Shown here: piece by piece, positions 1-64,000 of the stretch
How the letters are laid out: each line of letters opens with the position of its first letter
How positions within the stretch are numbered: position 1 is the stretch's first letter
DNA from: Bacteroidales bacterium
GTDB lineage: Bacteria; Bacteroidota; Bacteroidia; Bacteroidales; ML635J-15
Length of the DNA stretch: 64,000 bases
Direction: 5' to 3'
NCBI GenBank assembly: GCA_003249955.1
Contig: QKHS01000041.1
Span: 124,001-188,000 of the forward strand
The notes under the pieces: model-generated
The model's database searches: none
What the model saw: only the letters and a program-made list of their open reading frames with translations
Told to the model about the DNA's origin: nothing
Made by a program: the position numbers and the translations under genes

Positions 1-218
1 TCGAAAATCAGAATGCAGAAACAGGTATAAATACATCAGATATTAAAAATACCATTTCAGATCTGGAAGACGAGTACAGAATTCCATTTCAGATGTTTGT
101 TGACGGGTATAAATACAAAGAAATAGCAGAGCATACAAATTTGCCGATAGGGACAGTTAAGAGCAGAATATTTTTTGCAAGGCGGATTTTGATGGAAAAC
201 TTACAGGACTTTAAATAA
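1..218 (+). CDS. ECF-type RNA polymerase sigma factor, C-terminal part (5' end outside window)
   Basis: Only the last 71 codons are present; the first complete codon begins at base 3. The stretch LEDEYRIPFQMF, followed by YKEIAEHTNLPIGTVKSRI, is a clear sigma-70 region 4 helix-turn-helix, the part that contacts the -35/-33 promoter element. The ending after ARRILMENLQDFK is normal for small extracytoplasmic-function sigma factors. Any anti-sigma partner or target is outside the window or unlinked, because the next gene follows a strong terminator. Regulon unknown; the family call is secure. Confidence 0.9.
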   Translation, partial: ENQNAETGINTSDIKNTISDLEDEYRIPFQMFVDGYKYKEIAEHTNLPIGTVKSRIFFARRILMENLQDFK

Positions 219-240
219 AGACTTATTTTACGCTTACATT

Positions 241-273
241 AATGCCACGGATTTGTCCGTGGCATTTCTTTTG
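241..273 (+). terminator. Rho-independent terminator after the sigma factor
   Basis: A perfect 10-bp stem (atgccacgga / tccgtggcat, 242-251 and 256-265) with a 4-nt loop is followed by a T-rich run. It closes the sigma-factor transcript 23 bp after its stop codon. Confidence 0.9.
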
Positions 274-339
274 TAAACAAGTTTTTGATTTGCAAAATAT
301 ATAGAATTTATGTTACTTTACGCAATCAAAAACTTGAGC

Positions 340-1881
340 ATGTTAAAAATAACTACATTTTTAATTTTTATATTAGTTATTCAATTCAGTTTCGGTCAAA
401 AGCTTATAAAGTCCGGCGATTTGGCTTTGGAAAGGGAGCAATATTCGCAGGCAATAAAATATTATGAGTCTCAGTTAAGTAAAAAAAGAAATAATAAGCA
501 CATAATTGCAGAAGCATCATTTAAGGCAGGATATTGTTATAAGAAGTTATCTTTGCCGGAATCTGCAGCCCCCCGATTTAAGCAATCAATAGATAATGAT
601 TATTCAGACCCGGTTGTTTATTTGTATTATGGTGAAGCATTGCAGATGTTGCAAAAATATGATTCTGCTTTGGTGCAGTACGAGAAATTTAAAGAACTGG
701 CTCCGGACCACAAACTGGCAGACAAAGGGATAGAAAGTATTCGGTTTACATTTGAATCATTGAATAATCCGTCCAGGTACGAAGTAAAAATATACGGAGT
801 GCTTAATTCAGGAGAATATGATTACTGTCCGTTTTTTGAAGTAAAGAATAAAAAGAAGATATATTTTACATCTACACGCTATGCACCTACACATGTTTCA
901 GTAAGTCCGGAATCGGGAGAGTTTTGTTCAAATTTGTTTTTTTCGGAACAGGATAAAAACGGTAAATGGTCAGATCCGGTTATTGTTCCCGGGATGGTAA
1001 ATACTTCCGATGAAGAAGGAGCGGCATGCCTTAACCGTAAGTCTAGCAATCTCTATTTTACACGATGTAAATATGATAAAGATTTTGATAAAGGCTGCCG
1101 TATTTATGTCGCAAAAAGAGTAGGAAGCTATTGGGGACAAGTTCAGGAAGTTGAAATACCTGGTATTCCTCAGAGCATATCTATCGGTCATCCGGCTATC
1201 AGTGACGACGAGTTGACTTTATATTTTGTGGCAGACAGCTTGCTGGGTGGATTAGGCGGAAAAGATATCTATAAGGTTGTGCGAGAAAGGAAAAACCTGC
1301 CATTCGGCCCCCCCCAGAATTTAGGTCCATATATCAATACCGAAGCAGATGAAGTACATCCTTACATAAGAAGTAACGGAGATTTGTATTTCTCTTCCGA
1401 CGGACATCCCGGTATGGGAGGTTTTGATATTTTCAGAGCTAAACATATTTCAGGAGTACAATACAACCTTTTTAATCCCGGAAGTCCCATTAATTCGTCA
1501 CATGATGATTTTGGCATAGTATTTATGGGAATGAAAGAAGAGGGATTCTTATCATCAAGAAGAATAGGCGGAATGGGTAAAACGGATATATTTCATTTTG
1601 TTTTGCCGGAACTCAGATTTACTGTGTCGGGAACAGTTTACGATCAAAAAACAAATCAGGTTATGGAGAATGTTGACATACAAATAATGAATGACGAGTA
1701 TGTTCTGATGGACACACAGTCAACAGACGAAAACGGCTTTTATGAAATAGAGCTTATACCTGAGAATAATTATATTATTTACTATAAATTGACAGGATAT
1801 ACAGTTGAAAAAGCCATTGTCAATACAAAATCGTTGACAGAATCAAAACATTTTTCACGAGATATATTTTTAAAAAAATAA
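340..1881 (+). CDS. TPR / PD40 beta-propeller exported protein, PorE-like but without OmpA domain
   Basis: Starting at the ATG at 340 gives a 513-residue protein with a good signal peptide (MLKITTFLIFILVIQFSFGQ); the longer reading from 310 would bury it. After the signal come TPR-like helices (about residues 20-130), a PD40/WD40-like propeller with repeated YFTS, LYFTR, LYFVAD and LYFSSDG strands (about 150-430), and a carboxypeptidase-regulatory-like beta sandwich at the C-terminus. This is the architecture of PorE-type T9SS periplasmic proteins, except that the peptidoglycan-binding OmpA domain of the next gene is absent. It may be a periplasmic partner or paralogue of that protein. Two cytosine runs (6 at 569-574 and 8 at 1308-1315) are odd for this low-GC DNA. 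The family call is good, the precise role inferred. Confidence 0.8.
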   Translation: MLKITTFLIFILVIQFSFGQKLIKSGDLALEREQYSQAIKYYESQLSKKRNNKHIIAEASFKAGYCYKKLSLPESAAPRFKQSIDNDYSDPVVYLYYGEALQMLQKYDSALVQYEKFKELAPDHKLADKGIESIRFTFESLNNPSRYEVKIYGVLNSGEYDYCPFFEVKNKKKIYFTSTRYAPTHVSVSPESGEFCSNLFFSEQDKNGKWSDPVIVPGMVNTSDEEGAACLNRKSSNLYFTRCKYDKDFDKGCRIYVAKRVGSYWGQVQEVEIPGIPQSISIGHPAISDDELTLYFVADSLLGGLGGKDIYKVVRERKNLPFGPPQNLGPYINTEADEVHPYIRSNGDLYFSSDGHPGMGGFDIFRAKHISGVQYNLFNPGSPINSSHDDFGIVFMGMKEEGFLSSRRIGGMGKTDIFHFVLPELRFTVSGTVYDQKTNQVMENVDIQIMNDEYVLMDTQSTDENGFYEIELIPENNYIIYYKLTGYTVEKAIVNTKSLTESKHFSRDIFLKK

Positions 1882-1887
1882 AGTTAT

Positions 1888-1895
1888 TATATTTG
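1888..1895 (+). promoter_or_regulatory. Promoter -7 element (TATATTTG) of the PorE-like gene
   Basis: An exact Bacteroidota -7 match (TAnnTTTG) lies in the 44-bp gap, 30 bp before the chosen ATG at 1926. No clear TTTG -33 box is visible. It suggests the second gene can be transcribed independently of the first. Confidence 0.5.
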
Positions 1896-1925
1896 ACAAA
1901 GTTTTACAAACCAAAACTGAATACT

Positions 1926-4007
1926 ATGAAACGGATTGTTTTTTTATCATTGGTGGCTCTCTTTCCGGTAATTCTGATGGCACAGGGTTCTTTAATCGGC
2001 AAAGGGGATGAGTATTATAATACAGGACAATATGAACTTGCAAAGGATTATTACCAAAAGGCAATACCTTCTCTTTCATCAAAAGAAGATAAGGCTCAGG
2101 TTAATTATAAATTAGGGTTCTGTTTTAAAATGCTTGGCGATTCGGATAAAGCTGAAATGTACTTTAGCGAAGCAGTAAAAAACTACGTCAAGGGAGTAAT
2201 AAAACCGGATGTATTGCTTTTTTATGCTGATGCTTTGAGAATGAATGGTAAGTATGAAGATGCTATCGATATTTACAAACAATATCTTCAGGTATCACCA
2301 CAGGATCATAGAGCAACTTCAGGTTTGGCTTCGTGTTCGGTTGTCCCGAAATGGATTAATCGTCCTACAAGATATAAAGTTGTTAACGTTTCCAAATTTA
2401 ATACATTACAGCTTGATTTTTCTGCCGTGTGGTCATCAAAGGATTACAGAAGCATTTATTTTACATCTTCACGTGAAGGGTCAATGGGTGCCAGAGACAA
2501 CTACAAATCAGGACAAAAGTTTACCGATATTTTTGAAGTTACTCAGGACAGAAAAGGAAACTGGAGCGAGCCTGTGCCACTTGCAGGGGGAATAAATACA
2601 GAAGAAGATGAGGGAGCATCTACCGTTTCTATGAAAGGATCTGATATGTTTTTTACCAGATGTAAAGCAGGTAAGAAAATAGATGAGCCATGTAAAATAT
2701 TTTATGCGACTAAAAAAGGCAATGCATGGAGCGAGCCTGTTGTCGTTGCTATGCCAGGTTTTGATAACTACGAAGTAGGCTATCCTGCACTGTCAAAGGA
2801 TGACAAAATTCTGTATTTTTCTGCAGAAGCTCCTGACGGATATGGAGGAATGGATCTTTATATGGCACAAAGAACAGGTACAACTTTTAGTAAACCTGTA
2901 AATCTCGGGCCGGAAATAAATACTCTGGGAGATGAAGTTTTTCCTACAGTACGTGAAGACGGAACTTTGTATTTTGCATCTGACGGACATCAGGGGATGG
3001 GCGGACTTGATATTTATAAAGTAAAAACAGACGATAAAGGTAATATTACAGGTATCGAAAACATGAGATACCCTATTAACTCTTCATTTGATGATTTCGG
3101 AATTATCTTTAACGGCAAGGAAGAATCGGGATATTTCTCCTCAAACCGCAAAGGTGGTAAAGGTAGCGACGATATATATTCTTTCAGCCTTCCGCCACTT
3201 GTAATTACATTAAACGGAACAGTAAGAGATACAACAAATCTCGATAAAATTACTATGATTAAAGGTGCAAAAGTTACTTTAGCTAATGACGCAGGTCTGG
3301 TAGCAGAATTAGTATCATCAGAAACAGGCACTTTTACATATAAATTACAGCCAAACCAAAAATACGAAATTAAAGCAGAGGTTTCAAAAGACTATTTCTC
3401 TAATTCAACCAAATTCTCAACATTTAATGTCGAATATGATACTGTTATCAATGTTGTTATGAATCTTGGCAGAATACCTAGAGTAATAGTTCTACCGAAT
3501 ATTGTGTATGCTTATGACAGTGCAAGTTTAAAACCTGAGTCAACGGTGTCTCTGGACGAACTTGTAAAGACTTTGAACGACAATCCTAATATTACCATAG
3601 AACTAAGATCTCATACCGACTTCCGTGGTAACGATGACTATAATATGGAGTTATCTCTCGGACGCGCAAAATCATGTGTGGATTATCTTATTGCAAAAGG
3701 AATCAAACCGGACAGACTTACTGCAAAAGGTTTTGGTGAGACTGAGCCAAGAACTGTAACAAAAGAAATTGCGGCTGAGTTTCCTGTTTTTAAAGAAGGA
3801 GACGTTCTTACGGAAGAGTATATAAATAACCTTAAAGATAATAAGCAGAAAGAAGATGCCCATCAGCTAAACCGCCGTACAGAATTCAGTGTACTTACTA
3901 CTGATTACGGAGTAGCGAAAGAAGAGGAGCAGAAAAAGGATGCAGTAGTTCCGAAAGGGCAACCCGGATCGGCTATAATAAAAAATACAGAATCAGGAGA
4001 TTTTTAA
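1926..4007 (+). CDS. PorE-like OmpA-family protein (TPR, PD40 propeller, CRD, OmpA)
   Basis: The start at 1926 gives a signal peptide ending ILMAQ and a 693-residue protein; the reading from 1893 adds eleven residues ahead of it and would begin upstream of the likely transcript start. Domains in order are TPR repeats (about 25-140), a PD40 beta-propeller (about 160-420), a carboxypeptidase-regulatory-like domain (about 430-510) and an OmpA C-terminal domain (about 520-640) with DSASLKPES and the peptidoglycan-binding pattern NMELSLGRAKSC. In Porphyromonas and Flavobacterium such proteins anchor the type IX secretion machinery to peptidoglycan or act as related periplasmic scaffolds. The tandem paralogue upstream lacks the OmpA part. 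Assignment as a PorE orthologue, rather than one of several OmpA/PD40 paralogues, is not certain. Confidence 0.82.
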   Translation: MKRIVFLSLVALFPVILMAQGSLIGKGDEYYNTGQYELAKDYYQKAIPSLSSKEDKAQVNYKLGFCFKMLGDSDKAEMYFSEAVKNYVKGVIKPDVLLFYADALRMNGKYEDAIDIYKQYLQVSPQDHRATSGLASCSVVPKWINRPTRYKVVNVSKFNTLQLDFSAVWSSKDYRSIYFTSSREGSMGARDNYKSGQKFTDIFEVTQDRKGNWSEPVPLAGGINTEEDEGASTVSMKGSDMFFTRCKAGKKIDEPCKIFYATKKGNAWSEPVVVAMPGFDNYEVGYPALSKDDKILYFSAEAPDGYGGMDLYMAQRTGTTFSKPVNLGPEINTLGDEVFPTVREDGTLYFASDGHQGMGGLDIYKVKTDDKGNITGIENMRYPINSSFDDFGIIFNGKEESGYFSSNRKGGKGSDDIYSFSLPPLVITLNGTVRDTTNLDKITMIKGAKVTLANDAGLVAELVSSETGTFTYKLQPNQKYEIKAEVSKDYFSNSTKFSTFNVEYDTVINVVMNLGRIPRVIVLPNIVYAYDSASLKPESTVSLDELVKTLNDNPNITIELRSHTDFRGNDDYNMELSLGRAKSCVDYLIAKGIKPDRLTAKGFGETEPRTVTKEIAAEFPVFKEGDVLTEEYINNLKDNKQKEDAHQLNRRTEFSVLTTDYGVAKEEEQKKDAVVPKGQPGSAIIKNTESGDF

Positions 4008-4027
4008 ATAAAACAATAAATTTAATT

Positions 4028-4059
4028 AAGCAGCCTCTTTACGGGCTGCTTTTTTTTTG
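4028..4059 (+). terminator. Rho-independent terminator
   Basis: Stem agcagcc/ggctgct (4029-4035 and 4044-4050) with an 8-nt loop followed by a run of nine T. It ends the PorE-like transcript. Confidence 0.92.
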
Positions 4060-4206
4060 CCTGATACGAAATAGGATTATTGCTGAGGAATAATGTTAAT
4101 TCGTGTGAAACTTTAATGAATTAACTTTTAAGATAAATATTTTAACAAAATATTTAGTTTTCTAAGTTGCTGATAATCAGAATGTTGTTGTTTATATGTT
4201 CGAATA

Positions 4207-4251
4207 AACTAAAAAAGTAGTTGTATAACTAAAATATTAGTTGTATATTTG
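4207..4251 (+). promoter_or_regulatory. BlaI-type operator array overlapping a Bacteroidota promoter
   Basis: Two near-identical 20-bp units begin at 4207 and 4227, so half-sites AACTA and TAGTT alternate as AACTA-6-TAGTT-4-AACTA-6-TAGTT (4207-4242). Each neighbouring pair is an inverted repeat. The array overlaps TTG at 4221-4223 and runs up to TATATTTG at 4244-4251, 20 bp apart, which is canonical -33/-7 spacing. A repressor bound here would block the promoter. The natural candidate is the BlaI-like protein encoded 60 bp downstream. The rest of the 300-bp gap (4060-4206) holds nothing I recognise. Confidence 0.75.
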
Positions 4252-4311
4252 CGTTATAAGTTAAAACAAAAAATAAATTTTATAAACTAAAGACACAAAA
4301 TAATAAAACCT

Positions 4312-4698
4312 ATGAAAGAATTAACAAAAGCCGAAGAGCAGATAATGCAGATTCTGTGGAAACTTGAAAAAGGGTTTGTAAATGATATAGTAGGAGAGAT
4401 GCCTGATCCCAAGCCGGCCTACAATACTGTTTCAACAATTGTGCGGATTCTGGAAACAAAAGAATTTGTGTCTCATAAGGCTTATGGAAAAACATACGAA
4501 TATTTCCCGCTTATTACCAGGGAAGAATATACTTCAGGCTCTTTAAACAGGTTGGTGAATGATTACTTTGATAATTCATATCATAATCTGGTGTCATTTT
4601 TTACCAGAAAAGATAATGTCTCTGTTAATGAACTTGAGGAAATGAAAAGAATGATTGAAGCCGAATTGTTAAACAAGAAAAAACATAGCCATGAATAG
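4312..4698 (+). CDS. BlaI/MecI/CopY-family transcriptional repressor
   Basis: The 128-residue protein has the family winged helix at the N-terminus (KELTKAEEQIMQILWKLEKG, then AYNTVSTIVRILETKEFV) and a C-terminal dimerisation helix region. Its length is typical. It overlaps the following M56-peptidase gene by 8 bp, the usual repressor/sensor-protease pairing: the membrane protease senses a signal and causes repressor inactivation. The regular palindrome array just upstream suggests autorepression. In Bacteroidota such pairs are common and usually not linked to a beta-lactamase; none is present here. The target genes and signal are unknown. Confidence 0.9.
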   Translation: MKELTKAEEQIMQILWKLEKGFVNDIVGEMPDPKPAYNTVSTIVRILETKEFVSHKAYGKTYEYFPLITREEYTSGSLNRLVNDYFDNSYHNLVSFFTRKDNVSVNELEEMKRMIEAELLNKKKHSHE

Positions 4699-5956
4699 TT
4701 TGTCAGCATATATGATTCAGGTGATTCTTATTTCAGGTCTTATGTATCTTTTTTATTACCTGGTATTAAAGAATCTGACATATTTCAGATTAAACAGATA
4801 TTATCTTTTATCTGCATTTGTTTTATCGGTTGTTATCCCTTTAATTCATATTCCGGTAAAAAGTTCTGTTTCTGAAATTGTACCTTATGTAATGCTAAAC
4901 GAAATAGTTGTTGGTTCATCGGGGCAGCAATCATTTTCTGTGGCAGGCACTGCTCCGGACATATTCAGGACTCTGTATTTATTTGTTTCAGTCTTATTGG
5001 GATTTAGGATAATATTCGGGTTTTATTCAATTATAAGGATTTATCGTAAATCAGAAAAGATGGATTTTGGTTCACTTAAAGTCTATTCATCAGAAGTTAA
5101 GATAAGTCCGTTTTCTATTTTTAATATGATTTTTATTAATAATGAAGAAGCTTCTGACAATAAATCTGTAATGCAGATTATCGCTCACGAAAATACACAT
5201 ATTTCTCAATTTCACAGCCTGGATATAATTGTTTCGGAAATACTTTGCGTAGTGTTCTGGATTAATCCGTTTTTCTGGCTTATAAAATACAATCTTAAAT
5301 CAACTCACGAATATCTGGCCGATGAAAAAGTTATGGAGCAAGGCTTTGAACCGGCAGGATATTTTATGCTCCTGTTCAGTAATGTTGTTGGGATAAGAAT
5401 AGGGTTGGCCAACAATTTAAATCAATCTCTCACTTTAAAAAGAATGAAAATGATGAAAAAAGAAAGATCGCCACGCTATTTGCGTATGGCATATTTGTTA
5501 ACGTTGCCTTTTGTTGCAGCAATTGTTTTTGCATTTTCGTGTACAGATGCAGGAGCTGGTTTTAAACCAATCGAGAAAAAGGGAAATGTTATGTCGGTTG
5601 CAGATGACACAATTAAAACCAACGTTACCGGAGAAGTATATGAAGAAGTAGATGAAATGCCTGTTTATGGTAAAGGGCAGCAGGATTTGGTGGATTACAT
5701 TGTAGGTGAAGTAAAATACCCGGATGATGCCCGTAAAAAAGGAATACAGGGAAAGGTTTTTGTTTCATTTGTTGTTACACCGAAAGGAGATGTTAAAGAT
5801 GTTTCAGTCGTAGAACCTGTTAACGATCTTCTTGATGCAGAAGCTATAAGAGTTGTATCTTCTATGAAAAAGTGGAACCCCGGTAAATTAAACGGTAAAG
5901 CGGTAAGTGTGAAAATGGTTATGCCGATTATGTTTAAACTGGATGACAAAAAGTAA
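4691..5956 (+). CDS. BlaR1-like M56 membrane metallopeptidase with TonB C-terminal domain
   Basis: This 421-residue protein has N-terminal membrane segments (about 5-25, 33-53 and 92-115), then a zinc site HENTH at 166-170 with the downstream glutamate in HEYLADE (about 207), typical of peptidase family M56. A further membrane helix lies near 265-290, ending in a Cys-containing AFSCTDAG. The C-terminus (about 335-420) is a TonB-like domain (YPDDARKKGIQGKVFVSFVV). Instead of the penicillin-binding sensor of BlaR1, the periplasmic part is therefore TonB-like, as often seen in Bacteroidota. It probably senses envelope conditions and relieves repression by the partner encoded directly upstream. 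Substrate inferred only. Confidence 0.88.
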   Translation: MNSLSAYMIQVILISGLMYLFYYLVLKNLTYFRLNRYYLLSAFVLSVVIPLIHIPVKSSVSEIVPYVMLNEIVVGSSGQQSFSVAGTAPDIFRTLYLFVSVLLGFRIIFGFYSIIRIYRKSEKMDFGSLKVYSSEVKISPFSIFNMIFINNEEASDNKSVMQIIAHENTHISQFHSLDIIVSEILCVVFWINPFFWLIKYNLKSTHEYLADEKVMEQGFEPAGYFMLLFSNVVGIRIGLANNLNQSLTLKRMKMMKKERSPRYLRMAYLLTLPFVAAIVFAFSCTDAGAGFKPIEKKGNVMSVADDTIKTNVTGEVYEEVDEMPVYGKGQQDLVDYIVGEVKYPDDARKKGIQGKVFVSFVVTPKGDVKDVSVVEPVNDLLDAEAIRVVSSMKKWNPGKLNGKAVSVKMVMPIMFKLDDKK

Positions 5957-5969
5957 AATCAGCATGAAC

Positions 5970-6000
5970 AAATGAGCAGATTTATATCTGCTCATTTGCT
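5970..6000. terminator. Bidirectional terminator between convergent genes
   Basis: An 11-bp perfect stem (aaatgagcaga / tctgctcattt, 5970-5980 and 5987-5997) with a 6-nt loop lies in the 49-bp gap between the peptidase gene and the convergent helicase gene, and can serve both. Confidence 0.8.
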
Positions 6001-6005
6001 TTGTG

Positions 6006-7433
6006 TTATTCTAAAAAATCTTTCGAGAAGTTTACCAGATAAAGTTTTTCAGTAGCCCTTGTTACAGCAGTATAAAGCCATCGGGTAAATGCGTATTTAT
6101 CTTCGGCACCAAGTTCTTCCGGTTTAATATACCCGTGATCTACAAATACAGCTTTCCATTGTCCGCCTTGTGATTTATGACATGTGAGAGCATAAGCAAA
6201 TTTTATTTGCAGAGCGTTAAAATAAGGATCTGCAAGAATTGCTTCATTACGTTTCTTTCTGTCCGGAATATCAGCATAATCAATATTTAAAATTTCGTAG
6301 AGTTCTTTGTAATAATTGTTGTCCATAGCCGGAAGATCGTTGCTTAATGTGTCCAGTATAGCTTTGGCTTCAATCTCCAGCTCAGGAAAATCAACAAATT
6401 TTACAATAAGATCGACGTAACGGCGTCCGAAAAGTTCATATTTTTTCCCCACTCTCACAACTTCAACAATGTCGCCGTTAGCTATAAAGTCTATTTCCGC
6501 ATTTTCAGGTAGCCACGAATAATTGTTTTTTACAACCATCAGCAGGTCTCCGTTTGTAATTTCTTCCTCCTTCCACATAATCCTGTTACGGATGCCAAGA
6601 TTATATTTCCCGGCTGTTTTGTTTGAGCGGCAGATTATTTTTGTTTCTCCTTCTCCATAATTTGAGTAGCAGTTTTCAATCTCTTCCAACAGTTCGTTTC
6701 CGCTTGTCCGTATTATGTCCGTAAACCCGGCTGTCGTTAATTTAGGTATATCTGTCTGTATTATGTCGAGATTGTTTCTGAGATTTGTTGCATTAAAAAG
6801 TATTCCGGATTCTGTAGCCTGTCTAACAACCTCCGATAGTTCCGATTCATATACTTTCATGTTAAGCGATTCAAGATACTTTTTATCCAGAGCAGGACTT
6901 AAAAGGGTGTTAACAGGAGGTAACTGTGCTGTATCTCCAACCAGAATCAGTCTGCAATTGTTATCGTTAAACACAAAACTCAGCAAGTCCTCAAGAAGAC
7001 GTCCTGAGCCGAAAACAGAACCTGATAAATCTGTATTCCCTATCATAGAAGCTTCGTCAACAATGAATACAGTATCTTTATACTTGTTGAAATTAAGTCC
7101 GAAATCGCTGTTTGGTTGTTTTGATGATTTTTTTCTGTATATGCATTTGTGAATTGTATATGCAGATTTTCCGGAATAGCTGGACAGCACTTTTGCCGCT
7201 CTTCCGGTAGGAGCCATCAGTACTGTCTTTATTTTAAAATCACTCAACGTGTTTATTAAAGCGCTGATAAGAGTAGTCTTTCCTGTCCCTGCATATCCTT
7301 TAAGTAAAAACAGGCAAAATTTCTCAGGATCATGTAAAAAAGACAATAAATTGTCTGCTGCCTGCGTTTGTCCTAATGTCGGATTGTGAGTCAGATTTGC
7401 AAGTATGTTGTTGTTGAAAAACTTTTCAGACAT
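6006..7433 (-). CDS. RecD/Dda-like superfamily 1B ATP-dependent DNA helicase
   Basis: The start at 7433 (MSEKFFNNN) gives 475 residues; the longer reading to 7547 runs through an A/T-rich leader and over the divergent gene. Walker A GYAGTGKTT lies at residues 46-54, followed by APTGRAAKVL (motif Ia-like), Walker B FIVDEASMI, VGDTAQLPP (motif III) and a C-terminal UvrD_C_2 part with TCHKSQGGQWKAVFVD and YTAVTRATEKLYLV. These are the motifs of SF1B helicases such as RecD2, Dda and TraA. It lacks the long N-terminal region of RecD2. It probably acts in DNA repair or replication restart. It faces the hypothetical/DUF3822/rsmD operon across a short shared promoter region. Confidence 0.88.
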   Translation of the reverse strand: MSEKFFNNNILANLTHNPTLGQTQAADNLLSFLHDPEKFCLFLLKGYAGTGKTTLISALINTLSDFKIKTVLMAPTGRAAKVLSSYSGKSAYTIHKCIYRKKSSKQPNSDFGLNFNKYKDTVFIVDEASMIGNTDLSGSVFGSGRLLEDLLSFVFNDNNCRLILVGDTAQLPPVNTLLSPALDKKYLESLNMKVYESELSEVVRQATESGILFNATNLRNNLDIIQTDIPKLTTAGFTDIIRTSGNELLEEIENCYSNYGEGETKIICRSNKTAGKYNLGIRNRIMWKEEEITNGDLLMVVKNNYSWLPENAEIDFIANGDIVEVVRVGKKYELFGRRYVDLIVKFVDFPELEIEAKAILDTLSNDLPAMDNNYYKELYEILNIDYADIPDRKKRNEAILADPYFNALQIKFAYALTCHKSQGGQWKAVFVDHGYIKPEELGAEDKYAFTRWLYTAVTRATEKLYLVNFSKDFLE

Positions 7434-7481
7434 TAAAAATATTTTAAGATTAAAATTAGCTTTTTTTTTAAAAAAATAAAT

Positions 7482-7501
7482 TATTTTTGTTGGCAAAACT
7501 A
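7482..7501. promoter_or_regulatory. Back-to-back -7 elements for divergent genes
   Basis: TATTTTTG on the plus strand (7482-7489) and TAGTTTTG on the minus strand (7494-7501, read as caaaacta on plus) are exact TAnnTTTG matches only 4 bp apart. Neither has a clear -33 TTTG. They fit start sites for the gene at 7519 (plus) and the helicase (minus); the two polymerases would exclude one another. Confidence 0.5.
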
Positions 7502-7518
7502 AATTTAAATTTTCACTA

Positions 7519-8136
7519 ATGGAAAAAACAGTTGGGATTATTATCAAAATCGTTCTCTTAGGAGCAATTATAGCGTTGGGTTATTTTATTATTATCGGTA
7601 TTAATAAACCGATAGATTTTGAGGACGCAAGAGTTAAACGTTTCGATCTTACGATCAGCAGGCTGAAAGACATAAGAACAGCCCAGATAGCGTATAAGGA
7701 AGTTACAGGATTTTATACTCCTGATTTTGACACTCTTATTAATTTTATTAAGACTGAGGATATTCGTGTAGTTCGTGCTATAGGTTTTGTTCCTGATACT
7801 CTTACTGAAGCTCAGGCTTTAAAGTTAAATATTATATCCCGTGATACATTTTATGTTCCGATTATTGACTCATTGTTTAAACATATTAAATATCCTATAG
7901 ATTCTATCCGTTACCTCCCTGTAGGAACAAGAAGCGAATTTATTCTGGATACAAATGCTGTTATGACAGGTTCAAATGTTATGGTAAAAGTATTTCAATG
8001 CTATGCTCTTTACAATGATGTACTCGATGGCCTTGACAAACAGTATATCATCAATTATAAAGCTTTGAAAAAAGATACCTGTCTTAGAGTCGGAAGTTTA
8101 ACAGAAGCAAACAATAACGCAGGTAACTGGGAATAA
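7519..8136 (+). CDS. Conserved hypothetical membrane-anchored protein
   Basis: I do not recognise a named family. The 205-residue protein has one N-terminal membrane helix (about residues 5-27, KTVGIIIKIVLLGAIIALGYF) followed by a soluble part. Directly after the helix comes RLKDIRTAQIAYKEVTGFYT, reminiscent of the helix of type II/IV pseudopilins, where amphipathic sequence follows a single membrane helix, though no prepilin cleavage site is seen. It lies 10 bp before the DUF3822 gene and is probably co-transcribed with it and rsmD. Confidence 0.7.
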   Translation: MEKTVGIIIKIVLLGAIIALGYFIIIGINKPIDFEDARVKRFDLTISRLKDIRTAQIAYKEVTGFYTPDFDTLINFIKTEDIRVVRAIGFVPDTLTEAQALKLNIISRDTFYVPIIDSLFKHIKYPIDSIRYLPVGTRSEFILDTNAVMTGSNVMVKVFQCYALYNDVLDGLDKQYIINYKALKKDTCLRVGSLTEANNNAGNWE

Positions 8137-8146
8137 TAGTATTCTC

Positions 8147-8986
8147 ATGAAAAAAGTTTATGTAAGAGATAAAGACTTAGAAAATTACGATATTTCAAAT
8201 TTTAAGTTGTCCATTCTGTTAAGTCAGGATGGACTTTCTTATTCATTAATGTCAGTGCCGGAAAATAAGTACCTATCTCTTATCTCCTTCAATTTTTCCG
8301 ATAAGTTAAACCGGACAGAAGAAATTATCAGTTTTCTGAAACAGGAGAGAATTGCTGGTCAGAAATTTGCAGAATCAGTTCTGGTGATAGCAGATTCGCG
8401 TCAAACTCTTATTCCTGATGTTTTGTTTGAAAAAGGTACGGAAAAAACGATATGGGAATTAAACTTTATGCCTGATGATAATTGCAGAATAAGGTATGCT
8501 AATCTTGCAAAATCATCAAATGTTGTCGTATATCCGTTAAGAAACGATTTGGCAGAACTTGTAAATATGTATTTGCCGGATGTCAGGATAATCCCGGCAT
8601 GTGTTCCTTTTATCGAATCAAATTTTACAAGGAATAAGCTGAGTGAGAATAATATTAATACAAAAGTTTTTGTTCAGGTCTTCGAGGAATATGCCGAATT
8701 ATTGATTTTGGATGCTACCGGCATAAAATTGTTTAATACATTCAGCTATAAGACCAATAACGACTTACTATATTTTATAATAAATGTATTTGAGCAGTTA
8801 AAACTTTCGCGGGAAAATTCCGAAATTGTATTCTCAGGATTTATCGAAACTGATAATCTGACGGTGCTGAATCTGAGGAAGTTTGTGGGACAGGTGTATT
8901 TTGAGTCGCAAAGCCATGCTTTTAAATATTATTATAAGTTCCAGGAAATAGCCCCTCATTATTTTTATAATTTTTTAAACATTTGA
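8147..8986 (+). CDS. DUF3822 family protein
   Basis: The 279-residue protein matches the DUF3822 family that Bacteroidota carry directly upstream of rsmD. The fold is thought to be ASKHA-like (actin/hexokinase ATPase superfamily). Visible hints are an N-terminal LSILLSQDGLSYSL strand pair and a second half beginning KVFVQVFEEYAELLIL, two pseudo-repeats of the kind seen in that superfamily. No membrane segment or signal peptide. The function is unknown; the 1-bp gap to rsmD indicates translational coupling and perhaps a ribosome-related role. Confidence 0.82.
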   Translation: MKKVYVRDKDLENYDISNFKLSILLSQDGLSYSLMSVPENKYLSLISFNFSDKLNRTEEIISFLKQERIAGQKFAESVLVIADSRQTLIPDVLFEKGTEKTIWELNFMPDDNCRIRYANLAKSSNVVVYPLRNDLAELVNMYLPDVRIIPACVPFIESNFTRNKLSENNINTKVFVQVFEEYAELLILDATGIKLFNTFSYKTNNDLLYFIINVFEQLKLSRENSEIVFSGFIETDNLTVLNLRKFVGQVYFESQSHAFKYYYKFQEIAPHYFYNFLNI

Positions 8987-8987
8987 A

Positions 8988-9521
8988 ATGCGGATAATAG
9001 GAGGTAAATACAGAGGTAAAATCTTTACCCCGCCATCTAATTTAAAGGCCAGACCCACAACAGATTTTGCAAAAGAAGCATTGTTTAATATTTTAAACAA
9101 TATGTATAATTTTGAAAATATCGATGTGCTTGATCTTTTTAGCGGAACAGGAAGTATTTCGTATGAATTTGTCAGCAGGGGCGCCAAATCTGTTACAGCA
9201 GTCGAGAGTAATGTCAATCATTCAAAATTTATCGAAAAGCAATTTGCAAACCTTGATGCAGGACAATCTGTCGTAATAAAGTCCGATGTTTTCAGATACC
9301 TCAATTCATGTAAAAGAAAGTTTGATGTAGTTTTTGCAGATCCTCCTTATGATCTCGAAAATCTGGAGCAGATATATGACGCTGTATTTGAAAATAATAT
9401 TTTGTCAGAGTCTGCATTACTGGTAATTGAACATTCAGAAAAACAGGATTTTTCTGCATATCCTTATTTCTCAATGATGAGGAACTACGGTAGTGTTCAT
9501 TTCAGCTTTTTTGAAGTATAG
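8988..9521 (+). CDS. rsmD: 16S rRNA (guanine(966)-N(2))-methyltransferase RsmD
   Basis: RsmD methylates N2 of G966 in 16S rRNA using S-adenosylmethionine. The 177-residue protein has the family start MRIIGGKYRGK, then ARPTTDFAKEALFNIL, the SAM-binding motif DVLDLFSGTGSIS (about residues 44-56), AVESN, and the catalytic DPPY tetrapeptide in VVFADPPYDL (about 113-122). Length is typical. It closes the operon with the hypothetical and DUF3822 genes and meets the convergent DUF456 gene after only 3 bp. Confidence 0.95.
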   Translation: MRIIGGKYRGKIFTPPSNLKARPTTDFAKEALFNILNNMYNFENIDVLDLFSGTGSISYEFVSRGAKSVTAVESNVNHSKFIEKQFANLDAGQSVVIKSDVFRYLNSCKRKFDVVFADPPYDLENLEQIYDAVFENNILSESALLVIEHSEKQDFSAYPYFSMMRNYGSVHFSFFEV

Positions 9522-9524
9522 TTC

Positions 9525-10040
9525 TTAGAAAAAACCGCTGATCGCTTCTTTAAAAAACAGGAATGCGATAAAGCATGATACCATAAGTTTTAAAACAACG
9601 CCGAACATTAATCCTAAGAAAGAACCGGTTGCAGCCTTTAAAGATTTTAATAATTTGTCTGATTCGCTTATGTCGCTTTTTCTCGTAAAATGATAAATCA
9701 TCTCAGCTATAAATGCTCCCAGAAATGGGCCTATGAAAATTCCCCACGGGCCGAAAAACAACCCCACAATAAGTCCTAGTCCGCTGCCACGCATTCCCCA
9801 TTTTGATCCTCCTGCTTTTTTTGTCCCCCAAACAGGAACAATATAGTCCAGAATCGTTGCAACAGTCGCAGCAATTCCGCTTGCTACCAGTATAAAAACA
9901 GATAAATCTACTTTTGTTGTAAAGTGCAAAAGCAATAAGCCGGCATAACTAAGCGGAGGCCCGGGAATTACAGGCAATATACAACCCACAATTCCTGCGA
10001 TAATAAGTATTATTCCTATAATTAAAAGTGCTGTATTCAT
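9525..10040 (-). CDS. DUF456 family membrane protein
   Basis: A 171-residue integral membrane protein with about five hydrophobic segments and the glycine-rich DUF456 pattern: GIVGCILPVIPGPPLSYAG near the N-terminus, then SKWGMRGSGLGLIVGLFFGPWGIFIGPFLGAFIAE. The family resembles glycine-zipper small membrane proteins and has no established function. It begins 3 bp after the stop of the lipoprotein gene upstream (at 10044) and is probably co-transcribed with it. Confidence 0.87.
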   Translation of the reverse strand: MNTALLIIGIILIIAGIVGCILPVIPGPPLSYAGLLLLHFTTKVDLSVFILVASGIAATVATILDYIVPVWGTKKAGGSKWGMRGSGLGLIVGLFFGPWGIFIGPFLGAFIAEMIYHFTRKSDISESDKLLKSLKAATGSFLGLMFGVVLKLMVSCFIAFLFFKEAISGFF

Positions 10041-10043
10041 CGC

Positions 10044-10463
10044 TTAACGAACTTCTTCTTTTAGTTTTTCTTTTACAATTCTGTCTATTTCCGGTTTGGG
10101 GATTTCTATTGCAATGTATGATTTATACATGCCTTTGCGAACAATTGTTTTTGAACAAACTACAGAAATATTTGTCAGAATTGTTTTTCTGGCAGTTGTG
10201 ATTTTGCCTTCAAAATCAGGATCTTCAAGAAATGTTTTATGGTTGTATTTATCCAGAATGTAATCATCAAGTTTTTCTGCAATCTCTTTTTTTGCCAGTA
10301 ACAAGGCTTTGTCTTCTGCAAACTGTGCATTTGTGCTGGTTGCTTCAGAGAAGGCTCTGAATGTCGTTTCATCACTTATGTAAGTTCTGCATGGATTGCG
10401 GTTTAATAAACTGCACGAAGTTAAACTTACTGCAAACAGAAAAATTATTGTTGTGACTTTCAT
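10044..10463 (-). CDS. Small lipoprotein, LPP20-like
   Basis: The start at 10463 (MKVTTIIFLFAVSLTSC) gives a type II signal peptide with lipobox LTSC and a 139-residue precursor; the reading from 10490 adds nine residues in front. The mature part is alpha/beta with AEDKALLLAKKEIAEKL and a C-terminal strand MYKSYIAIEIPK, resembling LPP20/YjfA-type outer-membrane lipoproteins whose function is not established. A near-match -7 (TATCTTTA) lies just upstream on the minus strand. The family call is tentative; the lipoprotein nature is secure. Confidence 0.75.
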   Translation of the reverse strand: MKVTTIIFLFAVSLTSCSLLNRNPCRTYISDETTFRAFSEATSTNAQFAEDKALLLAKKEIAEKLDDYILDKYNHKTFLEDPDFEGKITTARKTILTNISVVCSKTIVRKGMYKSYIAIEIPKPEIDRIVKEKLKEEVR

Positions 10464-10520
10464 TTTATAAAGATATTGATTTTTTTGCAATCAACAAAAA
10501 TCATGCATCAATAATTATCT

Positions 10521-11273
10521 TTAAATTCTTTTAAGATATTCGGATTCTACCCAGCCTTCTTTTCCGTCAGAAAGCTGTATGTTAGTCCATCCGTTTAAAG
10601 TGTCAACAATTTCTACTTTCAGTCCTTCACTTATTTCAAACAGATTATTACTGTCTTCTGAAGGTGACGACTTAACAAGACTTGTTTCAAAAATAACTGC
10701 AAATTTGTTCTGAGTTATTTGCTTTGCCTGGTTATTGGCAAAAATCAGGAATATAAATGACAGGATAACGAAAACTATCCCGGAAATAAATCCGGTTTTT
10801 CGTAATGATATCCTTCTTGAAAAAAAGTACAGCCCTGTTGCTGCAAGACTTAAGATAAAAAGAACAACAGAAATAACCGACCATGTATCTGACCCGAATA
10901 TGGACATAACCCCGCGAAGCCACTTTTTATAAAAGACTTCGGGTAACTCGTCAGTCTTACTTTTTACAGAAAGATTGGCAATTTTGAGATTATGTTTTAT
11001 GTCTTTGTCTCCCGGATTTAATGCCAGTGCTTTCTCGTAAAAATATACAGCATTTGCAATGTCTCCGGTATTGTAATAACAATTTCCCATATTGTAAAAC
11101 AATTCGGGAGAGGAATAATTTAATGAATATATACTGTCGTAAATTCTTAAAGCTTCATCGTAATTCGCGGCCAGATAAAAATTAAGAGCAGAATCCTGTT
11201 CTGTTTTCATGTCATCGGCAAACATTATCAGCCAACAAAAAACACCTAATATCAAACTTAATGTCCTTTTCAT
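10521..11273 (-). CDS. batE: BatE-like protein: TPR plus SH3 domain
   Basis: A 250-residue protein with a signal-like N-terminus, TPR repeats (about residues 27-100, including ELFYNMGNCYYNTGDIANAVYFYEKAL), two membrane helices (about 130-150 and 160-180) and a C-terminal bacterial SH3 domain ending GWTNIQLSDGKEGWVESEYL. This is the arrangement of BatE from the Bacteroidota aerotolerance (bat) operon, which with BatA-D is proposed to act in the envelope under oxidative stress. It follows batD with a 2-bp gap. The batA, batB and batC genes that usually precede it are absent here. Confidence 0.85.
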   Translation of the reverse strand: MKRTLSLILGVFCWLIMFADDMKTEQDSALNFYLAANYDEALRIYDSIYSLNYSSPELFYNMGNCYYNTGDIANAVYFYEKALALNPGDKDIKHNLKIANLSVKSKTDELPEVFYKKWLRGVMSIFGSDTWSVISVVLFILSLAATGLYFFSRRISLRKTGFISGIVFVILSFIFLIFANNQAKQITQNKFAVIFETSLVKSSPSEDSNNLFEISEGLKVEIVDTLNGWTNIQLSDGKEGWVESEYLKRI

Positions 11274-11275
11274 AA

Positions 11276-13123
11276 TTATCTGATTTTTTGTTCTAGTTCT
11301 TCAATAATCTGAACAGCCTCATTAAATACAAATGACAATTCTGTTTCGTGTGAGGCAGGAGCAAAGTGAGCAAATTCGCACTTCTCAATCAGGTTTATAA
11401 GTTTCCCGGCAGTGCTTGCCGGAATATTTGAGCTTGCCAGAGTCTCTGTTATTTTGTCTTTGGTTAGTTCTGCAACAGGAACTCCGAATCTGTCGCCTGC
11501 ATATCCCCATAGTGCAGAAATAATCTCTTTGTAAAATTTCTCTTTGCTATTCTGAGCCATATATTTCCCTGCACGTTTTAACCTTTTGCGTGAAACTTTT
11601 CCGGCGTGTTTTGATTTCATCATAGCCAGATCGGCATTTTCTTTTATCTTTTTTCTGAGGACAATAGAAATTATCAGGAAAAGTACCAGTGGCAAAATGA
11701 AAATTAAAGGGAAATAACCTTTTAAAATTAACGGGCTATAATTTTTTTCAAGATTCAGCCCTTTGTTTTTAATAAACAAAATGTCTTCGTCACCTATATA
11801 CTCCACGTTTTTCTGGGAGTAATTATAATCGGTATCCCCGAAATTAGTATCATTCTTATCTTTTCTTACAGCAAGAACAATGTCCGGAGTGCTCAAAGTT
11901 TTGTATTGTTTGCTGCCGGAGTCGAAATACAGAAAATTAATTTTTCCAAGCCTGAAAATGCCAGGATATCTTGGTATTACAGTAAATTCCCATGTCTTTG
12001 ATCCGTTTACTCCGGCAGAAGAAACAGTGGTGTTCTCTGAAGCTACCGGCTCATATACTTCAAATTCTTTTGGCCATATTATTTCCGGTATTTCGATCAT
12101 GTTGAAGTTTCCTGTTCCGCTTAATGTGAGTTTGATACTAACAGCATCATTTATATTTACAGTATCGGCAGACTGACTCATTTTAAGCGAAAATGTACCT
12201 ATAGCTCCACTGAAATCTCCGGGTGCAGATGGCAGATTTTTGACATTTACATTAATTTCAGGTGAAGTAAGTTTCTTTTCAACATTTTCGTAATAGCCAA
12301 AGAACTGAGCCATATAATTATTCCCTCCCGAAGCAGCCTGGCGAACCTCACAATCGGCCTCGCACGATTCAATTTTAATATTGCCTGAATACCTCGGATA
12401 CAGTAAATATTTTTTTATCGGTGCTACATTATATGTTTGTCCGTTGTATGTTTCTTTACTAAAAGATAATTGTGTCGCAGACTCAAGCTCTTCAGCATAG
12501 AAATCATCAAATGCCGGGAATTTTATTTCGTTTATTCCGGACAGGTTCACTTTAGTATAAACTTTTATTACAGCCGTCATAGGTTCTCCTTTGTACAGGC
12601 TTGTTTTATCTGTAACAACTCTCAGAAACAGGTCTTCGTTGGTTATTTCTTTAGGAGCATTGCTTACTGCAGGTTGAGTCTGATTGTATAAGTCTGCAAA
12701 AGGATCATAAAAATTTTGTCGCCTGTTCGACTGGGTTTGGACCGGATCTTTCTGAACTTCTATGGTTACGGAATTTGAAGTGTATTCTTTACCGTCTATT
12801 GTTACTGTTGCGCCGCCTATTGTGAATTTTCCTACAGACTTTGGCTGAAATACATAAGTGTAAGTGTAGGAGTTCGATTGAGAATACTGTCCGTTTATTA
12901 TCTGAACATTCTGACTGGTAGATAAAGACGGCCCGTTTACAAGTTTAAAATCAGGGTAGCTACCTGGTTTAAGGTTTGTTCCTTGTTTGTTTAATTTGTA
13001 TTGAACCTGAAAATTCTGCCCCATCCCAACCTTTGCAGTTGAAGAGGCTGTAAAGCTGACTTCCTGTGCAAATGTCTGCAAGCATGCTAACCCGATGAAA
13101 ATAAACAGTAATACCCTTTTCAT
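11276..13123 (-). CDS. batD: BatD family protein (aerotolerance)
   Basis: A 615-residue protein with a signal peptide (ending LQTFAQ), several Ig-like beta domains, a membrane helix near residue 470 (PLIFILPLVLFLIISIVL) and a C-terminal helical cytoplasmic part, as usual for BatD. The N-terminal VSFTASSTAKVGMGQNFQVQY and the later GTFSLKMSQSADTVNINDAVSIKL are typical of the repeated domains. In related genomes BatD sits in a run moxR-DUF58-batA-batB-batC-batD-batE; here only batD-batE are together, and a moxR gene lies about 8 kb away without DUF58. Confidence 0.88.
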   Translation of the reverse strand: MKRVLLFIFIGLACLQTFAQEVSFTASSTAKVGMGQNFQVQYKLNKQGTNLKPGSYPDFKLVNGPSLSTSQNVQIINGQYSQSNSYTYTYVFQPKSVGKFTIGGATVTIDGKEYTSNSVTIEVQKDPVQTQSNRRQNFYDPFADLYNQTQPAVSNAPKEITNEDLFLRVVTDKTSLYKGEPMTAVIKVYTKVNLSGINEIKFPAFDDFYAEELESATQLSFSKETYNGQTYNVAPIKKYLLYPRYSGNIKIESCEADCEVRQAASGGNNYMAQFFGYYENVEKKLTSPEINVNVKNLPSAPGDFSGAIGTFSLKMSQSADTVNINDAVSIKLTLSGTGNFNMIEIPEIIWPKEFEVYEPVASENTTVSSAGVNGSKTWEFTVIPRYPGIFRLGKINFLYFDSGSKQYKTLSTPDIVLAVRKDKNDTNFGDTDYNYSQKNVEYIGDEDILFIKNKGLNLEKNYSPLILKGYFPLIFILPLVLFLIISIVLRKKIKENADLAMMKSKHAGKVSRKRLKRAGKYMAQNSKEKFYKEIISALWGYAGDRFGVPVAELTKDKITETLASSNIPASTAGKLINLIEKCEFAHFAPASHETELSFVFNEAVQIIEELEQKIR

Positions 13124-13144
13124 AATATCATTTTTACAAGTTTA

Positions 13145-13152
13145 CAAATTTA
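13145..13152 (-). promoter_or_regulatory. Promoter -7 element of batD-batE
   Basis: On the minus strand this reads TAAATTTG, an exact TAnnTTTG match 21 bp before the batD ATG. No convincing -33 box. It implies that batD-batE have their own promoter. Confidence 0.45.
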
Positions 13153-13319
13153 TAAAAATCTGTCATATCTTAAAATCTGTATTATTGATTTTGACTGCAA
13201 TTTTAACGTAAACATTTAAAAGATGTTTTTTAGCCGTCTTAAAAAAAAGTTAAAAAAATATGACAAATAATTAAAAAAAATTAACTTTATATTTCAAATC
13301 ATGAAATCCTGTTTAAATT

Positions 13320-16136
13320 ATGAATTCATTAACACTGGAATCTGTAATAAAGCTTTTTGCCATATCTGTAAACCGGGCCTCAGAAGATTCTGATGATTTG
13401 GTAATCAAGTGTTTCTCTGATTTTTTGAACAAATATGTTGAAGAAAAGTACATTAATTCAAACATTGAAAGATTCAGGACAAGTTTAACAGAATTTTCCT
13501 CATTCAGATCTGTAAAGAAGACTTCTCTTAATTCCGTCAGAATTATAAGTATATGTGAGGAGTTAAAATCAAAACTGTCAATGTCTGAAAGAATTCAGGT
13601 ATTGTTTTTTCTTCTGGAACTGGCCAAAGCTTCAAATAACAGCAGGCAATCTACAGAATTTATTTTACTGATTTCGGAAATGTTCGGAGTAAGCTCTGAC
13701 ATATTTGCAAAGCTTAAATATTTAATGAACAGCAATGATAATACAGACTTCACACCTTTAGTTTACGAAAAAGAAGTTGTTGCGGTTATGTTTTGTACTG
13801 ATTACGGAATAATCTTTATTAAGCCTCTTGTAGAAGGGGTAAGGCAGGATGGTATTCCAGCCGGGCGATATTCTGTTTTTATGATGTTTAAAGAGTCTGT
13901 ATTAGCATATGGTGACATAAAGAAATTCTTTTATCCTGAGCTGATATCATTGATTGAAAACAAAGATAATGTAAGCAGATTTAAACTGATAATAAGTGAA
14001 CTGGAACTTAATAAAAGAAAAAAAACATTACTTCATAAATTTTCTCTGACTTTACAAAGTGGCGAGTTTGTGGGAATAATAGGTAAAAGCGGAAGCGGCA
14101 AAACAAGTTTGCTCAGATGCCTGTCCGGTAATGAAAGAAATTATAAAGGAAGCATTCTATTCCGGAGGGAAGCAGAGCCAGGATTATTGCAAAAATCGTA
14201 TGTCCCGCAGTATGATAATTTTATTCCATTGTTCACAATTGAAGAGCATCTTAGACAAAGATGCAACTTCTTGCAAATTCCGGTTGCAGAACAGGATGAA
14301 ATAATTGATAAGACTTTGCATTTAACAGATTTAAACGGAGACAGAAACAAAAGAGTGTGCAAAACAGACAATTCACCATTCGAAGTATCCGGCGGTCAAC
14401 AGAAAAGGCTCAGTATTGCAATGGAGTTGCCGGCAGAACCGGATGTGTTGATCTTAGATGAACCGACGAGCGGATTGTCCTCGGAAGACTCATATAAAAT
14501 AATCTCACTTCTGAAAAAAATTTCAGCTAGCAATAAAATAGTTGTAGCGTCTGTTCATCAGCCGGACTTTGATATCTTTCTGATGTTTGACAAAATACTT
14601 GTAATTGACGAAGGAGGCTATCCTGTTTACTTTGGAACTCCTGTAAAAGCAGTCGATTATTTCAGAGAAAAAACCGGCAAAATAAATAAAAACAGTCTTG
14701 TGGAAACAAGGTATAACCCATCTGTTTTGTTGAAACTGATTGATGAAAAAAAATATAATGACAAAGGCCGGGAATTATTGGAAAGGGTAGTATCACCTCA
14801 GGATTATTACAATTGGTTCAGGGAGTCTAATCCTCCGTTATCTGCTGATTCCGGTACTGCAAAAACAGCAGAAAGAAAACAAAACGGTGTTCTGTCTTTT
14901 TTGAACCAGTTTAAACTTAGCATTAAAGTTGATTTGAAAATAAAATACAGGATATTTCTGCAACTATTAGTACCATTGCTGACAGGTAGCGTATTTTCAT
15001 TTCTTGCGAGGTATTCTGATTCGGAAAGTTATTCTTATTACTATAATCCCAATGTCCCTGTCTGGATTTTGATAATATTAACAACGGCTATATTTATCGG
15101 TATGGTAAGTTCCGGCCATGAGTATATTCAGCTTCGGGGATTCCGTAACAATGAAAATAAAATAGTTGACAAGTCGTACAGCTTTACTGCAATGTTAGTT
15201 GTAAGGTATTTATTATTGTCTGTTATTCAGTCATTATTGTTGGTTTTGCCATCTGTTTATATAATTGAAAACAGCTTTCATTTTGTGAGTTTGTTTTTGA
15301 TATGCTTTTTACTTCTTTACTGGGGTAGTTTAACCGGATTGTTGCTTTCGCGGTTTTTAAAGGAAAATTCTTTTGTTTATTTGGTCATACCTTTAATTAT
15401 AATTCCTCAACTCGTTTTCTCAGGAGCATTAATAAAATTTGATAACTTTAATAAATTATCAGGTGATAATAATGAAATTCCACGTGTCGCAGATTTTGTT
15501 CCAATGAGATGGGCATCGGAAGCTGTTATAACAGATTTTTATTGTGATAATCCGTATTATAGTAATTTGTACAGGAACAGGCAACTGCTTTATAATTATG
15601 TTTACTATAGGGATTATTTTTTACCTGAAGTAGAGAAAATTAATGCTGTTGATAGCGAACGGGCAGGGAGAATTATTAATAACGAAAAAAATAAATCCGG
15701 TTTTGCGCGTTACGGTGTGGATTATGATTATGACTCGATGAAAGCTTTTTGTGCCGGTAAAATTGAAGATTGTTTAAAGTTTGAAGATTCAGTTTTTTCG
15801 GTGTTACAAAATCTGGCAGAATCAAAATTTACCTATTCAAATCTGGCTGTTGAAAAAGTTATTAACAATCAGAATTCAACAAATCTCATTATTAAAACAG
15901 ATGATAATTTTGTCAGGAATTATAAATTAATGTATTCTTTACCCGACCCGGAAAACAGAACACCAAGAATGTTTTTAAGAGCTTATGTTACTGTATATAA
16001 GCATAGTTTCAGAACTTTATATTATAATGTTTTTATTATTATTGTTTATAATTTGCTTTTTATTTCGTTTCTTTTTATGAAAGATATTTTTGTTTGTATT
16101 AAATGTTTTATTAGTGAGATTTTTGAATCTAAATAG
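13320..16136 (+). CDS. TerB-like / ABCG-type ABC transporter fusion
   Basis: A 938-residue protein. The first 215 residues include a TerB/DjlA-like helical region (about 75-135: MSERIQVLFFLLELAKASNN...FILLISEMFGVSS) and then an uncharacterised beta-rich segment. An ABC ATPase domain follows: Walker A GKSGSGKTS (255-263), signature VSGGQQKRLSIAMEL, Walker B VLILDEPTSGLSS and H-loop SVHQPDFDIF, with the ABCG/White-like pattern GGYPVYFGTP after it. The C-terminal half carries about six membrane helices with an ABC2_membrane-type permease and a large hydrophilic loop before the last helix. So nucleotide-binding and membrane domains are in one half-transporter, in ABCG order. The substrate is unknown; probably an exporter acting as a dimer. 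A weak -7 (TAACTTTA) lies at 13282. Confidence 0.82.
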   Translation: MNSLTLESVIKLFAISVNRASEDSDDLVIKCFSDFLNKYVEEKYINSNIERFRTSLTEFSSFRSVKKTSLNSVRIISICEELKSKLSMSERIQVLFFLLELAKASNNSRQSTEFILLISEMFGVSSDIFAKLKYLMNSNDNTDFTPLVYEKEVVAVMFCTDYGIIFIKPLVEGVRQDGIPAGRYSVFMMFKESVLAYGDIKKFFYPELISLIENKDNVSRFKLIISELELNKRKKTLLHKFSLTLQSGEFVGIIGKSGSGKTSLLRCLSGNERNYKGSILFRREAEPGLLQKSYVPQYDNFIPLFTIEEHLRQRCNFLQIPVAEQDEIIDKTLHLTDLNGDRNKRVCKTDNSPFEVSGGQQKRLSIAMELPAEPDVLILDEPTSGLSSEDSYKIISLLKKISASNKIVVASVHQPDFDIFLMFDKILVIDEGGYPVYFGTPVKAVDYFREKTGKINKNSLVETRYNPSVLLKLIDEKKYNDKGRELLERVVSPQDYYNWFRESNPPLSADSGTAKTAERKQNGVLSFLNQFKLSIKVDLKIKYRIFLQLLVPLLTGSVFSFLARYSDSESYSYYYNPNVPVWILIILTTAIFIGMVSSGHEYIQLRGFRNNENKIVDKSYSFTAMLVVRYLLLSVIQSLLLVLPSVYIIENSFHFVSLFLICFLLLYWGSLTGLLLSRFLKENSFVYLVIPLIIIPQLVFSGALIKFDNFNKLSGDNNEIPRVADFVPMRWASEAVITDFYCDNPYYSNLYRNRQLLYNYVYYRDYFLPEVEKINAVDSERAGRIINNEKNKSGFARYGVDYDYDSMKAFCAGKIEDCLKFEDSVFSVLQNLAESKFTYSNLAVEKVINNQNSTNLIIKTDDNFVRNYKLMYSLPDPENRTPRMFLRAYVTVYKHSFRTLYYNVFIIIVYNLLFISFLFMKDIFVCIKCFISEIFESK

Positions 16137-16250
16137 GTGAGGTGTCGGCATAATAGTTAATAAAGTTAATGTATAAACATAGGATAGCTTACCATGTGTT
16201 TTTAAAGGTAAATATTTATTAACAACAGGTATTTATATGCCGTTTATGTT

Positions 16251-16258
16251 TATCTTTG
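16251..16258 (+). promoter_or_regulatory. Promoter -7 element (TATCTTTG)
   Basis: Exact TAnnTTTG match 35 bp before the ATG of the T9SS adhesin-like gene; the -33 region is not canonical. Confidence 0.5.
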
Positions 16259-16293
16259 TTTTTTAAACTATGTAAAACTTAAAAACGAAAATT

Positions 16294-19224
16294 ATGAGAA
16301 AAATTTTATTATTAACAGCTATGGCTGTTTTTCTCTTTTCCGGTGTTTTTGCCCAGAATGGATTCTATCCCGGCAAAAAGAGAAATGTTGGTAAAGTGTC
16401 CAACAAAGAACATTTTGCTCCACAAACCAAATCGGTATCAGTTTTTTCTGAAGATTTTGAAGGTGGTGTTTTACCTTCAGGTTGGTCTAAGGTTGACGGA
16501 GATTGCGGCTGGTTATTTGGTACCGACGGAAGCAGTGCTTATTGGACAGTACCTGCGCATTCAACTTACGCTTATGTAAATGATGATGATTGTAACGGGG
16601 ATATGTCCGATGTTTGGCTGATAACTCCAAGTATTGATTTCTCAAGTGTAACAGGTGCAATTCTCAGTTTTGAATCTGCATGTTATAATGATATCTTTAC
16701 AGTTAAAGCTTCCGTTGATGGAGGTGTAACCTGGACAGATGTTCAAACAATTGCTGAAAATGGTACAGTTTGGACAACCGAACAGGTTTCTTTGGCAGCT
16801 TATAATGGAATGTCTGATGTTAAAATCGCATTTCATTATAATGATAATGCTGATTGGGGATATGGTTGGGCTATTGATGACGTTGAAATATATATCCCTG
16901 AAAATGATGATCTCTCAGCTATTTTAGCTACTCCTGATTTTGCAATTGCAGGAGCAAATCTTTTTCCGACAGTAACTATTAAAAACCTGGGACAAAATAC
17001 GGCAACCGATTTCTCAATACAGGTTGTTATTAATGATGGTTCTTCTGATGTTTATACATCTACTAAAGTTATTACAGGAGCAAGTATTGCTTCAATGGCT
17101 CAGGAAGTTTACACAATGGATGATGAGTGGACAGGAATTATTGAAGGAGAATACACTATAACTGCAACAGCTATACTTACTGGCGATGCAGATGCTACAA
17201 ATGATGTGTTTACAAATACTTTTAGCGCATATGCCGGTATTGAAGGCTTCGCGGCAACTACAAGTGTATCAGGAATTTACTATCTTGGTACTCCACAGTT
17301 CTTTACTACTAACTCTTTAGGTGTTGCTGTTTATGGCGGTTGCAAAGTTGGTAATAATTTTTATGCTATTGATAACAATACTTCCAGTCTTGGTTATTTT
17401 AATGAAACAATGGACACATGGACTGTAGTTGGACCGCACAATGTTGCTGATCAGTCATTTGTTATTTCTATGGCTTATGATGCAGTTAATGATAAATTGT
17501 ACACATTGGGATTAAGCGGTACTTATCCTGATTTTGCAATTGCATTAATTGAATTGGATTACACTACAGGAGCAGGTACTATTGTTGCAACTTCCCCGCA
17601 AACAGGCACATTATTGGCAATAGCTGCTTCTAACAGCGGAGAACTATATGGCGTTATGCATTCTGAAACAGGAAACGGAACATTTTATAGTATAAATCCT
17701 ACAACTGCTGCTTTAACCTCAATAGGTGATATGGGAAGTGTTGTTTCTTCTTATTTTCAGTCAATGACTTTTGATGCTTCTACTGGAATTTGTTATTTTC
17801 AGGCATATGATGATGAGGGGGGAATGAACGGTACTTATTCAATTGATTTGACAACGGGTGCTCCTACCTTATTTGGTGTTCCGGCTGTATCTCAGATTAC
17901 TGCTGTTTCAATAAATACTGAGGCTATCGGTCCTTTGGCAATTGCAAAAACTCCGGTACCTAATGCTGTTGATGTTGCAATAGATGCTACAGTATCTGTT
18001 ACTTTTGATGTTAATATTTCTGAAACTGATTTTACAGGCATTGTAATATCTCCTGATCCTGGTAATGTTGCTGCAAGTATTGTTGATAATGTTTTGACAA
18101 TTGCTCATGACAATTTTGCATATAATACAATGTTTACAGTTACTGTTCCTGCAGGATCTGTAAATGATGGAACAGATAATCTTATGAACAATGTTGTATG
18201 GTCATTTACAACAATGCTTGATCCTATGGCATGTAATGATCCTTCAGACATTATAGTTTCTGATATTACAATAACCGGAGCTACTGTAGCATGGACAGAA
18301 AATGGTGCAGGAACTGAATGGACAGTACTTTATGGCCCTGCTGGTTTTGATCCTGAGACCGAAGGCACACAGGTAAATGTTACTGTAAATCCGACGACAA
18401 TTTTATCAGACTTAACTGCTAATACTGAGTATGAAGTTTATGTTCAGGCAATTTGTGGTGCAGAAGTAAGCGGTTGGGCTGGTCCTGTTACCTTTACTAC
18501 TTTATATGATTGCAGTACTGTAGTTGGCCTTGACGAAGGATTTGAAACACAAGTGGCTCCTGTATGCTGGGATAATTATCAGGCTGGTGCCGGAACAAAA
18601 GTATGGGCTCAGGAAACAACAGTTTTTAATAACGGAGCAGCTTGTGCTGCGGCTTATTACGAATCTTCCGCTGGTACTAACGAACAATGGCTTGTAACTC
18701 ATGAGGTAAATGTTCCTGCAAGTTACAGATTATCTTTCTATGTAAGAGATCATTACACAACTGATTATCTTTCGACTTTGACAGTAAAAGTATCAACAGA
18801 TGGTGGTTCTACATACACAGATTTATTGACTTTAGCTGAAACAGATGTTACAAACGCTGAATTTACAGCTTTTAACATAGATTTAACTGCTTATGAAGGA
18901 CAGAATGTTAAATTTGCATTTGTTATGACTGATGATGATGGTGATAACTGGTATTTGGATGATGTTCTGTTAAGTTTTTATAATGGCATAGAAAATAATT
19001 CAGATAATAGCATCAGTATTTATCCAAATCCTTCAAACGGTTTTGTAAATATTGCTGTTACTGAAAACTCTGTAGTTTCTGTAGTTGATGTTGCAGGTAG
19101 AACAGTTGCAACTTACAACGTAAATGCTAACGAAGAAGTAAACTTTACACAATCTGCAGGTATGTATATTGTTAAAGTTGAATCTAACGGCAAAGTTTCT
19201 ACACACAAACTGGTTATTGAATAA
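16294..19224 (+). CDS. T9SS-sorted secreted protein with choice-of-anchor J, Big_5 and FN3 domains
   Basis: A 976-residue secreted protein. Signal peptide ends GVFAQ. Domains in order: a choice-of-anchor-J/cleaved-adhesin jelly roll (about 50-195, FSEDFEGGVLPSGWS...WAIDDVEIY), a CARDB-like segment (about 205-310), a propeller-like region (about 320-550), a Big_5 Ig-like domain (about 552-645, ending NNVVWSFTT), a fibronectin III domain (about 648-740), a second choice-of-anchor-J domain (about 745-890) and a type A T9SS sorting domain (ISIYPNPSNGFVNI...GMYIVKVES...KLVIE). It should cross the outer membrane through T9SS and be attached or released. No catalytic motif is visible; adhesion or carbohydrate/protein binding is inferred. 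Monocistronic between its own promoter and terminator. Confidence 0.9.
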   Translation: MRKILLLTAMAVFLFSGVFAQNGFYPGKKRNVGKVSNKEHFAPQTKSVSVFSEDFEGGVLPSGWSKVDGDCGWLFGTDGSSAYWTVPAHSTYAYVNDDDCNGDMSDVWLITPSIDFSSVTGAILSFESACYNDIFTVKASVDGGVTWTDVQTIAENGTVWTTEQVSLAAYNGMSDVKIAFHYNDNADWGYGWAIDDVEIYIPENDDLSAILATPDFAIAGANLFPTVTIKNLGQNTATDFSIQVVINDGSSDVYTSTKVITGASIASMAQEVYTMDDEWTGIIEGEYTITATAILTGDADATNDVFTNTFSAYAGIEGFAATTSVSGIYYLGTPQFFTTNSLGVAVYGGCKVGNNFYAIDNNTSSLGYFNETMDTWTVVGPHNVADQSFVISMAYDAVNDKLYTLGLSGTYPDFAIALIELDYTTGAGTIVATSPQTGTLLAIAASNSGELYGVMHSETGNGTFYSINPTTAALTSIGDMGSVVSSYFQSMTFDASTGICYFQAYDDEGGMNGTYSIDLTTGAPTLFGVPAVSQITAVSINTEAIGPLAIAKTPVPNAVDVAIDATVSVTFDVNISETDFTGIVISPDPGNVAASIVDNVLTIAHDNFAYNTMFTVTVPAGSVNDGTDNLMNNVVWSFTTMLDPMACNDPSDIIVSDITITGATVAWTENGAGTEWTVLYGPAGFDPETEGTQVNVTVNPTTILSDLTANTEYEVYVQAICGAEVSGWAGPVTFTTLYDCSTVVGLDEGFETQVAPVCWDNYQAGAGTKVWAQETTVFNNGAACAAAYYESSAGTNEQWLVTHEVNVPASYRLSFYVRDHYTTDYLSTLTVKVSTDGGSTYTDLLTLAETDVTNAEFTAFNIDLTAYEGQNVKFAFVMTDDDGDNWYLDDVLLSFYNGIENNSDNSISIYPNPSNGFVNIAVTENSVVSVVDVAGRTVATYNVNANEEVNFTQSAGMYIVKVESNGKVSTHKLVIE

Positions 19225-19243
19225 TCAATAAATAATATTTTGG

Positions 19244-19274
19244 AAAGAGAGGTTCTTGTGGCCTCTCTTTTTTT
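19244..19274 (+). terminator. Rho-independent terminator
   Basis: Nine-bp stem aaagagagg/cctctcttt (19244-19252 and 19262-19270) followed by more T residues, 20 bp after the stop codon. Confidence 0.9.
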
Positions 19275-19365
19275 TGCACTTATCTGATTTTATTAACAAA
19301 TTTAATTTTTACTTTTTTATTAACCTGATTTCCTGTAGATTTACAGAGTAAAATAAAATTGATTT

Positions 19366-20727
19366 ATGGAAATAATATTTCTTATTGCCGGGATTTTAAT
19401 AGGTATTATCATTACATGGTTGTATCATAAGTCTAAAAAACAGGATAATTCACAAATAGATTTACTTCAAAATTCTGTAAATAATCTTGAGAAAGAGATA
19501 GCTAAATATGAAGCAGGAAAGAACTATTATGAGGAACAGATAACAGAGTTGAAAACCGAATATTCCTCAATCGTAAATGAAAATAAAGAACTTTTATCAT
19601 CACTTAACGTAGCTGATACCAATTTGCAGAATTTTAAAGAAAAACTCGAAACACAAAAGCAGGAAACAGAGGAGCTTCAAAAGAAATTGGTTCTTGAGTT
19701 CGAGAATCTTGCAAATCGTGTTTTAGATGATAAATCGAAAACATTTAGCGAGTTTAACAAAAAACAGATAGATGCGATATTAAATCCTTTTAATGAAAAT
19801 CTGAAAGAATTTAAAGCTACAGTAAAAGAAACATATGAAAAAGGATTAAAAGAACGCTCAGAACTTGGTGCTGAACTGAAAAATATTCAGGAACTAAATT
19901 TAAAACTCAGTGAAGAAGCGTCAAATCTTACTAAAGCATTAAAAGGTGATTCTCAAAAACAGGGAAGATGGGGAGAGATGATTCTGGAGAAAATCCTTGA
20001 ATCTTCAGGTCTGGAAAAAGGCAAGCAATATAAAACCCAGGATTCGTTTAGTGTTGAAGATGGCCGTAGGTTAAGACCTGATGCGGTAATCTATTTGCCT
20101 GAGGGAAAACATATTATTATTGACTCAAAGGTGTCTCTTGTTGCTTACGAGAAACTTGTTAATGCAGATAATGAAGAAGATCGGAAAAAATTTACAAAGG
20201 AACATATTCTGTCAGTCAGGAATCATATTAAGGAGCTTGCAGATAAAGATTATGTAGCAAAGCTTGGGCTTGATACTCCTGAATATTTGTTGATGTTTAT
20301 TCCGGTAGAAGCATCTTTGGCTGTAGCTGTTTCAAACGATAATTTCATTTTTAATGAAGCATGGGACAAGAGAATTGTAATTGTAAGCCCTTCCACATTA
20401 ATAGCAACTTTGATGACTGTAAACGCCATTTGGAAGCAGACCAATCAAACTCAGAATGCATTGTTAATTGCAGACAGAGGAGGCAAGCTATACGAAAAGT
20501 TTGTAGGATTTGTTGAAGATATGAACAAAATAGGCATGGCAATAGATAAAGCAGGAAAAGAATATAATTCAGCAATGTCGAAATTGAGCACAGGTGCCGG
20601 TAATCTGGTAAAACAAACAGAAGAATTGAAAAAGTTAGGTGCAAAAACTACAAAAGCACTATCTAAAGAAATACTTATGGAAGCTGATTATGACTCTGAA
20701 GATTTACTTCCTGAGACGACTGATTGA
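19366..20727 (+). CDS. rmuC: RmuC family DNA recombination protein
   Basis: A 453-residue protein with an N-terminal membrane anchor (about 3-20), a long coiled coil (about 25-190) and the RmuC domain (about 200-400) with KGDSQKQGRWGEMILEKILESSGL, VIYLPEGKHIIIDSKVSLVAYE, DTPEYLLMFIPVEASLA and WDKRIVIVSPSTLIATL. RmuC has a PD-(D/E)xK-like nuclease-type fold and limits inversions between short inverted repeats in E. coli. The length fits the family. The last 24 bp overlap the 3' end of the convergent DUF4293 gene. Confidence 0.93.
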   Translation: MEIIFLIAGILIGIIITWLYHKSKKQDNSQIDLLQNSVNNLEKEIAKYEAGKNYYEEQITELKTEYSSIVNENKELLSSLNVADTNLQNFKEKLETQKQETEELQKKLVLEFENLANRVLDDKSKTFSEFNKKQIDAILNPFNENLKEFKATVKETYEKGLKERSELGAELKNIQELNLKLSEEASNLTKALKGDSQKQGRWGEMILEKILESSGLEKGKQYKTQDSFSVEDGRRLRPDAVIYLPEGKHIIIDSKVSLVAYEKLVNADNEEDRKKFTKEHILSVRNHIKELADKDYVAKLGLDTPEYLLMFIPVEASLAVAVSNDNFIFNEAWDKRIVIVSPSTLIATLMTVNAIWKQTNQTQNALLIADRGGKLYEKFVGFVEDMNKIGMAIDKAGKEYNSAMSKLSTGAGNLVKQTEELKKLGAKTTKALSKEILMEADYDSEDLLPETTD

Positions 20728-21168
20728 TCTTACCAAAGCTTCGTCTTTTGCAATCTGACGGATAGCGAGAAATGTTAGTATTGCTGCTACTGCCGGAAGT
20801 ACAATTAATATTCCCGTCTGATAATCGATTCCGAATTCTTTTGACGCATTGGATAAATAATAAAACATTATTCCTATACTACCAAGTTGTAACACTGCAT
20901 TGAAGACATTCATCCTTATTTGCAACATCCTGTGCTTATAAAGGAATATGCTCGACAAAGTAATAATGTTTATCAGCGAAATCATTATCAGTAAAGGCAG
21001 TAGAGAATAAAAAACAGTCTGTCCGTTTTTTATATATTCCAAGCCGGTTATTTTCATTTCAATACTACTGCTGTCTGCCAATATAATTTCTCCGAATGGC
21101 AATGCATAAAAGAGCCCGGTACATACCAGCGCCAACACTAAAAATAAAGATTGAATTCTTTGTAACAT
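20704..21168 (-). CDS. DUF4293 family membrane protein
   Basis: A 154-residue protein with four membrane helices, starting with the family pattern MLQRIQSLFLVLALV and ending in a basic tail. DUF4293 proteins are restricted to Bacteroidota and have no known function. Its 3' end overlaps the convergent rmuC gene by 24 bp, so no terminator can separate the two transcripts. A -7 element lies 14 bp upstream. Confidence 0.88.
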   Translation of the reverse strand: MLQRIQSLFLVLALVCTGLFYALPFGEIILADSSSIEMKITGLEYIKNGQTVFYSLLPLLIMISLINIITLSSIFLYKHRMLQIRMNVFNAVLQLGSIGIMFYYLSNASKEFGIDYQTGILIVLPAVAAILTFLAIRQIAKDEALVRSISRLRK

Positions 21169-21181
21169 ATCAGTTTTTTTG

Positions 21182-21189
21182 CAAAAATA
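21182..21189 (-). promoter_or_regulatory. Promoter -7 element of the DUF4293 gene
   Basis: Reads TATTTTTG on the minus strand, an exact TAnnTTTG match 13 bp before the ATG; no canonical -33. Confidence 0.4.
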
Positions 21190-21241
21190 CTACAAAAAAT
21201 CAAATTCTGTACACTGTGCTTTCTAATGTGACAATAATAAT

Positions 21242-21249
21242 TAACTTTG
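21242..21249 (+). promoter_or_regulatory. Promoter -7 element of moxR
   Basis: TAACTTTG is an exact match 33 bp before the ATG at 21283. A TTTC at 21220-21223, 18 bp upstream, is an approximate -33. Confidence 0.5.
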
Positions 21250-21282
21250 TTCGTTGGAAAAAAAGAATAAGAATAATTGAAA

Positions 21283-22254
21283 ATGGCTATTTATAAAGAT
21301 AATGTTGAGGCGGTAGAAGCCTTGCGTAGCAAGTATTCGGAGTTGGTCGCAGAGATAAATAAGAAAATCTACGGGCAGGATCAGGTTGTGAAAGAAGTTA
21401 TTATTTCGATTTTTAGTCGCGGGCATTGCCTGCTTATCGGAGTGCCCGGGCTGGCAAAGACTCTTTTGGTTAATACAATAGCCGAGGTTTTGGGACTTAA
21501 GAATAAAAGAATTCAGTTTACACCGGATTTAATGCCGTCCGATATAATAGGTACTGAAATTCTGGGAGAGGACAGACAATTTAAATTTGTCAGAGGACCG
21601 ATATTTGCAAATTTTATTCTTGCTGATGAGATAAACCGTACACCTCCAAAAACACAGGCAGCCTTGTTGGAAGCGATGCAGGAAAGATCTGTAACTGCTG
21701 CCGGAAAAGAATATAAACTTGACGAACCTTTCTTTGTAATGGCTACTCAGAATCCGATAGAGCAGGAGGGAACATATCCTTTGCCTGAGGCTCAGTTGGA
21801 CAGGTTTATGTTTAATATAATTGTTGATTATCCTGATTATAAAGACGAGTTGGTTGTTGTTAAAAATACAACAATAGACAAAGAGTACGATTTAAAGCAG
21901 GTACTGTCTGCTGAAGAAATTGTGTTTTTTCAGGGGCTGATAAGAAAAATTCCGATAAATGATAATGTGTTGGAATATGCTGTTAAACTTGTGAACAGAA
22001 CCAGGCCTGGTTCTGAGTTTGCTCCTGAAATCACAAAAAAATACTTGCAATGGGGCGCAGGACCAAGAGCTTCACAGTATCTAGTTATCGGGGCAAAAAC
22101 ACATGCTGTGTTAGCCGGTAAGTTTTCTCCTGATATTGAAGATGTAAAAGCTGTTGCCAAAATTATTCTTCGTCATCGTATTATTAAGAATTACAAGGCA
22201 GAAGCAGATGGAATAAGTTTGGATAACATTATTGACGAATTACTGAAAATATAA
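21283..22254 (+). CDS. MoxR family AAA+ ATPase
   Basis: The ATG at 21283 gives 323 residues. Motifs: Walker A GVPGLAKTLLV, FTPDLMPSDIIG, Walker B FILADEINRTPPKTQAALLEAMQE, sensor 1 FVMATQNPIEQEGTYPLPEAQLDRF, and an AAA_lid_2 C-terminus. These chaperone-like ATPases usually work with a VWA-domain partner (DUF58, BatA/BatB). Here no such partner is adjacent; the stop codon is followed at once by the OstA-like gene. The isolated position suggests that the usual moxR-bat operon has been split in this genome. Confidence 0.93.
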   Translation: MAIYKDNVEAVEALRSKYSELVAEINKKIYGQDQVVKEVIISIFSRGHCLLIGVPGLAKTLLVNTIAEVLGLKNKRIQFTPDLMPSDIIGTEILGEDRQFKFVRGPIFANFILADEINRTPPKTQAALLEAMQERSVTAAGKEYKLDEPFFVMATQNPIEQEGTYPLPEAQLDRFMFNIIVDYPDYKDELVVVKNTTIDKEYDLKQVLSAEEIVFFQGLIRKIPINDNVLEYAVKLVNRTRPGSEFAPEITKKYLQWGAGPRASQYLVIGAKTHAVLAGKFSPDIEDVKAVAKIILRHRIIKNYKAEADGISLDNIIDELLKI

Positions 22255-23796
22255 ATGAAATCTTTTTCTGTAAAGATATTTTTACTCTTACTTTTCTGGG
22301 TACTGGCTTCGCATACTGTAAAAGCACAGAATGAGAATGAGGAAGAACCCAAAAAGGTGGAGATTTTGCATGCTAACAGCCTTGAATATGACGAATCTAC
22401 TGGTGTGATAGCAAAAAGACTTCTTGGTAAAGTCGTTTTTAAGCACGAAGAAGCTTATATGTTTTGTGATTCTGCATGGTTTTTCGATGATTCCAATACA
22501 ATACAGGCATATAATAACGTCAGAATTAAGCAGGGAGACACTATTTTGCTTGTAGGTAAATACCTTGAGTATGACGGGAACAGCAAAATTGCAAAAATGA
22601 GGGATTCTGTAGTATTAAAACACAACAAATCATTTCTGATTACAGACTCTCTTGACTATGACAGAAATAAAGATATGGCCTATTATTTTGAAGGAGGTAA
22701 AATATACGATGGTGACAATCGTCTTACAAGCAGGAGAGGCTATTATTACACTAAACTTAAAGATTATTATGCTGTTGATACTGTCGTCCTCAGAAATCCT
22801 CAATACAATATTTATTCTGATACACTGAGATATAATACAGAGTCAGCTATTTCTTTTTTTTACGGTCCGACACAAATAGTTTCTGATTCAAATTACATTT
22901 ATTGTGAAAACGGTTATTACAATACTCAGACAGATCAGGCAGGTTTTTCAGAAAATGCATGGCTAAGGTCTGGATCTAATTATCTTAAAGGAGATAGTCT
23001 TTATTATGACAGGAGAATAAGATATGGCGAGGCTTTTAAAAACGTATCTGTAATTGATACTGTAGAGAACCTGAATGCTTACGGCGATTACGGATATTAT
23101 TATGAGAACCCGCGTAATGCAATGCTTACAGAAAAAACTCTCGTTGTTTATGTTACAGACGGGGATAGCATATTTCTTCATTCCGATACGGTGTTTATTT
23201 CGGTTGATACCCTTGATAATAAGCTTATCAGAGCTTTTCATAAAGTGCAGGTTTTTAAATCGGATGTCCAGGCCAGATGCGATTCTCTTGTTTTCTTTTC
23301 AATGGATTCTGTTGCACATATGTTTTATAGCCCGATTATTTGGTCTGATAGAAATCAGATCACTGCAGATCATATAGAAGTTCATTTTTTGGATAAGAAT
23401 CCTGATAAGTTTTTTCTGAATGGAAATGCCTTTACTGTTGAACAATACGATTCTGTACATTATAATCAGATGAAAAGCAGAAAGATATCAGGATATGTAA
23501 GAGATAAAAAGATTTATAAAGTAGATTTAAATAATGATTGTCAAACAGTATATTTTGTAGTTGACGAAGATGTAAACCAGATTGTGGCCCTTAATAAAGT
23601 TGTCAGTACAAATATGACAATCTATTTTAAAGATGATAAAATTGAAAAAATCTGGTTCTACGAGAAACCTGACGGAGAAACTATCCCGATAGAACAAGTA
23701 AAGAATGAGCAGACTTTGCTCAAAGATTTTAAATGGTTTGATAAGTATCGCCCTAAAAATAAAGATGATATTTTTATCTGGAGAGATATTGAATAG
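22255..23796 (+). CDS. OstA/LptA-like lipopolysaccharide transport protein
   Basis: A 513-residue exported protein (signal peptide ending TVKAQ) rich in repeated short beta strands with the OstA signatures HANSLEYDESTGVIAKRLLGKVVFKHEEAYMFCDSAWFF and YLEYDGNSKIAKMRDSVVL. The periplasmic OstA_2 fold forms a beta jelly-roll bridge for LPS moving to the outer membrane. It is longer than E. coli LptA, as usual in Bacteroidota, and lacks the LptD barrel. The ATG begins directly after the moxR stop codon, so the two are translationally coupled. Confidence 0.87.
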   Translation: MKSFSVKIFLLLLFWVLASHTVKAQNENEEEPKKVEILHANSLEYDESTGVIAKRLLGKVVFKHEEAYMFCDSAWFFDDSNTIQAYNNVRIKQGDTILLVGKYLEYDGNSKIAKMRDSVVLKHNKSFLITDSLDYDRNKDMAYYFEGGKIYDGDNRLTSRRGYYYTKLKDYYAVDTVVLRNPQYNIYSDTLRYNTESAISFFYGPTQIVSDSNYIYCENGYYNTQTDQAGFSENAWLRSGSNYLKGDSLYYDRRIRYGEAFKNVSVIDTVENLNAYGDYGYYYENPRNAMLTEKTLVVYVTDGDSIFLHSDTVFISVDTLDNKLIRAFHKVQVFKSDVQARCDSLVFFSMDSVAHMFYSPIIWSDRNQITADHIEVHFLDKNPDKFFLNGNAFTVEQYDSVHYNQMKSRKISGYVRDKKIYKVDLNNDCQTVYFVVDEDVNQIVALNKVVSTNMTIYFKDDKIEKIWFYEKPDGETIPIEQVKNEQTLLKDFKWFDKYRPKNKDDIFIWRDIE

Positions 23797-23851
23797 ATAT
23801 TTAAAGGAAAAGGTGCTTTTTTACATATGATTTTTATTATTTTATCTTAAA

Positions 23852-23882
23852 TTGATTTTAAATTGATTTTTTTGTATTTTTA
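23852..23882 (+). promoter_or_regulatory. Probable promoter (TTG-20-TATTTTTA) with direct repeat
   Basis: TTG at 23852-23854 and TATTTTTA at 23875-23882 are 20 bp apart; the -7 differs from consensus only at its last base. An 11-bp direct repeat (ttaaattgatt, twice) covers the -33 side. It precedes the ATG at 23901. Confidence 0.45.
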
Positions 23883-23900
23883 TGAAAAATTCACAAAATC

Positions 23901-24389
23901 ATGGAAAGAAAACTGTTGGTCGGAGTATTGGGGAACCCCGGTTCCGGTAAGTCAAAAACATGGGATGAACTGTTTGGGCATAAAGTTCATACAGGGAAGA
24001 AAATGCGGACACTTGAATTAAACGGAGTGAAAATTCCTGTCTTTTTGATTAATGAATCACCTTTGGAAAGGCGCACAAAACTGGAATATATACTGCCTGA
24101 CAATGATCCTCAGATTGTTATCAGTTCATTTCTTTATCATAAAGATGTAAAAAGTAACTTCGATTTTTTTGTTAAACATGGTTACGAAATTTATGTTCAA
24201 TGGTTAAATCCGGGGTTCTCAGATGTAAATGACAAAGCATTGTTTTATAGTGACGGGATAATTAACTACCTTATGGCATGTGGGGCAACAGTTTCTGTTA
24301 AAAATGGTAAACATATGCCTGAATTGAGAGTAGGAGAGCTTAAGAACTTTGTTTATGCCTGGTATATTTCTCAGAATAAACTATTGTAG
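23901..24389 (+). CDS. Small P-loop NTPase-like protein, function unknown
   Basis: The 162-residue protein begins with a hydrophobic strand and a Walker A motif, LLVGVLGNPGSGKSKTW (residues 5-21). A short hydrophobic strand IVISSFLYH near residue 75 could include the Walker B position but lacks the usual acidic pair. I do not recognise a family. It is too short for a GTPase with all G motifs; NKxD is not seen. It stands alone between two promoters. Confidence 0.7.
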   Translation: MERKLLVGVLGNPGSGKSKTWDELFGHKVHTGKKMRTLELNGVKIPVFLINESPLERRTKLEYILPDNDPQIVISSFLYHKDVKSNFDFFVKHGYEIYVQWLNPGFSDVNDKALFYSDGIINYLMACGATVSVKNGKHMPELRVGELKNFVYAWYISQNKLL

Positions 24390-24464
24390 GATGTAGCTAT
24401 TACTGTCGAAATCGCGGTTAATGATGTCCGTTTTTACATTTACGTATAAAAAAAGTATTTTTAT

Positions 24465-24495
24465 TTTGTTGTTTAGAAAAAAAGTTATATTTTTG
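24465..24495 (+). promoter_or_regulatory. Consensus Bacteroidota promoter of the TfoX-like gene
   Basis: TTTG at 24465-24468 and TATTTTTG at 24488-24495 with a 19-bp spacer match the Bacteroidota consensus exactly; the ATG follows at 24531. Confidence 0.75.
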
Positions 24496-24530
24496 GATTT
24501 GAGAAATAGTTGAACTTAAATCTTTTTATT

Positions 24531-24791
24531 ATGGCAATTTTAGGTGTGCACAATATTGGTAAAGTATTGGAGTTAAAATTAGAAGCAGTAGGTATTGATA
24601 GTATTGATGAGCTTCGCAAAGTCGGTACAGAAGAGGCTTTTTTGAGATTATTGGCGAACAATAAAAACACAAGCCGTAGTGTTATTTTTTCAATTGAAGG
24701 AGCAATAACCGGAGTGAGATGGCATCATCTTAATGAGCCGAGAAAAGTAGAATTGCGTAAATTTTATGATTCTGTAGTGACACCTCGTTAA
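24531..24791 (+). CDS. TfoX/Sxy C-terminal domain-like helix-hairpin-helix protein
   Basis: The ATG at 24531 follows a consensus promoter and gives 86 residues. The sequence HNIGKVLELKLEAVGIDSIDELRKVGTEEAF, then FSIEGAITGVRWHHL, matches the TfoX C-terminal domain, an HhH-like four-helix fold found alone or fused to TfoX_N. In Proteobacteria the full protein controls competence; stand-alone C-terminal domains in Bacteroidota have no assigned function. The link to competence is not supported here by neighbours. Confidence 0.85.
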   Translation: MAILGVHNIGKVLELKLEAVGIDSIDELRKVGTEEAFLRLLANNKNTSRSVIFSIEGAITGVRWHHLNEPRKVELRKFYDSVVTPR

Positions 24792-24849
24792 AAAACTGAT
24801 AGAGGTAAAAAATCTGACAAATCTCATTGCTTAAGTCTGTTGCAATTTG

Positions 24850-24871
24850 CAATTTTAACTTTTTAAAATTG
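24850..24871. promoter_or_regulatory. Perfect 9-bp inverted repeat upstream of the flavoprotein gene
   Basis: caattttaa (24850-24858) and ttaaaattg (24863-24871) are separated by 4 bp and end 20 bp before the ATG at 24892. The dyad covers TAACTTTT, a one-mismatch -7. It could be an operator or part of an mRNA leader hairpin; the regulator is unknown. Confidence 0.4.
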
Positions 24872-24891
24872 TAAATTCTAACAGATTTTTT

Positions 24892-27800
24892 ATGCATAAA
24901 ATTGAGAAACATCCGATTCTGAATGTGCCTGAAAATAAAGAGGTAAGCTTTATTTTTAATGGTCAGAAAGTAGTTGGGAATGAGGGCTTTACCATTGCTG
25001 CAGCCTTGCATCAGGCCGGATTCCCGGTTCATAGTCATTCGCTTGATAACCGAAACCGTTCACTTGAATGCGGAATTGGCAAATGTGGAGCATGTGAGAT
25101 GCTGGTTGACGGAAAAATTGCAAGAATTTGTATTACAAAAGTTGACGGCATTAAAGAAGTAAGAGAAATTCCAAAAGATTTTACTCCCGAAACAGATATT
25201 CCGGATACAGATTCTACAATTTCTGTATATCGTACCGAAGTTGCCATTATAGGGGCAGGGCCGGCAGGTTTAGCTGCAAGAGAACTGCTTAATCAGCATA
25301 ACGTAGCAAATATTGTTGTTGATAATAATGACAAAATCGGTGGACAGTTTTTAATGCAGACTCACCAGTTTTTCTTTTTTGAGAAAGAAAAGAAATTTGG
25401 TGGAATGCGTGGTTTTGAAATAGCTGAAACTCTTGCAGGGGAAGATAGAAGTGGTATCATGCTTAATTGCGTTGTTTGGGATATTCTTGAGGGTAAAAAG
25501 CTTGCTGTTAAGAATTTTAAGACAAACGAAATATTTTATATTCAGGCACAACATCTTATTGTTGCTACAGGGGCAATTCCTTTTATGCCAAGCTTTAAAA
25601 ATGATGATATACCGGGTGTTTATACTGCAGCAGTTGTTCAGAAAATGATGAACAATGAATTTACATTACTTGGTAAAAATATTTTGACCGTTGGTGCCGG
25701 AAATATCGGATATCTTACTTCTTATCAGCTTATGCAGGCGGGTGCAAAGGTAAAAGCTATAATTGAAGCATTACCGCATGAGGGAGGTTTCCCTGTTCAG
25801 GCAAACCGTGTACGCAGGTTGGGAATTCCTGTCATGACAGGGCATATTCTTTTGGAAGCTATTCCTAATGAAGATTATACCGGAGTAGTCGGAGCTGTTG
25901 TTGCAGAATGCGAAAATTTTAAAGCTATTCCGGGAACAGAAAAGATTATTTCGGATATAGATGCAATAAATATCTGTACAGGTTTGGTTCCGGACGACCA
26001 GTTAATGACCAAAGGAAGCTTACTTTTTGGCAGAAATGCACATGCTGTCGGGGATGCTTTAAGAATAGGAGAGGGCACAAGCGCAGTTTTAAGAGGAAAA
26101 CAAGCTGCTTATGAAGTACTGGAAAGTATGGGAGTCAGATTTAAATATGATGATTATCTTAGCCTGTCAAAAGAATATATAGATTCACAACAGCATCCGG
26201 CAAGAGTAATTCAGGAGCCTCATATGCCTTCACGCGAAAGAGCAGAAGAAAAACCATATGTATTGATCGATTGTCTTTATGGTTTTGCCTGTAATCCATG
26301 TGAGTTTGCATGTCCTCACGGCGCAATAACAAAAACATCTACCAGTACAGTACCTTATATTGATTTTAATAAATGTGTAGGGTGTATGGATTGTGTTTAC
26401 CAATGTCCGGGGCTTGCAATTTTTGGTTACAGTGAAAAGAAAGATTGGCTGTTCCTTCCTATTGAATATGAAGTAAATGAGGGAGCTGAAGTCTTTTTGG
26501 TTGATAATAACGGTAAAAAAGTAGGAGAAGGTATAATTGAGAAAATTCTTAAGAAGCCTAATAAAACCAATATTGCCAGAGTAAAATCTTTATCATTGCA
26601 TAATGCAGAATTATCAACAGCCCGGGGTTTTATTGTCAAATCAGATTATCCTGAGGCTGTAAAAATAGAAACAGTATCTGCTGAACTACCTTCAGAAACA
26701 TATATTTGCCATTGTGACGATGTTAAGTTGGACGAGATTCTGAAAGTTATTGGAGATAGAAAATTTATTTCTGTTGATGAAATAAAACATACTACAAGAC
26801 TTGGTATGGGAGCATGTCGTGGCAAAAGATGTATAAAGAGATTAAAACAAACAATTGCTCCTTACGGAATCGAAATTGTTGGTGATGCAACCCCGAGAGC
26901 TCCGCTTTCTAATCAGGTTTCGATGGGTGAATTGTTGCCAAGAAAAGATGAGAAGATTTACACTAACGTAAATAAAACCCCGAATAAACGAATTAAAGTT
27001 CAGTCTCTTGTTGCCGGAGGCGGAATGGCAGGAACATCTCTTTTCAGATATCTTGCCGAAGCAGGGTTAAAACCTGTTTTAATTAATCGCGAACGCGGAG
27101 GCTCATGGCGAAATATTGCCGGTGGACGTCCTGCATTTTCTTTGCCGGCTTTAGCCGAGATTGCAATAAAAAACAGAGAACTGTTCATTGAATTACAGAA
27201 AATTTCAAATATTGATTATAAACCTATAAGATATGTAAGTTTCGCTCATGATGAAGCTACATATAAAGCATTGGATGCTTCAAGAGCGTGGTCAGATGCT
27301 TTTATGGTAGAGAAAGCTGATTTCAGGAAAGAGATTTCTCCGTATTTTAATGCCGGACTTAATACATACAGTGCAGCTCTTATAACACATGAATGCTGGC
27401 AGGCAACTCCCGGAAAAACCCTTGATTTGCTGAGACAACTTGGAATGAAGAACGGTGGGAATGTGATGGAAGATTGCGAGTTGGTTGATGTAAGCCGTGA
27501 AGGTAAAAATGTAATAGCATTGGTAAAAACACATGCGGGAGATTATGTAGAGTATGAAACAGAACACTTTGTAAATGCATTAGGTCCTGAATCTGATAAG
27601 TTTGCAAGAAAACTTGGAATAGAAACAGGTTTGTATCCGGTAAAACACCAGGCATTTATAACACGTCGTCTGCCTTCACTGGGTAAAGACGGAGAAGTTC
27701 TTGATATGTTGATTGACAGAAGAAAATATAAAGGTTTTTCTGCAGTATATGGCCAGCAACTTGCCGATACCGGTCAGATTATAGGTTGTGCTTCACCGGC

Positions 27801-28122
27801 AGTTGATCCTATGGAAACGGATAAAGACCTTAAAATTAACAGTAAAGAGTTTCTTGAAATAGTTTCTGAAATTTTTGTTGATTGGATTCCACAATTATCA
27901 AGCGTAGGTTTCCAGGCAGTATGGTCTGGTTATTACATAGAACCAAGATATATTGTTGATCCTGATAACGGGTTAATGATTGGTTTAAGAGGTCATGGAT
28001 TTATGTTAAGTCAGTTCCTGGCAAAGTTATATGTTGATAAACTTACAGGTAAAGTAACCCCGGATTATTTTAAAGATTTATCTATAAAAGGGCCGGGACT
28101 TTCTGAGTCTGCATTTAAATAA
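24892..28122 (+). CDS. Fused 2Fe-2S / FAD / 4Fe-4S / BFD / DAO flavoprotein (HcnABC- or sarcosine-oxidase-like)
   Basis: A 1076-residue cytoplasmic oxidoreductase with five recognisable parts. (1) A Fer2_4 2Fe-2S domain with C60, C65, C68 and C80. (2) A pyridine-nucleotide-disulphide-type FAD domain with IIGAGPAGLA (about 118-127) and VGAGNIGY. (3) Two 4Fe-4S motifs: C467, C470, C474 (with C461 nearby) and C495, C498, C501, C505. (4) A BFD-like 2Fe-2S domain with C606, C608, C642 and C647. (5) A DAO-type FAD domain with AGGGMAG (about 707-713) to the end. In HcnABC, opine oxidases and dye-linked proline dehydrogenases these parts occur on separate subunits. It probably oxidises an amino acid or imino acid and passes electrons along the clusters; the substrate cannot be told. 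No transporter or ligase lies beside it. Confidence 0.85.
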   Translation: MHKIEKHPILNVPENKEVSFIFNGQKVVGNEGFTIAAALHQAGFPVHSHSLDNRNRSLECGIGKCGACEMLVDGKIARICITKVDGIKEVREIPKDFTPETDIPDTDSTISVYRTEVAIIGAGPAGLAARELLNQHNVANIVVDNNDKIGGQFLMQTHQFFFFEKEKKFGGMRGFEIAETLAGEDRSGIMLNCVVWDILEGKKLAVKNFKTNEIFYIQAQHLIVATGAIPFMPSFKNDDIPGVYTAAVVQKMMNNEFTLLGKNILTVGAGNIGYLTSYQLMQAGAKVKAIIEALPHEGGFPVQANRVRRLGIPVMTGHILLEAIPNEDYTGVVGAVVAECENFKAIPGTEKIISDIDAINICTGLVPDDQLMTKGSLLFGRNAHAVGDALRIGEGTSAVLRGKQAAYEVLESMGVRFKYDDYLSLSKEYIDSQQHPARVIQEPHMPSRERAEEKPYVLIDCLYGFACNPCEFACPHGAITKTSTSTVPYIDFNKCVGCMDCVYQCPGLAIFGYSEKKDWLFLPIEYEVNEGAEVFLVDNNGKKVGEGIIEKILKKPNKTNIARVKSLSLHNAELSTARGFIVKSDYPEAVKIETVSAELPSETYICHCDDVKLDEILKVIGDRKFISVDEIKHTTRLGMGACRGKRCIKRLKQTIAPYGIEIVGDATPRAPLSNQVSMGELLPRKDEKIYTNVNKTPNKRIKVQSLVAGGGMAGTSLFRYLAEAGLKPVLINRERGGSWRNIAGGRPAFSLPALAEIAIKNRELFIELQKISNIDYKPIRYVSFAHDEATYKALDASRAWSDAFMVEKADFRKEISPYFNAGLNTYSAALITHECWQATPGKTLDLLRQLGMKNGGNVMEDCELVDVSREGKNVIALVKTHAGDYVEYETEHFVNALGPESDKFARKLGIETGLYPVKHQAFITRRLPSLGKDGEVLDMLIDRRKYKGFSAVYGQQLADTGQIIGCASPAVDPMETDKDLKINSKEFLEIVSEIFVDWIPQLSSVGFQAVWSGYYIEPRYIVDPDNGLMIGLRGHGFMLSQFLAKLYVDKLTGKVTPDYFKDLSIKGPGLSESAFK

Positions 28123-28123
28123 G

Positions 28124-28150
28124 AAAAACCGGGGGAACCCGGTTTTTTAT
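28124..28150. terminator. Terminator between convergent flavoprotein and Rrf2 genes
   Basis: Ten-bp stem aaaaaccggg/cccggttttt (28124-28133 and 28138-28147) with a 4-nt loop and T-rich tail. It begins 2 bp after the flavoprotein stop and, being A/T-flanked on both sides, may also serve the convergent operon. Confidence 0.9.
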
Positions 28151-28169
28151 TTTTTGTAAAAGAAATGTT

Positions 28170-28598
28170 TTACTGTTTATTTATCATGAATCCGGCTTTA
28201 TCTTTAATGTCAGACAGTTTTGTAGATTTTAAGTAATTAATAAATCTGGTTGATAATTCAAAACACAGCTTTTCAAAAAAAACAAAACTAAGTTCACTTT
28301 TATTCTTACTGACACAGATGTTTGTTTCATCAATTTTTCCGTTCAAAGCTTCGTAAATCTCCAGCAGATATATCTGGTCAGCCGCTTTATTCAGGTGAAA
28401 ACCTCCTGAAGGTCCGCGTGTAGAATATACAAGACCCGATTTTGCCAATGTTTCCATTACTTTAAAAAGATGGTGTCTGGAACAGTTCGTGTATTTTGAA
28501 ATATTTTGTACACTTACGCCGTCTTCACCAGATGCTGCAATTATTGCCATACTATGAATGCTTAGTATGTTTGCTTCGCTGAGTGCTAAAATCCTCAT
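28170..28598 (-). CDS. Rrf2 family regulator lacking the Fe-S cysteine set
   Basis: A 142-residue winged-helix protein with the Rrf2 pattern (SIHSMAIIAA..., RHHLFKVMETLAKSGLVYSTRGPSGGFHL). It is a paralogue of the regulator directly upstream, which it joins by a TAATG stop/start overlap. That paralogue has four cysteines in the loop after residue 90; this copy keeps only C95 there, plus C112, so a cluster of the usual kind is unlikely. It may sense something else, act apo, or dimerise with its neighbour. It is the last gene of the hydG operon. Confidence 0.9.
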   Translation of the reverse strand: MRILALSEANILSIHSMAIIAASGEDGVSVQNISKYTNCSRHHLFKVMETLAKSGLVYSTRGPSGGFHLNKAADQIYLLEIYEALNGKIDETNICVSKNKSELSFVFFEKLCFELSTRFINYLKSTKLSDIKDKAGFMINKQ

Positions 28599-29041
28599 TA
28601 CTTATAAATAGATTTAAACAAATCCTGACTGTCCTCAATATTGTCAGTAATATCCTGTAATGTATGATCTTTGAGGTATTTTACCAGAGCCTCACCAATC
28701 TCGACACAAATTCCCCCCATTATACAGTTACCAAAAGGACAAACATCATTATCAATAGGACAATCATTAACCTCTATGTTACCTTCCAAAGCCTCCAGAA
28801 TTTCTATGAGTCTGATTTCTTTGGCAGGTTTTTTTAAATAAAATCCGCCGCTGGGCCCTCTTGTAGAGCCTAACATACCCTGCTTGACAAGGCGTTGAAG
28901 TACTTTTGAAGTGTGATGTTTTGATGAACCGGTAATTTCTGCTATGTCAGTCGCATTTATTGCTATTTCGGATTTGGCAATAAGGGCCATTCCATGAAAT
29001 GCGATCGAGTTAGCTTCAGAAATTGCGAGAATTTTTGTCAT
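28598..29041 (-). CDS. Rrf2 family regulator with Fe-S-type cysteines
   Basis: A 147-residue Rrf2 protein: winged helix (KHHTSKVLQRLVKQGMLGSTRGPSGGFYL) and a cysteine-rich loop with C94, C101, C106 and C112. Three cysteines in this loop bind a 2Fe-2S or 4Fe-4S cluster in IscR, NsrR and relatives, so cluster-dependent sensing of iron-sulfur status, NO or redox is likely. It lies 6 bp after a TM1266-like gene and overlaps the second Rrf2 gene by one base. Regulation of the hydG operon or of hydrogenase is a reasonable inference. Confidence 0.92.
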   Translation of the reverse strand: MTKILAISEANSIAFHGMALIAKSEIAINATDIAEITGSSKHHTSKVLQRLVKQGMLGSTRGPSGGFYLKKPAKEIRLIEILEALEGNIEVNDCPIDNDVCPFGNCIMGGICVEIGEALVKYLKDHTLQDITDNIEDSQDLFKSIYK

Positions 29042-29047
29042 TTTTAT

Positions 29048-29284
29048 CTATAGTTTTTGTTGTTTGTATTCTATCCCTTCCAATTTGCTCAGTTCTTTCA
29101 AAAGCAGGTCTATCTGTTGTTCATCTCCGGCTAAATCAAGAATGATAATTCCCCCTTCAACATTGTCACGGTTCAACCCGAGACGATGTCTTATAACACA
29201 ACCGTAGAGCGTTAGTAAATCCTGTAATTTGTCCCCTACCAGTGAAGGGTTTTTTACCAGCAATGCTAAAATATTATATTCCAT
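29048..29284 (-). CDS. TM1266-like iron-only hydrogenase system regulator (second copy)
   Basis: A 78-residue ACT/NikR-C-like protein (MEYNILALLVKNPSLVGDKLQDLL, then LGLNRDNVEGGIIILDLAG, then LLLKELSKLEGIEYK). Small proteins of this type occur with FeFe-hydrogenase maturation genes and are called putative iron-only hydrogenase system regulators. It overlaps the related 87-residue gene upstream by one base. There is no DNA-binding domain, so a role through an effector or partner protein is more likely than direct regulation. Confidence 0.82.
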   Translation of the reverse strand: MEYNILALLVKNPSLVGDKLQDLLTLYGCVIRHRLGLNRDNVEGGIIILDLAGDEQQIDLLLKELSKLEGIEYKQQKL

Positions 29285-29547
29285 TATTTATTATTGAATG
29301 ACATTACTTCAACTTTAATACCCCCGATATTATTTAAATCATCAATTAATAAATTACAATCCGATTTTGTTCCGTTAAGTTCCAGAATAATAAGTCCGGT
29401 TCTGCTGCATTTTGACTCGCTGAGTTCGTGGAAACCAAATCTTGTTTTAATTACACCTGTGTTTTGAGACAGAGTTTTCTGTAATCTTCCGGCTTCTTTA
29501 ATCCTGTCCAGAACTTTGATTGCTATTATGTTAATTTCTGAATTCAT
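29284..29547 (-). CDS. TM1266-like iron-only hydrogenase system regulator (first copy)
   Basis: An 87-residue protein of the same ACT-like fold as the next gene: INIIAIKVLDRIKEAGRLQKTLSQ, IKTRFGFHELSESKCSRTGLIILEL, LLIDDLNNIGGIKVEVM. It starts 2 bp after the hydG stop. The two copies differ enough to be an old duplication or to form a heterodimer. Family call from hydG context and the strand-helix pattern. Confidence 0.8.
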   Translation of the reverse strand: MNSEINIIAIKVLDRIKEAGRLQKTLSQNTGVIKTRFGFHELSESKCSRTGLIILELNGTKSDCNLLIDDLNNIGGIKVEVMSFNNK

Positions 29548-29549
29548 AT

Positions 29550-30980
29550 TTAATAGTATAAATCTCTTTCACCTTGTTTGATTTTCTCTACTTTTTCGCG
29601 AATAGACTTTTCAAGATTTGCATCATTCATTTTTGAAATTTCCTTTTCTATCAAATTCCATCCTTTTAACTTAACCTCTTCATTTGCATAATCCATAATA
29701 TATTCGGAGAGAGTAAGAATTGCGTTAGGAGTGCAGAACCTCTTTATAAATCCAGGAACAGAAAACTCCATAAAATGTTCACCTGTTCTTCCTAATCTGT
29801 AGCATGCAGTACAAAACGAAGGCAGATATTCTTTGTCAAGCAGTTCTTCTATAATCTCGCTTAAAGATCTGTTGTCATTAATAACAAATTGTTCGCGATT
29901 AAGATTCTGTTCCTCATTTTTTGTTTCGGCATATGCCCCGATTTCAAGTTTTGTCCCGCCGTCAATCTGCGAAACCCCGAATCTCATAACTTCGTCACGG
30001 ATATGTGCAGGTTCGCGGGCAGTTAAAATAAGTCCTGTATATGGTACGGCAAGTCTTAAAATTGCAATAATTCTTACAAATTCTTCGTCTTTAACAAAAT
30101 ATTTCTCATCTATATCTAATCCGGAAGATGATTTTATTCTTGGGAATGATATTGTATGAGGACCAACGTTATAGCATGCTTCAAAATGATTTGCATGACG
30201 AACCAATGCCATTACTTCAAATTTCCAGTCATATAATCCGAATAATGCTCCTATACCAACATCATCAATTCCGGCTTCCTGAGCTCTGTCAAGCGAAGTC
30301 AAACGCCAGTCATAATCTTTTTTCGGACCTCCGAGATGATATTTTGCGTAAGTAGGACTGTGGTAAGTTTCCTGAAAAATCTGGTAAGTACCAATTCCGG
30401 CACGCTTAACAGTCCTGAAACCTTCAATATCGAGCGGAGCAGCATTAATATTAACTCTCCTGATTTCTCCGTTTCCTTTTTTTACTCCGTATGACAATCT
30501 TACTGTATGTGCAATGTAATCAGGATCATAAGAATCATGCTCACCGTAAACAAGAATCAAACGTTTTTGCCCGTTATCTTCAAGAGCTTCTATTTCCTGA
30601 ACAATTTCAGCATCGTTTAGTGTCCGGCGGTCAGCATCTTTATTTGATGATCTGAATCCGCAATAAAGACAATTGTTTTTGCACTTGTTCCCGATATATA
30701 AAGGGGCAAATAAAACAATACGGTTACCGTATATTTTTTCTTTTAAACGTCTGGCTCCGTCTTTAATAAGGTCAATTAATTCGGGAGAATTGGCATTAAT
30801 AAGCGTTGCTGTCTCTCTGAGGGTTAAACGTTGTTTGTTTAAGGATTTATCAATGATGGCAATAACTTCTTCTTTTGTCGGATTGATAGTAATGTCGAGA
30901 AAATCTTCAATCTCTTCCTTATCAATAAAAGGAACCATTCTCTCGTCTTTAATTTTGTATTTCTCGGGTGAAAATATCAT
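29550..30980 (-). CDS. hydG: FeFe-hydrogenase H-cluster radical SAM maturase HydG
   Basis: HydG cleaves tyrosine to make the CO and CN ligands of the FeFe-hydrogenase H-cluster. The 476-residue protein has the radical-SAM CxxxCxxC at C100, C104 and C107 (NKCKNNCLYCGF), the ThiH/HydG barrel (LVYGEHD, IGALFGLYDW, ISFPRIK) and the HydG-specific C-terminal second-cluster ligands C390, C393 and C416 (FCTACYRLGRTGEHF, KRFCTPNA) that separate it from ThiH. hydE, hydF and hydrogenase genes are not in this window. It heads an operon of five tightly packed genes with two TM1266-like and two Rrf2 regulators. Confidence 0.95.
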   Translation of the reverse strand: MIFSPEKYKIKDERMVPFIDKEEIEDFLDITINPTKEEVIAIIDKSLNKQRLTLRETATLINANSPELIDLIKDGARRLKEKIYGNRIVLFAPLYIGNKCKNNCLYCGFRSSNKDADRRTLNDAEIVQEIEALEDNGQKRLILVYGEHDSYDPDYIAHTVRLSYGVKKGNGEIRRVNINAAPLDIEGFRTVKRAGIGTYQIFQETYHSPTYAKYHLGGPKKDYDWRLTSLDRAQEAGIDDVGIGALFGLYDWKFEVMALVRHANHFEACYNVGPHTISFPRIKSSSGLDIDEKYFVKDEEFVRIIAILRLAVPYTGLILTAREPAHIRDEVMRFGVSQIDGGTKLEIGAYAETKNEEQNLNREQFVINDNRSLSEIIEELLDKEYLPSFCTACYRLGRTGEHFMEFSVPGFIKRFCTPNAILTLSEYIMDYANEEVKLKGWNLIEKEISKMNDANLEKSIREKVEKIKQGERDLYY

Positions 30981-31099
30981 GATGTAAAAGCCTAAGTATT
31001 CAATATTTCGGTACTAATTTATAATTGCTAAAGATATAATTTTTTATTAAAACAATAAATGAGTTTTGTTATATTTTTTTCAAAAAATATTTAAAATTA

Positions 31100-31132
31100 A
31101 AAGCCTTGAATCCTTCTTGGAATCAAGGCTTT
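31100..31132 (-). terminator. Terminator after ferritin
   Basis: A 14-bp stem with one mismatch (31100-31113 with 31119-31132) and a 5-nt loop, with T-rich sequence downstream on the minus strand, 20 bp after the ferritin stop. Confidence 0.75.
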
Positions 31133-31151
31133 AATAAAAAATTATTTTAAA

Positions 31152-31646
31152 TTAGTTTGCAGGAGTTCTCAAAGACATTATGTCTTTATCAAAAAGATAA
31201 ATACTGGCTTTTCCAAGCATGTTAAGTTTATCAATAACCTGCTGTACGGAACTTTCTTCTTCAACCTGTTCGGTAACAAACCATTGCAGCCAGTTATTTG
31301 TTGCAAAATCATTTTCTTTAATAGCTGTTTCAACAATTTTATTGATACTTTCAGAAATGTACTGTTCGTGTTTTAAAACTTCATCGAACATAACAAAAAC
31401 ATCTTTCCATTCACCGGGAGCCTGTTTTATTGCCGGAAGAACTGCTTTTCCGCCTCTTTCATTAATATAAGATACGAATTTAAGCATATGCATTTTTTCT
31501 TCTTCAGACTGTGCATATAGCCATTGTGCAATCCCCGACATTCCTTTTGATTCAGCCCAGCTTGCCATTGATAAATAAAGAAAAAATGAATACCCTTCTT
31601 TTTCAATTTGTTCGTTTAAGATTTTTTCTACTTTTGGTTTTAACAT
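31152..31646 (-). CDS. ftnA: Bacterial non-haem ferritin
   Basis: Iron storage and ferroxidase protein. The 164-residue sequence has the four-helix ferritin pattern with metal ligands in LNEQIEKEGYSFFLYLSMASWAE, EEEKMHMLKF (ExxH) and VTEQVEEE. Its length is typical of FtnA. Divergent from the NimA-like gene, followed by rubrerythrin, it belongs to an iron/oxygen-protection neighbourhood common in anaerobic Bacteroidota. Confidence 0.95.
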   Translation of the reverse strand: MLKPKVEKILNEQIEKEGYSFFLYLSMASWAESKGMSGIAQWLYAQSEEEKMHMLKFVSYINERGGKAVLPAIKQAPGEWKDVFVMFDEVLKHEQYISESINKIVETAIKENDFATNNWLQWFVTEQVEEESSVQQVIDKLNMLGKASIYLFDKDIMSLRTPAN

Positions 31647-31690
31647 AATTTTATAATTTTAGTGCGTTAATAACTTTTGTGATTATCTAA

Positions 31691-31698
31691 CAAAATTA
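31691..31698 (-). promoter_or_regulatory. Promoter -7 element of ferritin gene
   Basis: Reads TAATTTTG on the minus strand, an exact TAnnTTTG match 44 bp before the ATG. No TTTG at the -33 distance. Confidence 0.45.
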
Positions 31699-31744
31699 GA
31701 AATAAAAAGTTTAAAATTCGACGTTTTTTTATTATTTTTAAGGC

Positions 31745-32206
31745 ATGAAAAAATTTCAGATTACAGAAAAAAGTGAAATAGAAGAGATAATAAACAATGC
31801 TGTTGTTTGTACTATGTCACTTATTGATGAAGGGAAACCTTATTGTGTCCCTATGAACTACGGGTATGACGACGGGATAATATATTTACACGGAGCCCCG
31901 TTTGGACGTAAAATAGATGCACTAAAGAAAAATCCTGAGGTATGTCTTTCTTTCTACACAGACGAAGCTTTAAATGTGCGGCACGAAAATGTGGCATGTT
32001 CGTATTCAATGAAGTTTAAATCAGTATTGGCCCATGGTTCGGTAGTTTTTGTTGATGATAACGATGAAAAAGCACGTATTCTGAATATCGTAATGAAAAA
32101 TTATTCGGGACGTGATGATTTTACATATAATAAACCGGCATTGGACGGAGTATGCATATTTTATGTTAAACCCGAAGAGTTAACCGCATTTAAAAGAGGA
32201 TATTAA
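31745..32206 (+). CDS. Pyridoxamine 5'-phosphate oxidase-like (NimA-type) flavoprotein
   Basis: A 153-residue split-barrel flavin-binding protein: VCTMSLIDEGKPYCVPMNYGYDDGIIYLHGAPFGRK, KNPEVCLSFY, YSMKFKSVLAHGSVVFV. It matches the NimA/PNPOx-like group, some of which reduce 5-nitroimidazoles; most members are housekeeping flavoproteins of unknown substrate in anaerobes. Resistance cannot be inferred from the sequence. It lies 29 bp upstream of rubrerythrin and may share its transcript. Confidence 0.88.
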   Translation: MKKFQITEKSEIEEIINNAVVCTMSLIDEGKPYCVPMNYGYDDGIIYLHGAPFGRKIDALKKNPEVCLSFYTDEALNVRHENVACSYSMKFKSVLAHGSVVFVDDNDEKARILNIVMKNYSGRDDFTYNKPALDGVCIFYVKPEELTAFKRGY

Positions 32207-32235
32207 TCTAGTTAATAACTTAAAAATTAATTGAT

Positions 32236-32811
32236 ATGAGTATTATTGGTAGCAAAACAGAAAAGAATTTGTTAAAATCTTTTGCCGGTGAATCACAGGC
32301 AAGAAATCGTTACACTATGTTTGCAAAAGCTGCACAGAAAGAAGGTTTTGAACAAATAGCAGCCTTGTTTCTGGAAACTGCAGAACAGGAATTGCAACAC
32401 GCAAAAGTATTTTTCAATTATCTCGAAAGCGGAGATGGTGTTGAGATTACCGCAATGTACCCTGCCGGTAAAGTAGGAACCACTGCAGAAAATCTTAAAG
32501 CTGCTGCAATGGGAGAACATGAAGAATGGTCAGAGTTGTATCCTGAATTTGCAAAAGTTGCAGAAGAAGAAGGTTTTAAAGATGTTGCAGTTTCTTACAA
32601 AATGATTGCTAAAGTTGAAGCAGAACACGAAAAACGTTATGCAAAACTTCTCGAAAACGTAGAAAATAATAAAGTGTTTGAAAAAGACGAGGAAACAGAA
32701 TGGATGTGCCGCAAATGCGGATATGTTCATAAAGGCAAAAAAGCTTTGAAGAATTGTCCGGCATGTAAGCATCCTGAAGCATATTTTGAAGTTCATTCAA
32801 CAAACTATTAA
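32236..32811 (+). CDS. rbr: Rubrerythrin
   Basis: Peroxide-reducing diiron protein of anaerobes. The 191-residue protein has an N-terminal diiron four-helix domain (SFAGESQARNRYTMFA, LETAEQELQHAKVFF, GEHEEWSELYPEF, KVEAEHEKRY) and a C-terminal rubredoxin-like domain with CRKCGYVH and CPACKHPEAYFE that binds one iron. Length and domain order are those of classical rubrerythrin. It is followed by a strong terminator. Confidence 0.96.
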   Translation: MSIIGSKTEKNLLKSFAGESQARNRYTMFAKAAQKEGFEQIAALFLETAEQELQHAKVFFNYLESGDGVEITAMYPAGKVGTTAENLKAAAMGEHEEWSELYPEFAKVAEEEGFKDVAVSYKMIAKVEAEHEKRYAKLLENVENNKVFEKDEETEWMCRKCGYVHKGKKALKNCPACKHPEAYFEVHSTNY

Positions 32812-32833
32812 AGAGATATTGTACTTTATTTGA

Positions 32834-32861
32834 AACAGCTCCTGACGGGGCTGTTTTTTTT
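32834..32861 (+). terminator. Rho-independent terminator after rubrerythrin
   Basis: Stem acagctcc/ggggctgt with one G-T wobble, 4-nt loop and eight T, 24 bp after the stop codon. Confidence 0.9.
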
Positions 32862-32939
32862 GAACTCAGTGTTAAAAGATTTTGTTTATTATAAGAATTT
32901 GAAATGAGAAACATCATTACATCGTATGAATCAAATTTC

Positions 32940-32947
32940 TATCTTTG
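32940..32947 (+). promoter_or_regulatory. Promoter -7 element (TATCTTTG) of the TiaS-like/TonB-receptor operon
   Basis: Exact TAnnTTTG match. Transcription should start near 32954, so the ATG at 32972 is more likely used than that at 32963. No other promoter of this quality is seen before 37281, which fits one transcript for the five genes. Confidence 0.55.
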
Positions 32948-32971
32948 CAGTATTAATTCAACATGGATTTA

Positions 32972-33724
32972 ATGCAGGCAGATAAGCATATATTAATAGG
33001 TATTGACGATACAGATAATCATGAGACCAGAGGGACTGGTTTTAGAGCCCGTCAGCTTGGTGAACTTATAGAGAATAAAAAACTTGGAAGTGTTGAATGC
33101 ATTACACGACATCAATTGTTTTTTGATCGCAGGATTCCATATACATCACATAACAGTTCTGCCTGTCTTGAAGTTGTTTCCGGCAAGTTGGAAGAATTAA
33201 CAGCTTTATGTCGTGACTTTATGCTCGAAATAGCTGCTGTGGGGTCTGATGTAGGCCTTGTAATTGTCGAATATGATAAAGTTGATGATGCTGTAATAGA
33301 ATGGGGAACCCGCGCAAAGAAAGAAATTCTGACAAAAGACGAAGCATACAAACTGGCTGAATTAAAAGGAATTTATCTGGAGGGACTTACCGGAACCAAA
33401 GACGGAATAATAGGTTCTCTGGCAGGAGTCGGGTTGCGTAAAGGAGGTAACGATGGCCGCTGTATCGGGTTAAAAGGAAAAGAGGTACGGGATCTTAACG
33501 GTGTTTATACTGCATCGGAATTATTTAATTTGCTTAAGATAGATGAAATAGCCGATCTTAACGGAAAACAGGTTTCTGAAAATGCAGAAATTTTTGTCGG
33601 GGAATGGGTAAGGGCTGTAATTGTAAATAATAAAATAACTATATTTGTTAACTCAAATAATAACAATAGTAATTATGAATTCGAAGTCGCAACAAAGGAG
33701 TATATCAAAAGCATTTCCGATTAG
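32972..33724 (+). CDS. TiaS N-terminal-domain-like protein, function unknown
   Basis: About 250 residues. The start HILIGIDDTDNHETRGTGFRA and IPYTSHNSSACLEV resemble the N-terminal part of archaeal TiaS (tRNA-Ile2 agmatinylcytidine synthetase; IGIDDTD motif), but the C-terminal OB-fold and zinc ribbon of TiaS are missing, so tRNA modification is unlikely. The second half (GSLAGVGLRKGGNDGRCI) is glycine-rich. The gene heads an operon with a membrane protein, a lipoprotein and a TonB-dependent receptor, so a role in handling an imported compound or cofactor is inferred. The ATG at 32963 is an alternative. The 3' end overlaps the next gene by 50 bp. Confidence 0.75.
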   Translation: MQADKHILIGIDDTDNHETRGTGFRARQLGELIENKKLGSVECITRHQLFFDRRIPYTSHNSSACLEVVSGKLEELTALCRDFMLEIAAVGSDVGLVIVEYDKVDDAVIEWGTRAKKEILTKDEAYKLAELKGIYLEGLTGTKDGIIGSLAGVGLRKGGNDGRCIGLKGKEVRDLNGVYTASELFNLLKIDEIADLNGKQVSENAEIFVGEWVRAVIVNNKITIFVNSNNNNSNYEFEVATKEYIKSISD

Positions 33725-34235
33725 TAATTCGGCATTATTGGAAACTTTATTGCTTGTAGGTTTGGGAGCATTGGCAATCGTTCTCCGGGCCAAACTCAGA
33801 ATTCCTATTAATATTCCCGGGCATCATGGATTGGAAGTTATGGCTTTGTTGATGGCTGGCAGAAGAGTTTCAAAAATAAAATTTGCAACCAGTATTTCGA
33901 CACTTACTGCCGCTATATTAATATTTTTCCCGTTTATGGGGTTCAAAGATCCTTTTTTACCGGCAATTTATATTATTATGGGGCTGGCAATTGATTTCCT
34001 ATACGGGGCTTTTCCCAAATGGCAGAAAAATATCATATTTATCTCTTTACTAGGCGGATTTACTTATATGATAATACCTTTGTCACGGATTGTAATCAGC
34101 CTTACTACAGGAATGCCATATGGTTCATTATTTAAACATGGTTTTGTGGCACCTGTCTTTATTCATTTTGCGTTTGGAATGATCGGAGCACTGGTAGGAG
34201 CCGGACTAATCAGTACACTAAGAAGAAAAAAATAA
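33675..34235 (+). CDS. Polytopic membrane protein, possibly ECF-transporter S-component-like
   Basis: With the start at 33675 the protein has 186 residues and about five or six membrane helices; the ATG lies inside the end of the preceding gene (50-bp overlap). The repeated alternation of helices with GHHGLEVMALLMAGRRVSK and IIMGLAIDFLYGAFPKW, and a small size near 190 residues, resemble substrate-binding S components of energy-coupling-factor importers. No energising ATPase or T component is nearby. I do not recognise the exact family. Together with the TonB receptor it would provide the inner-membrane step of an uptake route. Confidence 0.65.
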   Translation: MNSKSQQRSISKAFPISNSALLETLLLVGLGALAIVLRAKLRIPINIPGHHGLEVMALLMAGRRVSKIKFATSISTLTAAILIFFPFMGFKDPFLPAIYIIMGLAIDFLYGAFPKWQKNIIFISLLGGFTYMIIPLSRIVISLTTGMPYGSLFKHGFVAPVFIHFAFGMIGALVGAGLISTLRRKK

Positions 34236-34238
34236 AAA

Positions 34239-35180
34239 ATGACCGTGAAAAAATGTGCATTGAAAACCTGTGTTATGCGATATGCAAAGCTCTGCATATC
34301 GACATTTGCACTTTCTTTTGTTATGTTTTTATCCGGTTGTAATGAAGATGAAAAATTCTATCCCGATCCTTCAATTGCTTTTAAAACAGAAAACGGATAT
34401 GTTTATACAGATACAAGTCTGTTATTGGGAGATTCAATACTTATAGGTATTGTTTCACAAACAAACAGCGATGTAGCTCTGACGCATTTTCATTATTCGG
34501 TAAACAGTGATTCAAATATTACACAGATAGATACCGGAATTTATGAAACAAGTTTTATTTATGATAAAATTATTGTTAAAGGAGTTGCCGAAAATGAAAT
34601 ATGGTCGTTTTATGTAAGAGATCGCGATGGCAGAAAATCAGAAACAATATCTGTAAAATTTGTAAAGGATAAAGAGTCAGTTTATGGAGATATCAGTCAT
34701 ATCCCTTTGGTAGTTTTAGGGGCACAAAACAATACTGCTACAGGTAGCTTTTATTCATTGTCAACTCAACAACAATTCAATACAGAACAGGCTTATAATA
34801 ATCAGTCACTTGTAAATTTGCTTTATTACTATGATTATATAGATGCAGATGAAAACACAATCGCTTCTCCCGGAGCTAATCTGGATAATTCTGTGTTTCC
34901 CGGTGATTATGCTTTATCTTCCTGGACTACAAAAAACACCACGAGGTTTGTTTTTCGTGAAAACATAAGTGTGGAAGAATTTGATGCAGCAACAAATGAC
35001 AGCCTTATAGTTTATAATACTTTTGAGTATGCTTCGGGCAAACGAAAAGCAAAGAATCTTAAAGCAGGAGATATTTATTCATTTGAAACAGATTACGGTA
35101 AAAAAGGATTGTTAAAAGTGATTAATGTTGCAGGGACAGGCGATGGTAGTGTAGAGTTTGAAATAAAAATGCAGAATTGA
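34239..35180 (+). CDS. Lipoprotein of a TonB-receptor operon, function unknown
   Basis: Up to 313 residues; the ATG at 34275 (MRYAKLC...) is an alternative that starts just before the hydrophobic segment. The signal ends in lipobox FLSGC, so the mature protein is lipid-anchored, followed by NEDEK, acidic residues of the kind that promote surface export in Bacteroidota. The mature part looks all-beta, with an Ig-like start (DTSLLLGDSILIGIVSQ) and a larger C-terminal part. Lipoproteins directly upstream of TonB-dependent receptors often capture the substrate on the cell surface. No family recognised. Confidence 0.72.
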   Translation: MTVKKCALKTCVMRYAKLCISTFALSFVMFLSGCNEDEKFYPDPSIAFKTENGYVYTDTSLLLGDSILIGIVSQTNSDVALTHFHYSVNSDSNITQIDTGIYETSFIYDKIIVKGVAENEIWSFYVRDRDGRKSETISVKFVKDKESVYGDISHIPLVVLGAQNNTATGSFYSLSTQQQFNTEQAYNNQSLVNLLYYYDYIDADENTIASPGANLDNSVFPGDYALSSWTTKNTTRFVFRENISVEEFDAATNDSLIVYNTFEYASGKRKAKNLKAGDIYSFETDYGKKGLLKVINVAGTGDGSVEFEIKMQN

Positions 35181-37264
35181 TGAAAAGAGCAGTGTCAGCT
35201 ATAGTATTTTTATTCATTTTCAGTTACGGGTTTTGCCAGCCGGAAGATACTCTGCATGGCAATACGTCTGCAATACTTATTGATGAAGTTATTGTTACTG
35301 CAACCAGAACCGATCGAAAACTTAAAGATATTCCCGGCCAGGCAGAGCTCATCAAATCCAAAGATATTGATAATTTCCCGGTAAACAATATTGACGATAT
35401 TTTAAAAACTGTAGCCAATGTTTATGTAAACAGGAGTTGGGGAATCTTTTCAAAAAATTCAAGTGTTACAATGCGCGGGCTCGAAAGCAGTGACAGAACT
35501 CTTGTAATGATTGACGGTGTTCCTAAAAATAAACTTTCGGGAGGACCTGTAAACTGGCATAGCATAAATCCTGACAATATTGAAAGAATAGAAGTAATAA
35601 AAGGGCCGGCTTCGACACTTTACGGCAACAATGCGATGGGTGGAGTAATTAATATTATTACGAAAAAGCCGTCATCGGGACTAGAAGGTTCTGTTAAGGC
35701 ATTCGGCGGAAGATACAATACCTTCGGCGGATCTGTAAATCTTATGGGTAGTGAAATTAAAGACTCTAAAGGATTTTACTGGGATTTTAATGCAATTTAC
35801 AGAAAAGGAGACGGTTACATCTTTGAATTGCCGGAGAATGCCGATGAGACAGATGTTGCAACATATCTGCAGGAATACGGAGCAGGTACAAAACTTGGTT
35901 ATCAGCTTAACAAAGCCAATAGCATAGAGCTTATTTATGATTATTACAATGAGTTAAGAGGTGCTGGGCGTCAGATTTTTGAGGAGGCTGGCAGCTACGA
36001 CAAGTTTTTAACAAACTCTGTTAAAGCAAGATATAACGGAGATTATAAAAACTCAAAACTAAGAGCACTGGTATATTATCAATATGAGGATTATTGCAAT
36101 CAGAAAGAAGCAATGAACGATTATAATGAGTATAAACTTTCTGATGCCAATACAGATAAAAGCGATAAAGGAACGTGGATAACATGGTCGAAAATATTTT
36201 TTAAGCATCATTATGTGAGTTTTGGCGGAGAAATAAAATTTGGGGATGTTCTGGGAGATGAGATTTACAGAACCTCTCCGGATATTATTAACTATAACGG
36301 GAAAATGGGTAATTACGCGCTGTTTGTTCAGGATGAAATGAACTTTTTCTCGGACAGGTTAAAGATAATATTCGGATTAAGAAATGATTTGATTACTTTC
36401 ATAAGCGGGGAGCAACAAATTACAGATCCTTCAAAAGCTACAGGTTTTACAGAAAGTTTTTATGAAAATTTTGCTCCTAATCAGTGGAACGCTGTAAGTC
36501 CTAAACTTGCAGTTCAGTATTCTTTAAATAAGTCCTCGTCGGTTTATGTTTCCTATGCAACCGGAATAAAACCTCCTAAACTTGATGATTTGTGTAAATC
36601 AGGAAAAATAAACAAAGGTTTCAGACTTGCAAATCCTGAATTAAAACCCGAGACACTAACCAATTATGAAATAGGATATAATGCTGGCTATTTTGACAAA
36701 CTGTTTATCAATACGGCAGTTTATTATTCGGTTGGGGAGGATTTTCAATATCTTGTAGGAACAGGAGATTCTATTGATACGGGAGGTAGTTCTCTTAAGC
36801 CGGTTTTGTACAGAGAAAATGTCTCAAAAGTTGGAATAAAAGGAGCGGAGTTAAGTATTAATTACAAGATCAGCCGGAAAGTTTCATTCAATGCAAGCTA
36901 TGCTTACAACAATTCCCGAATACTCGAATATTCGGCAGATTCATCAAATACTCTCAAAGACTTAAGTGGCTTGTATGTTGTAGAGGTATCTCCGCATTTG
37001 TTTTATGCAGGATTGAACTGGAACAATAAATATTTCTCGGCTAATTTAAACTGTAACTATACCGGTGAGCAATGGGCCGACGACGAAAATACAGATCTTA
37101 TAGAAGATTATTTTATTGTTAATATGAAGATATCAAAACAATTAAAAAAGAAATTCAGTCTGTATGTTGATGTGCAAAACCTGTTCGATGTCGAATATAT
37201 TGACAGAAAAGGGCAGATTTCACCGGGCAGATTTATTATCGGAGGAATAAAATACAGATTATAA
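35180..37264 (+). CDS. TonB-dependent outer membrane receptor
   Basis: The ATG at 35180 overlaps the preceding stop (TGATG); 694 residues. Signal peptide ends YGFCQ. A plug domain follows (IDEVIVTATRTDRKLKDIPGQAELI as TonB-box region, DDILKTVANVYVNRSWG, RGLESSDRTLVMIDGVP, IERIEVIKGPASTLYGNNAMGGVINIITKK) and then a 22-strand barrel ending in aromatic IGGIKYRL. Lack of an N-terminal carboxypeptidase-like domain and of a SusD partner makes it a BtuB/siderophore-type receptor rather than SusC. The substrate (metal complex, corrinoid, haem) cannot be told. Confidence 0.92.
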   Translation: MKRAVSAIVFLFIFSYGFCQPEDTLHGNTSAILIDEVIVTATRTDRKLKDIPGQAELIKSKDIDNFPVNNIDDILKTVANVYVNRSWGIFSKNSSVTMRGLESSDRTLVMIDGVPKNKLSGGPVNWHSINPDNIERIEVIKGPASTLYGNNAMGGVINIITKKPSSGLEGSVKAFGGRYNTFGGSVNLMGSEIKDSKGFYWDFNAIYRKGDGYIFELPENADETDVATYLQEYGAGTKLGYQLNKANSIELIYDYYNELRGAGRQIFEEAGSYDKFLTNSVKARYNGDYKNSKLRALVYYQYEDYCNQKEAMNDYNEYKLSDANTDKSDKGTWITWSKIFFKHHYVSFGGEIKFGDVLGDEIYRTSPDIINYNGKMGNYALFVQDEMNFFSDRLKIIFGLRNDLITFISGEQQITDPSKATGFTESFYENFAPNQWNAVSPKLAVQYSLNKSSSVYVSYATGIKPPKLDDLCKSGKINKGFRLANPELKPETLTNYEIGYNAGYFDKLFINTAVYYSVGEDFQYLVGTGDSIDTGGSSLKPVLYRENVSKVGIKGAELSINYKISRKVSFNASYAYNNSRILEYSADSSNTLKDLSGLYVVEVSPHLFYAGLNWNNKYFSANLNCNYTGEQWADDENTDLIEDYFIVNMKISKQLKKKFSLYVDVQNLFDVEYIDRKGQISPGRFIIGGIKYRL

Positions 37265-37299
37265 AAATAAAACAAATTAATAACTTTAAAATTGAAAAG

Positions 37300-38151
37300 A
37301 TGAAAAAACTATTTACTCTTTTATTTACGTTGACATTAGTAGCCGGGTTTGCAGTTTCTCAGAACGATACACTTGCAAAGTGGAGTTTTCCTACGGGAAC
37401 ACCTGATGATTCATTACCTGATTTGTCAACAGTATTAAATTCACAGATGAAAATTTTTACTGAAGGCGGAACCAGTGCTATAGATTTTTCAAAAAACGGA
37501 GAAACAACAAAATCGGCTATGGCAAGCGGATGGGATGCCGGTACAGATACTAAATCGTGGCAGGTTTCAGTAAATACAACAGGCTATCAAAACATTTTGT
37601 TAAGTTCTGTGCAAACTGCCGGAGGCACAAATCCCGGTCCAAAAGACTTTAAATTGCAATATAAAACAGGTGTCGGCGGAACATGGACAGATGTTACAAA
37701 CGGTACTGTTACTGTTGCCAATGACTGGACTACCGGAGTTCTTGAAGATTTGGCTCTTCCTTCGGAATGTGATAATGCAGAGTTGGTGTTCGTTAGATGG
37801 ATTATGACATCAAACCTTGACATAAACGGAACAGATTTAATTGCCGACGGTAAAGGAAAAATTGACAATATAATATTTACCGGCGATGTTATTACAGGTG
37901 TCGAAAATGCAGGATTGGCAGAAATAAAAGTCTTCCCGAATCCTTCCAATGGCATAATTACAATTTCGGCTCCTGATAAAATCACAAATGTGTCATTATA
38001 TAATATTACCGGAAAAGTCGTTTTTACAGCAGTGATAAATTCTGTTACGGAAACAATCGATTTTAGCAACTTTGCAAAAGGTATGTATATCTTAAAGGTT
38101 GAAACTGTTAACCATGAAAAGCTTATTAAAAAGATTATTCTTGAAAATTAA
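37300..38151 (+). CDS. Small T9SS-sorted secreted protein
   Basis: A 283-residue protein with signal peptide (ending FAVSQ), a jelly-roll-like middle (LAKWSFPTGTPDDS..., WQVSVNTTGYQNILLSSVQTAGG) and a type A T9SS sorting domain (IKVFPNPSNGIITIS...GMYILKVET...KIILEN). The 35-bp gap to the TonB-receptor gene contains only a near-match -7 (TAACTTTA, 37281-37288), so it is probably the last gene of that operon. A substrate-binding role at the surface is inferred from context only. Confidence 0.85.
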   Translation: MKKLFTLLFTLTLVAGFAVSQNDTLAKWSFPTGTPDDSLPDLSTVLNSQMKIFTEGGTSAIDFSKNGETTKSAMASGWDAGTDTKSWQVSVNTTGYQNILLSSVQTAGGTNPGPKDFKLQYKTGVGGTWTDVTNGTVTVANDWTTGVLEDLALPSECDNAELVFVRWIMTSNLDINGTDLIADGKGKIDNIIFTGDVITGVENAGLAEIKVFPNPSNGIITISAPDKITNVSLYNITGKVVFTAVINSVTETIDFSNFAKGMYILKVETVNHEKLIKKIILEN

Positions 38152-38192
38152 TTCTCTATTATTCTATAATACATTTCATCAGTCTTTTATGA

Positions 38193-38228
38193 AAAGCGGA
38201 GCAGGTATTTTCCTGTTCCGCTTTCTGT
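38193..38228 (+). terminator. Rho-independent terminator ending the receptor operon
   Basis: Thirteen-bp stem with one G-T wobble (38193-38205 with 38212-38224) and a T-rich tail. The remaining 180 bp to the next gene hold nothing recognised. Confidence 0.88.
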
Positions 38229-38408
38229 TTTTATTTAATCCTGTTTTTATGAGTTTTTATACCGGTTGTTAATTAAAAATTCCGATACAATTAATTTTGT
38301 TTCTTGTATTAGTTTTGATTAGGCACCAGTATAACGTCGAATACTGAAAATTCTGATTTTAAAATGCTATAGGCTTAAATCATAAAAGAGATTTTTGCAA
38401 TAATTACC

Positions 38409-38630
38409 TCATTTTGCTGAATTTCTTAATTCTTCATTTTCTTTTTCAAGCTCTGCAATTTTCTTTTTTAGACAAGAACTATGCATGAAAAAGGTTGCCA
38501 TGCCAATGAAAAATCCGGCTACTTCAATAAGTTTTCCCGGCTCAATATGTTTAAGGTTCATTATAGATCCGCTTACGATCATTACTGCAGCCAAACCGAA
38601 AAATACATTTGTTATTTTACTATTCTTCAT
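38409..38630 (-). CDS. Small two-helix membrane protein
   Basis: A 73-residue protein with two membrane helices (about 8-24 and 36-53) and a charged C-terminal coiled-coil tail (LKKKIAELEKENEELRNS). No family recognised. A near-match -7 (TATCTTTA on the minus strand) lies about 20 bp upstream. Composition like a real membrane protein and an isolated position support the call. Confidence 0.6.
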   Translation of the reverse strand: MKNSKITNVFFGLAAVMIVSGSIMNLKHIEPGKLIEVAGFFIGMATFFMHSSCLKKKIAELEKENEELRNSAK

Positions 38631-38772
38631 TATTATTATATCAATTTACTGTAAAGATAAGAATATTACCGGAAGATTTGTAATTATTAATAAATTTATA
38701 AGTCAGAATCCTGTGTTAATAATGTAGCTTACTAAATGGTAAGATAAATATAGCTTATCCCGAAAATAAACA

Positions 38773-39132
38773 CTATTTAAACAATCTGAAAATTGCGGAA
38801 TTTTCAAGACAGTCTCTGCAAACACTAAAAGTCCACACACAATCAATCACATCTGTAAAAACATGAAGTAATAACCCGGTTGCAATAATTCTTGTTTTTT
38901 TGAAAAACAGCATTAATACATAAACCGCAATTGCAGGATAAGAATGCAGGTAATGAAATCCTATACTGCAACGTTGGGGGTCGAAAACCGGAGTGGCCAG
39001 CAAATGGTCAAGATCTATAAGCATTGTGAGCAGAAAAATAACATAGACTTTCTTCCTGTCATCTTTAAAAAAGACACAGGCAATCAAAGCGGGAAATACA
39101 AAATGCAAAGAATAGTGAATAATAGCCTGCAT
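38773..39132 (-). CDS. DUF6122 family membrane protein
   Basis: A 119-residue protein with about four membrane helices and conserved polar motifs typical of this family: IIHYSLHFVFPALIA, MLIDLDHLLATPVFDPQRCSIGFHYLHS and LLLHVFTDVIDC. The H and D residues resemble those of YdjM/metal-dependent-hydrolase-like membrane proteins, but no activity has been shown. It starts 3 bp after the PNGase F-like gene and is probably co-transcribed with it. Confidence 0.82.
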   Translation of the reverse strand: MQAIIHYSLHFVFPALIACVFFKDDRKKVYVIFLLTMLIDLDHLLATPVFDPQRCSIGFHYLHSYPAIAVYVLMLFFKKTRIIATGLLLHVFTDVIDCVWTFSVCRDCLENSAIFRLFK

Positions 39133-39135
39133 TAG

Positions 39136-40830
39136 TTATTCTTTACTTCCAATATTTCCTGTAATAATTCCTGATACTCCCCAATGGCTGAAACTTCCGA
39201 CTTCGTCTTCTCCCTGATCTATCACAACCTGAATCTTATGCTTTCCCGGTTTAAGATTGTCCAGAGGAATAAAATAAGGAGGGGTTAAAGTCCCGGGACA
39301 CCAGTTGGAACGGCTTAAATCGCTTGACGATAACCCGTTCCCGAAATTACCCGATGCAGGATTCGAAAACCTGTAAGTAGCACAATCTGTTCTCCATGGA
39401 ACAAAACTGAATATTTTTTCTCCGTCAATAAATATTTGATTTAATTTAGGAACAAATTCGTCCCCGTTTCCCCAGCCACCATGTCCGGTTGAAGTGTAAA
39501 CAAGCTTTAAATCAGACATATTTTCAGGAATTTCAAATTCTGTCACCAGCGTGTCGGTTCTGAAAAATCTGCCATAATTCTGACCCGACATCTCCAGAAT
39601 ATTTACTGTGTTAAACAAAGGTTGAATATATTTTTTGTGCGTATCAGAATCTTCATCTTCAGGGTAGAAATCAAGCTCCAGATTTACAATATGGCCTCCT
39701 TTGTCATAGTTTCCTATAAATACCCCGATCCATATTTCGTCCTGATTATCGGGGATAAGTTCAGTTATCTCATTTTTATACACTACATCATCCTTCCACG
39801 GATAATTATTAATTACCCGTAAGTCATTGAAATGGCCAGCTCCGAAAGATGTGAAAAATCTCATAACTTCTGTTTGGGGACTATATGTTTCTGTCTCAGT
39901 TATTCCCTGATATTTATTTGCTTTTTTGTCAGTATAAACAGGCAGTTTCTCTGTTCCGCCAAATAAACCGTCAAGCATTGTGGATTTTTCATTTTCTGCA
40001 GGAATAATAAAAACAGATCCTGTCCGGTCATAAGCATCCCCGTCTGAACGTACAGTGAGTTTTGCAAAACAATAAGCTCCGTTTTTTGCTGCCTCCGGTA
40101 GTTTTATTTTTTTCAGAATAACTCCTCCGTTCGAAAGTCTGTATGTTTTATCAACAGATGCTGTGCTTAAATCATATGCCGGCAGTTTAGTGTCAAAATT
40201 TATTCTTTCGTTTTCGAAAACTGTAAGGACAGTGTATCGTGATTTAATTTTCAGTTCTTCAAATTCCGGCTCGCTTATTTCTTCTGCAATGCCATAAGGA
40301 TAATCGGGAAGAGGTTCTTTATTTATTTTTGTTATTGAATTTGCAACGATACTACTATTGCCGTTTATTGAAACTTTCAGAACAAGGGCATCTTCATATG
40401 GAATAAAACTTTTGTAAGGACTTCCTTTTGCATCTGCAGATTCTGTAAACCAAACTTCTATTTTATTTGAAAACGAATTGTAAACCATACAACTGCATTC
40501 GTAACCCATTATCTTTTCGGTTTTATCCTTGCTTATAATACCTTCGTCAAGTTTATTAAAAAAGGTTGTGGTTTTATATAATTTACCGTCATAGTTAATT
40601 ATGTTAACATTTTGTTTTCTGTTGTAATCAATGTATTGTCTTATCTTATCATCATTTTTTGAGAGATAGGTAACTCCGTCAGAATAGATCATTTCAAAAT
40701 CCTGACCTTCCTGATATTTGTCGTTATAGAACTGTTGGTAAATAACTTTAAATGAATCTTCTTTTTTTTGTGCTGATGCAATTGTAAGGAATAAAAAGAA
40801 AAATACTGCGAATGAAAATGTAAACTTCAT
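39136..40830 (-). CDS. PNGase F-like peptide-N-glycosidase with GLPGLI-like N-terminal domain
   Basis: A 564-residue exported protein (signal peptide ending TIASAQ). The C-terminal part closely matches peptide-N4-(N-acetyl-beta-glucosaminyl)asparagine amidase F: TGHGGWGNGDEFVPK, FVPWRTDCATYRFSNPASGNFGNGLSSSDLSRSNWCPG, and FSHWGVSGIITG. That enzyme removes N-linked glycans from glycoproteins. The N-terminal 190 residues (VIYQQFYNDKYQEGQDFEMIY, EKIMGYECSCMVYNS...EVWFTESA) resemble GLPGLI-type proteins or the N-terminal bowl domain of PNGase F type II. Such an enzyme suggests use of eukaryotic glycoproteins, or processing of the cell's own. Domain junctions are judged by eye. Confidence 0.85.
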   Translation of the reverse strand: MKFTFSFAVFFFLFLTIASAQKKEDSFKVIYQQFYNDKYQEGQDFEMIYSDGVTYLSKNDDKIRQYIDYNRKQNVNIINYDGKLYKTTTFFNKLDEGIISKDKTEKIMGYECSCMVYNSFSNKIEVWFTESADAKGSPYKSFIPYEDALVLKVSINGNSSIVANSITKINKEPLPDYPYGIAEEISEPEFEELKIKSRYTVLTVFENERINFDTKLPAYDLSTASVDKTYRLSNGGVILKKIKLPEAAKNGAYCFAKLTVRSDGDAYDRTGSVFIIPAENEKSTMLDGLFGGTEKLPVYTDKKANKYQGITETETYSPQTEVMRFFTSFGAGHFNDLRVINNYPWKDDVVYKNEITELIPDNQDEIWIGVFIGNYDKGGHIVNLELDFYPEDEDSDTHKKYIQPLFNTVNILEMSGQNYGRFFRTDTLVTEFEIPENMSDLKLVYTSTGHGGWGNGDEFVPKLNQIFIDGEKIFSFVPWRTDCATYRFSNPASGNFGNGLSSSDLSRSNWCPGTLTPPYFIPLDNLKPGKHKIQVVIDQGEDEVGSFSHWGVSGIITGNIGSKE

Positions 40831-40930
40831 AATAATAAATTTCTGCTAAAATATTGAAAAAATCAATATTCTGCAATATGGCTTTAGTTAAGGACGATTC
40901 AATAATATCGTTTTTTGTAAAACCAGACCT

Positions 40931-41767
40931 TTATTGTTGAATTTTTTCCGGTTTTGATTTTCTTAAAGACCAGATAACTAAGAAGATACCTGTCAAAATA
41001 ACCGGAATACTGAGAATCTGTCCCATGTTGAGCTTCATTCCCTCTTCGAAAGCTACCTGATTTTCTTTTACAAATTCGATAAAGAATCTGGCAGTGAAGA
41101 TCATAATAAAGAATACTCCAAGCAGGAATCCGCCTGATTCACGGAATCTTTTTACTTTGTATAATCTCATCAGAACAATTGATGTTATTACATAAAAGAA
41201 AGCTTCATACAATTGAGTAGGATGACTGGGAACAGTCTCGCCGTTGCGTACAAAGATAAATCCCCATGGTAAATCTGTGTGATGTCCGTAAATTTCCGAA
41301 TTCATAAGATTTCCCAAACGTATCAGAGCACCTGCAAAACCTGTAGGAACAGCAACTCTGTCAATAAGCCAGAAGAAACTCTTTTTAGTGGATTTGTACT
41401 TGAAAATAAGCATTGCAATAATAATTCCTATAGCTCCGCCGTGGCTAGCCAGACCCTGAAAACCGGTAAAGTGAAATTCAGGAGAAAAGCTTACAGGCAA
41501 AACAATCTCAAGCAGATTCTTTGAGTAGTATTGCCAGTCGTAAAAAAAGCAGTGCCCGAGACGTGCCCCGATTAAACCACCCAGAACCACCCAAACAGTC
41601 AAAGAATCAAGTTCTTTTACCGGAACGCCTTCCTGTTTGTAAAATCTTTTAACAATTATATATCCTACAATAAAAGCAAGGGCAAACAACACACTGTATG
41701 CTCTTATCTGAAAACTGCCAAGGTCAAGTAAAGCTGGACCAACATCCCATGTAACAGAACTAATCAT
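40931..41767 (-). CDS. lgt: Prolipoprotein diacylglyceryl transferase
   Basis: Lgt transfers diacylglycerol from phosphatidylglycerol to the lipobox cysteine. The ATG at 41767 (MISSVTWDVGPALLDLGSFQIRAYSVLFAL) gives 278 residues; the 41830 start would extend past the likely promoter. Seven membrane helices and the signature GALIRLGNLMNSEIYG are present, with HGGAIGI and HPTQLYEA. It serves the many lipoproteins encoded here. Its -7 lies 18 bp upstream. Confidence 0.96.
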   Translation of the reverse strand: MISSVTWDVGPALLDLGSFQIRAYSVLFALAFIVGYIIVKRFYKQEGVPVKELDSLTVWVVLGGLIGARLGHCFFYDWQYYSKNLLEIVLPVSFSPEFHFTGFQGLASHGGAIGIIIAMLIFKYKSTKKSFFWLIDRVAVPTGFAGALIRLGNLMNSEIYGHHTDLPWGFIFVRNGETVPSHPTQLYEAFFYVITSIVLMRLYKVKRFRESGGFLLGVFFIMIFTARFFIEFVKENQVAFEEGMKLNMGQILSIPVILTGIFLVIWSLRKSKPEKIQQ

Positions 41768-41785
41768 AAATGGTTTAATTTTTGA

Positions 41786-41793
41786 CAAATGTA
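41786..41793 (-). promoter_or_regulatory. Promoter -7 element of lgt
   Basis: Reads TACATTTG on the minus strand, an exact match 18 bp before the chosen ATG; supports the start at 41767 over that at 41830. Confidence 0.5.
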
Positions 41794-41900
41794 AACAGTA
41801 AATTTTTAATAGACGACAGTTTTTTAACAAATATGTATAAAAAAAGTTAAAAAGCTGAATTTTAATGCTTTTTAAATATCAATATTCCGACATTAAAAAT

Positions 41901-41908
41901 TATATTTG
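41901..41908 (+). promoter_or_regulatory. Promoter -7 element (TATATTTG) of the C69 dipeptidase gene
   Basis: Exact TAnnTTTG match 20 bp before the ATG; no TTTG at -33. Confidence 0.5.
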
Positions 41909-41928
41909 TCAAAACTTAAATTTTATAA

Positions 41929-43620
41929 ATGATGAAGAAAATTTTTGGATTATTATTTATCGGATTGATGATTATTTCTTTTGATAGCATTGGTTGTACC
42001 AATTTTATTGTAACAAAGGGAGCATCAACTGACGGTTCTGTTATGGTAAGTTATGCCGCCGACAGCCATTTATTGTATGGGGAATTATATCATTATTCTG
42101 CAAAGACTTACCCAAAGGGAAGTATGAGAAAAGTTTATGAATGGGACACGGGAAAGTATCTTGGAGAAATTCCTGAGGCAGAACGTACCTATAATGTAGT
42201 TGGTAACGTAAACGAACACCAGGTTGCAATCGGTGAAACCACTTATGGCGGCAGGGAAGAGTTGTGGGGCGATTCTACAGCTATAATGGATTACGGAAGC
42301 TTGATTTATATTGCTTTGCAACGTGCGACTTCAGCAAGAGAAGCAATAAAAATTATGACTGAATTAATGGACCAATACGGTTATTACAGCGAAGGAGAAT
42401 CTTTTTCTGTTTGCGACAAAAATGAAGCATGGATATTTGAAGTCATCGGAAAAGGACAGGGTAGAAAAGGAGCAGTCTGGGTAGCAATGCTTATTCCTGA
42501 CGGATATATTTGTGCTCATGCAAACCAGGCAAGAATAACTACTTTTGATTATCAGAAAAAGAACGATTGGTTTAATGCTTCACAAACTGTATTTAATTCA
42601 AAAGACGTAATAAGCTTTGCACGCGAAATGAAATATTTTGATGGAAAAGATGCTGAATTCAGTTTTTCAGATACATACGCACCTGTTACTTTTGGTGGTG
42701 CCCGTTTTTGTGAAATGAGAGTATGGGCTTTCTTTAATTCCGTTTCAGCAGGCATGGACAAATACTGGGAATATGCAAAAGGAAATATAGAACACGGATC
42801 TTACGGTTATGCAACCAACAGAATGCCTTTGTGGATAAAACCGGATCGTAAAATTTCTCAGGCAGACATTTTTAAATTTATGGGAAATCATCTTGAAGGA
42901 ACCGAGCTTGATATGAGAAAAGATATAGGAGCCGGACCTTATGGTAATCCTTATCGCTGGAGACCAATGACATGGAGTGTTGACGGAGTTGATTACTGCC
43001 ACGAACGTACTACAGCTACCCAGCAAACAGGGTTCTCTTTTGTTGCTCAGCTTCGTAGCTGGATGCCTGACGTAGTTGGTGTTATAAACTGGTTTGGTGT
43101 TGATGATGCCGGTTTTACCGTTTATGTTCCTATGTATGCTTCAATTACAAAAATTCCGCATCCTTATGAAGTAGGTAACGGCTCTTTGATGAATTTTACA
43201 ATGGAATCTGCTTTCTGGATTTTTAATATGGTTTCAAATTACGCTTACACACGTTATTCTGACATGTACCCGGAAATTGCTTCCGTACAGAATGAACTGG
43301 AAACTGAGTTTATTTCAAACGTTCAGACTTTCGATAAAAAAATGATTGAACTTAATAAAACAAATCCTGAAAAAGTAGTTGAGGAATTAAATAAGTTCTC
43401 TAATGATGCGGCAGTTAAAACCCACAAACGTTGGACAGAGCTTTATGCATACTTATTTACAAAATATATGGATGGAAATATTAAAACTCCGAGAGCAGTT
43501 CCGGAAGGATATAAATATTATGCTCCTGAGTTAAAACAACCTCCGTTGAGTGATGAGTGGTATAGAAGAATTGCTGCTGATACAGGAGACAAACTTAAAG
43601 TTACAGGTGAGTCTCACTAA
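41929..43620 (+). CDS. C69 family dipeptidase
   Basis: A 563-residue N-terminal-nucleophile hydrolase of peptidase family C69 (PepD type). A signal segment ends just before the conserved cysteine in SIGCTNFIVTKGASTDGSV (C23), which should become the N-terminal nucleophile after processing. Further family blocks: NVVGNVNEHQVAIGETTYGGREEL, SFSVCDKNEAWIFEVIGKG and ANQARITTFD. It probably cleaves dipeptides in the periplasm, as expected for an amino-acid-fermenting anaerobe. Monocistronic, with its own promoter and terminator. Confidence 0.92.
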   Translation: MMKKIFGLLFIGLMIISFDSIGCTNFIVTKGASTDGSVMVSYAADSHLLYGELYHYSAKTYPKGSMRKVYEWDTGKYLGEIPEAERTYNVVGNVNEHQVAIGETTYGGREELWGDSTAIMDYGSLIYIALQRATSAREAIKIMTELMDQYGYYSEGESFSVCDKNEAWIFEVIGKGQGRKGAVWVAMLIPDGYICAHANQARITTFDYQKKNDWFNASQTVFNSKDVISFAREMKYFDGKDAEFSFSDTYAPVTFGGARFCEMRVWAFFNSVSAGMDKYWEYAKGNIEHGSYGYATNRMPLWIKPDRKISQADIFKFMGNHLEGTELDMRKDIGAGPYGNPYRWRPMTWSVDGVDYCHERTTATQQTGFSFVAQLRSWMPDVVGVINWFGVDDAGFTVYVPMYASITKIPHPYEVGNGSLMNFTMESAFWIFNMVSNYAYTRYSDMYPEIASVQNELETEFISNVQTFDKKMIELNKTNPEKVVEELNKFSNDAAVKTHKRWTELYAYLFTKYMDGNIKTPRAVPEGYKYYAPELKQPPLSDEWYRRIAADTGDKLKVTGESH

Positions 43621-43634
43621 AAAATAATAACTGA

Positions 43635-43667
43635 CAAAAAGAGCCGCTTTATAGCGGCTCTTTTTGT
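43635..43667 (+). terminator. Rho-independent terminator
   Basis: Long stem aaaagagccgct/agcggctctttt with 4-nt loop (43635-43667) and T run. Confidence 0.92.
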
Positions 43668-43798
43668 TTTGTTCAGATTGTTTTTTTGTTCTGAAATCTT
43701 TAAGAACCTGCAGAATAACCGGAAAATATTGTTAAATTAATTTTTTAACAGACAATATAAAATGTTTTAATTTTGCATTGATTTTTAAGAATAAAAAT

Positions 43799-44548
43799 AT
43801 GGCTCACGAAAATAATAAATTGGTTTTTGGTTTGGTTTTTTTAACGGTAATTTCATGCGGACAGAAAAAAAACAGGGAAGCTTTGCCGGATCCTAATAAA
43901 CGGAATAATTCAGATATGGTGATTCTGCCGGAGTCTCTAGAGGCAAGAAAAAGTGAATTTGTCGAAAATGTAAACTGTGCAAAGGAAAATATCCGTAAAT
44001 TCAGTAAAAAGAACGGGTGGGAAGGACTATCAACAGACACTTATTTTGACAGTGTTATGATTTTTGATGTGAAAAAAGAATTTGATGTTACCTTTCTTAC
44101 GCTTACCGGTAAAAATCCCGGAATGACTGTTCCCGGTAATTATTGTGCGGCATTGGAAGAAAGAACGTTGTTGTGTATGAGCCCTGAGTATTGCGAACAA
44201 GTATTGCCTGATGGCTCAGAAGAGCACTTTTATGATAAAATGATAACGCATGAAATTGCACATAAACTTCAAATAAACATTTTAAAAGGAGACGAAGGAG
44301 CAACAGGCCCGGTTTGGTTCTGCGAAGGATTTGCGATGTATGCTGCAAAGCAATTCGAGAATTCTGATATAGAACTTTCAAAAGATGAAATGATAAAGAT
44401 AATCAAAAACCCAAAACAAGGGGATTATGAAAAATATGCTTTTATTTTTAGGTATCTGGTTGAAATAATACCATTGAAAGATCTTGTGGAAAAAGCCGGC
44501 AATAAGGATTTTAATGAAGAGATGGTTAATTATCTGATGTTGGAATAG
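43799..44548 (+). CDS. Gluzincin-type metalloprotease lipoprotein, uncharacterised
   Basis: The ATG at 43799 (MAHENNKLVFGLVFLTVISC) gives a 249-residue lipoprotein precursor with lipobox VISC. Zinc-protease motif THEIAHKLQ (HExxH) is followed about 20 residues later by PVWFCEGFAMYAA, where the E would be the third ligand, as in Peptidase_MA-like gluzincins. The call of an active protease is an inference from these residues. No family name can be given. Substrate unknown; the neighbouring C69 dipeptidase suggests peptide metabolism but is separated by a terminator. Confidence 0.75.
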   Translation: MAHENNKLVFGLVFLTVISCGQKKNREALPDPNKRNNSDMVILPESLEARKSEFVENVNCAKENIRKFSKKNGWEGLSTDTYFDSVMIFDVKKEFDVTFLTLTGKNPGMTVPGNYCAALEERTLLCMSPEYCEQVLPDGSEEHFYDKMITHEIAHKLQINILKGDEGATGPVWFCEGFAMYAAKQFENSDIELSKDEMIKIIKNPKQGDYEKYAFIFRYLVEIIPLKDLVEKAGNKDFNEEMVNYLMLE

Positions 44549-44552
44549 TTGG

Positions 44553-44936
44553 TTAAATACCGTGGTTTATTCTTATTGGCCTGTTGTTGTCGTCAACTGC
44601 TGCAAAATAAAAAACTGCTTCAATTGCTTTTTCTCTTTTACCGGAATACATATCCTCTGAAAATACTTCTACTTTTATACCTGTTTTTAATTGTGAGACA
44701 TTGCAGATATTTCCCGTTATTTCGACAATCTCTCCGGATTTTACAGGTTTTATAAATTTAAAGTTATCTGTAGAAACTGTAACGATTTTATGCCTTAAAA
44801 ACCGCAGGGCCGTAATGTACGCAACTTCATCCATCCATTGCATTGCAATTCCTCCGAATAAAGTATCATGATCGTTCAGAGTTCCGGGAAATATAGCCCG
44901 GTATTGTTTCGTTTCAAAATCTTTTAATTCGTTCAT
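44553..44936 (-). CDS. Acyl-CoA thioesterase, hotdog fold (YciA-like)
   Basis: A 127-residue hotdog-fold protein with the acyl-CoA hydrolase pattern: FPGTLNDHDTLFGGIAMQWMDEVAYITALRFLRHKIVTVSTDNFKF. The N-D-H and the GG-x-Q-W-M-D region include the usual catalytic Asp. It probably hydrolyses acyl-CoA. It is divergent from the DUF134 gene; its consensus promoter overlaps the first palindrome of that shared region. It ends 4 bp after the convergent lipoprotein gene. Confidence 0.9.
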   Translation of the reverse strand: MNELKDFETKQYRAIFPGTLNDHDTLFGGIAMQWMDEVAYITALRFLRHKIVTVSTDNFKFIKPVKSGEIVEITGNICNVSQLKTGIKVEVFSEDMYSGKREKAIEAVFYFAAVDDNNRPIRINHGI

Positions 44937-44948
44937 ATATTTTTTTTA

Positions 44949-45012
44949 CAAAAGTAAAATTAATTTGCGAAATGAACAAATGTTCATTATCTTTGTAGTG
45001 AACAAATGTTTA
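44949..45012. promoter_or_regulatory. Divergent consensus promoters with twin TGAACA-AA-TGTTCA operators
   Basis: Plus strand: TTTG at 44964-44967 and TATCTTTG at 44988-44995, 20-bp spacer, for the DUF134 gene. Minus strand: TTTG (44977-44980) and TACTTTTG (44949-44956), 20-bp spacer, for the thioesterase. Palindrome 1, atgaaca-aa-tgttcat (44972-44987), lies in the plus spacer and over the minus -33 box. Palindrome 2, tgaaca-aa-tgttta (44999-45012), lies over the plus start site. Centres are 26 bp apart. The half-site resembles ArsR/SmtB-type operators; DUF134 itself has a helix-turn-helix and is another candidate. Confidence 0.8.
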
Positions 45013-45018
45013 ATAAAA

Positions 45019-45594
45019 ATGTCTCCAAGAATTAAAAGAAACAGAAAAGTTTTAAATCTGCCTTTAATAAAAGGATTTAAGCCTTATGGTCCTGAATCGG
45101 GGAGTGATAAAAAGGAGCCTGTTATATTACTTTACGAAGAATATGAAGCATTGAGATTGTGTGATTATGATATGTGTAATCATCTTGAGGCTTCGGCAAT
45201 AATGAATATTTCAAGGCCGACATATACGCGTATATATGCTGCTGTAAGGCAAAAGATTGCAAAAGCTTTTGTTGAAGGCAGACAGATTGTTATTGAAGGA
45301 GGTAAGGTTTATTTTGATAGTGATTGGTATCATTGTGAGTCTTGTGGTTGTTATGCCAACAACCCGGATAAAGAAAAATCACTTGGTAATTGTCCGTTAT
45401 GCGGAAGTTTGAATATTCATGAGTACGATTATGACAATGAAAATAATTTAACTGATGCCGAAGAGAGTTGTGACAATGTTTGTATTTGTCCGGAGTGTGG
45501 CTACGAGCAGGAACATCTCAGGGCAAGACCATGCAACTCAGATATTTGTCCTGAGTGCAATACTCCGATGGTGCGAAAAAATAATAATAAATAA
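45019..45594 (+). CDS. DUF134 family HTH protein with zinc-ribbon-like cysteines
   Basis: The ATG at 45019 (MSPRIKRNRKVLNLP) gives 191 residues; the start at 44965 lies upstream of the promoter and can be excluded. The DUF134 part (about 1-95) has VILLYEEYEALRLCDYD and a sigma-r4-like helix-turn-helix HLEASAIMNISRPTYTRIYAAVRQKIA. The C-terminal half holds several CxxC pairs (ESCGCY, NCPLCGS, CICPECGY, CPECN), so one or two zinc ribbons or Fe-S sites are likely. DUF134 proteins lie beside NifX-like genes in anaerobes and are thought to regulate them. First gene of the cluster. Confidence 0.9.
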   Translation: MSPRIKRNRKVLNLPLIKGFKPYGPESGSDKKEPVILLYEEYEALRLCDYDMCNHLEASAIMNISRPTYTRIYAAVRQKIAKAFVEGRQIVIEGGKVYFDSDWYHCESCGCYANNPDKEKSLGNCPLCGSLNIHEYDYDNENNLTDAEESCDNVCICPECGYEQEHLRARPCNSDICPECNTPMVRKNNNK

Positions 45595-45605
45595 ACAGTA
45601 ATAAT

Positions 45606-45923
45606 ATGAAAGTTGCAATTACATCAACAGGGAACAGCCTGGAGTCAAAGATTGATAAACGGTTCGGACGTTGTTCATTTTTTGTTATTTATGATACAGA
45701 AACAAAGTCTGTCGAGTTTATTCCCAATCCTAACAAAGATGCTGAAGAAGGAGCGGGGCCTGCATCTGTACAATTAGTGGCAACACGAAAAGCGGATAAA
45801 ATAGTATCAGGAGAGTTTGGACTGAAGATCAAGCCTTTGCTTGACAGTTTAAAAATTCAGATGATAGTTTTAAAAGAACCTGAACGTACTGTTTCTGACA
45901 TAATTGATTACTTAAATCATTAA
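45606..45923 (+). CDS. NifX/NifB-C-like cluster-binding protein 1
   Basis: A 105-residue RNase H-like dinitrogenase iron-molybdenum-cofactor family domain: MKVAITSTGNSLESKIDKRFGRCSFFVIYD, PNPNKDAEEGAGPASVQLVA, ADKIVSGEFGLKIKPLLDS. Members carry metal-sulfur clusters, such as the Mo-Cu cluster of the orange protein ORP. No nitrogenase genes are present, so a nitrogen-fixation role is not implied. It follows the DUF134 gene by 11 bp. Confidence 0.92.
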   Translation: MKVAITSTGNSLESKIDKRFGRCSFFVIYDTETKSVEFIPNPNKDAEEGAGPASVQLVATRKADKIVSGEFGLKIKPLLDSLKIQMIVLKEPERTVSDIIDYLNH

Positions 45924-45941
45924 CTATAAAAAACTAATGAC

Positions 45942-46262
45942 ATGAAAATCGCGGTTCCTACTATCGGAGGTGTTCTTGATGAATACTTTGAGTCATGTGA
46001 GGTGTTTACAATCTTCACAACAGACGATTCTTTCAATATTACAGAATCAGAGCTCTTATATACGCCTCAGGGCTGCGATTGTAAAAATAATGTACCATTA
46101 ATTATGCAGCAAAAGGGGGTTAAGTTTATGCTTGCTTTTGTAATGCCGGCACATGCAGACGGTACATGTGCAAAATATGGAATAGAAGTAGTTACTGGTT
46201 TTTCCGGGAATGTGCAGGATGTTGCAGAAAGATTTCTGAGTAGTAAAAAAACTAAATTATAA
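45942..46262 (+). CDS. NifX-like cluster-binding protein 2
   Basis: A 106-residue member of the same family: MKIAVPTIGGVLDEYFESCEVFTIF, QGCDCKNNVPLIMQQKGVKFMLAF, ADGTCAKYGIEVVTGFSG. It has four cysteines (SCEV, GCDC, GTCA) against one in copy 1, so metal binding through thiolates is more plausible here. The usual HFG near residue 15 is replaced by YFE, a divergence from the other two copies. Confidence 0.88.
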   Translation: MKIAVPTIGGVLDEYFESCEVFTIFTTDDSFNITESELLYTPQGCDCKNNVPLIMQQKGVKFMLAFVMPAHADGTCAKYGIEVVTGFSGNVQDVAERFLSSKKTKL

Positions 46263-46283
46263 CAATTAAACAATAATACAAAA

Positions 46284-46487
46284 ATGCCGGGATTAAATCA
46301 ACAAGGCCCGTCAGGACAAGGTCCTGGTACCGGGCAAAAAAAAGGAAGGTGTGCAGGTTTCGGGTTAAATAAAAAAAACAGAACAACTACACCGGATGAT
46401 GTCAGGAGTGAAACATTTTGCTCAGGACAAAACAGAGTCGGTCGTGGTCAGCGACTACAAAAACGCTTAAGAGGTTGTATGCAGTAA
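46284..46487 (+). CDS. DUF5320-like small Gly/Cys protein
   Basis: A 67-residue basic protein starting MPGLNQQGPSGQGPGTGQKKGRCAGF. The PG-x-GP-x-G-x-GP-x-TG pattern is that of DUF5320-like proteins that accompany NifX-type genes in anaerobes. Three cysteines (GRCAG, TFCSG, RGCMQ) could bind metal. Function unknown. The gene lies 21 bp after NifX-like 2. Confidence 0.8.
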   Translation: MPGLNQQGPSGQGPGTGQKKGRCAGFGLNKKNRTTTPDDVRSETFCSGQNRVGRGQRLQKRLRGCMQ

Positions 46488-46542
46488 AAGTATCATTTAA
46501 TATATGATACCTGCCAGGTAAAACAGAATAAAAAACATAAAT

Positions 46543-46908
46543 ATGAATAAAATAATTGCGATTCCGATGGAAAACGGAATGCTTTGTGAACACTTCGGAC
46601 ATTGTCAGACATTTGCAATAGTCAAAGTGGAAAACAATAATATTGTAGAAATTAATGAGTTAATGCCGCCTGAACATGTGCCGGGATTATATCCGCGATG
46701 GGTTGCACAATTCGGGGTTACTGACGTAATTGCAGGCGGAATGGGGCAAAAGGCTGTAGAATTGTTTAACCAACAAAATATTAATGCTTTTGTGGGCGCT
46801 CCGGTTAAAAATGCAAAGGATTTGGTAACCGATTTTATAAATGATAAACTTAATCTTTCTGCAAACTATTGTAATCATGATCATGAACACGGGAACTGCG
46901 GGCATTAA
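46543..46908 (+). CDS. NifX-like cluster-binding protein 3 with His/Cys-rich tail
   Basis: A 121-residue member: MNKIIAIPMENGMLCEHFGHCQTFAIVKV, VAQFGVTDVIAGGMGQKAVELFNQQNINAFVGA. Closest of the three to the MTH1175/ORP type. The tail YCNHDHEHGNCGH adds five His and two Cys, a likely metal-binding site. Its 3' end overlaps the next gene if that uses the ATG at 46883. Confidence 0.92.
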   Translation: MNKIIAIPMENGMLCEHFGHCQTFAIVKVENNNIVEINELMPPEHVPGLYPRWVAQFGVTDVIAGGMGQKAVELFNQQNINAFVGAPVKNAKDLVTDFINDKLNLSANYCNHDHEHGNCGH

Positions 46909-47773
46909 AAAGCAAGTTGTGGGGGTAGGATGCAGGAGTTGTTTTTTACGTTTTTATCAAAGACTTTTTACTAAATTTAATACTTCTGAACAGATTCAGA
47001 AAGAGTTTCTGGAATATTTTGACATAGTAACAACAACGCTTGCTTTTGAATCTGCTCCAGAGGTTCAGCGCGATCTTAGCATGAAGTTTTGTAAACTAAC
47101 GGGCATCGAAGATCTTTTTGTTGAAGAGAAACACATGTCAAATCTTAAGGCAACAGAGATTTATAATAAATGGAAGCCAATAATTTCTGAGTATGATGAT
47201 GTGTTTAAAGCAACATTGCGGCTTGCAATTGCCGGTAACATTATGGACTATGGTGCAGGTGATTATTTTGATATTGAATCTGTTATAACAGAAGTTTTTC
47301 ATGCTGAATTTGCGATAGATTATTCTCGTCTGCTTAAAGAAAAGATAAAATCATCTGAAAAAATATTATATCTTGGAGATAATGCCGGTGAAATAGTGTT
47401 TGATAAATTGTTTATTGAAACAAATTTGCAGGACAAAGTCGTTTATGTAGTTAAAGGCGGGCCTGTTTTGAATGATGTTACCATGGCTGATGCCGAAGCT
47501 GTAAACATGGAATCTGTTGCAAAAGTAATCACTAACGGATATAATGCTCCTTCAACCGTATTAAGCATGTGCAGTCCTGATTTTATGCATCATTTTAATT
47601 CAGCAGATTTGATAATTTCAAAAGGACAGGGCAATTTTGAAGGATTATGGAGTGAAAACGACAGCAGGGTTTTCTTTTTACTTATGACAAAATGTGACAC
47701 AGTTTCGGACATTCTTGGCGTAAACAAAGGAAGTTTTGTTGTTATTAACGGAGGACACAGGTTTGAAAAATAA
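46883..47773 (+). CDS. DUF89 / ARMT1-like domain protein
   Basis: With the ATG at 46883 the protein has 296 residues and overlaps NifX-like 3 by 26 bp; a GTG at 46919 just after that stop would place the conserved CRSCFLRFYQRL closer to the N-terminus, as in other bacterial DUF89 proteins. Later blocks include the metal/phosphate-site motifs ILYLGDNAGEIVFDKLF, VVKGGPVLNDVTMADAEA and ADLIISKGQGNFEGL. The family includes metal-dependent phosphatases (damage-control enzymes). Why it sits in a metal-cluster locus is unclear. Confidence 0.88.
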   Translation: MNTGTAGIKKQVVGVGCRSCFLRFYQRLFTKFNTSEQIQKEFLEYFDIVTTTLAFESAPEVQRDLSMKFCKLTGIEDLFVEEKHMSNLKATEIYNKWKPIISEYDDVFKATLRLAIAGNIMDYGAGDYFDIESVITEVFHAEFAIDYSRLLKEKIKSSEKILYLGDNAGEIVFDKLFIETNLQDKVVYVVKGGPVLNDVTMADAEAVNMESVAKVITNGYNAPSTVLSMCSPDFMHHFNSADLIISKGQGNFEGLWSENDSRVFFLLMTKCDTVSDILGVNKGSFVVINGGHRFEK

Positions 47774-48650
47774 AAATATAAAAATAGCTGTTGCCAGCGG
47801 TAAAGGCGGAACAGGGAAAACATTGATTTCTACTAACTTGTTTTATGTACTGCAGCAATCAGGTCTCAATGTTAAGTTAATTGATTGTGATGCAGAAGAA
47901 CCAAATGCAATGGCTTTTTTTTCGGGGAATTGTGAAAAACAGACAGATGTAACACAAAAGGTTCCGGTTATTGACGAAAGCAAGTGTACATATTGCAGTA
48001 AGTGCCATGATTATTGCTCCTACAATGCAATATTTATTTTACCTCCGGCAAAAATTATAAAAGTGATAGAAGAGTTGTGTCATGATTGTGGCGCTTGTTC
48101 TGTTGCCTGCGGGTTTAATGCTATAAGCGAAAAAGATGTTTCAGTCGGTACAGTCAGCAGCTATTCCATGTCAGAAAAAACATCGGTTATTGAAGCCAGG
48201 ATGAAAGTGGGTGTTTTTTCTCCTGTTAATGTAATTAAGGCTGCAATAAAAGAAGCCGGAAATGATGGTGTTATAATTCTTGATTCTCCGCCCGGAACCT
48301 CGTGTCCTTTCATTCAGACAGTTACACATGCCGATTTTGTTATCCTGGTTACAGAGCCGACTCCTTTTGGGTTAAGCGATTTAAAGCAATCTGTCGAAAC
48401 TCTTGAAACAATGGATAAACATTATGGTGTTATAGTAAACCGGTCTGGCATGGGAGACAGTCAGATTTACAATTATCTGGAGCAGAAGAAAATCCCGCTT
48501 TTAGCTGAAATACCTTTTGATAAAGAAATTGCCCTGAGATACTCAGGAGCAGAATTAATTACAAGAACAGATCCGGAGTGGCAACCGATGTTTACAGCAC
48601 TGTTTGATTTAATAATTGAAGAATATGGAAATAGCGGTAATAAGCGGTAA
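47763..48650 (+). CDS. ParA/MinD-type ATPase with inserted ferredoxin domain 1
   Basis: No ATG exists upstream of the P-loop; TTG at 47763, overlapping the DUF89 stop by 11 bp, is the likely start (295 residues). Deviant Walker A VASGKGGTGKTLIS, then a two-cluster 4Fe-4S insert with eight cysteines (CTYCSKCHDYC and CHDCGACSVAC), then IILDSPPGTSCPF and LVTEPTPFGLSDL of the Mrp/MinD fold. Such ATPase pairs occur beside ORP/NifX genes and are thought to assemble or insert metal-sulfur clusters. The following homologue overlaps by 26 bp. Confidence 0.9.
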   Translation: MKNKNIKIAVASGKGGTGKTLISTNLFYVLQQSGLNVKLIDCDAEEPNAMAFFSGNCEKQTDVTQKVPVIDESKCTYCSKCHDYCSYNAIFILPPAKIIKVIEELCHDCGACSVACGFNAISEKDVSVGTVSSYSMSEKTSVIEARMKVGVFSPVNVIKAAIKEAGNDGVIILDSPPGTSCPFIQTVTHADFVILVTEPTPFGLSDLKQSVETLETMDKHYGVIVNRSGMGDSQIYNYLEQKKIPLLAEIPFDKEIALRYSGAELITRTDPEWQPMFTALFDLIIEEYGNSGNKR

Positions 48651-49488
48651 AGGCGGCACGGGGAAAAGTAGTGTAAGCTCTGCTTTTGCAACATTATCAG
48701 AAATAATTGTATTGGCAGATTGCGATGTAGATGCAGCGAATTTATACCTTATTTTTAATCCTGAAAATGAGGAAGAGCAGGTTTATGCAGGAGGACAGAA
48801 AGCTGTTATTGACTATTCGCTGTGTGATAATTGCAGAGTTTGTCAGGATTATTGCAGATTCGATGCTATTTCTGTTGTAAATGGGAAAACAGTAATATCA
48901 GGAATTTTGTGTGACGGCTGTAAATTATGTTCACGCATTTGCCCCGAAAATGCTATTAAAATGATTGTTGAGAACAAGAGCAGAATGTTTTCCGGTAGTT
49001 TCAGAAATGGCAAAATGGTTTACGGGCGTTTAGCTCCCGGCGAAGAGAATTCCGGGAAACTGGTAAATCTGGTAAGGGAAAAGGCAAAGCAGATATCTCT
49101 TAAAAATGGACTGAATACAATAATTATTGACGGGCCTCCGGGTATAGGATGTCCGGTAATATCTTCGGTTACAGGCGTTGATAAAGTAGTTATTGTTACA
49201 GAACCAACAATTTCGGGACTTAATGATTTGAAAAGAGTACTTGAAATTACTTCAAAATTTAGTCTGAATACCTGGGTAATAATAAATAAATTCAACCTTA
49301 ACCCGGATATGTCAAACCGTATAGAATCATATTGTAACAACTGCGACATTAAAATAGCCGGGAAATTACCATTTGAGCCAAAAGTTGTAGAAGCTATGAT
49401 TAATTGTAAGAGTATAACGGAATGGGCTCCTGAATCTCATTTTACGAAGGAAATAATTTCAGCATATAAAATTATTACAAATGAATAA
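48625..49488 (+). CDS. ParA/MinD-type ATPase with inserted ferredoxin domain 2
   Basis: The ATG at 48625 gives 287 residues. Walker A VISGKGGTGKSSVS is followed by eight cysteines in CDNCRVCQDYC and CDGCKLCSRIC (two 4Fe-4S clusters), then IIIDGPPGIGCPVISS and VTEPTISGLNDLKR. It is a diverged paralogue of the preceding gene; the two probably form a heterodimer. The 26-bp overlap upstream and 8-bp overlap downstream show strong translational coupling. Confidence 0.92.
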   Translation: MEIAVISGKGGTGKSSVSSAFATLSEIIVLADCDVDAANLYLIFNPENEEEQVYAGGQKAVIDYSLCDNCRVCQDYCRFDAISVVNGKTVISGILCDGCKLCSRICPENAIKMIVENKSRMFSGSFRNGKMVYGRLAPGEENSGKLVNLVREKAKQISLKNGLNTIIIDGPPGIGCPVISSVTGVDKVVIVTEPTISGLNDLKRVLEITSKFSLNTWVIINKFNLNPDMSNRIESYCNNCDIKIAGKLPFEPKVVEAMINCKSITEWAPESHFTKEIISAYKIITNE

Positions 49489-49753
49489 AGTTATGTCAGG
49501 TAAAGTACCTGTAATAAATCCAGACAGATGTATAAAATGTTCGAAATGTGTCAGTATCTGTCATGCGCAGGCAATTATAAACGAGCGTAGTCTTAGTTGT
49601 TCAAGATGCATAAAATATTGTATTGCAATGGAAGTTCCGTGTAATACGGATAATTATGTTTTCGATTATAAAAAATGTGATTCATGTGGCTTATGCGTTT
49701 TGGAGTGCGACCAGAATGCAATTTCAATGACAGACCATTTTGAAAAAGTGTAA
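49481..49753 (+). CDS. Small polyferredoxin
   Basis: A 90-residue protein with three cysteine groups: CIKCSKCVSIC (about 17-27), CSRCIKYC (about 40-47) and CDSCGLCVLEC (about 66-76). Two complete 4Fe-4S clusters are likely from the outer groups; the middle group has three closely spaced cysteines. It overlaps the ATPase gene by 8 bp and probably transfers electrons to or from the Fe-S ATPases. Confidence 0.88.
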   Translation: MNKVMSGKVPVINPDRCIKCSKCVSICHAQAIINERSLSCSRCIKYCIAMEVPCNTDNYVFDYKKCDSCGLCVLECDQNAISMTDHFEKV

Positions 49754-49875
49754 AATAAAAAGGAATTCTATTGTTAATTACTTTATAAAACCGGATAAAT
49801 AAGGCGTGGTATAAAACGAAAAAATAGTAAACAGAGACTTAAAATATATTTAAAAACAATTTAAAAATTAAAAAA

Positions 49876-50280
49876 ATGAAATCAAATTCTCTTTGGACAA
49901 GAAAATTTCAATCCGTTGTAGATAACGGAAGAAATCACAGTATGGTAATTGATTTGCCTGAGGCAAAAGGCGGAATTAACAGTGGCCCTACAGCATTGGA
50001 ATTATGCGTTATGAGCTTTAGCGGTTGCGTGGGGACAATTTTTGCAATGGTTGCAGAAAAGATGCGTTTAAGTTTTGATAAAATGGAAGTGGAAGTAAAT
50101 GCAGAGCAGAAAAATAATGCACCTACAATTTCCGATATTCATTTTGTGCTTTCAATCAGAACAGAGGAAGAAAAAAATAAAATAGAAAAATGTCTTGATC
50201 ATACGCTTAACACATGTCCGGTGGGAGTTCTTTTTAAACAGGCAGGTGTTGTAGTAACAAGTGAAATTAAATTTCTGTAA
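49876..50280 (+). CDS. OsmC family protein
   Basis: A 134-residue OsmC/Ohr-fold protein: GPTALELCVMSFSGCVGTIFAMVAEKMRL and LDHTLNTCPVGVLFKQAG. The two conserved cysteines (SGC about 56, TCP about 117) are the thiol pair that reduces organic peroxides in OsmC/Ohr. It is 122 bp after the polyferredoxin and 2 bp before mrp. The gap contains no obvious promoter or terminator, so it may be read with the cluster. Confidence 0.88.
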   Translation: MKSNSLWTRKFQSVVDNGRNHSMVIDLPEAKGGINSGPTALELCVMSFSGCVGTIFAMVAEKMRLSFDKMEVEVNAEQKNNAPTISDIHFVLSIRTEEEKNKIEKCLDHTLNTCPVGVLFKQAGVVVTSEIKFL

Positions 50281-50282
50281 TT

Positions 50283-51068
50283 ATGACTGCATTTGAAAAA
50301 ATCTCTTTTCCCGGAGTTAAGAAAGTTATTGTTGTGGCATCTGGAAAGGGAGGAGTCGGAAAATCAACAGTATCTGTAAATTTATCTGTAGCGTTGGCAA
50401 GACAGGGGCACAAAGTTGCTTTGGTGGATGCGGACATTTATGGACCATCAATACCGAAGATGCTTGGAATAGATAATGAAAGGCCGTTAGTTTCCACGTC
50501 CGGCGAAAAGGAAATAATGCTTCCTGTCGAAAAATTCGGTGTTAAGATAATGTCAATAGGTTTTTTTGTTACCAAAAGCCAGGGATTAATCTGGAGAGGG
50601 CCGATGGCAGCAAATGCCATGACTCAGCTTTTTGAAAATACTCAATGGGGCGATATAGATTATATGATTGTTGACTTTCCTCCGGGAACCGGAGATATAC
50701 AACTTACAACAATACAGAAAATCAATCTGGCGGGAGTAATTCTGGTAACAACACCTCAGGAGATAGCGTTGAATGATGCAAGAAAAGCGGCATCAATGTT
50801 TCTTAATCCCGATCTGAATGTCCCTCTTCTTGGTGTTATTGAAAATATGTCATGGTTTACACCTAAACAACATCCTGACGAGAAATATTATATCTTCGGA
50901 AAGGATGGAGGAGCAGTTCTTGCAAAGGAATTGAACACAAAACTGCTGGGTCAGATACCTTTGGTTGCAGAAGTAGGAGAACTTGCCGAGAAAGGGCATA
51001 GCGTCTTTGGTCAGACAGATCAGGCTGTTATTAAAGCATTCGAAAAAATTGCCGAAGATAATATGTAG
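50283..51068 (+). CDS. Mrp/ApbC/NBP35 family Fe-S carrier ATPase
   Basis: A 261-residue Mrp ATPase: Walker A VASGKGGVGKSTVS, DADIYGPSIPKMLG, IWRGPMAANAMTQLF, MIVDFPPGTGDIQLTT, LVTTPQEIALNDARKA and GVIENMSWF. The usual CxxC that follows ENMS in ApbC is absent (ENMSWFTPKQHPDEKYYIFG), as I recall for Bacteroidota homologues. It lacks the N-terminal DUF59 domain of housekeeping Mrp, which fits a cluster-specific paralogue like MrpORP. Confidence 0.92.
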   Translation: MTAFEKISFPGVKKVIVVASGKGGVGKSTVSVNLSVALARQGHKVALVDADIYGPSIPKMLGIDNERPLVSTSGEKEIMLPVEKFGVKIMSIGFFVTKSQGLIWRGPMAANAMTQLFENTQWGDIDYMIVDFPPGTGDIQLTTIQKINLAGVILVTTPQEIALNDARKAASMFLNPDLNVPLLGVIENMSWFTPKQHPDEKYYIFGKDGGAVLAKELNTKLLGQIPLVAEVGELAEKGHSVFGQTDQAVIKAFEKIAEDNM

Positions 51069-51093
51069 ATTTATAATTGTACTTTTTTTAAAG

Positions 51094-51159
51094 TCAGGTT
51101 TGGATTTTTCGTTCAGGCAACATGCCCTGTAATGATTAAGAAGAACCTGATTTTTTTTA
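51094..51159 (+). terminator. Probable branched terminator at the end of the cluster
   Basis: Outer arms tcaggtt (51094-51100) and aacctga (51144-51150) enclose an inner hairpin caggca/tgccctg (51113-51128) and are followed by eight T. Confidence 0.55.
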
Positions 51160-51163
51160 TATT

Positions 51164-51691
51164 CTATCTCAGTTTTTTACAAATTTCCCATAAGGCTATT
51201 CCACCACTTACAGAAACGTTAAGAGAGTGCTTTGTCCCGTATTGCGGAATCTCCAGACAATAGTCACAGATATCAATTATTTCCTGATTTACACCGTTAA
51301 CTTCGTTACCCAGAATCAAGGCAATTTTTTCGTCAGTAGCAGGATTAAAGCTGGTAATGTCAATACTCCCTTCTGCAATTTCAAGAACTGCAATTTTATA
51401 TCCTTTTGATTTTAGTTCAGTAACTGCGGTCATTGTGCTTTCGTAATATTTCCAGCTTACTGTTTCTGTTGCCCCTAAAGCAGTTTTTTGAATATCGCGG
51501 TGTGGGGGAGTTCCGGTAATTCCGCATAAATATACAGCTTCGCAGGCAAAAGCGTCGCAGGTGCGGAAAACAGCTCCGGTATTGTGATGAGACCTTATAT
51601 CATCAAGTACTGCTATTACCGGTAATTTTACAATCTCTTTATATTCTTCAGGACTTAAACGTCCTATTTCGTCTATTGGTAATTTTCTCAT
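51164..51691 (-). CDS. TrmH/SpoU family RNA methyltransferase
   Basis: A 175-residue SPOUT methyltransferase: VLDDIRSHHNTGAVFRTCDAFACEAVYLCG (motif 1), ALILGNEVNGVNQEII (motif 2) and LEIPQYGTKHSLNVSVSGGIALWE (motif 3 with the catalytic knot). It lacks the L30e-like N-terminal substrate domain of RlmB, so it is of the short TrmH/TrmL type; tRNA or rRNA 2'-O-methylation. Two bp after the M20 gene, so probably co-transcribed. Confidence 0.92.
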   Translation of the reverse strand: MRKLPIDEIGRLSPEEYKEIVKLPVIAVLDDIRSHHNTGAVFRTCDAFACEAVYLCGITGTPPHRDIQKTALGATETVSWKYYESTMTAVTELKSKGYKIAVLEIAEGSIDITSFNPATDEKIALILGNEVNGVNQEIIDICDYCLEIPQYGTKHSLNVSVSGGIALWEICKKLR

Positions 51692-51693
51692 AT

Positions 51694-52869
51694 TTAAATA
51701 TTCATTGCCAGAAATGCCATTAATCCTACCGAATGAACAAATGCTTCTTCATCCAGATCAAATTCTGAATTGTGGAGCCCGATATTACCTTTCCCGTTTC
51801 CTGATATTCCCATTCTGTAGAAAACTGCGGGAATTTCTTTACCGTAATAAGCAAAATCTTCGGCAGTCATTCTTAATTCCATATTTTCGATGCTTTCGGC
51901 AGGCAAATATTCTCCTGCAATTTCAATCACTTTTTTTGTAAGTACAGGCTCATTATAAACGCTTGGGTATCCGTCTCTGATTTCAAGATTTGCCGTGCAT
52001 TTGTTTGCTTTAGCCACCCTCTCTGCTATTTCTTTCAGATTTATTTTTATCTGTTTACGCAAGTCTTCGTCAAAAGTCCTCATTGTTCCGTCAGCCGATG
52101 CAACAGACGGAATAACATTTAAGACTCCGTCTGCAATCAGTCGTCCGAAAGCAATAATAAACGGCATATCAGACTTAAGGCCTTTTTGCATTTCTTTTAC
52201 TTCGTGAATAAAATCAACGACTGCTAAAACAGTATCGCTTCTTTTTGCAGGTATAGCAGCATGTCCGCCAGTACCTTCGAATTTAACATATAGTTCATCA
52301 GTAGCAGCCATAAGATAGCCGGGAGCAAAACAAAAATGCCCTGTTTTCATTTCCGGTAAAACATGCTGTCCGATTATTTTTTTAATATCATATTTCTTTA
52401 ACAATCCTTTTTCAACCAGAATTTTTGCTCCTCCCGGAATTTTTTCTTCTGCCGGTTGAAATACCAGAATTATCCGGCCGTGAATATGTTGTCTTAGTGT
52501 TTGCAGAATTATGGCCGTTCCCAAAAGTGATGCCGTGTGTGCGTCATGTCCGCAGGCATGCATCAAACCCGGCTTTTGAGATTTGTATTCACATGAGTTG
52601 ATCTCATTTATCGGTAAAGCATCAATATCTGCACGTAAGCCTGTTGTCTCGCCGGGTAATCCGCCTTCAATTATTCCGATTACTGTGTTTTTACCAAAAC
52701 TTTCGTCATAATTGATGCCGTTTTCAGAAAGTATGTGTTTGATATAAGCAGCAGTTTCAAACTCTTCAAAAGCTAATTCAGGATTTGTGTGAATATGCCT
52801 TCTTATTTCAATAACTTTAGCATGTATGTCTTTGCTCAGTTTTTTTATTTCCTGTTTATAGTCTGTCAT
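51694..52869 (-). CDS. M20 family amidohydrolase (IAA-Leu hydrolase/carboxypeptidase type)
   Basis: A 391-residue zinc amidohydrolase: IRRHIHTNPELAFEE, LRADIDALPI, HACGHDAHTASLLGTA, FQPAEEKIPGGAKILVEKGLL, GQHVLPEMKTGHF and MTAEDFAYY. Those histidines, aspartates and glutamates are the metal and catalytic ligands of subfamily M20D. It cleaves N-acyl-amino acids or small peptides; the exact substrate is not predictable. Precedes the TrmH gene. Confidence 0.93.
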   Translation of the reverse strand: MTDYKQEIKKLSKDIHAKVIEIRRHIHTNPELAFEEFETAAYIKHILSENGINYDESFGKNTVIGIIEGGLPGETTGLRADIDALPINEINSCEYKSQKPGLMHACGHDAHTASLLGTAIILQTLRQHIHGRIILVFQPAEEKIPGGAKILVEKGLLKKYDIKKIIGQHVLPEMKTGHFCFAPGYLMAATDELYVKFEGTGGHAAIPAKRSDTVLAVVDFIHEVKEMQKGLKSDMPFIIAFGRLIADGVLNVIPSVASADGTMRTFDEDLRKQIKINLKEIAERVAKANKCTANLEIRDGYPSVYNEPVLTKKVIEIAGEYLPAESIENMELRMTAEDFAYYGKEIPAVFYRMGISGNGKGNIGLHNSEFDLDEEAFVHSVGLMAFLAMNI

Positions 52870-52900
52870 TATTAATTATTTAGCTTACAGATTACTGAAA

Positions 52901-53269
52901 TTATTTACCCAGCAGCATTTTTATTCCTGCCAGAATAATAAATATTGCAAAAATCTTTTTTAAAATGTCATCCGAAAGATTTATTGCAAGCTTTGACCCG
53001 AAAAAACTGCCGATAAAAAATGTGACAGCCAGAATAGATGCATATTTAATATTTATATGTCCGGCTTTGTAGTAATTTATAAATGCCAGAAGGCCTACAG
53101 GAAGTAACATAAATGCAGTACTTGTGCCCTGAGCCTGATGCTGTGTCATACCAAAAAAGAAAATTAATGACGGAATTACAACAATACCTCCTCCGACTCC
53201 GAACATTCCGCCCATCATACCTGTAATAAGTCCTATCGCAATTAATATTATCAAATCATTCATTTTCAT
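52901..53269 (-). CDS. TauE/SafE (TSUP) family permease, single-domain form
   Basis: A 122-residue membrane protein with four helices and the TSUP N-terminal motif GLITGMMGGMFGVGGGIVVIPSL. Classical TSUP proteins are about 250 residues with two such halves; this is one half and probably works as a dimer. The short gene seems intact, not truncated, with a natural C-terminus (ILAGIKMLLGK). Transports small anions such as sulfite or sulfonates in characterised cases; substrate unknown. The second ATG at 53263 is also possible. Confidence 0.85.
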   Translation of the reverse strand: MKMNDLIILIAIGLITGMMGGMFGVGGGIVVIPSLIFFFGMTQHQAQGTSTAFMLLPVGLLAFINYYKAGHINIKYASILAVTFFIGSFFGSKLAINLSDDILKKIFAIFIILAGIKMLLGK

Positions 53270-53334
53270 TAGTTTAAATTATTTGACTGATGTTTATTCA
53301 GCCGGTTGTAACATATATGGTTTTTAAATTTGTT

Positions 53335-56300
53335 TTAAAAATCTGTACTCAGCGATAAATAGAACATTCTTGGTTGAATGACATTGTTGTCAATTCCCCA
53401 TGCCCAGTCTGCACGTATAAAATAACCCAAAAGTTTGCTTCTTACACCAAAACCATAGCCTGAAACAACAGGGAAATTATCGTTGTGAATAATTACAGTT
53501 ACAGGATAGTTGTCGTAATAATCGTTTTCGTAAGCATTGTCCCCGCTGAAAGGGTTAAGTCCGCTCCATGCGCTGCCGATATCAAAGAATCCTATGACCT
53601 GGAAGTTTTTGAAAAAACTGTTGTTTATCGGGCTTTTATAAATGTATGAGATAACAGGAAATCTTAATTCTGCATTTACAACTGCAAAGTTTGTTCCGTT
53701 GCGTATGTTTTGGGAGAATCCGCGCAGATTTGTTGCCACAGCCTGGTAAACATAATTTATATCAGGGTCTATTTTAATATCGGGATTAAAAGTAGGTGTT
53801 TTTGATGACAGATTTATCCAGTTGTCCATTCCTCCGAGATAGTAAATAAGTTTTGCGCTCCCGAATGATACGCTTGTTGCAAATCTTGCAGCAAAAATAA
53901 AGTTTTTGTGTATCGGCTGATAATAACGTAAATCACCTCCGAGAACAAATAAATCAGTTTTGCTTTTATCTATTTGTTTGTATGCTTCGCCAAATACCTT
54001 AAGTCTGGTTCCTGACAAAATATTTGTAATTAATTCTTTGGTGTTATCAAAAATATATTCACCTTTAATTCCGCCCCAATAATCATATTCATTCCCGGCA
54101 ACCAGACTTTGGTAATCAATGGACAGATATGAGTCCTGATTCTGGCGCAGATTTGCAGTAAACTGAAAAGCGTCAACCTGAGAAAGAGGGTACCTTAAAA
54201 TATAAAAAGCTTCGTGAGTAAAAGTCTTAACATAATAATCCCCGAGATAATTGTTAAGAACCTGACGATGCAGGATCAGTTGTTTATTCCAGCGCTTTTT
54301 AAGATTCTCAAAACCAAGCAGATATTCATTACTGTCAAAATTTCCCGAAAATCTGAAGCCTGCTGTAATTCTGTAATCTTCGAACATGTCAGAAGTCCCT
54401 ACTTTAAAAATAGCATTAAACCCGGGATTAAAATAAAAGGCAGAGCCTGTAAATTTCTGGTATGAATTGCTTAAAAAACCGAAATCAACCTGACTTACCA
54501 GATAATTCGTGTAAAATGTCGTATGGTAACGGCTGGTTCGTGGTTCTTTGGCATTTCCGGCTGCATCATATTCTTCATTGTTGCTTTTTACAGTCTCCAG
54601 TAGTTTTGGCTCAAAATTATAATTATTAATATTGACAATATATGCGTCAGGATTTGCAGGAACATTGTTAATGCTGTCGCTTTTTTGCTCAGTTTGCTCA
54701 GGAATTTGTTTAACATCCTGTTTATCAATATCTTTTTCGAAAGCTTTTCTTACAGTAGTTTTTTCGGCATTGCTTATCTTTGCCGGTAACTTTTCGTTGT
54801 AAATCAGTCTGTATTTATAATCGGATAAATACAGCATAGTGTTTGCCGGACTGAATTTATCAGGGTTATATTCCAGAATATTATTTTTATAATTTGTAAG
54901 CTGATTTTTGTCCAGAAAGAATCTGTAATGTGTTACAGTGTCTATAAAGCTTATTGCAGAGTCTATCTCAGCACTGTAGAGGTTTTTTATCCCGCTTTCG
55001 TCAGAAAGATAAGTATAGGTTTTGTTTTTTAAATCGGGAAATTCTTCATGCACATACTCAGATTCGGTTACCTGTTCAATTTCTTTTGTTTTTACGTCAT
55101 AAATAAAAATATCGCAGTACTTCTGTGTAGGCACAATGTTGTTTCTTCTGCTGCCGAGAACTTCTCCTTTCCGTTTTGAACTAAAGACGATTTGTTCAGA
55201 TCTGTTAACATACATGGGAGAGTAGTCATCAGCATTGTCCTGAGTAATATTTACAAGTGTATTTGCAAGAATGTTAAATATGAAAATATCGGATTGGCCG
55301 TTGTTGAAACCTGCAATAACAAGGCTTAGTCCGTCATGGGAATAATCAAAAGAGTTTACTTTTTCCAGAGCCGCCATTTCAATTTCTTTTATCTCTTTGG
55401 TTTCCAGATTGTAGGTAGTGTAATATATCTGGCCTTTTTTCTCTATCATAAACCCCAACATTTTTCCGGAAGGGTGCCATTTTATGACAGGGTAGGAGTA
55501 ATCAGTTATCTGGTCAAGTTTGTGCTCTCTTTTAAAAATAACAGAAGTCTTTCCGGTTGGTAAATCTTTAATTTTAATCCGGTATTTTCCCTGGTTGTTT
55601 TCTGCCCATGCTATTTTGTCTGCGTTATTGCTGTATTGTATCTGATAATATTTTATATTTTTCTTAGACCTTTTATTCTCGGTTATTCCTTCAGGTTCCT
55701 GAGTTTTAAATCCGTAAGACTGATATTGAATTTTGTAATAATCAGTCATGTCTTTTTGCAACATTGCCATTGAAATTCCCAAAACATAGAGAAATCCGCT
55801 TTCCGGATTCTTTGTAACACGGGTAAGGTAAACAATGTTAGGGATTACCTGTTCGCCGTACGTTCTGGCTACATAGTTCCATATCGCATGGCCTGCAATT
55901 CCGGCATCTTCTCCGCTAAGTTGGTTAAAATTGTCAAATTTGCCGGCATTAATAGCATTACGGGTCATGTTTTCGGCATCGGAATTCCATTCTTCGGAAC
56001 AGAATTTCAGTAATCCGTCAACATACCACTCCGGGATACTGATTAAAGTGCTGTTCGCTAATTTTGATGAAAAATCTGAACCATAAAGCAGTTCATTAAG
56101 AAAAATATTGGCAACTGCTGTTTTTATTTGTTCTTCGAGACTGCTCATGTCGCCTTCGATAAACAAAAACGCGATATTATCAACTACTTTTGTAACTCCT
56201 CCTATATTGTATTGCTCGTCTCCTGTATTAAGTCCGATATTACTTTGTCTGAAATCGGAAAGATTCTGATAAATGACAAATACAATACGTTGTTTCAACT

Positions 56301-56553
56301 GGTGCTCAAAAAAAACGGCTGATTCGCTTATAGCTTTGTTTGCAATTGTTGCGGTGTTAAGAGCAACATCTTTACTGCCGGCATAAAAGTAAGTGTCAAA
56401 TTCCTGAAAACGGAAATAGTACCATTCGAATTCATCAAACTGAACACGGTTCTTTCCGAACTTCATCTGATGCCCGTTATAAAACTGAGCAGACACATCT
56501 GCAGATATGTATGTCAGTAAAAAAACAAGTAATATTTTTACAATTCTTTTCAA
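53335..56553 (-). CDS. Outer membrane protein: degenerate gluzincin head, TolB-like propeller, surface-antigen barrel
   Basis: A 1072-residue exported protein (signal peptide ending SADVSAQ). The N-terminal 260 residues resemble Peptidase_MA-like gluzincins, but the HExxH position reads NIFLNELLYG and the downstream motif is IPEWYVDGLLKF, so it is probably inactive. A PD40/TolB-like propeller follows (about 290-560, with repeats such as KIAWAEN, LSLVIAGFNNGQSDIFIFN, QIVFSSKRKG). The C-terminal 370 residues form a Bac_surface_Ag-type barrel (LRGFSQNIRNGTNFAVVNAELRFP...FYLSLSTDF). It probably sits in the outer membrane with the propeller in the periplasm. Function unknown. Confidence 0.82.
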   Translation of the reverse strand: MKRIVKILLVFLLTYISADVSAQFYNGHQMKFGKNRVQFDEFEWYYFRFQEFDTYFYAGSKDVALNTATIANKAISESAVFFEHQLKQRIVFVIYQNLSDFRQSNIGLNTGDEQYNIGGVTKVVDNIAFLFIEGDMSSLEEQIKTAVANIFLNELLYGSDFSSKLANSTLISIPEWYVDGLLKFCSEEWNSDAENMTRNAINAGKFDNFNQLSGEDAGIAGHAIWNYVARTYGEQVIPNIVYLTRVTKNPESGFLYVLGISMAMLQKDMTDYYKIQYQSYGFKTQEPEGITENKRSKKNIKYYQIQYSNNADKIAWAENNQGKYRIKIKDLPTGKTSVIFKREHKLDQITDYSYPVIKWHPSGKMLGFMIEKKGQIYYTTYNLETKEIKEIEMAALEKVNSFDYSHDGLSLVIAGFNNGQSDIFIFNILANTLVNITQDNADDYSPMYVNRSEQIVFSSKRKGEVLGSRRNNIVPTQKYCDIFIYDVKTKEIEQVTESEYVHEEFPDLKNKTYTYLSDESGIKNLYSAEIDSAISFIDTVTHYRFFLDKNQLTNYKNNILEYNPDKFSPANTMLYLSDYKYRLIYNEKLPAKISNAEKTTVRKAFEKDIDKQDVKQIPEQTEQKSDSINNVPANPDAYIVNINNYNFEPKLLETVKSNNEEYDAAGNAKEPRTSRYHTTFYTNYLVSQVDFGFLSNSYQKFTGSAFYFNPGFNAIFKVGTSDMFEDYRITAGFRFSGNFDSNEYLLGFENLKKRWNKQLILHRQVLNNYLGDYYVKTFTHEAFYILRYPLSQVDAFQFTANLRQNQDSYLSIDYQSLVAGNEYDYWGGIKGEYIFDNTKELITNILSGTRLKVFGEAYKQIDKSKTDLFVLGGDLRYYQPIHKNFIFAARFATSVSFGSAKLIYYLGGMDNWINLSSKTPTFNPDIKIDPDINYVYQAVATNLRGFSQNIRNGTNFAVVNAELRFPVISYIYKSPINNSFFKNFQVIGFFDIGSAWSGLNPFSGDNAYENDYYDNYPVTVIIHNDNFPVVSGYGFGVRSKLLGYFIRADWAWGIDNNVIQPRMFYLSLSTDF

Positions 56554-56637
56554 ATTTCTGCAAAAAATAATGGCTGCAAATTACAAAAAATATTTATTTA
56601 TTCCTTTTTTTTCTGCGTTAGGTTTAATGTCTTTTTC

Positions 56638-56645
56638 TATCTTTG
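56638..56645 (+). promoter_or_regulatory. Promoter -7 element (TATCTTTG)
   Basis: Exact match 24 bp before the ATG at 56670, which argues for that start over 56643. Confidence 0.5.
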
Positions 56646-56669
56646 TTACAACATTATAAAAGCAATAAC

Positions 56670-57992
56670 ATGAAAAAGATACTTTTAGTTTTTGTCTGTG
56701 CAATTTTTTTTACAGGAGCTTTTGCTCAGAATCAGGATTCGGTACCTAAAAATGTTAAAACAGGCTGGAATTTCGGCCTTTTACCTGTAGTCTCATACAA
56801 TTCTGATTTAGGTTTTCAGTATGGGGTTCTTACAAATTTTTATAACTATGGAGATGGCTCAACTTTTCCGAAATACAAACATTCTATTTATGCTGAGGTA
56901 AGCAGATATACCAAAGGATCCGGTATTTATAGGCTGTTTTACGATTCAGAGTTTTTAATCCCTAAAATACGATTGACGGCAGACTTATCTTATTTGCCCG
57001 ATCAGGCTTTGGATTTCTTTGGTTTTAACGGCTATGATGCTGTTTATAACCCTGATTTTAAAAACGATACGTCAGCAGATTATCGTACCAGAATGTATTA
57101 TAAACATCAGAGAAATATCTTAAGATTTAAAATTGATTTTCAGGGAGGAACAGGCGTTAAAAATCTTAATTGGGTTTTGGGATATAATTTTATGGATATT
57201 GAAATCGGGTCTGTTCCGATAGACAAATTAAACGAAGGGAAAGATTCTGCGGAAATGCTGCCGGCAGTAAACAGTTTGTATGATGATTATCTGGACTGGG
57301 GGATAATTTCTCCGCGTGAAGCAACAGGAGGAATCCATAATAGTGTAAAAGCAGGACTTGTTTATGACTCACGGGATAATGAGCCATGCCCGATGAAAGG
57401 TATCTGGTCCGAAGTGGTTTTATTTAACAGTTTCAGTAAGGATTTTACATTTGGCAAATTTGCAGCAACACACCGTCAGTATTTTACAATTATTCCTGAG
57501 GATTTGTCATTTGCTTACCGTGTAGGTTATCAGGGAATAGTTTACGGAGAAGCACCGTTTTATTTATTACCTTATATGATTTATTCATATATGCCGTCTT
57601 CAACTGTTGACGGTTTGGGCGGAAGCAAGTCTGTACGCGGAATGATCAGAAATCGCACGGTAGGGACGGGGATGGCTTTTGCTAATTTTGAATTCAGATA
57701 TAAGTTTGCAAGATTCCGGTTTATAGGTCAAAACTGGTATGCCGCATTAAATCCGTTTCTGGACGGAGGTATTGTTGTTCAGAAAGTACATATTAATAAA
57801 ACGGGAATTCCTAATACTGTGGATCAGTCACAATATTTTTCGGATGATGCAGAAACATTCCACTGGACTTATGGCTGCGGATTGCATTTGTCAATGAACG
57901 AAAATTTTGTTATCGCTGCCGACATTGGATTGCCGGTTAATAAAGCGGACGGTAAAATGGGCGTTTATATCGGAATGAACTGGTTGTTTTAA
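56670..57992 (+). CDS. BamA/TamA-related outer membrane beta-barrel protein
   Basis: With the ATG at 56670 (MKKILLVFVCAIFFTGAFAQ) the protein has 440 residues and no POTRA domains. The barrel is of Bac_surface_Ag type: KAGLVYDSRDNEPCPMKGIWSEV and VDGLGGSKSVRGMIRNRTVGTGMAFANFEFRYKF with the VRG-x motif of Omp85 proteins, ending in aromatic GVYIGMNWLF. Without POTRA it is not BamA itself; such short barrels are common in Bacteroidota with no known role. It diverges from the propeller-barrel gene. Confidence 0.87.
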   Translation: MKKILLVFVCAIFFTGAFAQNQDSVPKNVKTGWNFGLLPVVSYNSDLGFQYGVLTNFYNYGDGSTFPKYKHSIYAEVSRYTKGSGIYRLFYDSEFLIPKIRLTADLSYLPDQALDFFGFNGYDAVYNPDFKNDTSADYRTRMYYKHQRNILRFKIDFQGGTGVKNLNWVLGYNFMDIEIGSVPIDKLNEGKDSAEMLPAVNSLYDDYLDWGIISPREATGGIHNSVKAGLVYDSRDNEPCPMKGIWSEVVLFNSFSKDFTFGKFAATHRQYFTIIPEDLSFAYRVGYQGIVYGEAPFYLLPYMIYSYMPSSTVDGLGGSKSVRGMIRNRTVGTGMAFANFEFRYKFARFRFIGQNWYAALNPFLDGGIVVQKVHINKTGIPNTVDQSQYFSDDAETFHWTYGCGLHLSMNENFVIAADIGLPVNKADGKMGVYIGMNWLF

Positions 57993-57998
57993 AATAGG

Positions 57999-58150
57999 CC
58001 GGAAGTCTGAAGACGGGAGACCGAAGACTAAAAAAAAATCATTTGCTTCGGCAAATGATTTTTTTTATTTTAGATCGTAGCTTTTTAACGGTTCTGGGTC
58101 TTATTATGACTTAACATTTTCAGACTTCCGACTCCGGTCTTCCGTCTTCG
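57999..58150. repeat. GGAAGTCTGA / GAAGACGG-type repeat arms flanking a terminator
   Basis: Left arm 57999-58028, right arm 58120-58150. GGAAGTCTGA (58001-58010) is exactly inverted at 58120-58129, and GAAGACGGGAGACCG (58009-58023) is inverted at 58135-58149 with one mismatch. The arms are GC-richer than the rest and look like an intergenic repeat family. Confidence 0.7.
58031..58066. terminator. Bidirectional terminator with cTTCGg tetraloop
   Basis: Perfect 16-bp stem (58031-58046 with 58051-58066), eight A at one end and eight T at the other, TTCG loop closed by C-G. Serves the BamA-like gene and the convergent serA. Confidence 0.95.
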
Positions 58151-58152
58151 TT

Positions 58153-59073
58153 TTAGTTAACTTTGTACTTCATGTCTCCGTTTTCCAGGAAAGCAATAAT
58201 CTGATTGATTGCAGCAATACCGGCATTTATATTGGCTTCTTCGGTTTGAGCACCCATCTTCTTTGGTGTAAAGAAGAATCTTCCGCTGAATTTTTCTTCA
58301 AAAACATGAGCACAATCAGGAGCAATGTCAGATAAATATCTGAAATCATTTCTTTCTGTCATAATTGCCAGAAGATCATCTTCGTGAATAACTTCTTTTC
58401 TTGCAGTATTTACTAAAACAGCACCTTTAGGCATTACAGAAAGCAAATCTTTATTGATTGACTTTTTGGTTTTTTCGTTAGCCGGGATGTGTAAAGAAAC
58501 GTACTGGCATTTTTTGTAAAGTTCTTCAACAGAATGAACAGGAGTAATTCCGTCGGCTTCGATATCGCTGTCTTTTAAAAACGGATCGAATGCAAAAAGT
58601 TTCATGCCAAATCCTTTTGCAATTTGAGCAACATATTTACCAACATTACCATAGGCATGTATTCCCAATGTTTTACCTCTTAACTCACTACCTGTTTTAC
58701 CATCGAAACCACCTCTGGCACTGTAAACCATCATGCCGAATGCTAATTCTGCCACAGCATTTGAGTTCTGACCCGGAGTGTTCATAGCAACCACACCTTT
58801 TTCTGTTGCGGCAGAAAGGTCGATATTATCGTATCCGGCACCTGCTCTTACAACTATTTTAAGATTTTTTGCAGCATTCATTACGTCTCTGTCTGCAATG
58901 TCACTTCTTATGATCATGGCATCAACATCGGCAACAGCTTCGAGCAATTGCTCTTTACTTGTGTACTTTTCGAGTTTAACAACTTCGTATCCGGCATTTT
59001 TTCCAATAGATTCAATGCTTTCCACAGCTTCTTTAGCAAATGGTTTGTCAGTTGCAATCAATACTTTTTTCAT
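58153..59073 (-). CDS. serA: D-3-phosphoglycerate dehydrogenase-like D-2-hydroxyacid dehydrogenase
   Basis: A 306-residue NAD-dependent D-2-hydroxyacid dehydrogenase: VVRAGAGYDNIDLSAATEKGVVAMNTPGQNSNAVAELAFGMM, GKTLGIHAYGNVGKYVAQIAKGFGM, VSLHIPANEKTKKSIN and VLVNTARKEVIHEDDL with the active-site Arg. It lacks the C-terminal ACT domain, as in Bacteroidota serA proteins. The usual catalytic His (TPH-x-GA) is replaced: FFTPKKMGAQTEEAN. First step of serine synthesis is the likely role; serC is not adjacent. A textbook promoter lies upstream. Confidence 0.87.
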   Translation of the reverse strand: MKKVLIATDKPFAKEAVESIESIGKNAGYEVVKLEKYTSKEQLLEAVADVDAMIIRSDIADRDVMNAAKNLKIVVRAGAGYDNIDLSAATEKGVVAMNTPGQNSNAVAELAFGMMVYSARGGFDGKTGSELRGKTLGIHAYGNVGKYVAQIAKGFGMKLFAFDPFLKDSDIEADGITPVHSVEELYKKCQYVSLHIPANEKTKKSINKDLLSVMPKGAVLVNTARKEVIHEDDLLAIMTERNDFRYLSDIAPDCAHVFEEKFSGRFFFTPKKMGAQTEEANINAGIAAINQIIAFLENGDMKYKVN

Positions 59074-59109
59074 ATCTCAAGATTTAAATTTTTACATTAT
59101 TATTTCTAA

Positions 59110-59140
59110 CAAAGATATTTAATACTAAATGATTTTCAAA
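59110..59140 (-). promoter_or_regulatory. Consensus promoter of serA
   Basis: On the minus strand TTTG (59137-59140), 19 bp, TATCTTTG (59110-59117): exact Bacteroidota consensus, 36 bp before the ATG. Confidence 0.8.
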
Positions 59141-59207
59141 GTCTTAAAATATATTTTTAAGCAGGTTTGTTGTAATATTTGTATTTTTGAATTTAAAAAA
59201 TCTGGTT

Positions 59208-59672
59208 ATGAAGTTTCATTCTGCAGTATTATTTGTAAAAGACATTGTTGTTTCTTTAAAGTTTTATTCCGAAAATCTGGGGCTCAAAACAGAGCATGAT
59301 TTCGGAACCAATGTTATTCTCGAAGGAGGTCTTACTCTTTGGCAAATGTCAGATAAGCATATAATTTCTGAAAAGTGCAGAGTTGGTGGTTCATCCCAGC
59401 GTTTTGAACTGTATTTTGAGGATGAGAATCTGGAATCGCTTTATTCAAAACTATCTGAAAATAAAATTGAATTTCTGCATGCAATTCATGAAGAACCCTG
59501 GGGACAGAGGACAATGCGCTTTTTTGACCCTGACAGACATCTTATCGAAATAGGAGAGCCTTTGGAAGTTTTTATTTCAAATATGTTTAAAAGCGGAATG
59601 ACTGCAGAGCAGATATTTGCAAAAAGCGGAGTGCCGGTTAAGACGATTATGTCAATTACAGGGCTTTTGTAA
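59208..59672 (+). CDS. VOC (glyoxalase/dioxygenase fold) family protein
   Basis: The ATG at 59208 gives 154 residues. Two beta-alpha-beta modules: FHSAVLFVKDIVVSLKFYSENLGLK and RFELYFEDENLESLYSKLSENKIEFLHAIHEEPWGQRTMRFFDPDRHLIEIGEP. H3 and the E of LIEIGE could be metal ligands. The C-terminal 30 residues (SGMTAEQIFAKSGVPVKTI) are a helical extension of the kind seen in some VOC proteins. The substrate is unknown. Confidence 0.88.
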   Translation: MKFHSAVLFVKDIVVSLKFYSENLGLKTEHDFGTNVILEGGLTLWQMSDKHIISEKCRVGGSSQRFELYFEDENLESLYSKLSENKIEFLHAIHEEPWGQRTMRFFDPDRHLIEIGEPLEVFISNMFKSGMTAEQIFAKSGVPVKTIMSITGLL

Positions 59673-59690
59673 ATAAGATTTTGGTCATTC

Positions 59691-59746
59691 TTTATTGGAT
59701 ATTCTTTATTGAATATTCATCATTGGACATTCTTCACTTAACATTC
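59691..59746. repeat. Four imperfect 14-bp tandem repeats
   Basis: Units begin at 59691, 59705, 59719 and 59733 and share the form TTTATTGGATATTC; unit 2 differs from unit 1 at one base, units 3 and 4 more. The sequence before and after (CATTC, TTCGC) looks like decayed further units. Confidence 0.75.
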
Positions 59747-59836
59747 TTCGCTATGATTTTTTATTCAAAGCACTAAAGGCTATTACCCCGGAAAAATCTT
59801 CGTTTTCGCATGTTATAAAGCCGATATATAAACAAA

Positions 59837-59863
59837 AAAAGATGCTGCAAAAACAGCATCTTT
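59837..59863 (-). terminator. Terminator after the DUF5606 gene
   Basis: Stem aaaagatgctg/cagcatctttc (59837-59847 and 59854-59863), T run on the minus strand, 24 bp after the stop. Confidence 0.85.
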
Positions 59864-59886
59864 CCAATAATATAAAAAAGTATTTA

Positions 59887-60357
59887 TTATTCTTTTACTT
59901 CATTTACCGGTTCTTCGGCTTTTTCCGGTTCTTCTTCAGTGGCTTTTTCAGCAGCTTCTTCAGCTTTAATATTTTCCTTAACAAATATTTTGTGCTCAAT
60001 AAGTGTGTTATACCAGTTTACAAGTTTTTTTGCATCTGAAACATATACTCTGTCTTTGTCAAAATCAGGCAGAATTTCTTCCATAAAATCCATCAGTTCC
60101 CGGTTTGTAGCCTTACCGGACAGTACAGTCTTTCCGTCGTATTTTTCGAAAATACTGAGAAATACCTGACGCAATGAAATATCTTCATCGTAAGTGTAAA
60201 TTGCAACATCTTCCAAAGTGGAAATTCTTGATGTCGCAAATGCCGGCATGCGTTTCCCTGTGCTGAGTGATTCTACAATTACATTGTTTTTCCCTTTTGA
60301 GACCAGTTTATATAGTCCCGGCTGTCCTGCTATTGCTAAAATTCCTTCTAAAAACAT
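59887..60357 (-). CDS. DUF5606 family protein
   Basis: A 156-residue Bacteroidota-specific protein beginning MFLEGILAIAGQPGLYKLVS with NNVIVESLSTGKRMPAF and DISLRQVFLSIFEKY, followed by an acidic low-complexity tail rich in E, A and K (from about residue 130). The family is widely conserved in the phylum; no function known. The N-terminal 60 residues look like a small beta barrel. Monocistronic. Confidence 0.87.
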   Translation of the reverse strand: MFLEGILAIAGQPGLYKLVSKGKNNVIVESLSTGKRMPAFATSRISTLEDVAIYTYDEDISLRQVFLSIFEKYDGKTVLSGKATNRELMDFMEEILPDFDKDRVYVSDAKKLVNWYNTLIEHKIFVKENIKAEEAAEKATEEEPEKAEEPVNEVKE

Positions 60358-60377
60358 ATAATTTTAATTTAAGGCTA

Positions 60378-60385
60378 CAAATGTA
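60378..60385 (-). promoter_or_regulatory. Promoter -7 element of the DUF5606 gene
   Basis: Reads TACATTTG on the minus strand, exact TAnnTTTG, 20 bp before the ATG. No -33 match. The rest of the gap to 60523 shows nothing. Confidence 0.45.
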
Positions 60386-60523
60386 ATATTTGTAATTAAT
60401 ACTAAAAATATTTTTGCGGCTAAATTTGTCACAAATTTAATGCCACATACTAAAATTTAACTCGTTGATATTCAGTCTTGTATGTTATGGTACAAGTTTT
60501 TATTAACATAATATACTTATAAA

Positions 60524-61249
60524 TCACACAATATTCCTTTCCCTTTTTATCCTTTCATAAGCATCATTAAGAGTCTGAAATTTTTCTTTGGCGGCATTCT
60601 GAATATCTTCTCCCATATTTGATACTTTATCCGGGTGATATTTAACTGCCATTGAACGATATGCTTTCTTTATTTCGTCATTTGTTGAAGATTTTGAAAC
60701 CCCCAGAATTTCGTAAGCTGAGTCAGTTTCTCTGACAAACATAGATTTTACAGAATTGTGATCTCTGGCAGAGAGGCCTATCTTCATTGCTATTTCTTCA
60801 ATAATTCTTATTTCGGATTCGTGTACTTCTCCGTCTGCAGCAGCAATACCATACAAATAATGAATTATCTGAAGTTTTAGCGGGTTGTTCATATTGAACC
60901 TTACCTGATGGCAAACATCATCAAGAGGAATGTCTTTTTCAAGCAGTTCTTTCAAAACCTGCAGGGATTCAAGAGTTTGTTGTTCCCCGAAGTTATTTTT
61001 AAGAAATGTTTTTACAAATTCAAGCTCACTTTTTTTAATAATTTTATCTGCTTTCATTACAGCAGCAGACAAAACAAGAAATGTAAGAATAAAATCGCCT
61101 CTCTGGGTTCCTTTGTTCAGGCTTGTTTTGGAAGAGCTAACGGTTGCGATGTCGAAGAAAGAGCCCAGAAAAAAGCCTAATAAAGCTCCTATTGGTCCGC
61201 CAAATGCCCAGCCAAGGCCGCCGCCTATCCATTTACCGAGTTTTACCAT
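60524..61249 (-). CDS. DjlA-like TerB/DnaJ-domain protein
   Basis: A 241-residue protein with a glycine-rich hydrophobic N-terminus ([24 protein letters not shown]), a TerB helical domain (about 50-165, [43 protein letters not shown]) and a C-terminal J domain with the HPD motif ([13 protein letters not shown]). This is the arrangement of DjlA co-chaperones, which stimulate DnaK at the membrane. It overlaps the coaE gene by 17 bp. Confidence 0.92.
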
Positions 61250-61826
61250 TTAATTTAATTTTTTCTATTATTTCCAGACTTTGCAATATTAATGAATCAG
61301 ATTCATTATTTAAAATTCTGAAGTCTGTAATATTATCTTTTGATTGTTTTTTTAACTGGACATTAATCCTTTTTATTGCCTCCTCAGTCGATATTTTATC
61401 CCTGTTTGCAATTCTTTCCGCGCTGGTTTTTATATCTGATTCTACCGATATCGTGTAATCCAGAATATCCTGAATATTTGCTTCGAAAAGCAAAGCAGAT
61501 TCAATAGCAACAATTCCGGTGTTTTGATTTTGTGCCCAGTTTATAAAGTCCGTATTAACTTCGGGATGAACAATTGAGTTAACAAACAGTCTTGATTCTT
61601 CATTATTGAAAATAATACCTGCAAGGAATGCTTTGTTAAGTTCTCCGTTTACGTATGTTTCTGCTCCGAATTTATTGGTAAGAGCTGCAATAATTTCAGG
61701 ATTTGAGTTCATAAGAATTTTTGCCTGTGTGTCTGCATTGTAAACAGGTATTCCTGTTGTTTCAAATATTGATGCAACAACAGATTTTCCGGATCCTATA
61801 AGTCCTGTTATGCCAGCCTTAATCAT
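61233..61826 (-). CDS. coaE: Dephospho-CoA kinase
   Basis: Last step of coenzyme A synthesis (ATP-dependent 3'-phosphorylation of dephospho-CoA). The 197-residue protein has P-loop [27 protein letters not shown] (NAD motif in place of the usual DAD), HPEVNTDF and [20 protein letters not shown]. Length normal. It lies 2 bp after the YbbR gene and overlaps the TerB-DnaJ gene; part of the conserved nusB-to-coaE region. Confidence 0.94.
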
Positions 61827-61828
61827 TT

Positions 61829-62833
61829 TTATTTTTTCCTTTCGAGGATGTATTCAATGCTGATAGGGTTGGTTTTTGTAATTTCCAGATATGGGTTGAC
61901 AGAAGTAATTTCAATACCTATCTTATTGTTTTTTTTCTCTTTAAAGTTCACTATGGCTTCAAAATTTGATTTGTCAATTTTATCATAAAGACTAAGCGGA
62001 ACTTTGTAAAATATTGTAACTTTATCGGGCATTAGCTGATAATTAAGGGAATCCGGGAAATTGGCAGTGGAAATATTCGTTTCAAGACTTGTTTCCGTGT
62101 ATTTCTCGACCGGAATATTCAGCAATATTTTGGATTTGGAGAAACTTATTTCACTTATGCTGTTAAGCTTAAGTTCTCTTATATGGCTTTCTCCGACTAC
62201 CCCCAGGTTTGTATTTTCGCAACTGACATATTTTACAGTATCAGTAATATGTTTTGGCCCGTATATAAAAACAGAATCGGGAGTCGTGCTGATTTTTCCT
62301 GTCATAATATATTCAGGATCAACGCTAAAATCAGGATTTGCAACTACCGGAACTTTTTTTGAATGAGAATCGGCAAGATCAAAGAACAAAGTATCGGGTT
62401 TTACCCCGGTAACATGTATGTTCGCACCAAACCTGATACTTAAAAACGGAATGAGGTCTTTGGTAAGGATATAACTTTTTAACGGGTTATTCTCGTTACG
62501 GTGAAAAACAATAGGTTTTTCTTTATCTGCAAAGTCTATAACTACAGGAAGCTTTACATGCTCCAGTTTTTCACGAAGCAGATTATACCCGTGTCCATTA
62601 ATCATAACGATTAAGTCTGACGGGTTTTCTTTACTTAAATTTGCCTTTGGCGGAAGATTTTCAAACTTATACGGGATAATCATGTCAGTGTCATATTCTT
62701 TATTTATGGCATTTAAAAACCATAAAAATGAAGATATCATGACAAAAAACAGGAAAACAAAAATATTGCGGTTCTTAAATTGTTTTACAATATAAGCCGC
62801 AATATTTGTTTTGTGTTTTACATCTTCGCTCAT
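61829..62833 (-). CDS. YbbR-like domain protein
   Basis: A 334-residue protein with an N-terminal membrane helix (about 25-43, IFVFLFFVMISSFLWFL) and periplasmic YbbR repeats (IPYKFENLPPKANLSKENPSDLIVMINGHGYNLL; VPVVANPDFSVDPEYIMTGKISTTPDSVFIYGP). In Firmicutes the YbbR protein CdaR regulates the diadenylate cyclase CdaA; no cyclase gene adjoins here. Bacteroidota place it between yajC and coaE, as seen. Confidence 0.9.
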   Translation of the reverse strand: MSEDVKHKTNIAAYIVKQFKNRNIFVFLFFVMISSFLWFLNAINKEYDTDMIIPYKFENLPPKANLSKENPSDLIVMINGHGYNLLREKLEHVKLPVVIDFADKEKPIVFHRNENNPLKSYILTKDLIPFLSIRFGANIHVTGVKPDTLFFDLADSHSKKVPVVANPDFSVDPEYIMTGKISTTPDSVFIYGPKHITDTVKYVSCENTNLGVVGESHIRELKLNSISEISFSKSKILLNIPVEKYTETSLETNISTANFPDSLNYQLMPDKVTIFYKVPLSLYDKIDKSNFEAIVNFKEKKNNKIGIEITSVNPYLEITKTNPISIEYILERKK

Positions 62834-62842
62834 TGAGCAAAA

Positions 62843-63163
62843 TTATTTTACCGGTGGAGCAATGTCGGCAGGAGATGCAACGACAGAAGCTTTGTCAATC
62901 TTAACTTTTACGTTAGTGTCAATTTCAACAAAAAGATATGTGTCATGAACCTCGGCAATTCTACCATAAATACCACCTGCGGTAATAACTTTATCTCCTT
63001 TTTGTAACCCGTCACGGAATTTTTTAGCTTCTTTCTGTCTCTTCATCTGGGGACGAATCATGAAAAAGTAAAAAACTGCAACAATTAAAACAAGGAAAAT
63101 AATTGAGCTGTAAGGGCTTTGGCCTTCGCCTCCCTGTGGAGCCATTAAAAATAATTGATTCAT
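62843..63163 (-). CDS. yajC: Preprotein translocase subunit YajC
   Basis: A 106-residue single-span membrane protein: IIFLVLIVAVFYFFMIRPQMKRQKEAKKFRDGLQKGDKVITAGGIYGRIAEV. YajC associates with SecDF-SecYEG. The length and PQMKRQ motif are typical. 21 bp after the DUF1573 gene. Confidence 0.96.
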   Translation of the reverse strand: MNQLFLMAPQGGEGQSPYSSIIFLVLIVAVFYFFMIRPQMKRQKEAKKFRDGLQKGDKVITAGGIYGRIAEVHDTYLFVEIDTNVKVKIDKASVVASPADIAPPVK

Positions 63164-63184
63164 AAAATTCAGTTTATTTGAGTG

Positions 63185-63637
63185 TTAATTAATTACTTCA
63201 CAACGAATAAACAACTCCATAACATTTGGTTGAGTATTCGAATATACTTTTGCCGATTTGGTTTGTTTGCCGTCACGGTTTGATGAGTCAAAAACCAATT
63301 CGATTGTTCCTGTTTGTCCTGGTTTAATGGGCTCTTTTGTCCATTTGGGAACAGTACAGCCACAAGATGCTTTAACGTTTGAAATTATAAGATTCCCGTC
63401 GCCGTTATTTTTAAAGACAAAACTGTGCGAAACTTTTTCTCCCTGAATAACTGTTCCGAAGTTATATTCGGTTTCTTCAAAGTCAATAGTCGGCAAACCT
63501 CCGTTCTTTCCGTTTTCTCCGTCAGCAGTGGCAGAATTTGTAATGTTGTATTCTCCGCCGGTCTTTTTATCACCGTTATTACATGAATACAAAGAAGATA
63601 ATAGTAATAATCCGAAAATAAAAATGTAAGTCCTCAT
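63185..63637 (-). CDS. DUF1573 lipoprotein
   Basis: A 150-residue lipoprotein (lipobox LYSC) with a DUF1573 Ig-like domain: FGTVIQGEKVSHSFVFKNNGDGNLIISNVKASCGCTVPKW...GTIELVFDSSNRDGKQTKSAKVYSN. Found in nearly all Bacteroidota at this locus; function unknown. A consensus -7 upstream separates it from nusB. Confidence 0.92.
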   Translation of the reverse strand: MRTYIFIFGLLLLSSLYSCNNGDKKTGGEYNITNSATADGENGKNGGLPTIDFEETEYNFGTVIQGEKVSHSFVFKNNGDGNLIISNVKASCGCTVPKWTKEPIKPGQTGTIELVFDSSNRDGKQTKSAKVYSNTQPNVMELFIRCEVIN

Positions 63638-63662
63638 AACAAAAAATCATTTTTAATTAATG

Positions 63663-63670
63663 CAAAGATA
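63663..63670 (-). promoter_or_regulatory. Promoter -7 element of the DUF1573-yajC operon
   Basis: Reads TATCTTTG on the minus strand, exact match, 25 bp before the ATG. Confidence 0.5.
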
Positions 63671-63744
63671 ATATTTTTAAGCACTGTTTATTTTATTTAT
63701 TAATTCAAAAATATTAAAACATTGTTAAAATACCGGAATTACAA

Positions 63745-64000
63745 TTATTGAACAAGCCCCAGACCCGATTTATTCAGTTTGCCTGACGATTTTAGTTCGC
63801 TGTATATCTTGTCCAGAATTCCATTAATAAAGACACTGCTTTTATCGGTACTGTAGAACTTTGCTATATCCAGATACTCATTAATAGTTACTTTAACCGG
63901 CATATCAGGAATTTGTGTCATTTCTCCCAATGCCAGATGCAGAATAACCCTGTCGAGAAAAGCTATACGTTCGAGTTCCCATTTTTTTAACGAGTCGAGG
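63745..64000 (-). CDS. nusB: Transcription antitermination factor NusB, C-terminal part
   Basis: The reading frame continues past the window edge; the last 85 codons are present. KKWELERIAFLDRVILHLALGEM and VKVTINEYLDIAKFYSTDKSSVFINGILDKI are the conserved C-terminal helices of NusB, which binds boxA RNA with S10. The ATG at 63930 is internal. It is upstream of DUF1573 and yajC, as in related genomes. Confidence 0.92.
   Translation of the reverse strand, partial: LDSLKKWELERIAFLDRVILHLALGEMTQIPDMPVKVTINEYLDIAKFYSTDKSSVFINGILDKIYSELKSSGKLNKSGLGLVQ

Follow-up and report, generated by a model that had tools for sequence, protein, structure and literature searches.

Two copies of the palindrome TGANCANNTGNTCA, set 26 bp apart, flank the -7 box of the promoter of a DUF134 operon in a Bacteroidales bacterium, and this candidate tandem operator is new here. 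We propose DUF134 as the autorepressor of its own operon, because conserved sites occur at DUF134 genes and the protein has a helix-turn-helix (HTH) domain like that of DeoR, which contacts TTGAACA. In Bacteroidales the operon, probably self-regulated, would hold and deliver metal-sulfide clusters, most likely of the iron-sulfur kind. Judging by gene content, the locus is not peculiar to this genome, as its gene set is common to many Bacteroidales.

Genes of the locus and their conservation

The sequence-only reading had listed the genes of the region 45019-51068, and each is indeed an open reading frame matching its Pfam family (the ApbC model in the case of Mrp); the feature itself starts at 44964, promoter and operator included, and not at 45019 as first noted. 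All genes lie on the plus strand of the window, that is, of the whole stretch of 64,000 nucleotides analysed. The first of them encodes DUF134 (UPF0251; 45019..45594; 191 aa; Pfam E = 6.7e-21 among the window proteins), with a DeoR-like HTH and two Cys-rich motifs, the first a Cys4, according to Pfam, an HTH search and a structural model. The three NifX-like proteins (Nitro_FeMo-Co; E = 2.4e-14, 1.8e-9 and 2.1e-16) are NifX1 (45606..45923), assigned by Pfam and structure match to the ORP/MTH1175 type with one conserved Cys, NifX2 (45942..46262) and NifX3 (46543..46908). DUF5320 (46284..46487; E = 1.4e-6) is a 67-aa protein rich in Gly, Lys and Arg, with a net charge of +10 and a conserved Cys23. 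The DUF89/ARMT1-like phosphatase (46877..47773; 298 aa; E = 2.2e-54) has a CxxC close to its N-terminus; by sequence it belongs with the damage-control phosphatases PH1575 (2g8l; E = 1.2e-39) and AF1104 (2ffj), and shares their conserved DN and ND residues. There follow two ferredoxin-ParA ATPases (ParA/CbiA by Pfam, two 4Fe-4S motifs apiece), ParFd1 (47763..48650) and ParFd2 (48625..49488), a small Fer4 polyferredoxin (49481..49753), an OsmC family protein (49876..50280; E = 2.0e-17) and an Mrp-type ATPase (50283..51068), whose match to the ApbC model, E = 1.2e-81, is under the cut-off of that model. The start of ParFd1 had to be revised: there is no ATG, and TTG at 47763, overlapping DUF89, is the likely start. 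The reported absence of nitrogenase stands, as the component family PF00148 (nitrogenase/NifEN) has no match in the genome itself and none over the cut-off among 41 genomes, with one weak match in a single genome (G007).

In dozens of Bacteroidales-type loci the core is found in the same order, namely DUF134, NifX1, DUF5320, NifX3, DUF89, two ferredoxin-ParA ATPases and often Mrp; since this order recurs in relatives, chance is excluded as the source of the grouping. Cultured carriers of the operon include the environmental isolates Bacteroides luti (L142) and Breznakibacter xylanolyticus (L140). For counting, we compared the best 80 of 577 loci, which are similar to the window and include at least 4 records that helped define the operator motif. 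In these best 80 of 577, the first labelled gene past DUF134 is NifX1 in 79/80 loci, DUF89 occurs in 36/80 and DUF5320 in 43/80 (a loose pattern finds a small DUF5320-motif protein in 63/80); thus, DUF89 and DUF5320 are not additions peculiar to this locus, as had been supposed. In a member from Clostridia, too, DUF5320 and ARMT1-like genes are annotated around a DUF134 gene. OsmC, NifX2 and the small polyferredoxin are extras local to this locus: among the best 80 of 577 the polyferredoxin is seen in 4/80 loci and OsmC in 1/80, on the opposite strand, so that OsmC, once counted as a member, is an incidental neighbour. NifU accompanies 3/80 of the same best 80 of 577 and is once fused to DUF5320 (locus L067). 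Other operon partners in relatives are ferritin, 1-Cys peroxiredoxin, ZIP, a Cys/Met PLP enzyme, and CobO-type, radical SAM, CGGC and thioesterase proteins.

DUF134 is present in several bacterial phyla and in archaeal control genomes, and a search of viral contigs with the ParA ATPase found no relative. Profiling against anaerobes, suggested earlier as a check, gave a mixed picture. COX1 is matched in 0/25 genomes of the same genus, and DUF134 is enriched where COX1 is lacking, being over the cut-off in 11/12 phylum genomes without a COX1 match vs 54/235 others (8 of those 12 belong to one family, f34). Strict anaerobe specificity is not supported, because among relatives 3/7 genomes with COX1 carry DUF134 over the cut-off. 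Dedicated maturation for one enzyme class, e.g. [FeFe]-hydrogenases, we regard as quite unlikely. In its favour, six [FeFe]-hydrogenase domains are matched in the genome itself, as are five or six in several DUF134-bearing congeners; against it, 4 of the 17 genomes in which DUF134 passes the cut-off show no Fe_hyd_lg_C match (G001, G028, G035 and G036; incomplete assemblies, such as the 61% complete G035, soften the count), and many hydrogenase genomes are without DUF134. Any link between DUF134 and hydrogenases is weak.

The candidate tandem operator and DUF134

We take TTTG (44964-44967) and TATCTTTG (44988-44995), both on the plus strand, to form a Bacteroidota-type promoter (44964..44995). 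Motif searches place the first operator copy, TGAACAAATGTTCA (44973..44986), between the -33 and -7 boxes, and the second, TGAACAAATGTTTA (44999..45012), 26 bp further downstream, close to where transcription should start; neither has a strand. Between the operators, the -7 box TAnnTTTG is conserved across 69 aligned sites, which were picked without it.

In the best 80 of 577 loci, the stretch upstream of DUF134 holds the highest-scoring tandem match of the entire locus in 75/80 (8 ties included), the spacing is exactly 26 bp in 69, and the upstream score reaches at least 16/20 in 62/80 vs 1/1600 mononucleotide shuffles. Many sites have one good palindrome only. When 3 mismatches at most are allowed, the tandem pattern is matched seven times in 41 genomes; five of these matches are at DUF134 genes, and the other two, both weak, are not (G000 C55:113050; G009 C298:12700). 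A wider regulon was considered and dropped, there being no second strong operator in the genome itself.

The palindromes might serve another regulator, e.g. one of the TetR family, for which TGAACA-type palindromes are common, DUF134 being merely the first gene of the operon; we consider this unlikely. Support for it comes from an exact site ahead of a DUF5320-like gene in a genome (G034; 91% complete) in which no DUF134 was detected, and from the wider phylum sample, where the site is missing at the majority of DUF134 genes. Among 247 phylum genomes, 65 with DUF134 over the cut-off, a looser operator-promoter pattern coincides with a listed DUF134 place in the present genome only, and the remaining 11 sites fall elsewhere, at a chance-like level; in family f34 the tandem operator is absent from 29/29 DUF134 loci read (one, L172, has a single 9/10 match at -118), and none of these 29 loci shows a NifX in its 3.3 kb. 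In relatives, on the other hand, exact operator-promoter sites are nearly limited to DUF134 operons (12 of 13 sites in 41 genomes; the reversed control pattern has 0 matches), and the site goes with DUF134 copies. Where a locus has two DUF134 copies, both carry it in 5/6 scorable loci, whereas the second copy of L127, near a contig end, is without it; two gut-plasmid copies match 10/10 with one palindrome each. In L131, with a NifX2-like gene ahead of DUF134, the operator is placed before the NifX2-like gene.

The HTH of DUF134 also argues for the autorepressor. Its closest solved relative is Bacillus subtilis DeoR (7bhy; hmmsearch E = 4e-4), which contacts TTGAACA (PMC11229326). A Foldseek comparison matches the DUF134 model to DeoR only weakly (40 columns, rmsd 0.7, E = 0.15), with sigma region 4 domains about equal and nothing at E 0.001 or better, the pTM of the model being only 0.42. 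Like DeoR/SorC-family repressors, DUF134 has an HTH with the SRPTxxR motif, a bipartite operator of about 40 bp and a TTGAACA-type half-site. Unlike them, it is without a sugar-binding domain: its Cys-rich C-terminal part has no Pfam match to an effector (sugar phosphate) domain at E 0.001, and a Cys4 domain, or NifX in fusions, stands instead. Single DUF134-NifX proteins are found by Pfam in five loci (L048, L183, L184, L186 and L188), and NifX2 is the best window match to the NifX half of the Bacteroidota fusions (L048, L187, L188). In a whole-word literature search, the names DUF134 or UPF0251 come up in just 3 of 5.39 million papers; one mention is in a mutation table.

As a lead only, a TTGRCANNTGYCAA-like palindrome may accompany DUF134 genes of other phyla: in plasmid records, 5/6 such genes have one no more than 150 bp away with 0 or 1 mismatches, the pattern having been picked after viewing the six, and 0.9 to 1.8% of random same-locus stretches being equally good.

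Kinship with the Desulfovibrio ORP complex

The locus is kin of the Desulfovibrio ORP system and not identical with it. The sequence-only reading had matched its gene types to that complex, and the kinship holds for NifX1, related to the D. gigas ORP structure 2wfb (E = 4.8e-8) and hence an ORP (Orp8)-type protein by homology, for the two ATPases, which share the Orp3/Orp4 architecture with paired 4Fe-4S motifs, and for NifX3 and Mrp, which together span MrpORP. DUF134 does not belong in that comparison, being absent from the list Orp3, 4, 5, 8 and 9 given for the complex, with a sigma-54 promoter, in the introduction of PMC6345978. Here DUF134 and the tandem operator replace sigma-54 control and its regulator: TGGCACN5TTGCW with up to 2 mismatches has 26 sites in the window vs 26 expected and 0 in 44900-45018, and no sigma-54 activator was noticed by eye among the window ORFs. 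The presence of DUF5320 and DUF89 is a further difference.

MrpORP (Orp9) is a fusion, whereas this locus encodes the Mrp part and the Di-Nase part in two genes. NifX3 matches NF041136 at positions 265-365 (E = 1.5e-32, under the whole-model cut-off) and bears CxHFGHC, PPxHxPGxxP and CNH, the three signatures of the Di-Nase domain at the MrpORP C-terminus, which makes it a stand-alone counterpart; this domain is reported to bind [3Fe-4S] (PMC6345978). The window Mrp corresponds to positions 4-247 of NF041136, again under the cut-off. Like Mrp/NBP35 carriers, it has the deviant Walker A, GKGGVGKS (pattern GKGGhGK[ST]); unlike them, and unlike the ORP complex, it lacks CXXC and indeed any Cys. 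In relatives' Mrp the bridging-cluster place after ENM is free of CXXC and of Cys in 23/23 readable copies (24 in total), and 7/24 have a displaced CxxC about 45 residues later, near residue 235.

ParFd1 and ParFd2 are 33% identical, and their eight motif Cys, predicted to hold two 4Fe-4S clusters per protein, do not vary among 60 ParFd1 and 56 ParFd2 sequences, those of the window being counted in. ParFd2 matches MinD structures, and a division-site role was hypothesised for the D. vulgaris ORP complex (PMC4672049). A role of these ATPases in placing the division site or the chromosome is nevertheless highly improbable, since metal-sulfur and redox genes, and no division genes, are seen among the recurrent partners, and about half of close relatives are without a DUF134 match.

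A proposed metal-sulfide operon

For a Mo-Cu-S cluster as in the ORP complex there is no pointer to Mo or Cu here, and several partner genes suggest iron and sulfur. True ORP chemistry would mean handling of a thiomolybdate Mo-Cu-S cluster, or Mo/Cu detoxification in sulfidic settings, with DUF134 as a Mo/Cu sensor. The relation of NifX1 to 2wfb speaks for it, as does the S2MoS2CuS2MoS2 cluster reported for Orp8 homologues (PMC6345978). Still, we give it a low probability: several recurring partners (NifU, ferritin, peroxiredoxin, the Cys/Met enzyme) are iron or sulfur proteins, others (CobO-type, radical SAM, CGGC) being neutral; no Mo/Cu transporter was evident by eye in the minority of partner clusters viewed; and NifX3 resembles a [3Fe-4S] domain. 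Iron-sulfur is favoured because of the NifU, ferritin and peroxiredoxin partners and the DUF5320-NifU fusion in relatives.

In the self-regulated iron-sulfur operon that we propose, DUF134 dimers would bind both palindromes, perhaps as a dimer of dimers, for which a SorC-family DeoR on a 39-bp operator is the model, and would occlude RNA polymerase. The state of the Fe-S pool would be sensed by the Cys4 site, or by a fused or adjacently made NifX domain, and repression lifted. NifX1 and NifX3 would carry anionic Fe-S units, with DUF5320, cationic and Gly-rich, as their stabilising peptide; delivery by ATP-driven transfer would fall to the pair of ferredoxin-ParA ATPases, joined by Mrp in loci that have it, and DUF89 would strip a phospho-metabolite. 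It counts against this reading that no evident step in Fe-S delivery falls to DUF89 or to the CobO-type, radical SAM, CGGC and thioesterase proteins, and that Mrp lacks Cys at the usual CXXC place.

A more specific version, possible but doubtful, is a regulated intracellular metal-sulfide store, where anionic iron sulfide nucleates on NifX1 and NifX3, DUF5320, as a detached IssA tail, condenses it, the ATPases load Fe-S proteins, and DUF134, as a new class of metal-sulfide-sensing repressor, gauges the fill via Cys4 or NifX. IssA of Pyrococcus furiosus, which stores thioferrate, likewise has a NifX-type domain and a cationic, Gly-rich peptide, the latter with a single conserved Cys; its tail is fused, whereas DUF5320 is a separate gene here, or fused to NifU in L067, and the likeness is compositional only. 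No NifX-type domain with a fused cationic Gly-rich tail was seen in a filtered listing of 211 NifX-matching frames from 108 loci, the tail-like part being the separate DUF5320 gene. A cationic head on the NifX3 of L077 was rejected as an overlapping frame.

If the store exists, IssA-like storage would be widespread in anaerobic bacteria, beyond Thermococcales. The ORP field gains new partners, namely a split MrpORP and a DUF5320-NifU fusion, and the defined candidate operator makes the role of DUF134 testable and offers a handle on possible Fe-S sensing and buffering in anaerobes.

Gene content and conservation of the operon

The genes named in the sequence-only reading were all recovered from ORFs and Pfam: DUF134, three Nitro_FeMo-Co (NifX-like) genes, DUF5320, DUF89/ARMT1-like, polyferredoxin and OsmC, along with the two ParA/CbiA ATPases, each with paired 4Fe-4S motifs; Mrp was found as Mrp/ApbC (NCBIfam), the match being below the model cut-off. 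The source genome (4.7 Mb) indeed has no nitrogenase component; it gave no match to COX1 and six to [FeFe]-hydrogenase. Its fourth NifX-type gene (L029, contig 29 of G000, 8945-9316) is solitary, on a different contig and far from DUF134, and has secreted-peptidase-like and acyltransferase-like neighbours, named by eye.

Of 41 genomes, the source genome counted, 17 have DUF134 above the cut-off and 19 have it at E 0.001. The better preserved of 19 relative stretches keep the order DUF134, NifX1, DUF5320, NifX3, DUF89, ParFd1, ParFd2 (the latter two being the ferredoxin-ParA ATPases), with Mrp downstream of this run in several stretches. Named species genomes were also scanned for DUF134 loci, and the best 80 of 577 were analysed, the closest DUF134 relatives of the window among these being Bacteroidales records. 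With genes counted on the same strand only, in flanks of at most 9 kb and on many short contigs, these 80 loci contain NifX1 (79), NifX3 (66), ParFd1 (61), ParFd2 (59), DUF5320 (43), DUF89 (36), Mrp (27), and the small polyferredoxin and NifX2 (4 each). Restricting the count to the 49 loci whose downstream sequence is 8 kb or longer gives 49 for NifX1, 44 for NifX3, 43 for ParFd2, 42 for ParFd1, 28 for DUF5320, 23 for DUF89 (between NifX3 and ParFd1 in 20 of these) and 16 for Mrp. OsmC, previously listed as a member of the set, proved to be an incidental neighbour among the best 80.

Unlabelled genes inside the 80 blocks or directly behind them were grouped by single linkage, and one representative of some clusters was compared with Pfam. 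The partners thus labelled are a CGGC domain (28 loci), CobO-type (21), radical SAM (19), a Cys/Met PLP enzyme (14), 1-Cys peroxiredoxin (9), Pyr_redox_2 (9), ZIP (6), ferritin (5) and DUF1847 (5). A NifU-like scaffold occurs in three of the 80 (L066, L067, L110); in L067, DUF5320 and NifU are joined in one protein, within the run DUF134, NifX1, DUF5320-like, DUF5320-NifU, ferritin, peroxiredoxin-like, NifX3, DUF89. By annotation, DUF134 of Peptoclostridium acidaminophilum stands beside DUF5320, radical SAM, Fur, ARMT1-like, Mrp and peroxiredoxin genes.

In many relatives, though not in the window, ParFd2 is followed by a paralogue resembling NifX1, about 112 aa long and differing at the C-terminus (L067 15599, L071 14296, L136 13118 and others). 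The contig of L096, binned as Dehalococcoidia, has a Bacteroidales-type operon with the tandem operator, this assignment probably being a binning error.

Putative operator upstream of DUF134

The DUF134 gene (45019-45594) is preceded by TTTG, 20 nt and TATCTTTG, which we take, from its consensus, to be a Bacteroidota-type promoter. One copy of the putative operator, TGAACAAATGTTCA (44973-44986), lies in the promoter spacer, and the other, TGAACAAATGTTTA (44999-45012), directly past the -7 box. A divergent thioesterase-like gene (44553-44936, named by eye) shares this intergenic region; for 77 of the best 80 loci the upstream sequence was long enough to judge, and 11 show the same arrangement.

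The palindrome alone is unremarkable in 64 kb (3 matches at one mismatch vs 2.9 expected); it is its position and conservation that are noteworthy. The exact operator-plus-promoter pattern occurs at 13 sites in 41 genomes, 12 of them at DUF134 genes, and the reversed control pattern had no matches in 41 genomes. One exact site, G034:C96:1586 (near L050 and L062), belongs to a genome where DUF134 was not found; it lies ahead of a DUF5320-like gene and adjoins genes of Fur-like and peroxiredoxin-like type.

When the tandem TGANCANNTGNTCA was scored across the whole of the best 80 of 577 loci, the top or tied-top match was upstream of DUF134 in 75 (tied in 8; the two copies exactly 26 bp apart in 69). 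In the other five, DUF134 is at the contig end (L076), the site precedes a NifX2-like gene that stands before DUF134 (L131), there is a single copy (L117, L134) or one imperfect right-hand copy (L065). A score of at least 16/20 was reached by 62 of the 80 upstream regions vs 1 of 1600 mononucleotide shuffles, for a motif picked by eye on relatives and the first listing of the 80 loci, at least four of which (L106, L126, L132, L138) were relatives already used in choosing it.

Less dependent tests are provided by two-copy loci and plasmids. Both DUF134 genes have the site in L068, L069, L109, L110 and L114; in L127 the second gene, close to a contig end, lacks it, and in L121 only one copy was scored. 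In plasmid records of Parabacteroides and Phocaeicola, the DUF134-NifX single-protein genes (L187 6001-6816; L188 6001-6813) each have a 10/10 single palindrome 44-45 bp before the start.

In the phylum survey, 30 DUF134 loci were read, 29 from family f34 and one (L166) from f32. The tandem operator is absent from 29/29 f34 loci, and a search of 247 phylum genomes for the looser operator-promoter gave 12 sites, of which just one, in the source genome, is at a listed DUF134 place; both results speak against the operator being general to DUF134. A single 9/10 match lies at -118 in L172 (f34), and TGAACATAAGTTCA at -32 in L166. Most sampled f34 genomes have one or two DUF134 genes (L151-L180 except L166), and the loci read, having neither NifX neighbours nor the tandem operator, represent a different DUF134 context.

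DUF134 as a candidate regulator

A profile built from 14 DUF134 proteins matched the HTH of Bacillus subtilis DeoR (E 4e-4). According to PMC11229326, DeoR R34 and R39 touch bases, the base contacts fall in TTGAACA, and complexes form only with the full operator of 39 or 65 bp. All 56 DUF134 sequences compared keep R66 and R71, which stand five residues apart in the same SRPTxxR motif and, judging by this spacing, may correspond to R34 and R39. The Cys4 motif is present in all DUF134 proteins of the best 80 loci. The AlphaFold2 model has a confident HTH (block means 88-97 at residues 31-90) but a pTM of only 0.42; Foldseek related the model to DeoR and to sigma region 4 domains about equally, no match being significant.

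DUF134 and NifX form single proteins in L048, L183, L184, L186 and L188 (Pfam) and L187 (phmmer), and the two genes overlap each other on a conjugative plasmid of Citrobacter farmeri (L185 4998-5745), an unexpected home for the pair. We consider it probable that DUF134 regulates its own operon. Among the titles listed by literature searches, mostly outside subscription journals, none dealt with the function of DUF134 or with the present Bacteroidota cluster.

Putative cluster-handling proteins and relation to known systems

NifX3 aligns with positions 265-365, the Di-Nase part, of MrpORP, the Mrp ATPase of the Desulfovibrio orange-protein (ORP) complex (E 1.5e-32), and has the signatures CxHFGHC, PPxHxPGxxP and C(N)H, which PMC6345978 names for this domain while reporting that it binds a [3Fe-4S] cluster. 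Among 65 NifX3 sequences, the window counted, H17, F18, G19, H20 and C21 are present in all, C110 in 64 and C15 in 45. NifX1 matches MTH1175 and ORP structures.

Both ATPases (ParFd1, 47763-48650; ParFd2, 48625-49488) retain all eight ferredoxin Cys, and an invariant Cys right behind the Walker B PPG (C180 and C176, respectively) might be a ligand for an intersubunit cluster. The window Mrp has no Cys, and the usual CXXC place reads FTPxxHPDEKYY-like in all 23 readable copies of relatives; in 7 of 24 Mrp (L112, L114, L125, L127, L131, L140, L143) a CxxC lies about 45 residues further on, in QIPxxExxCxxCDxG near residue 235, possibly as a displaced cluster site.

Over 42 DUF5320 sequences, the net charge has a median of +9 (from -1 to +13), and one Cys is common to all 42. 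DUF5320 resembles, in composition only, the tail of IssA, the Pyrococcus furiosus thioferrate storage protein, described in PMC5524996 as cationic, Gly-rich and single-Cys; a storage model for the operon seems to us unlikely.

The proposed kinship with ORP held as far as a related system is concerned, yet the operon is not the ORP complex itself, because the fused MrpORP, the CXXC and the sigma-54 control of that complex were not found here. On balance, the operon would rather handle Fe-S than Mo-Cu. It would work like a self-repressed operon for holding and delivering Fe-S.
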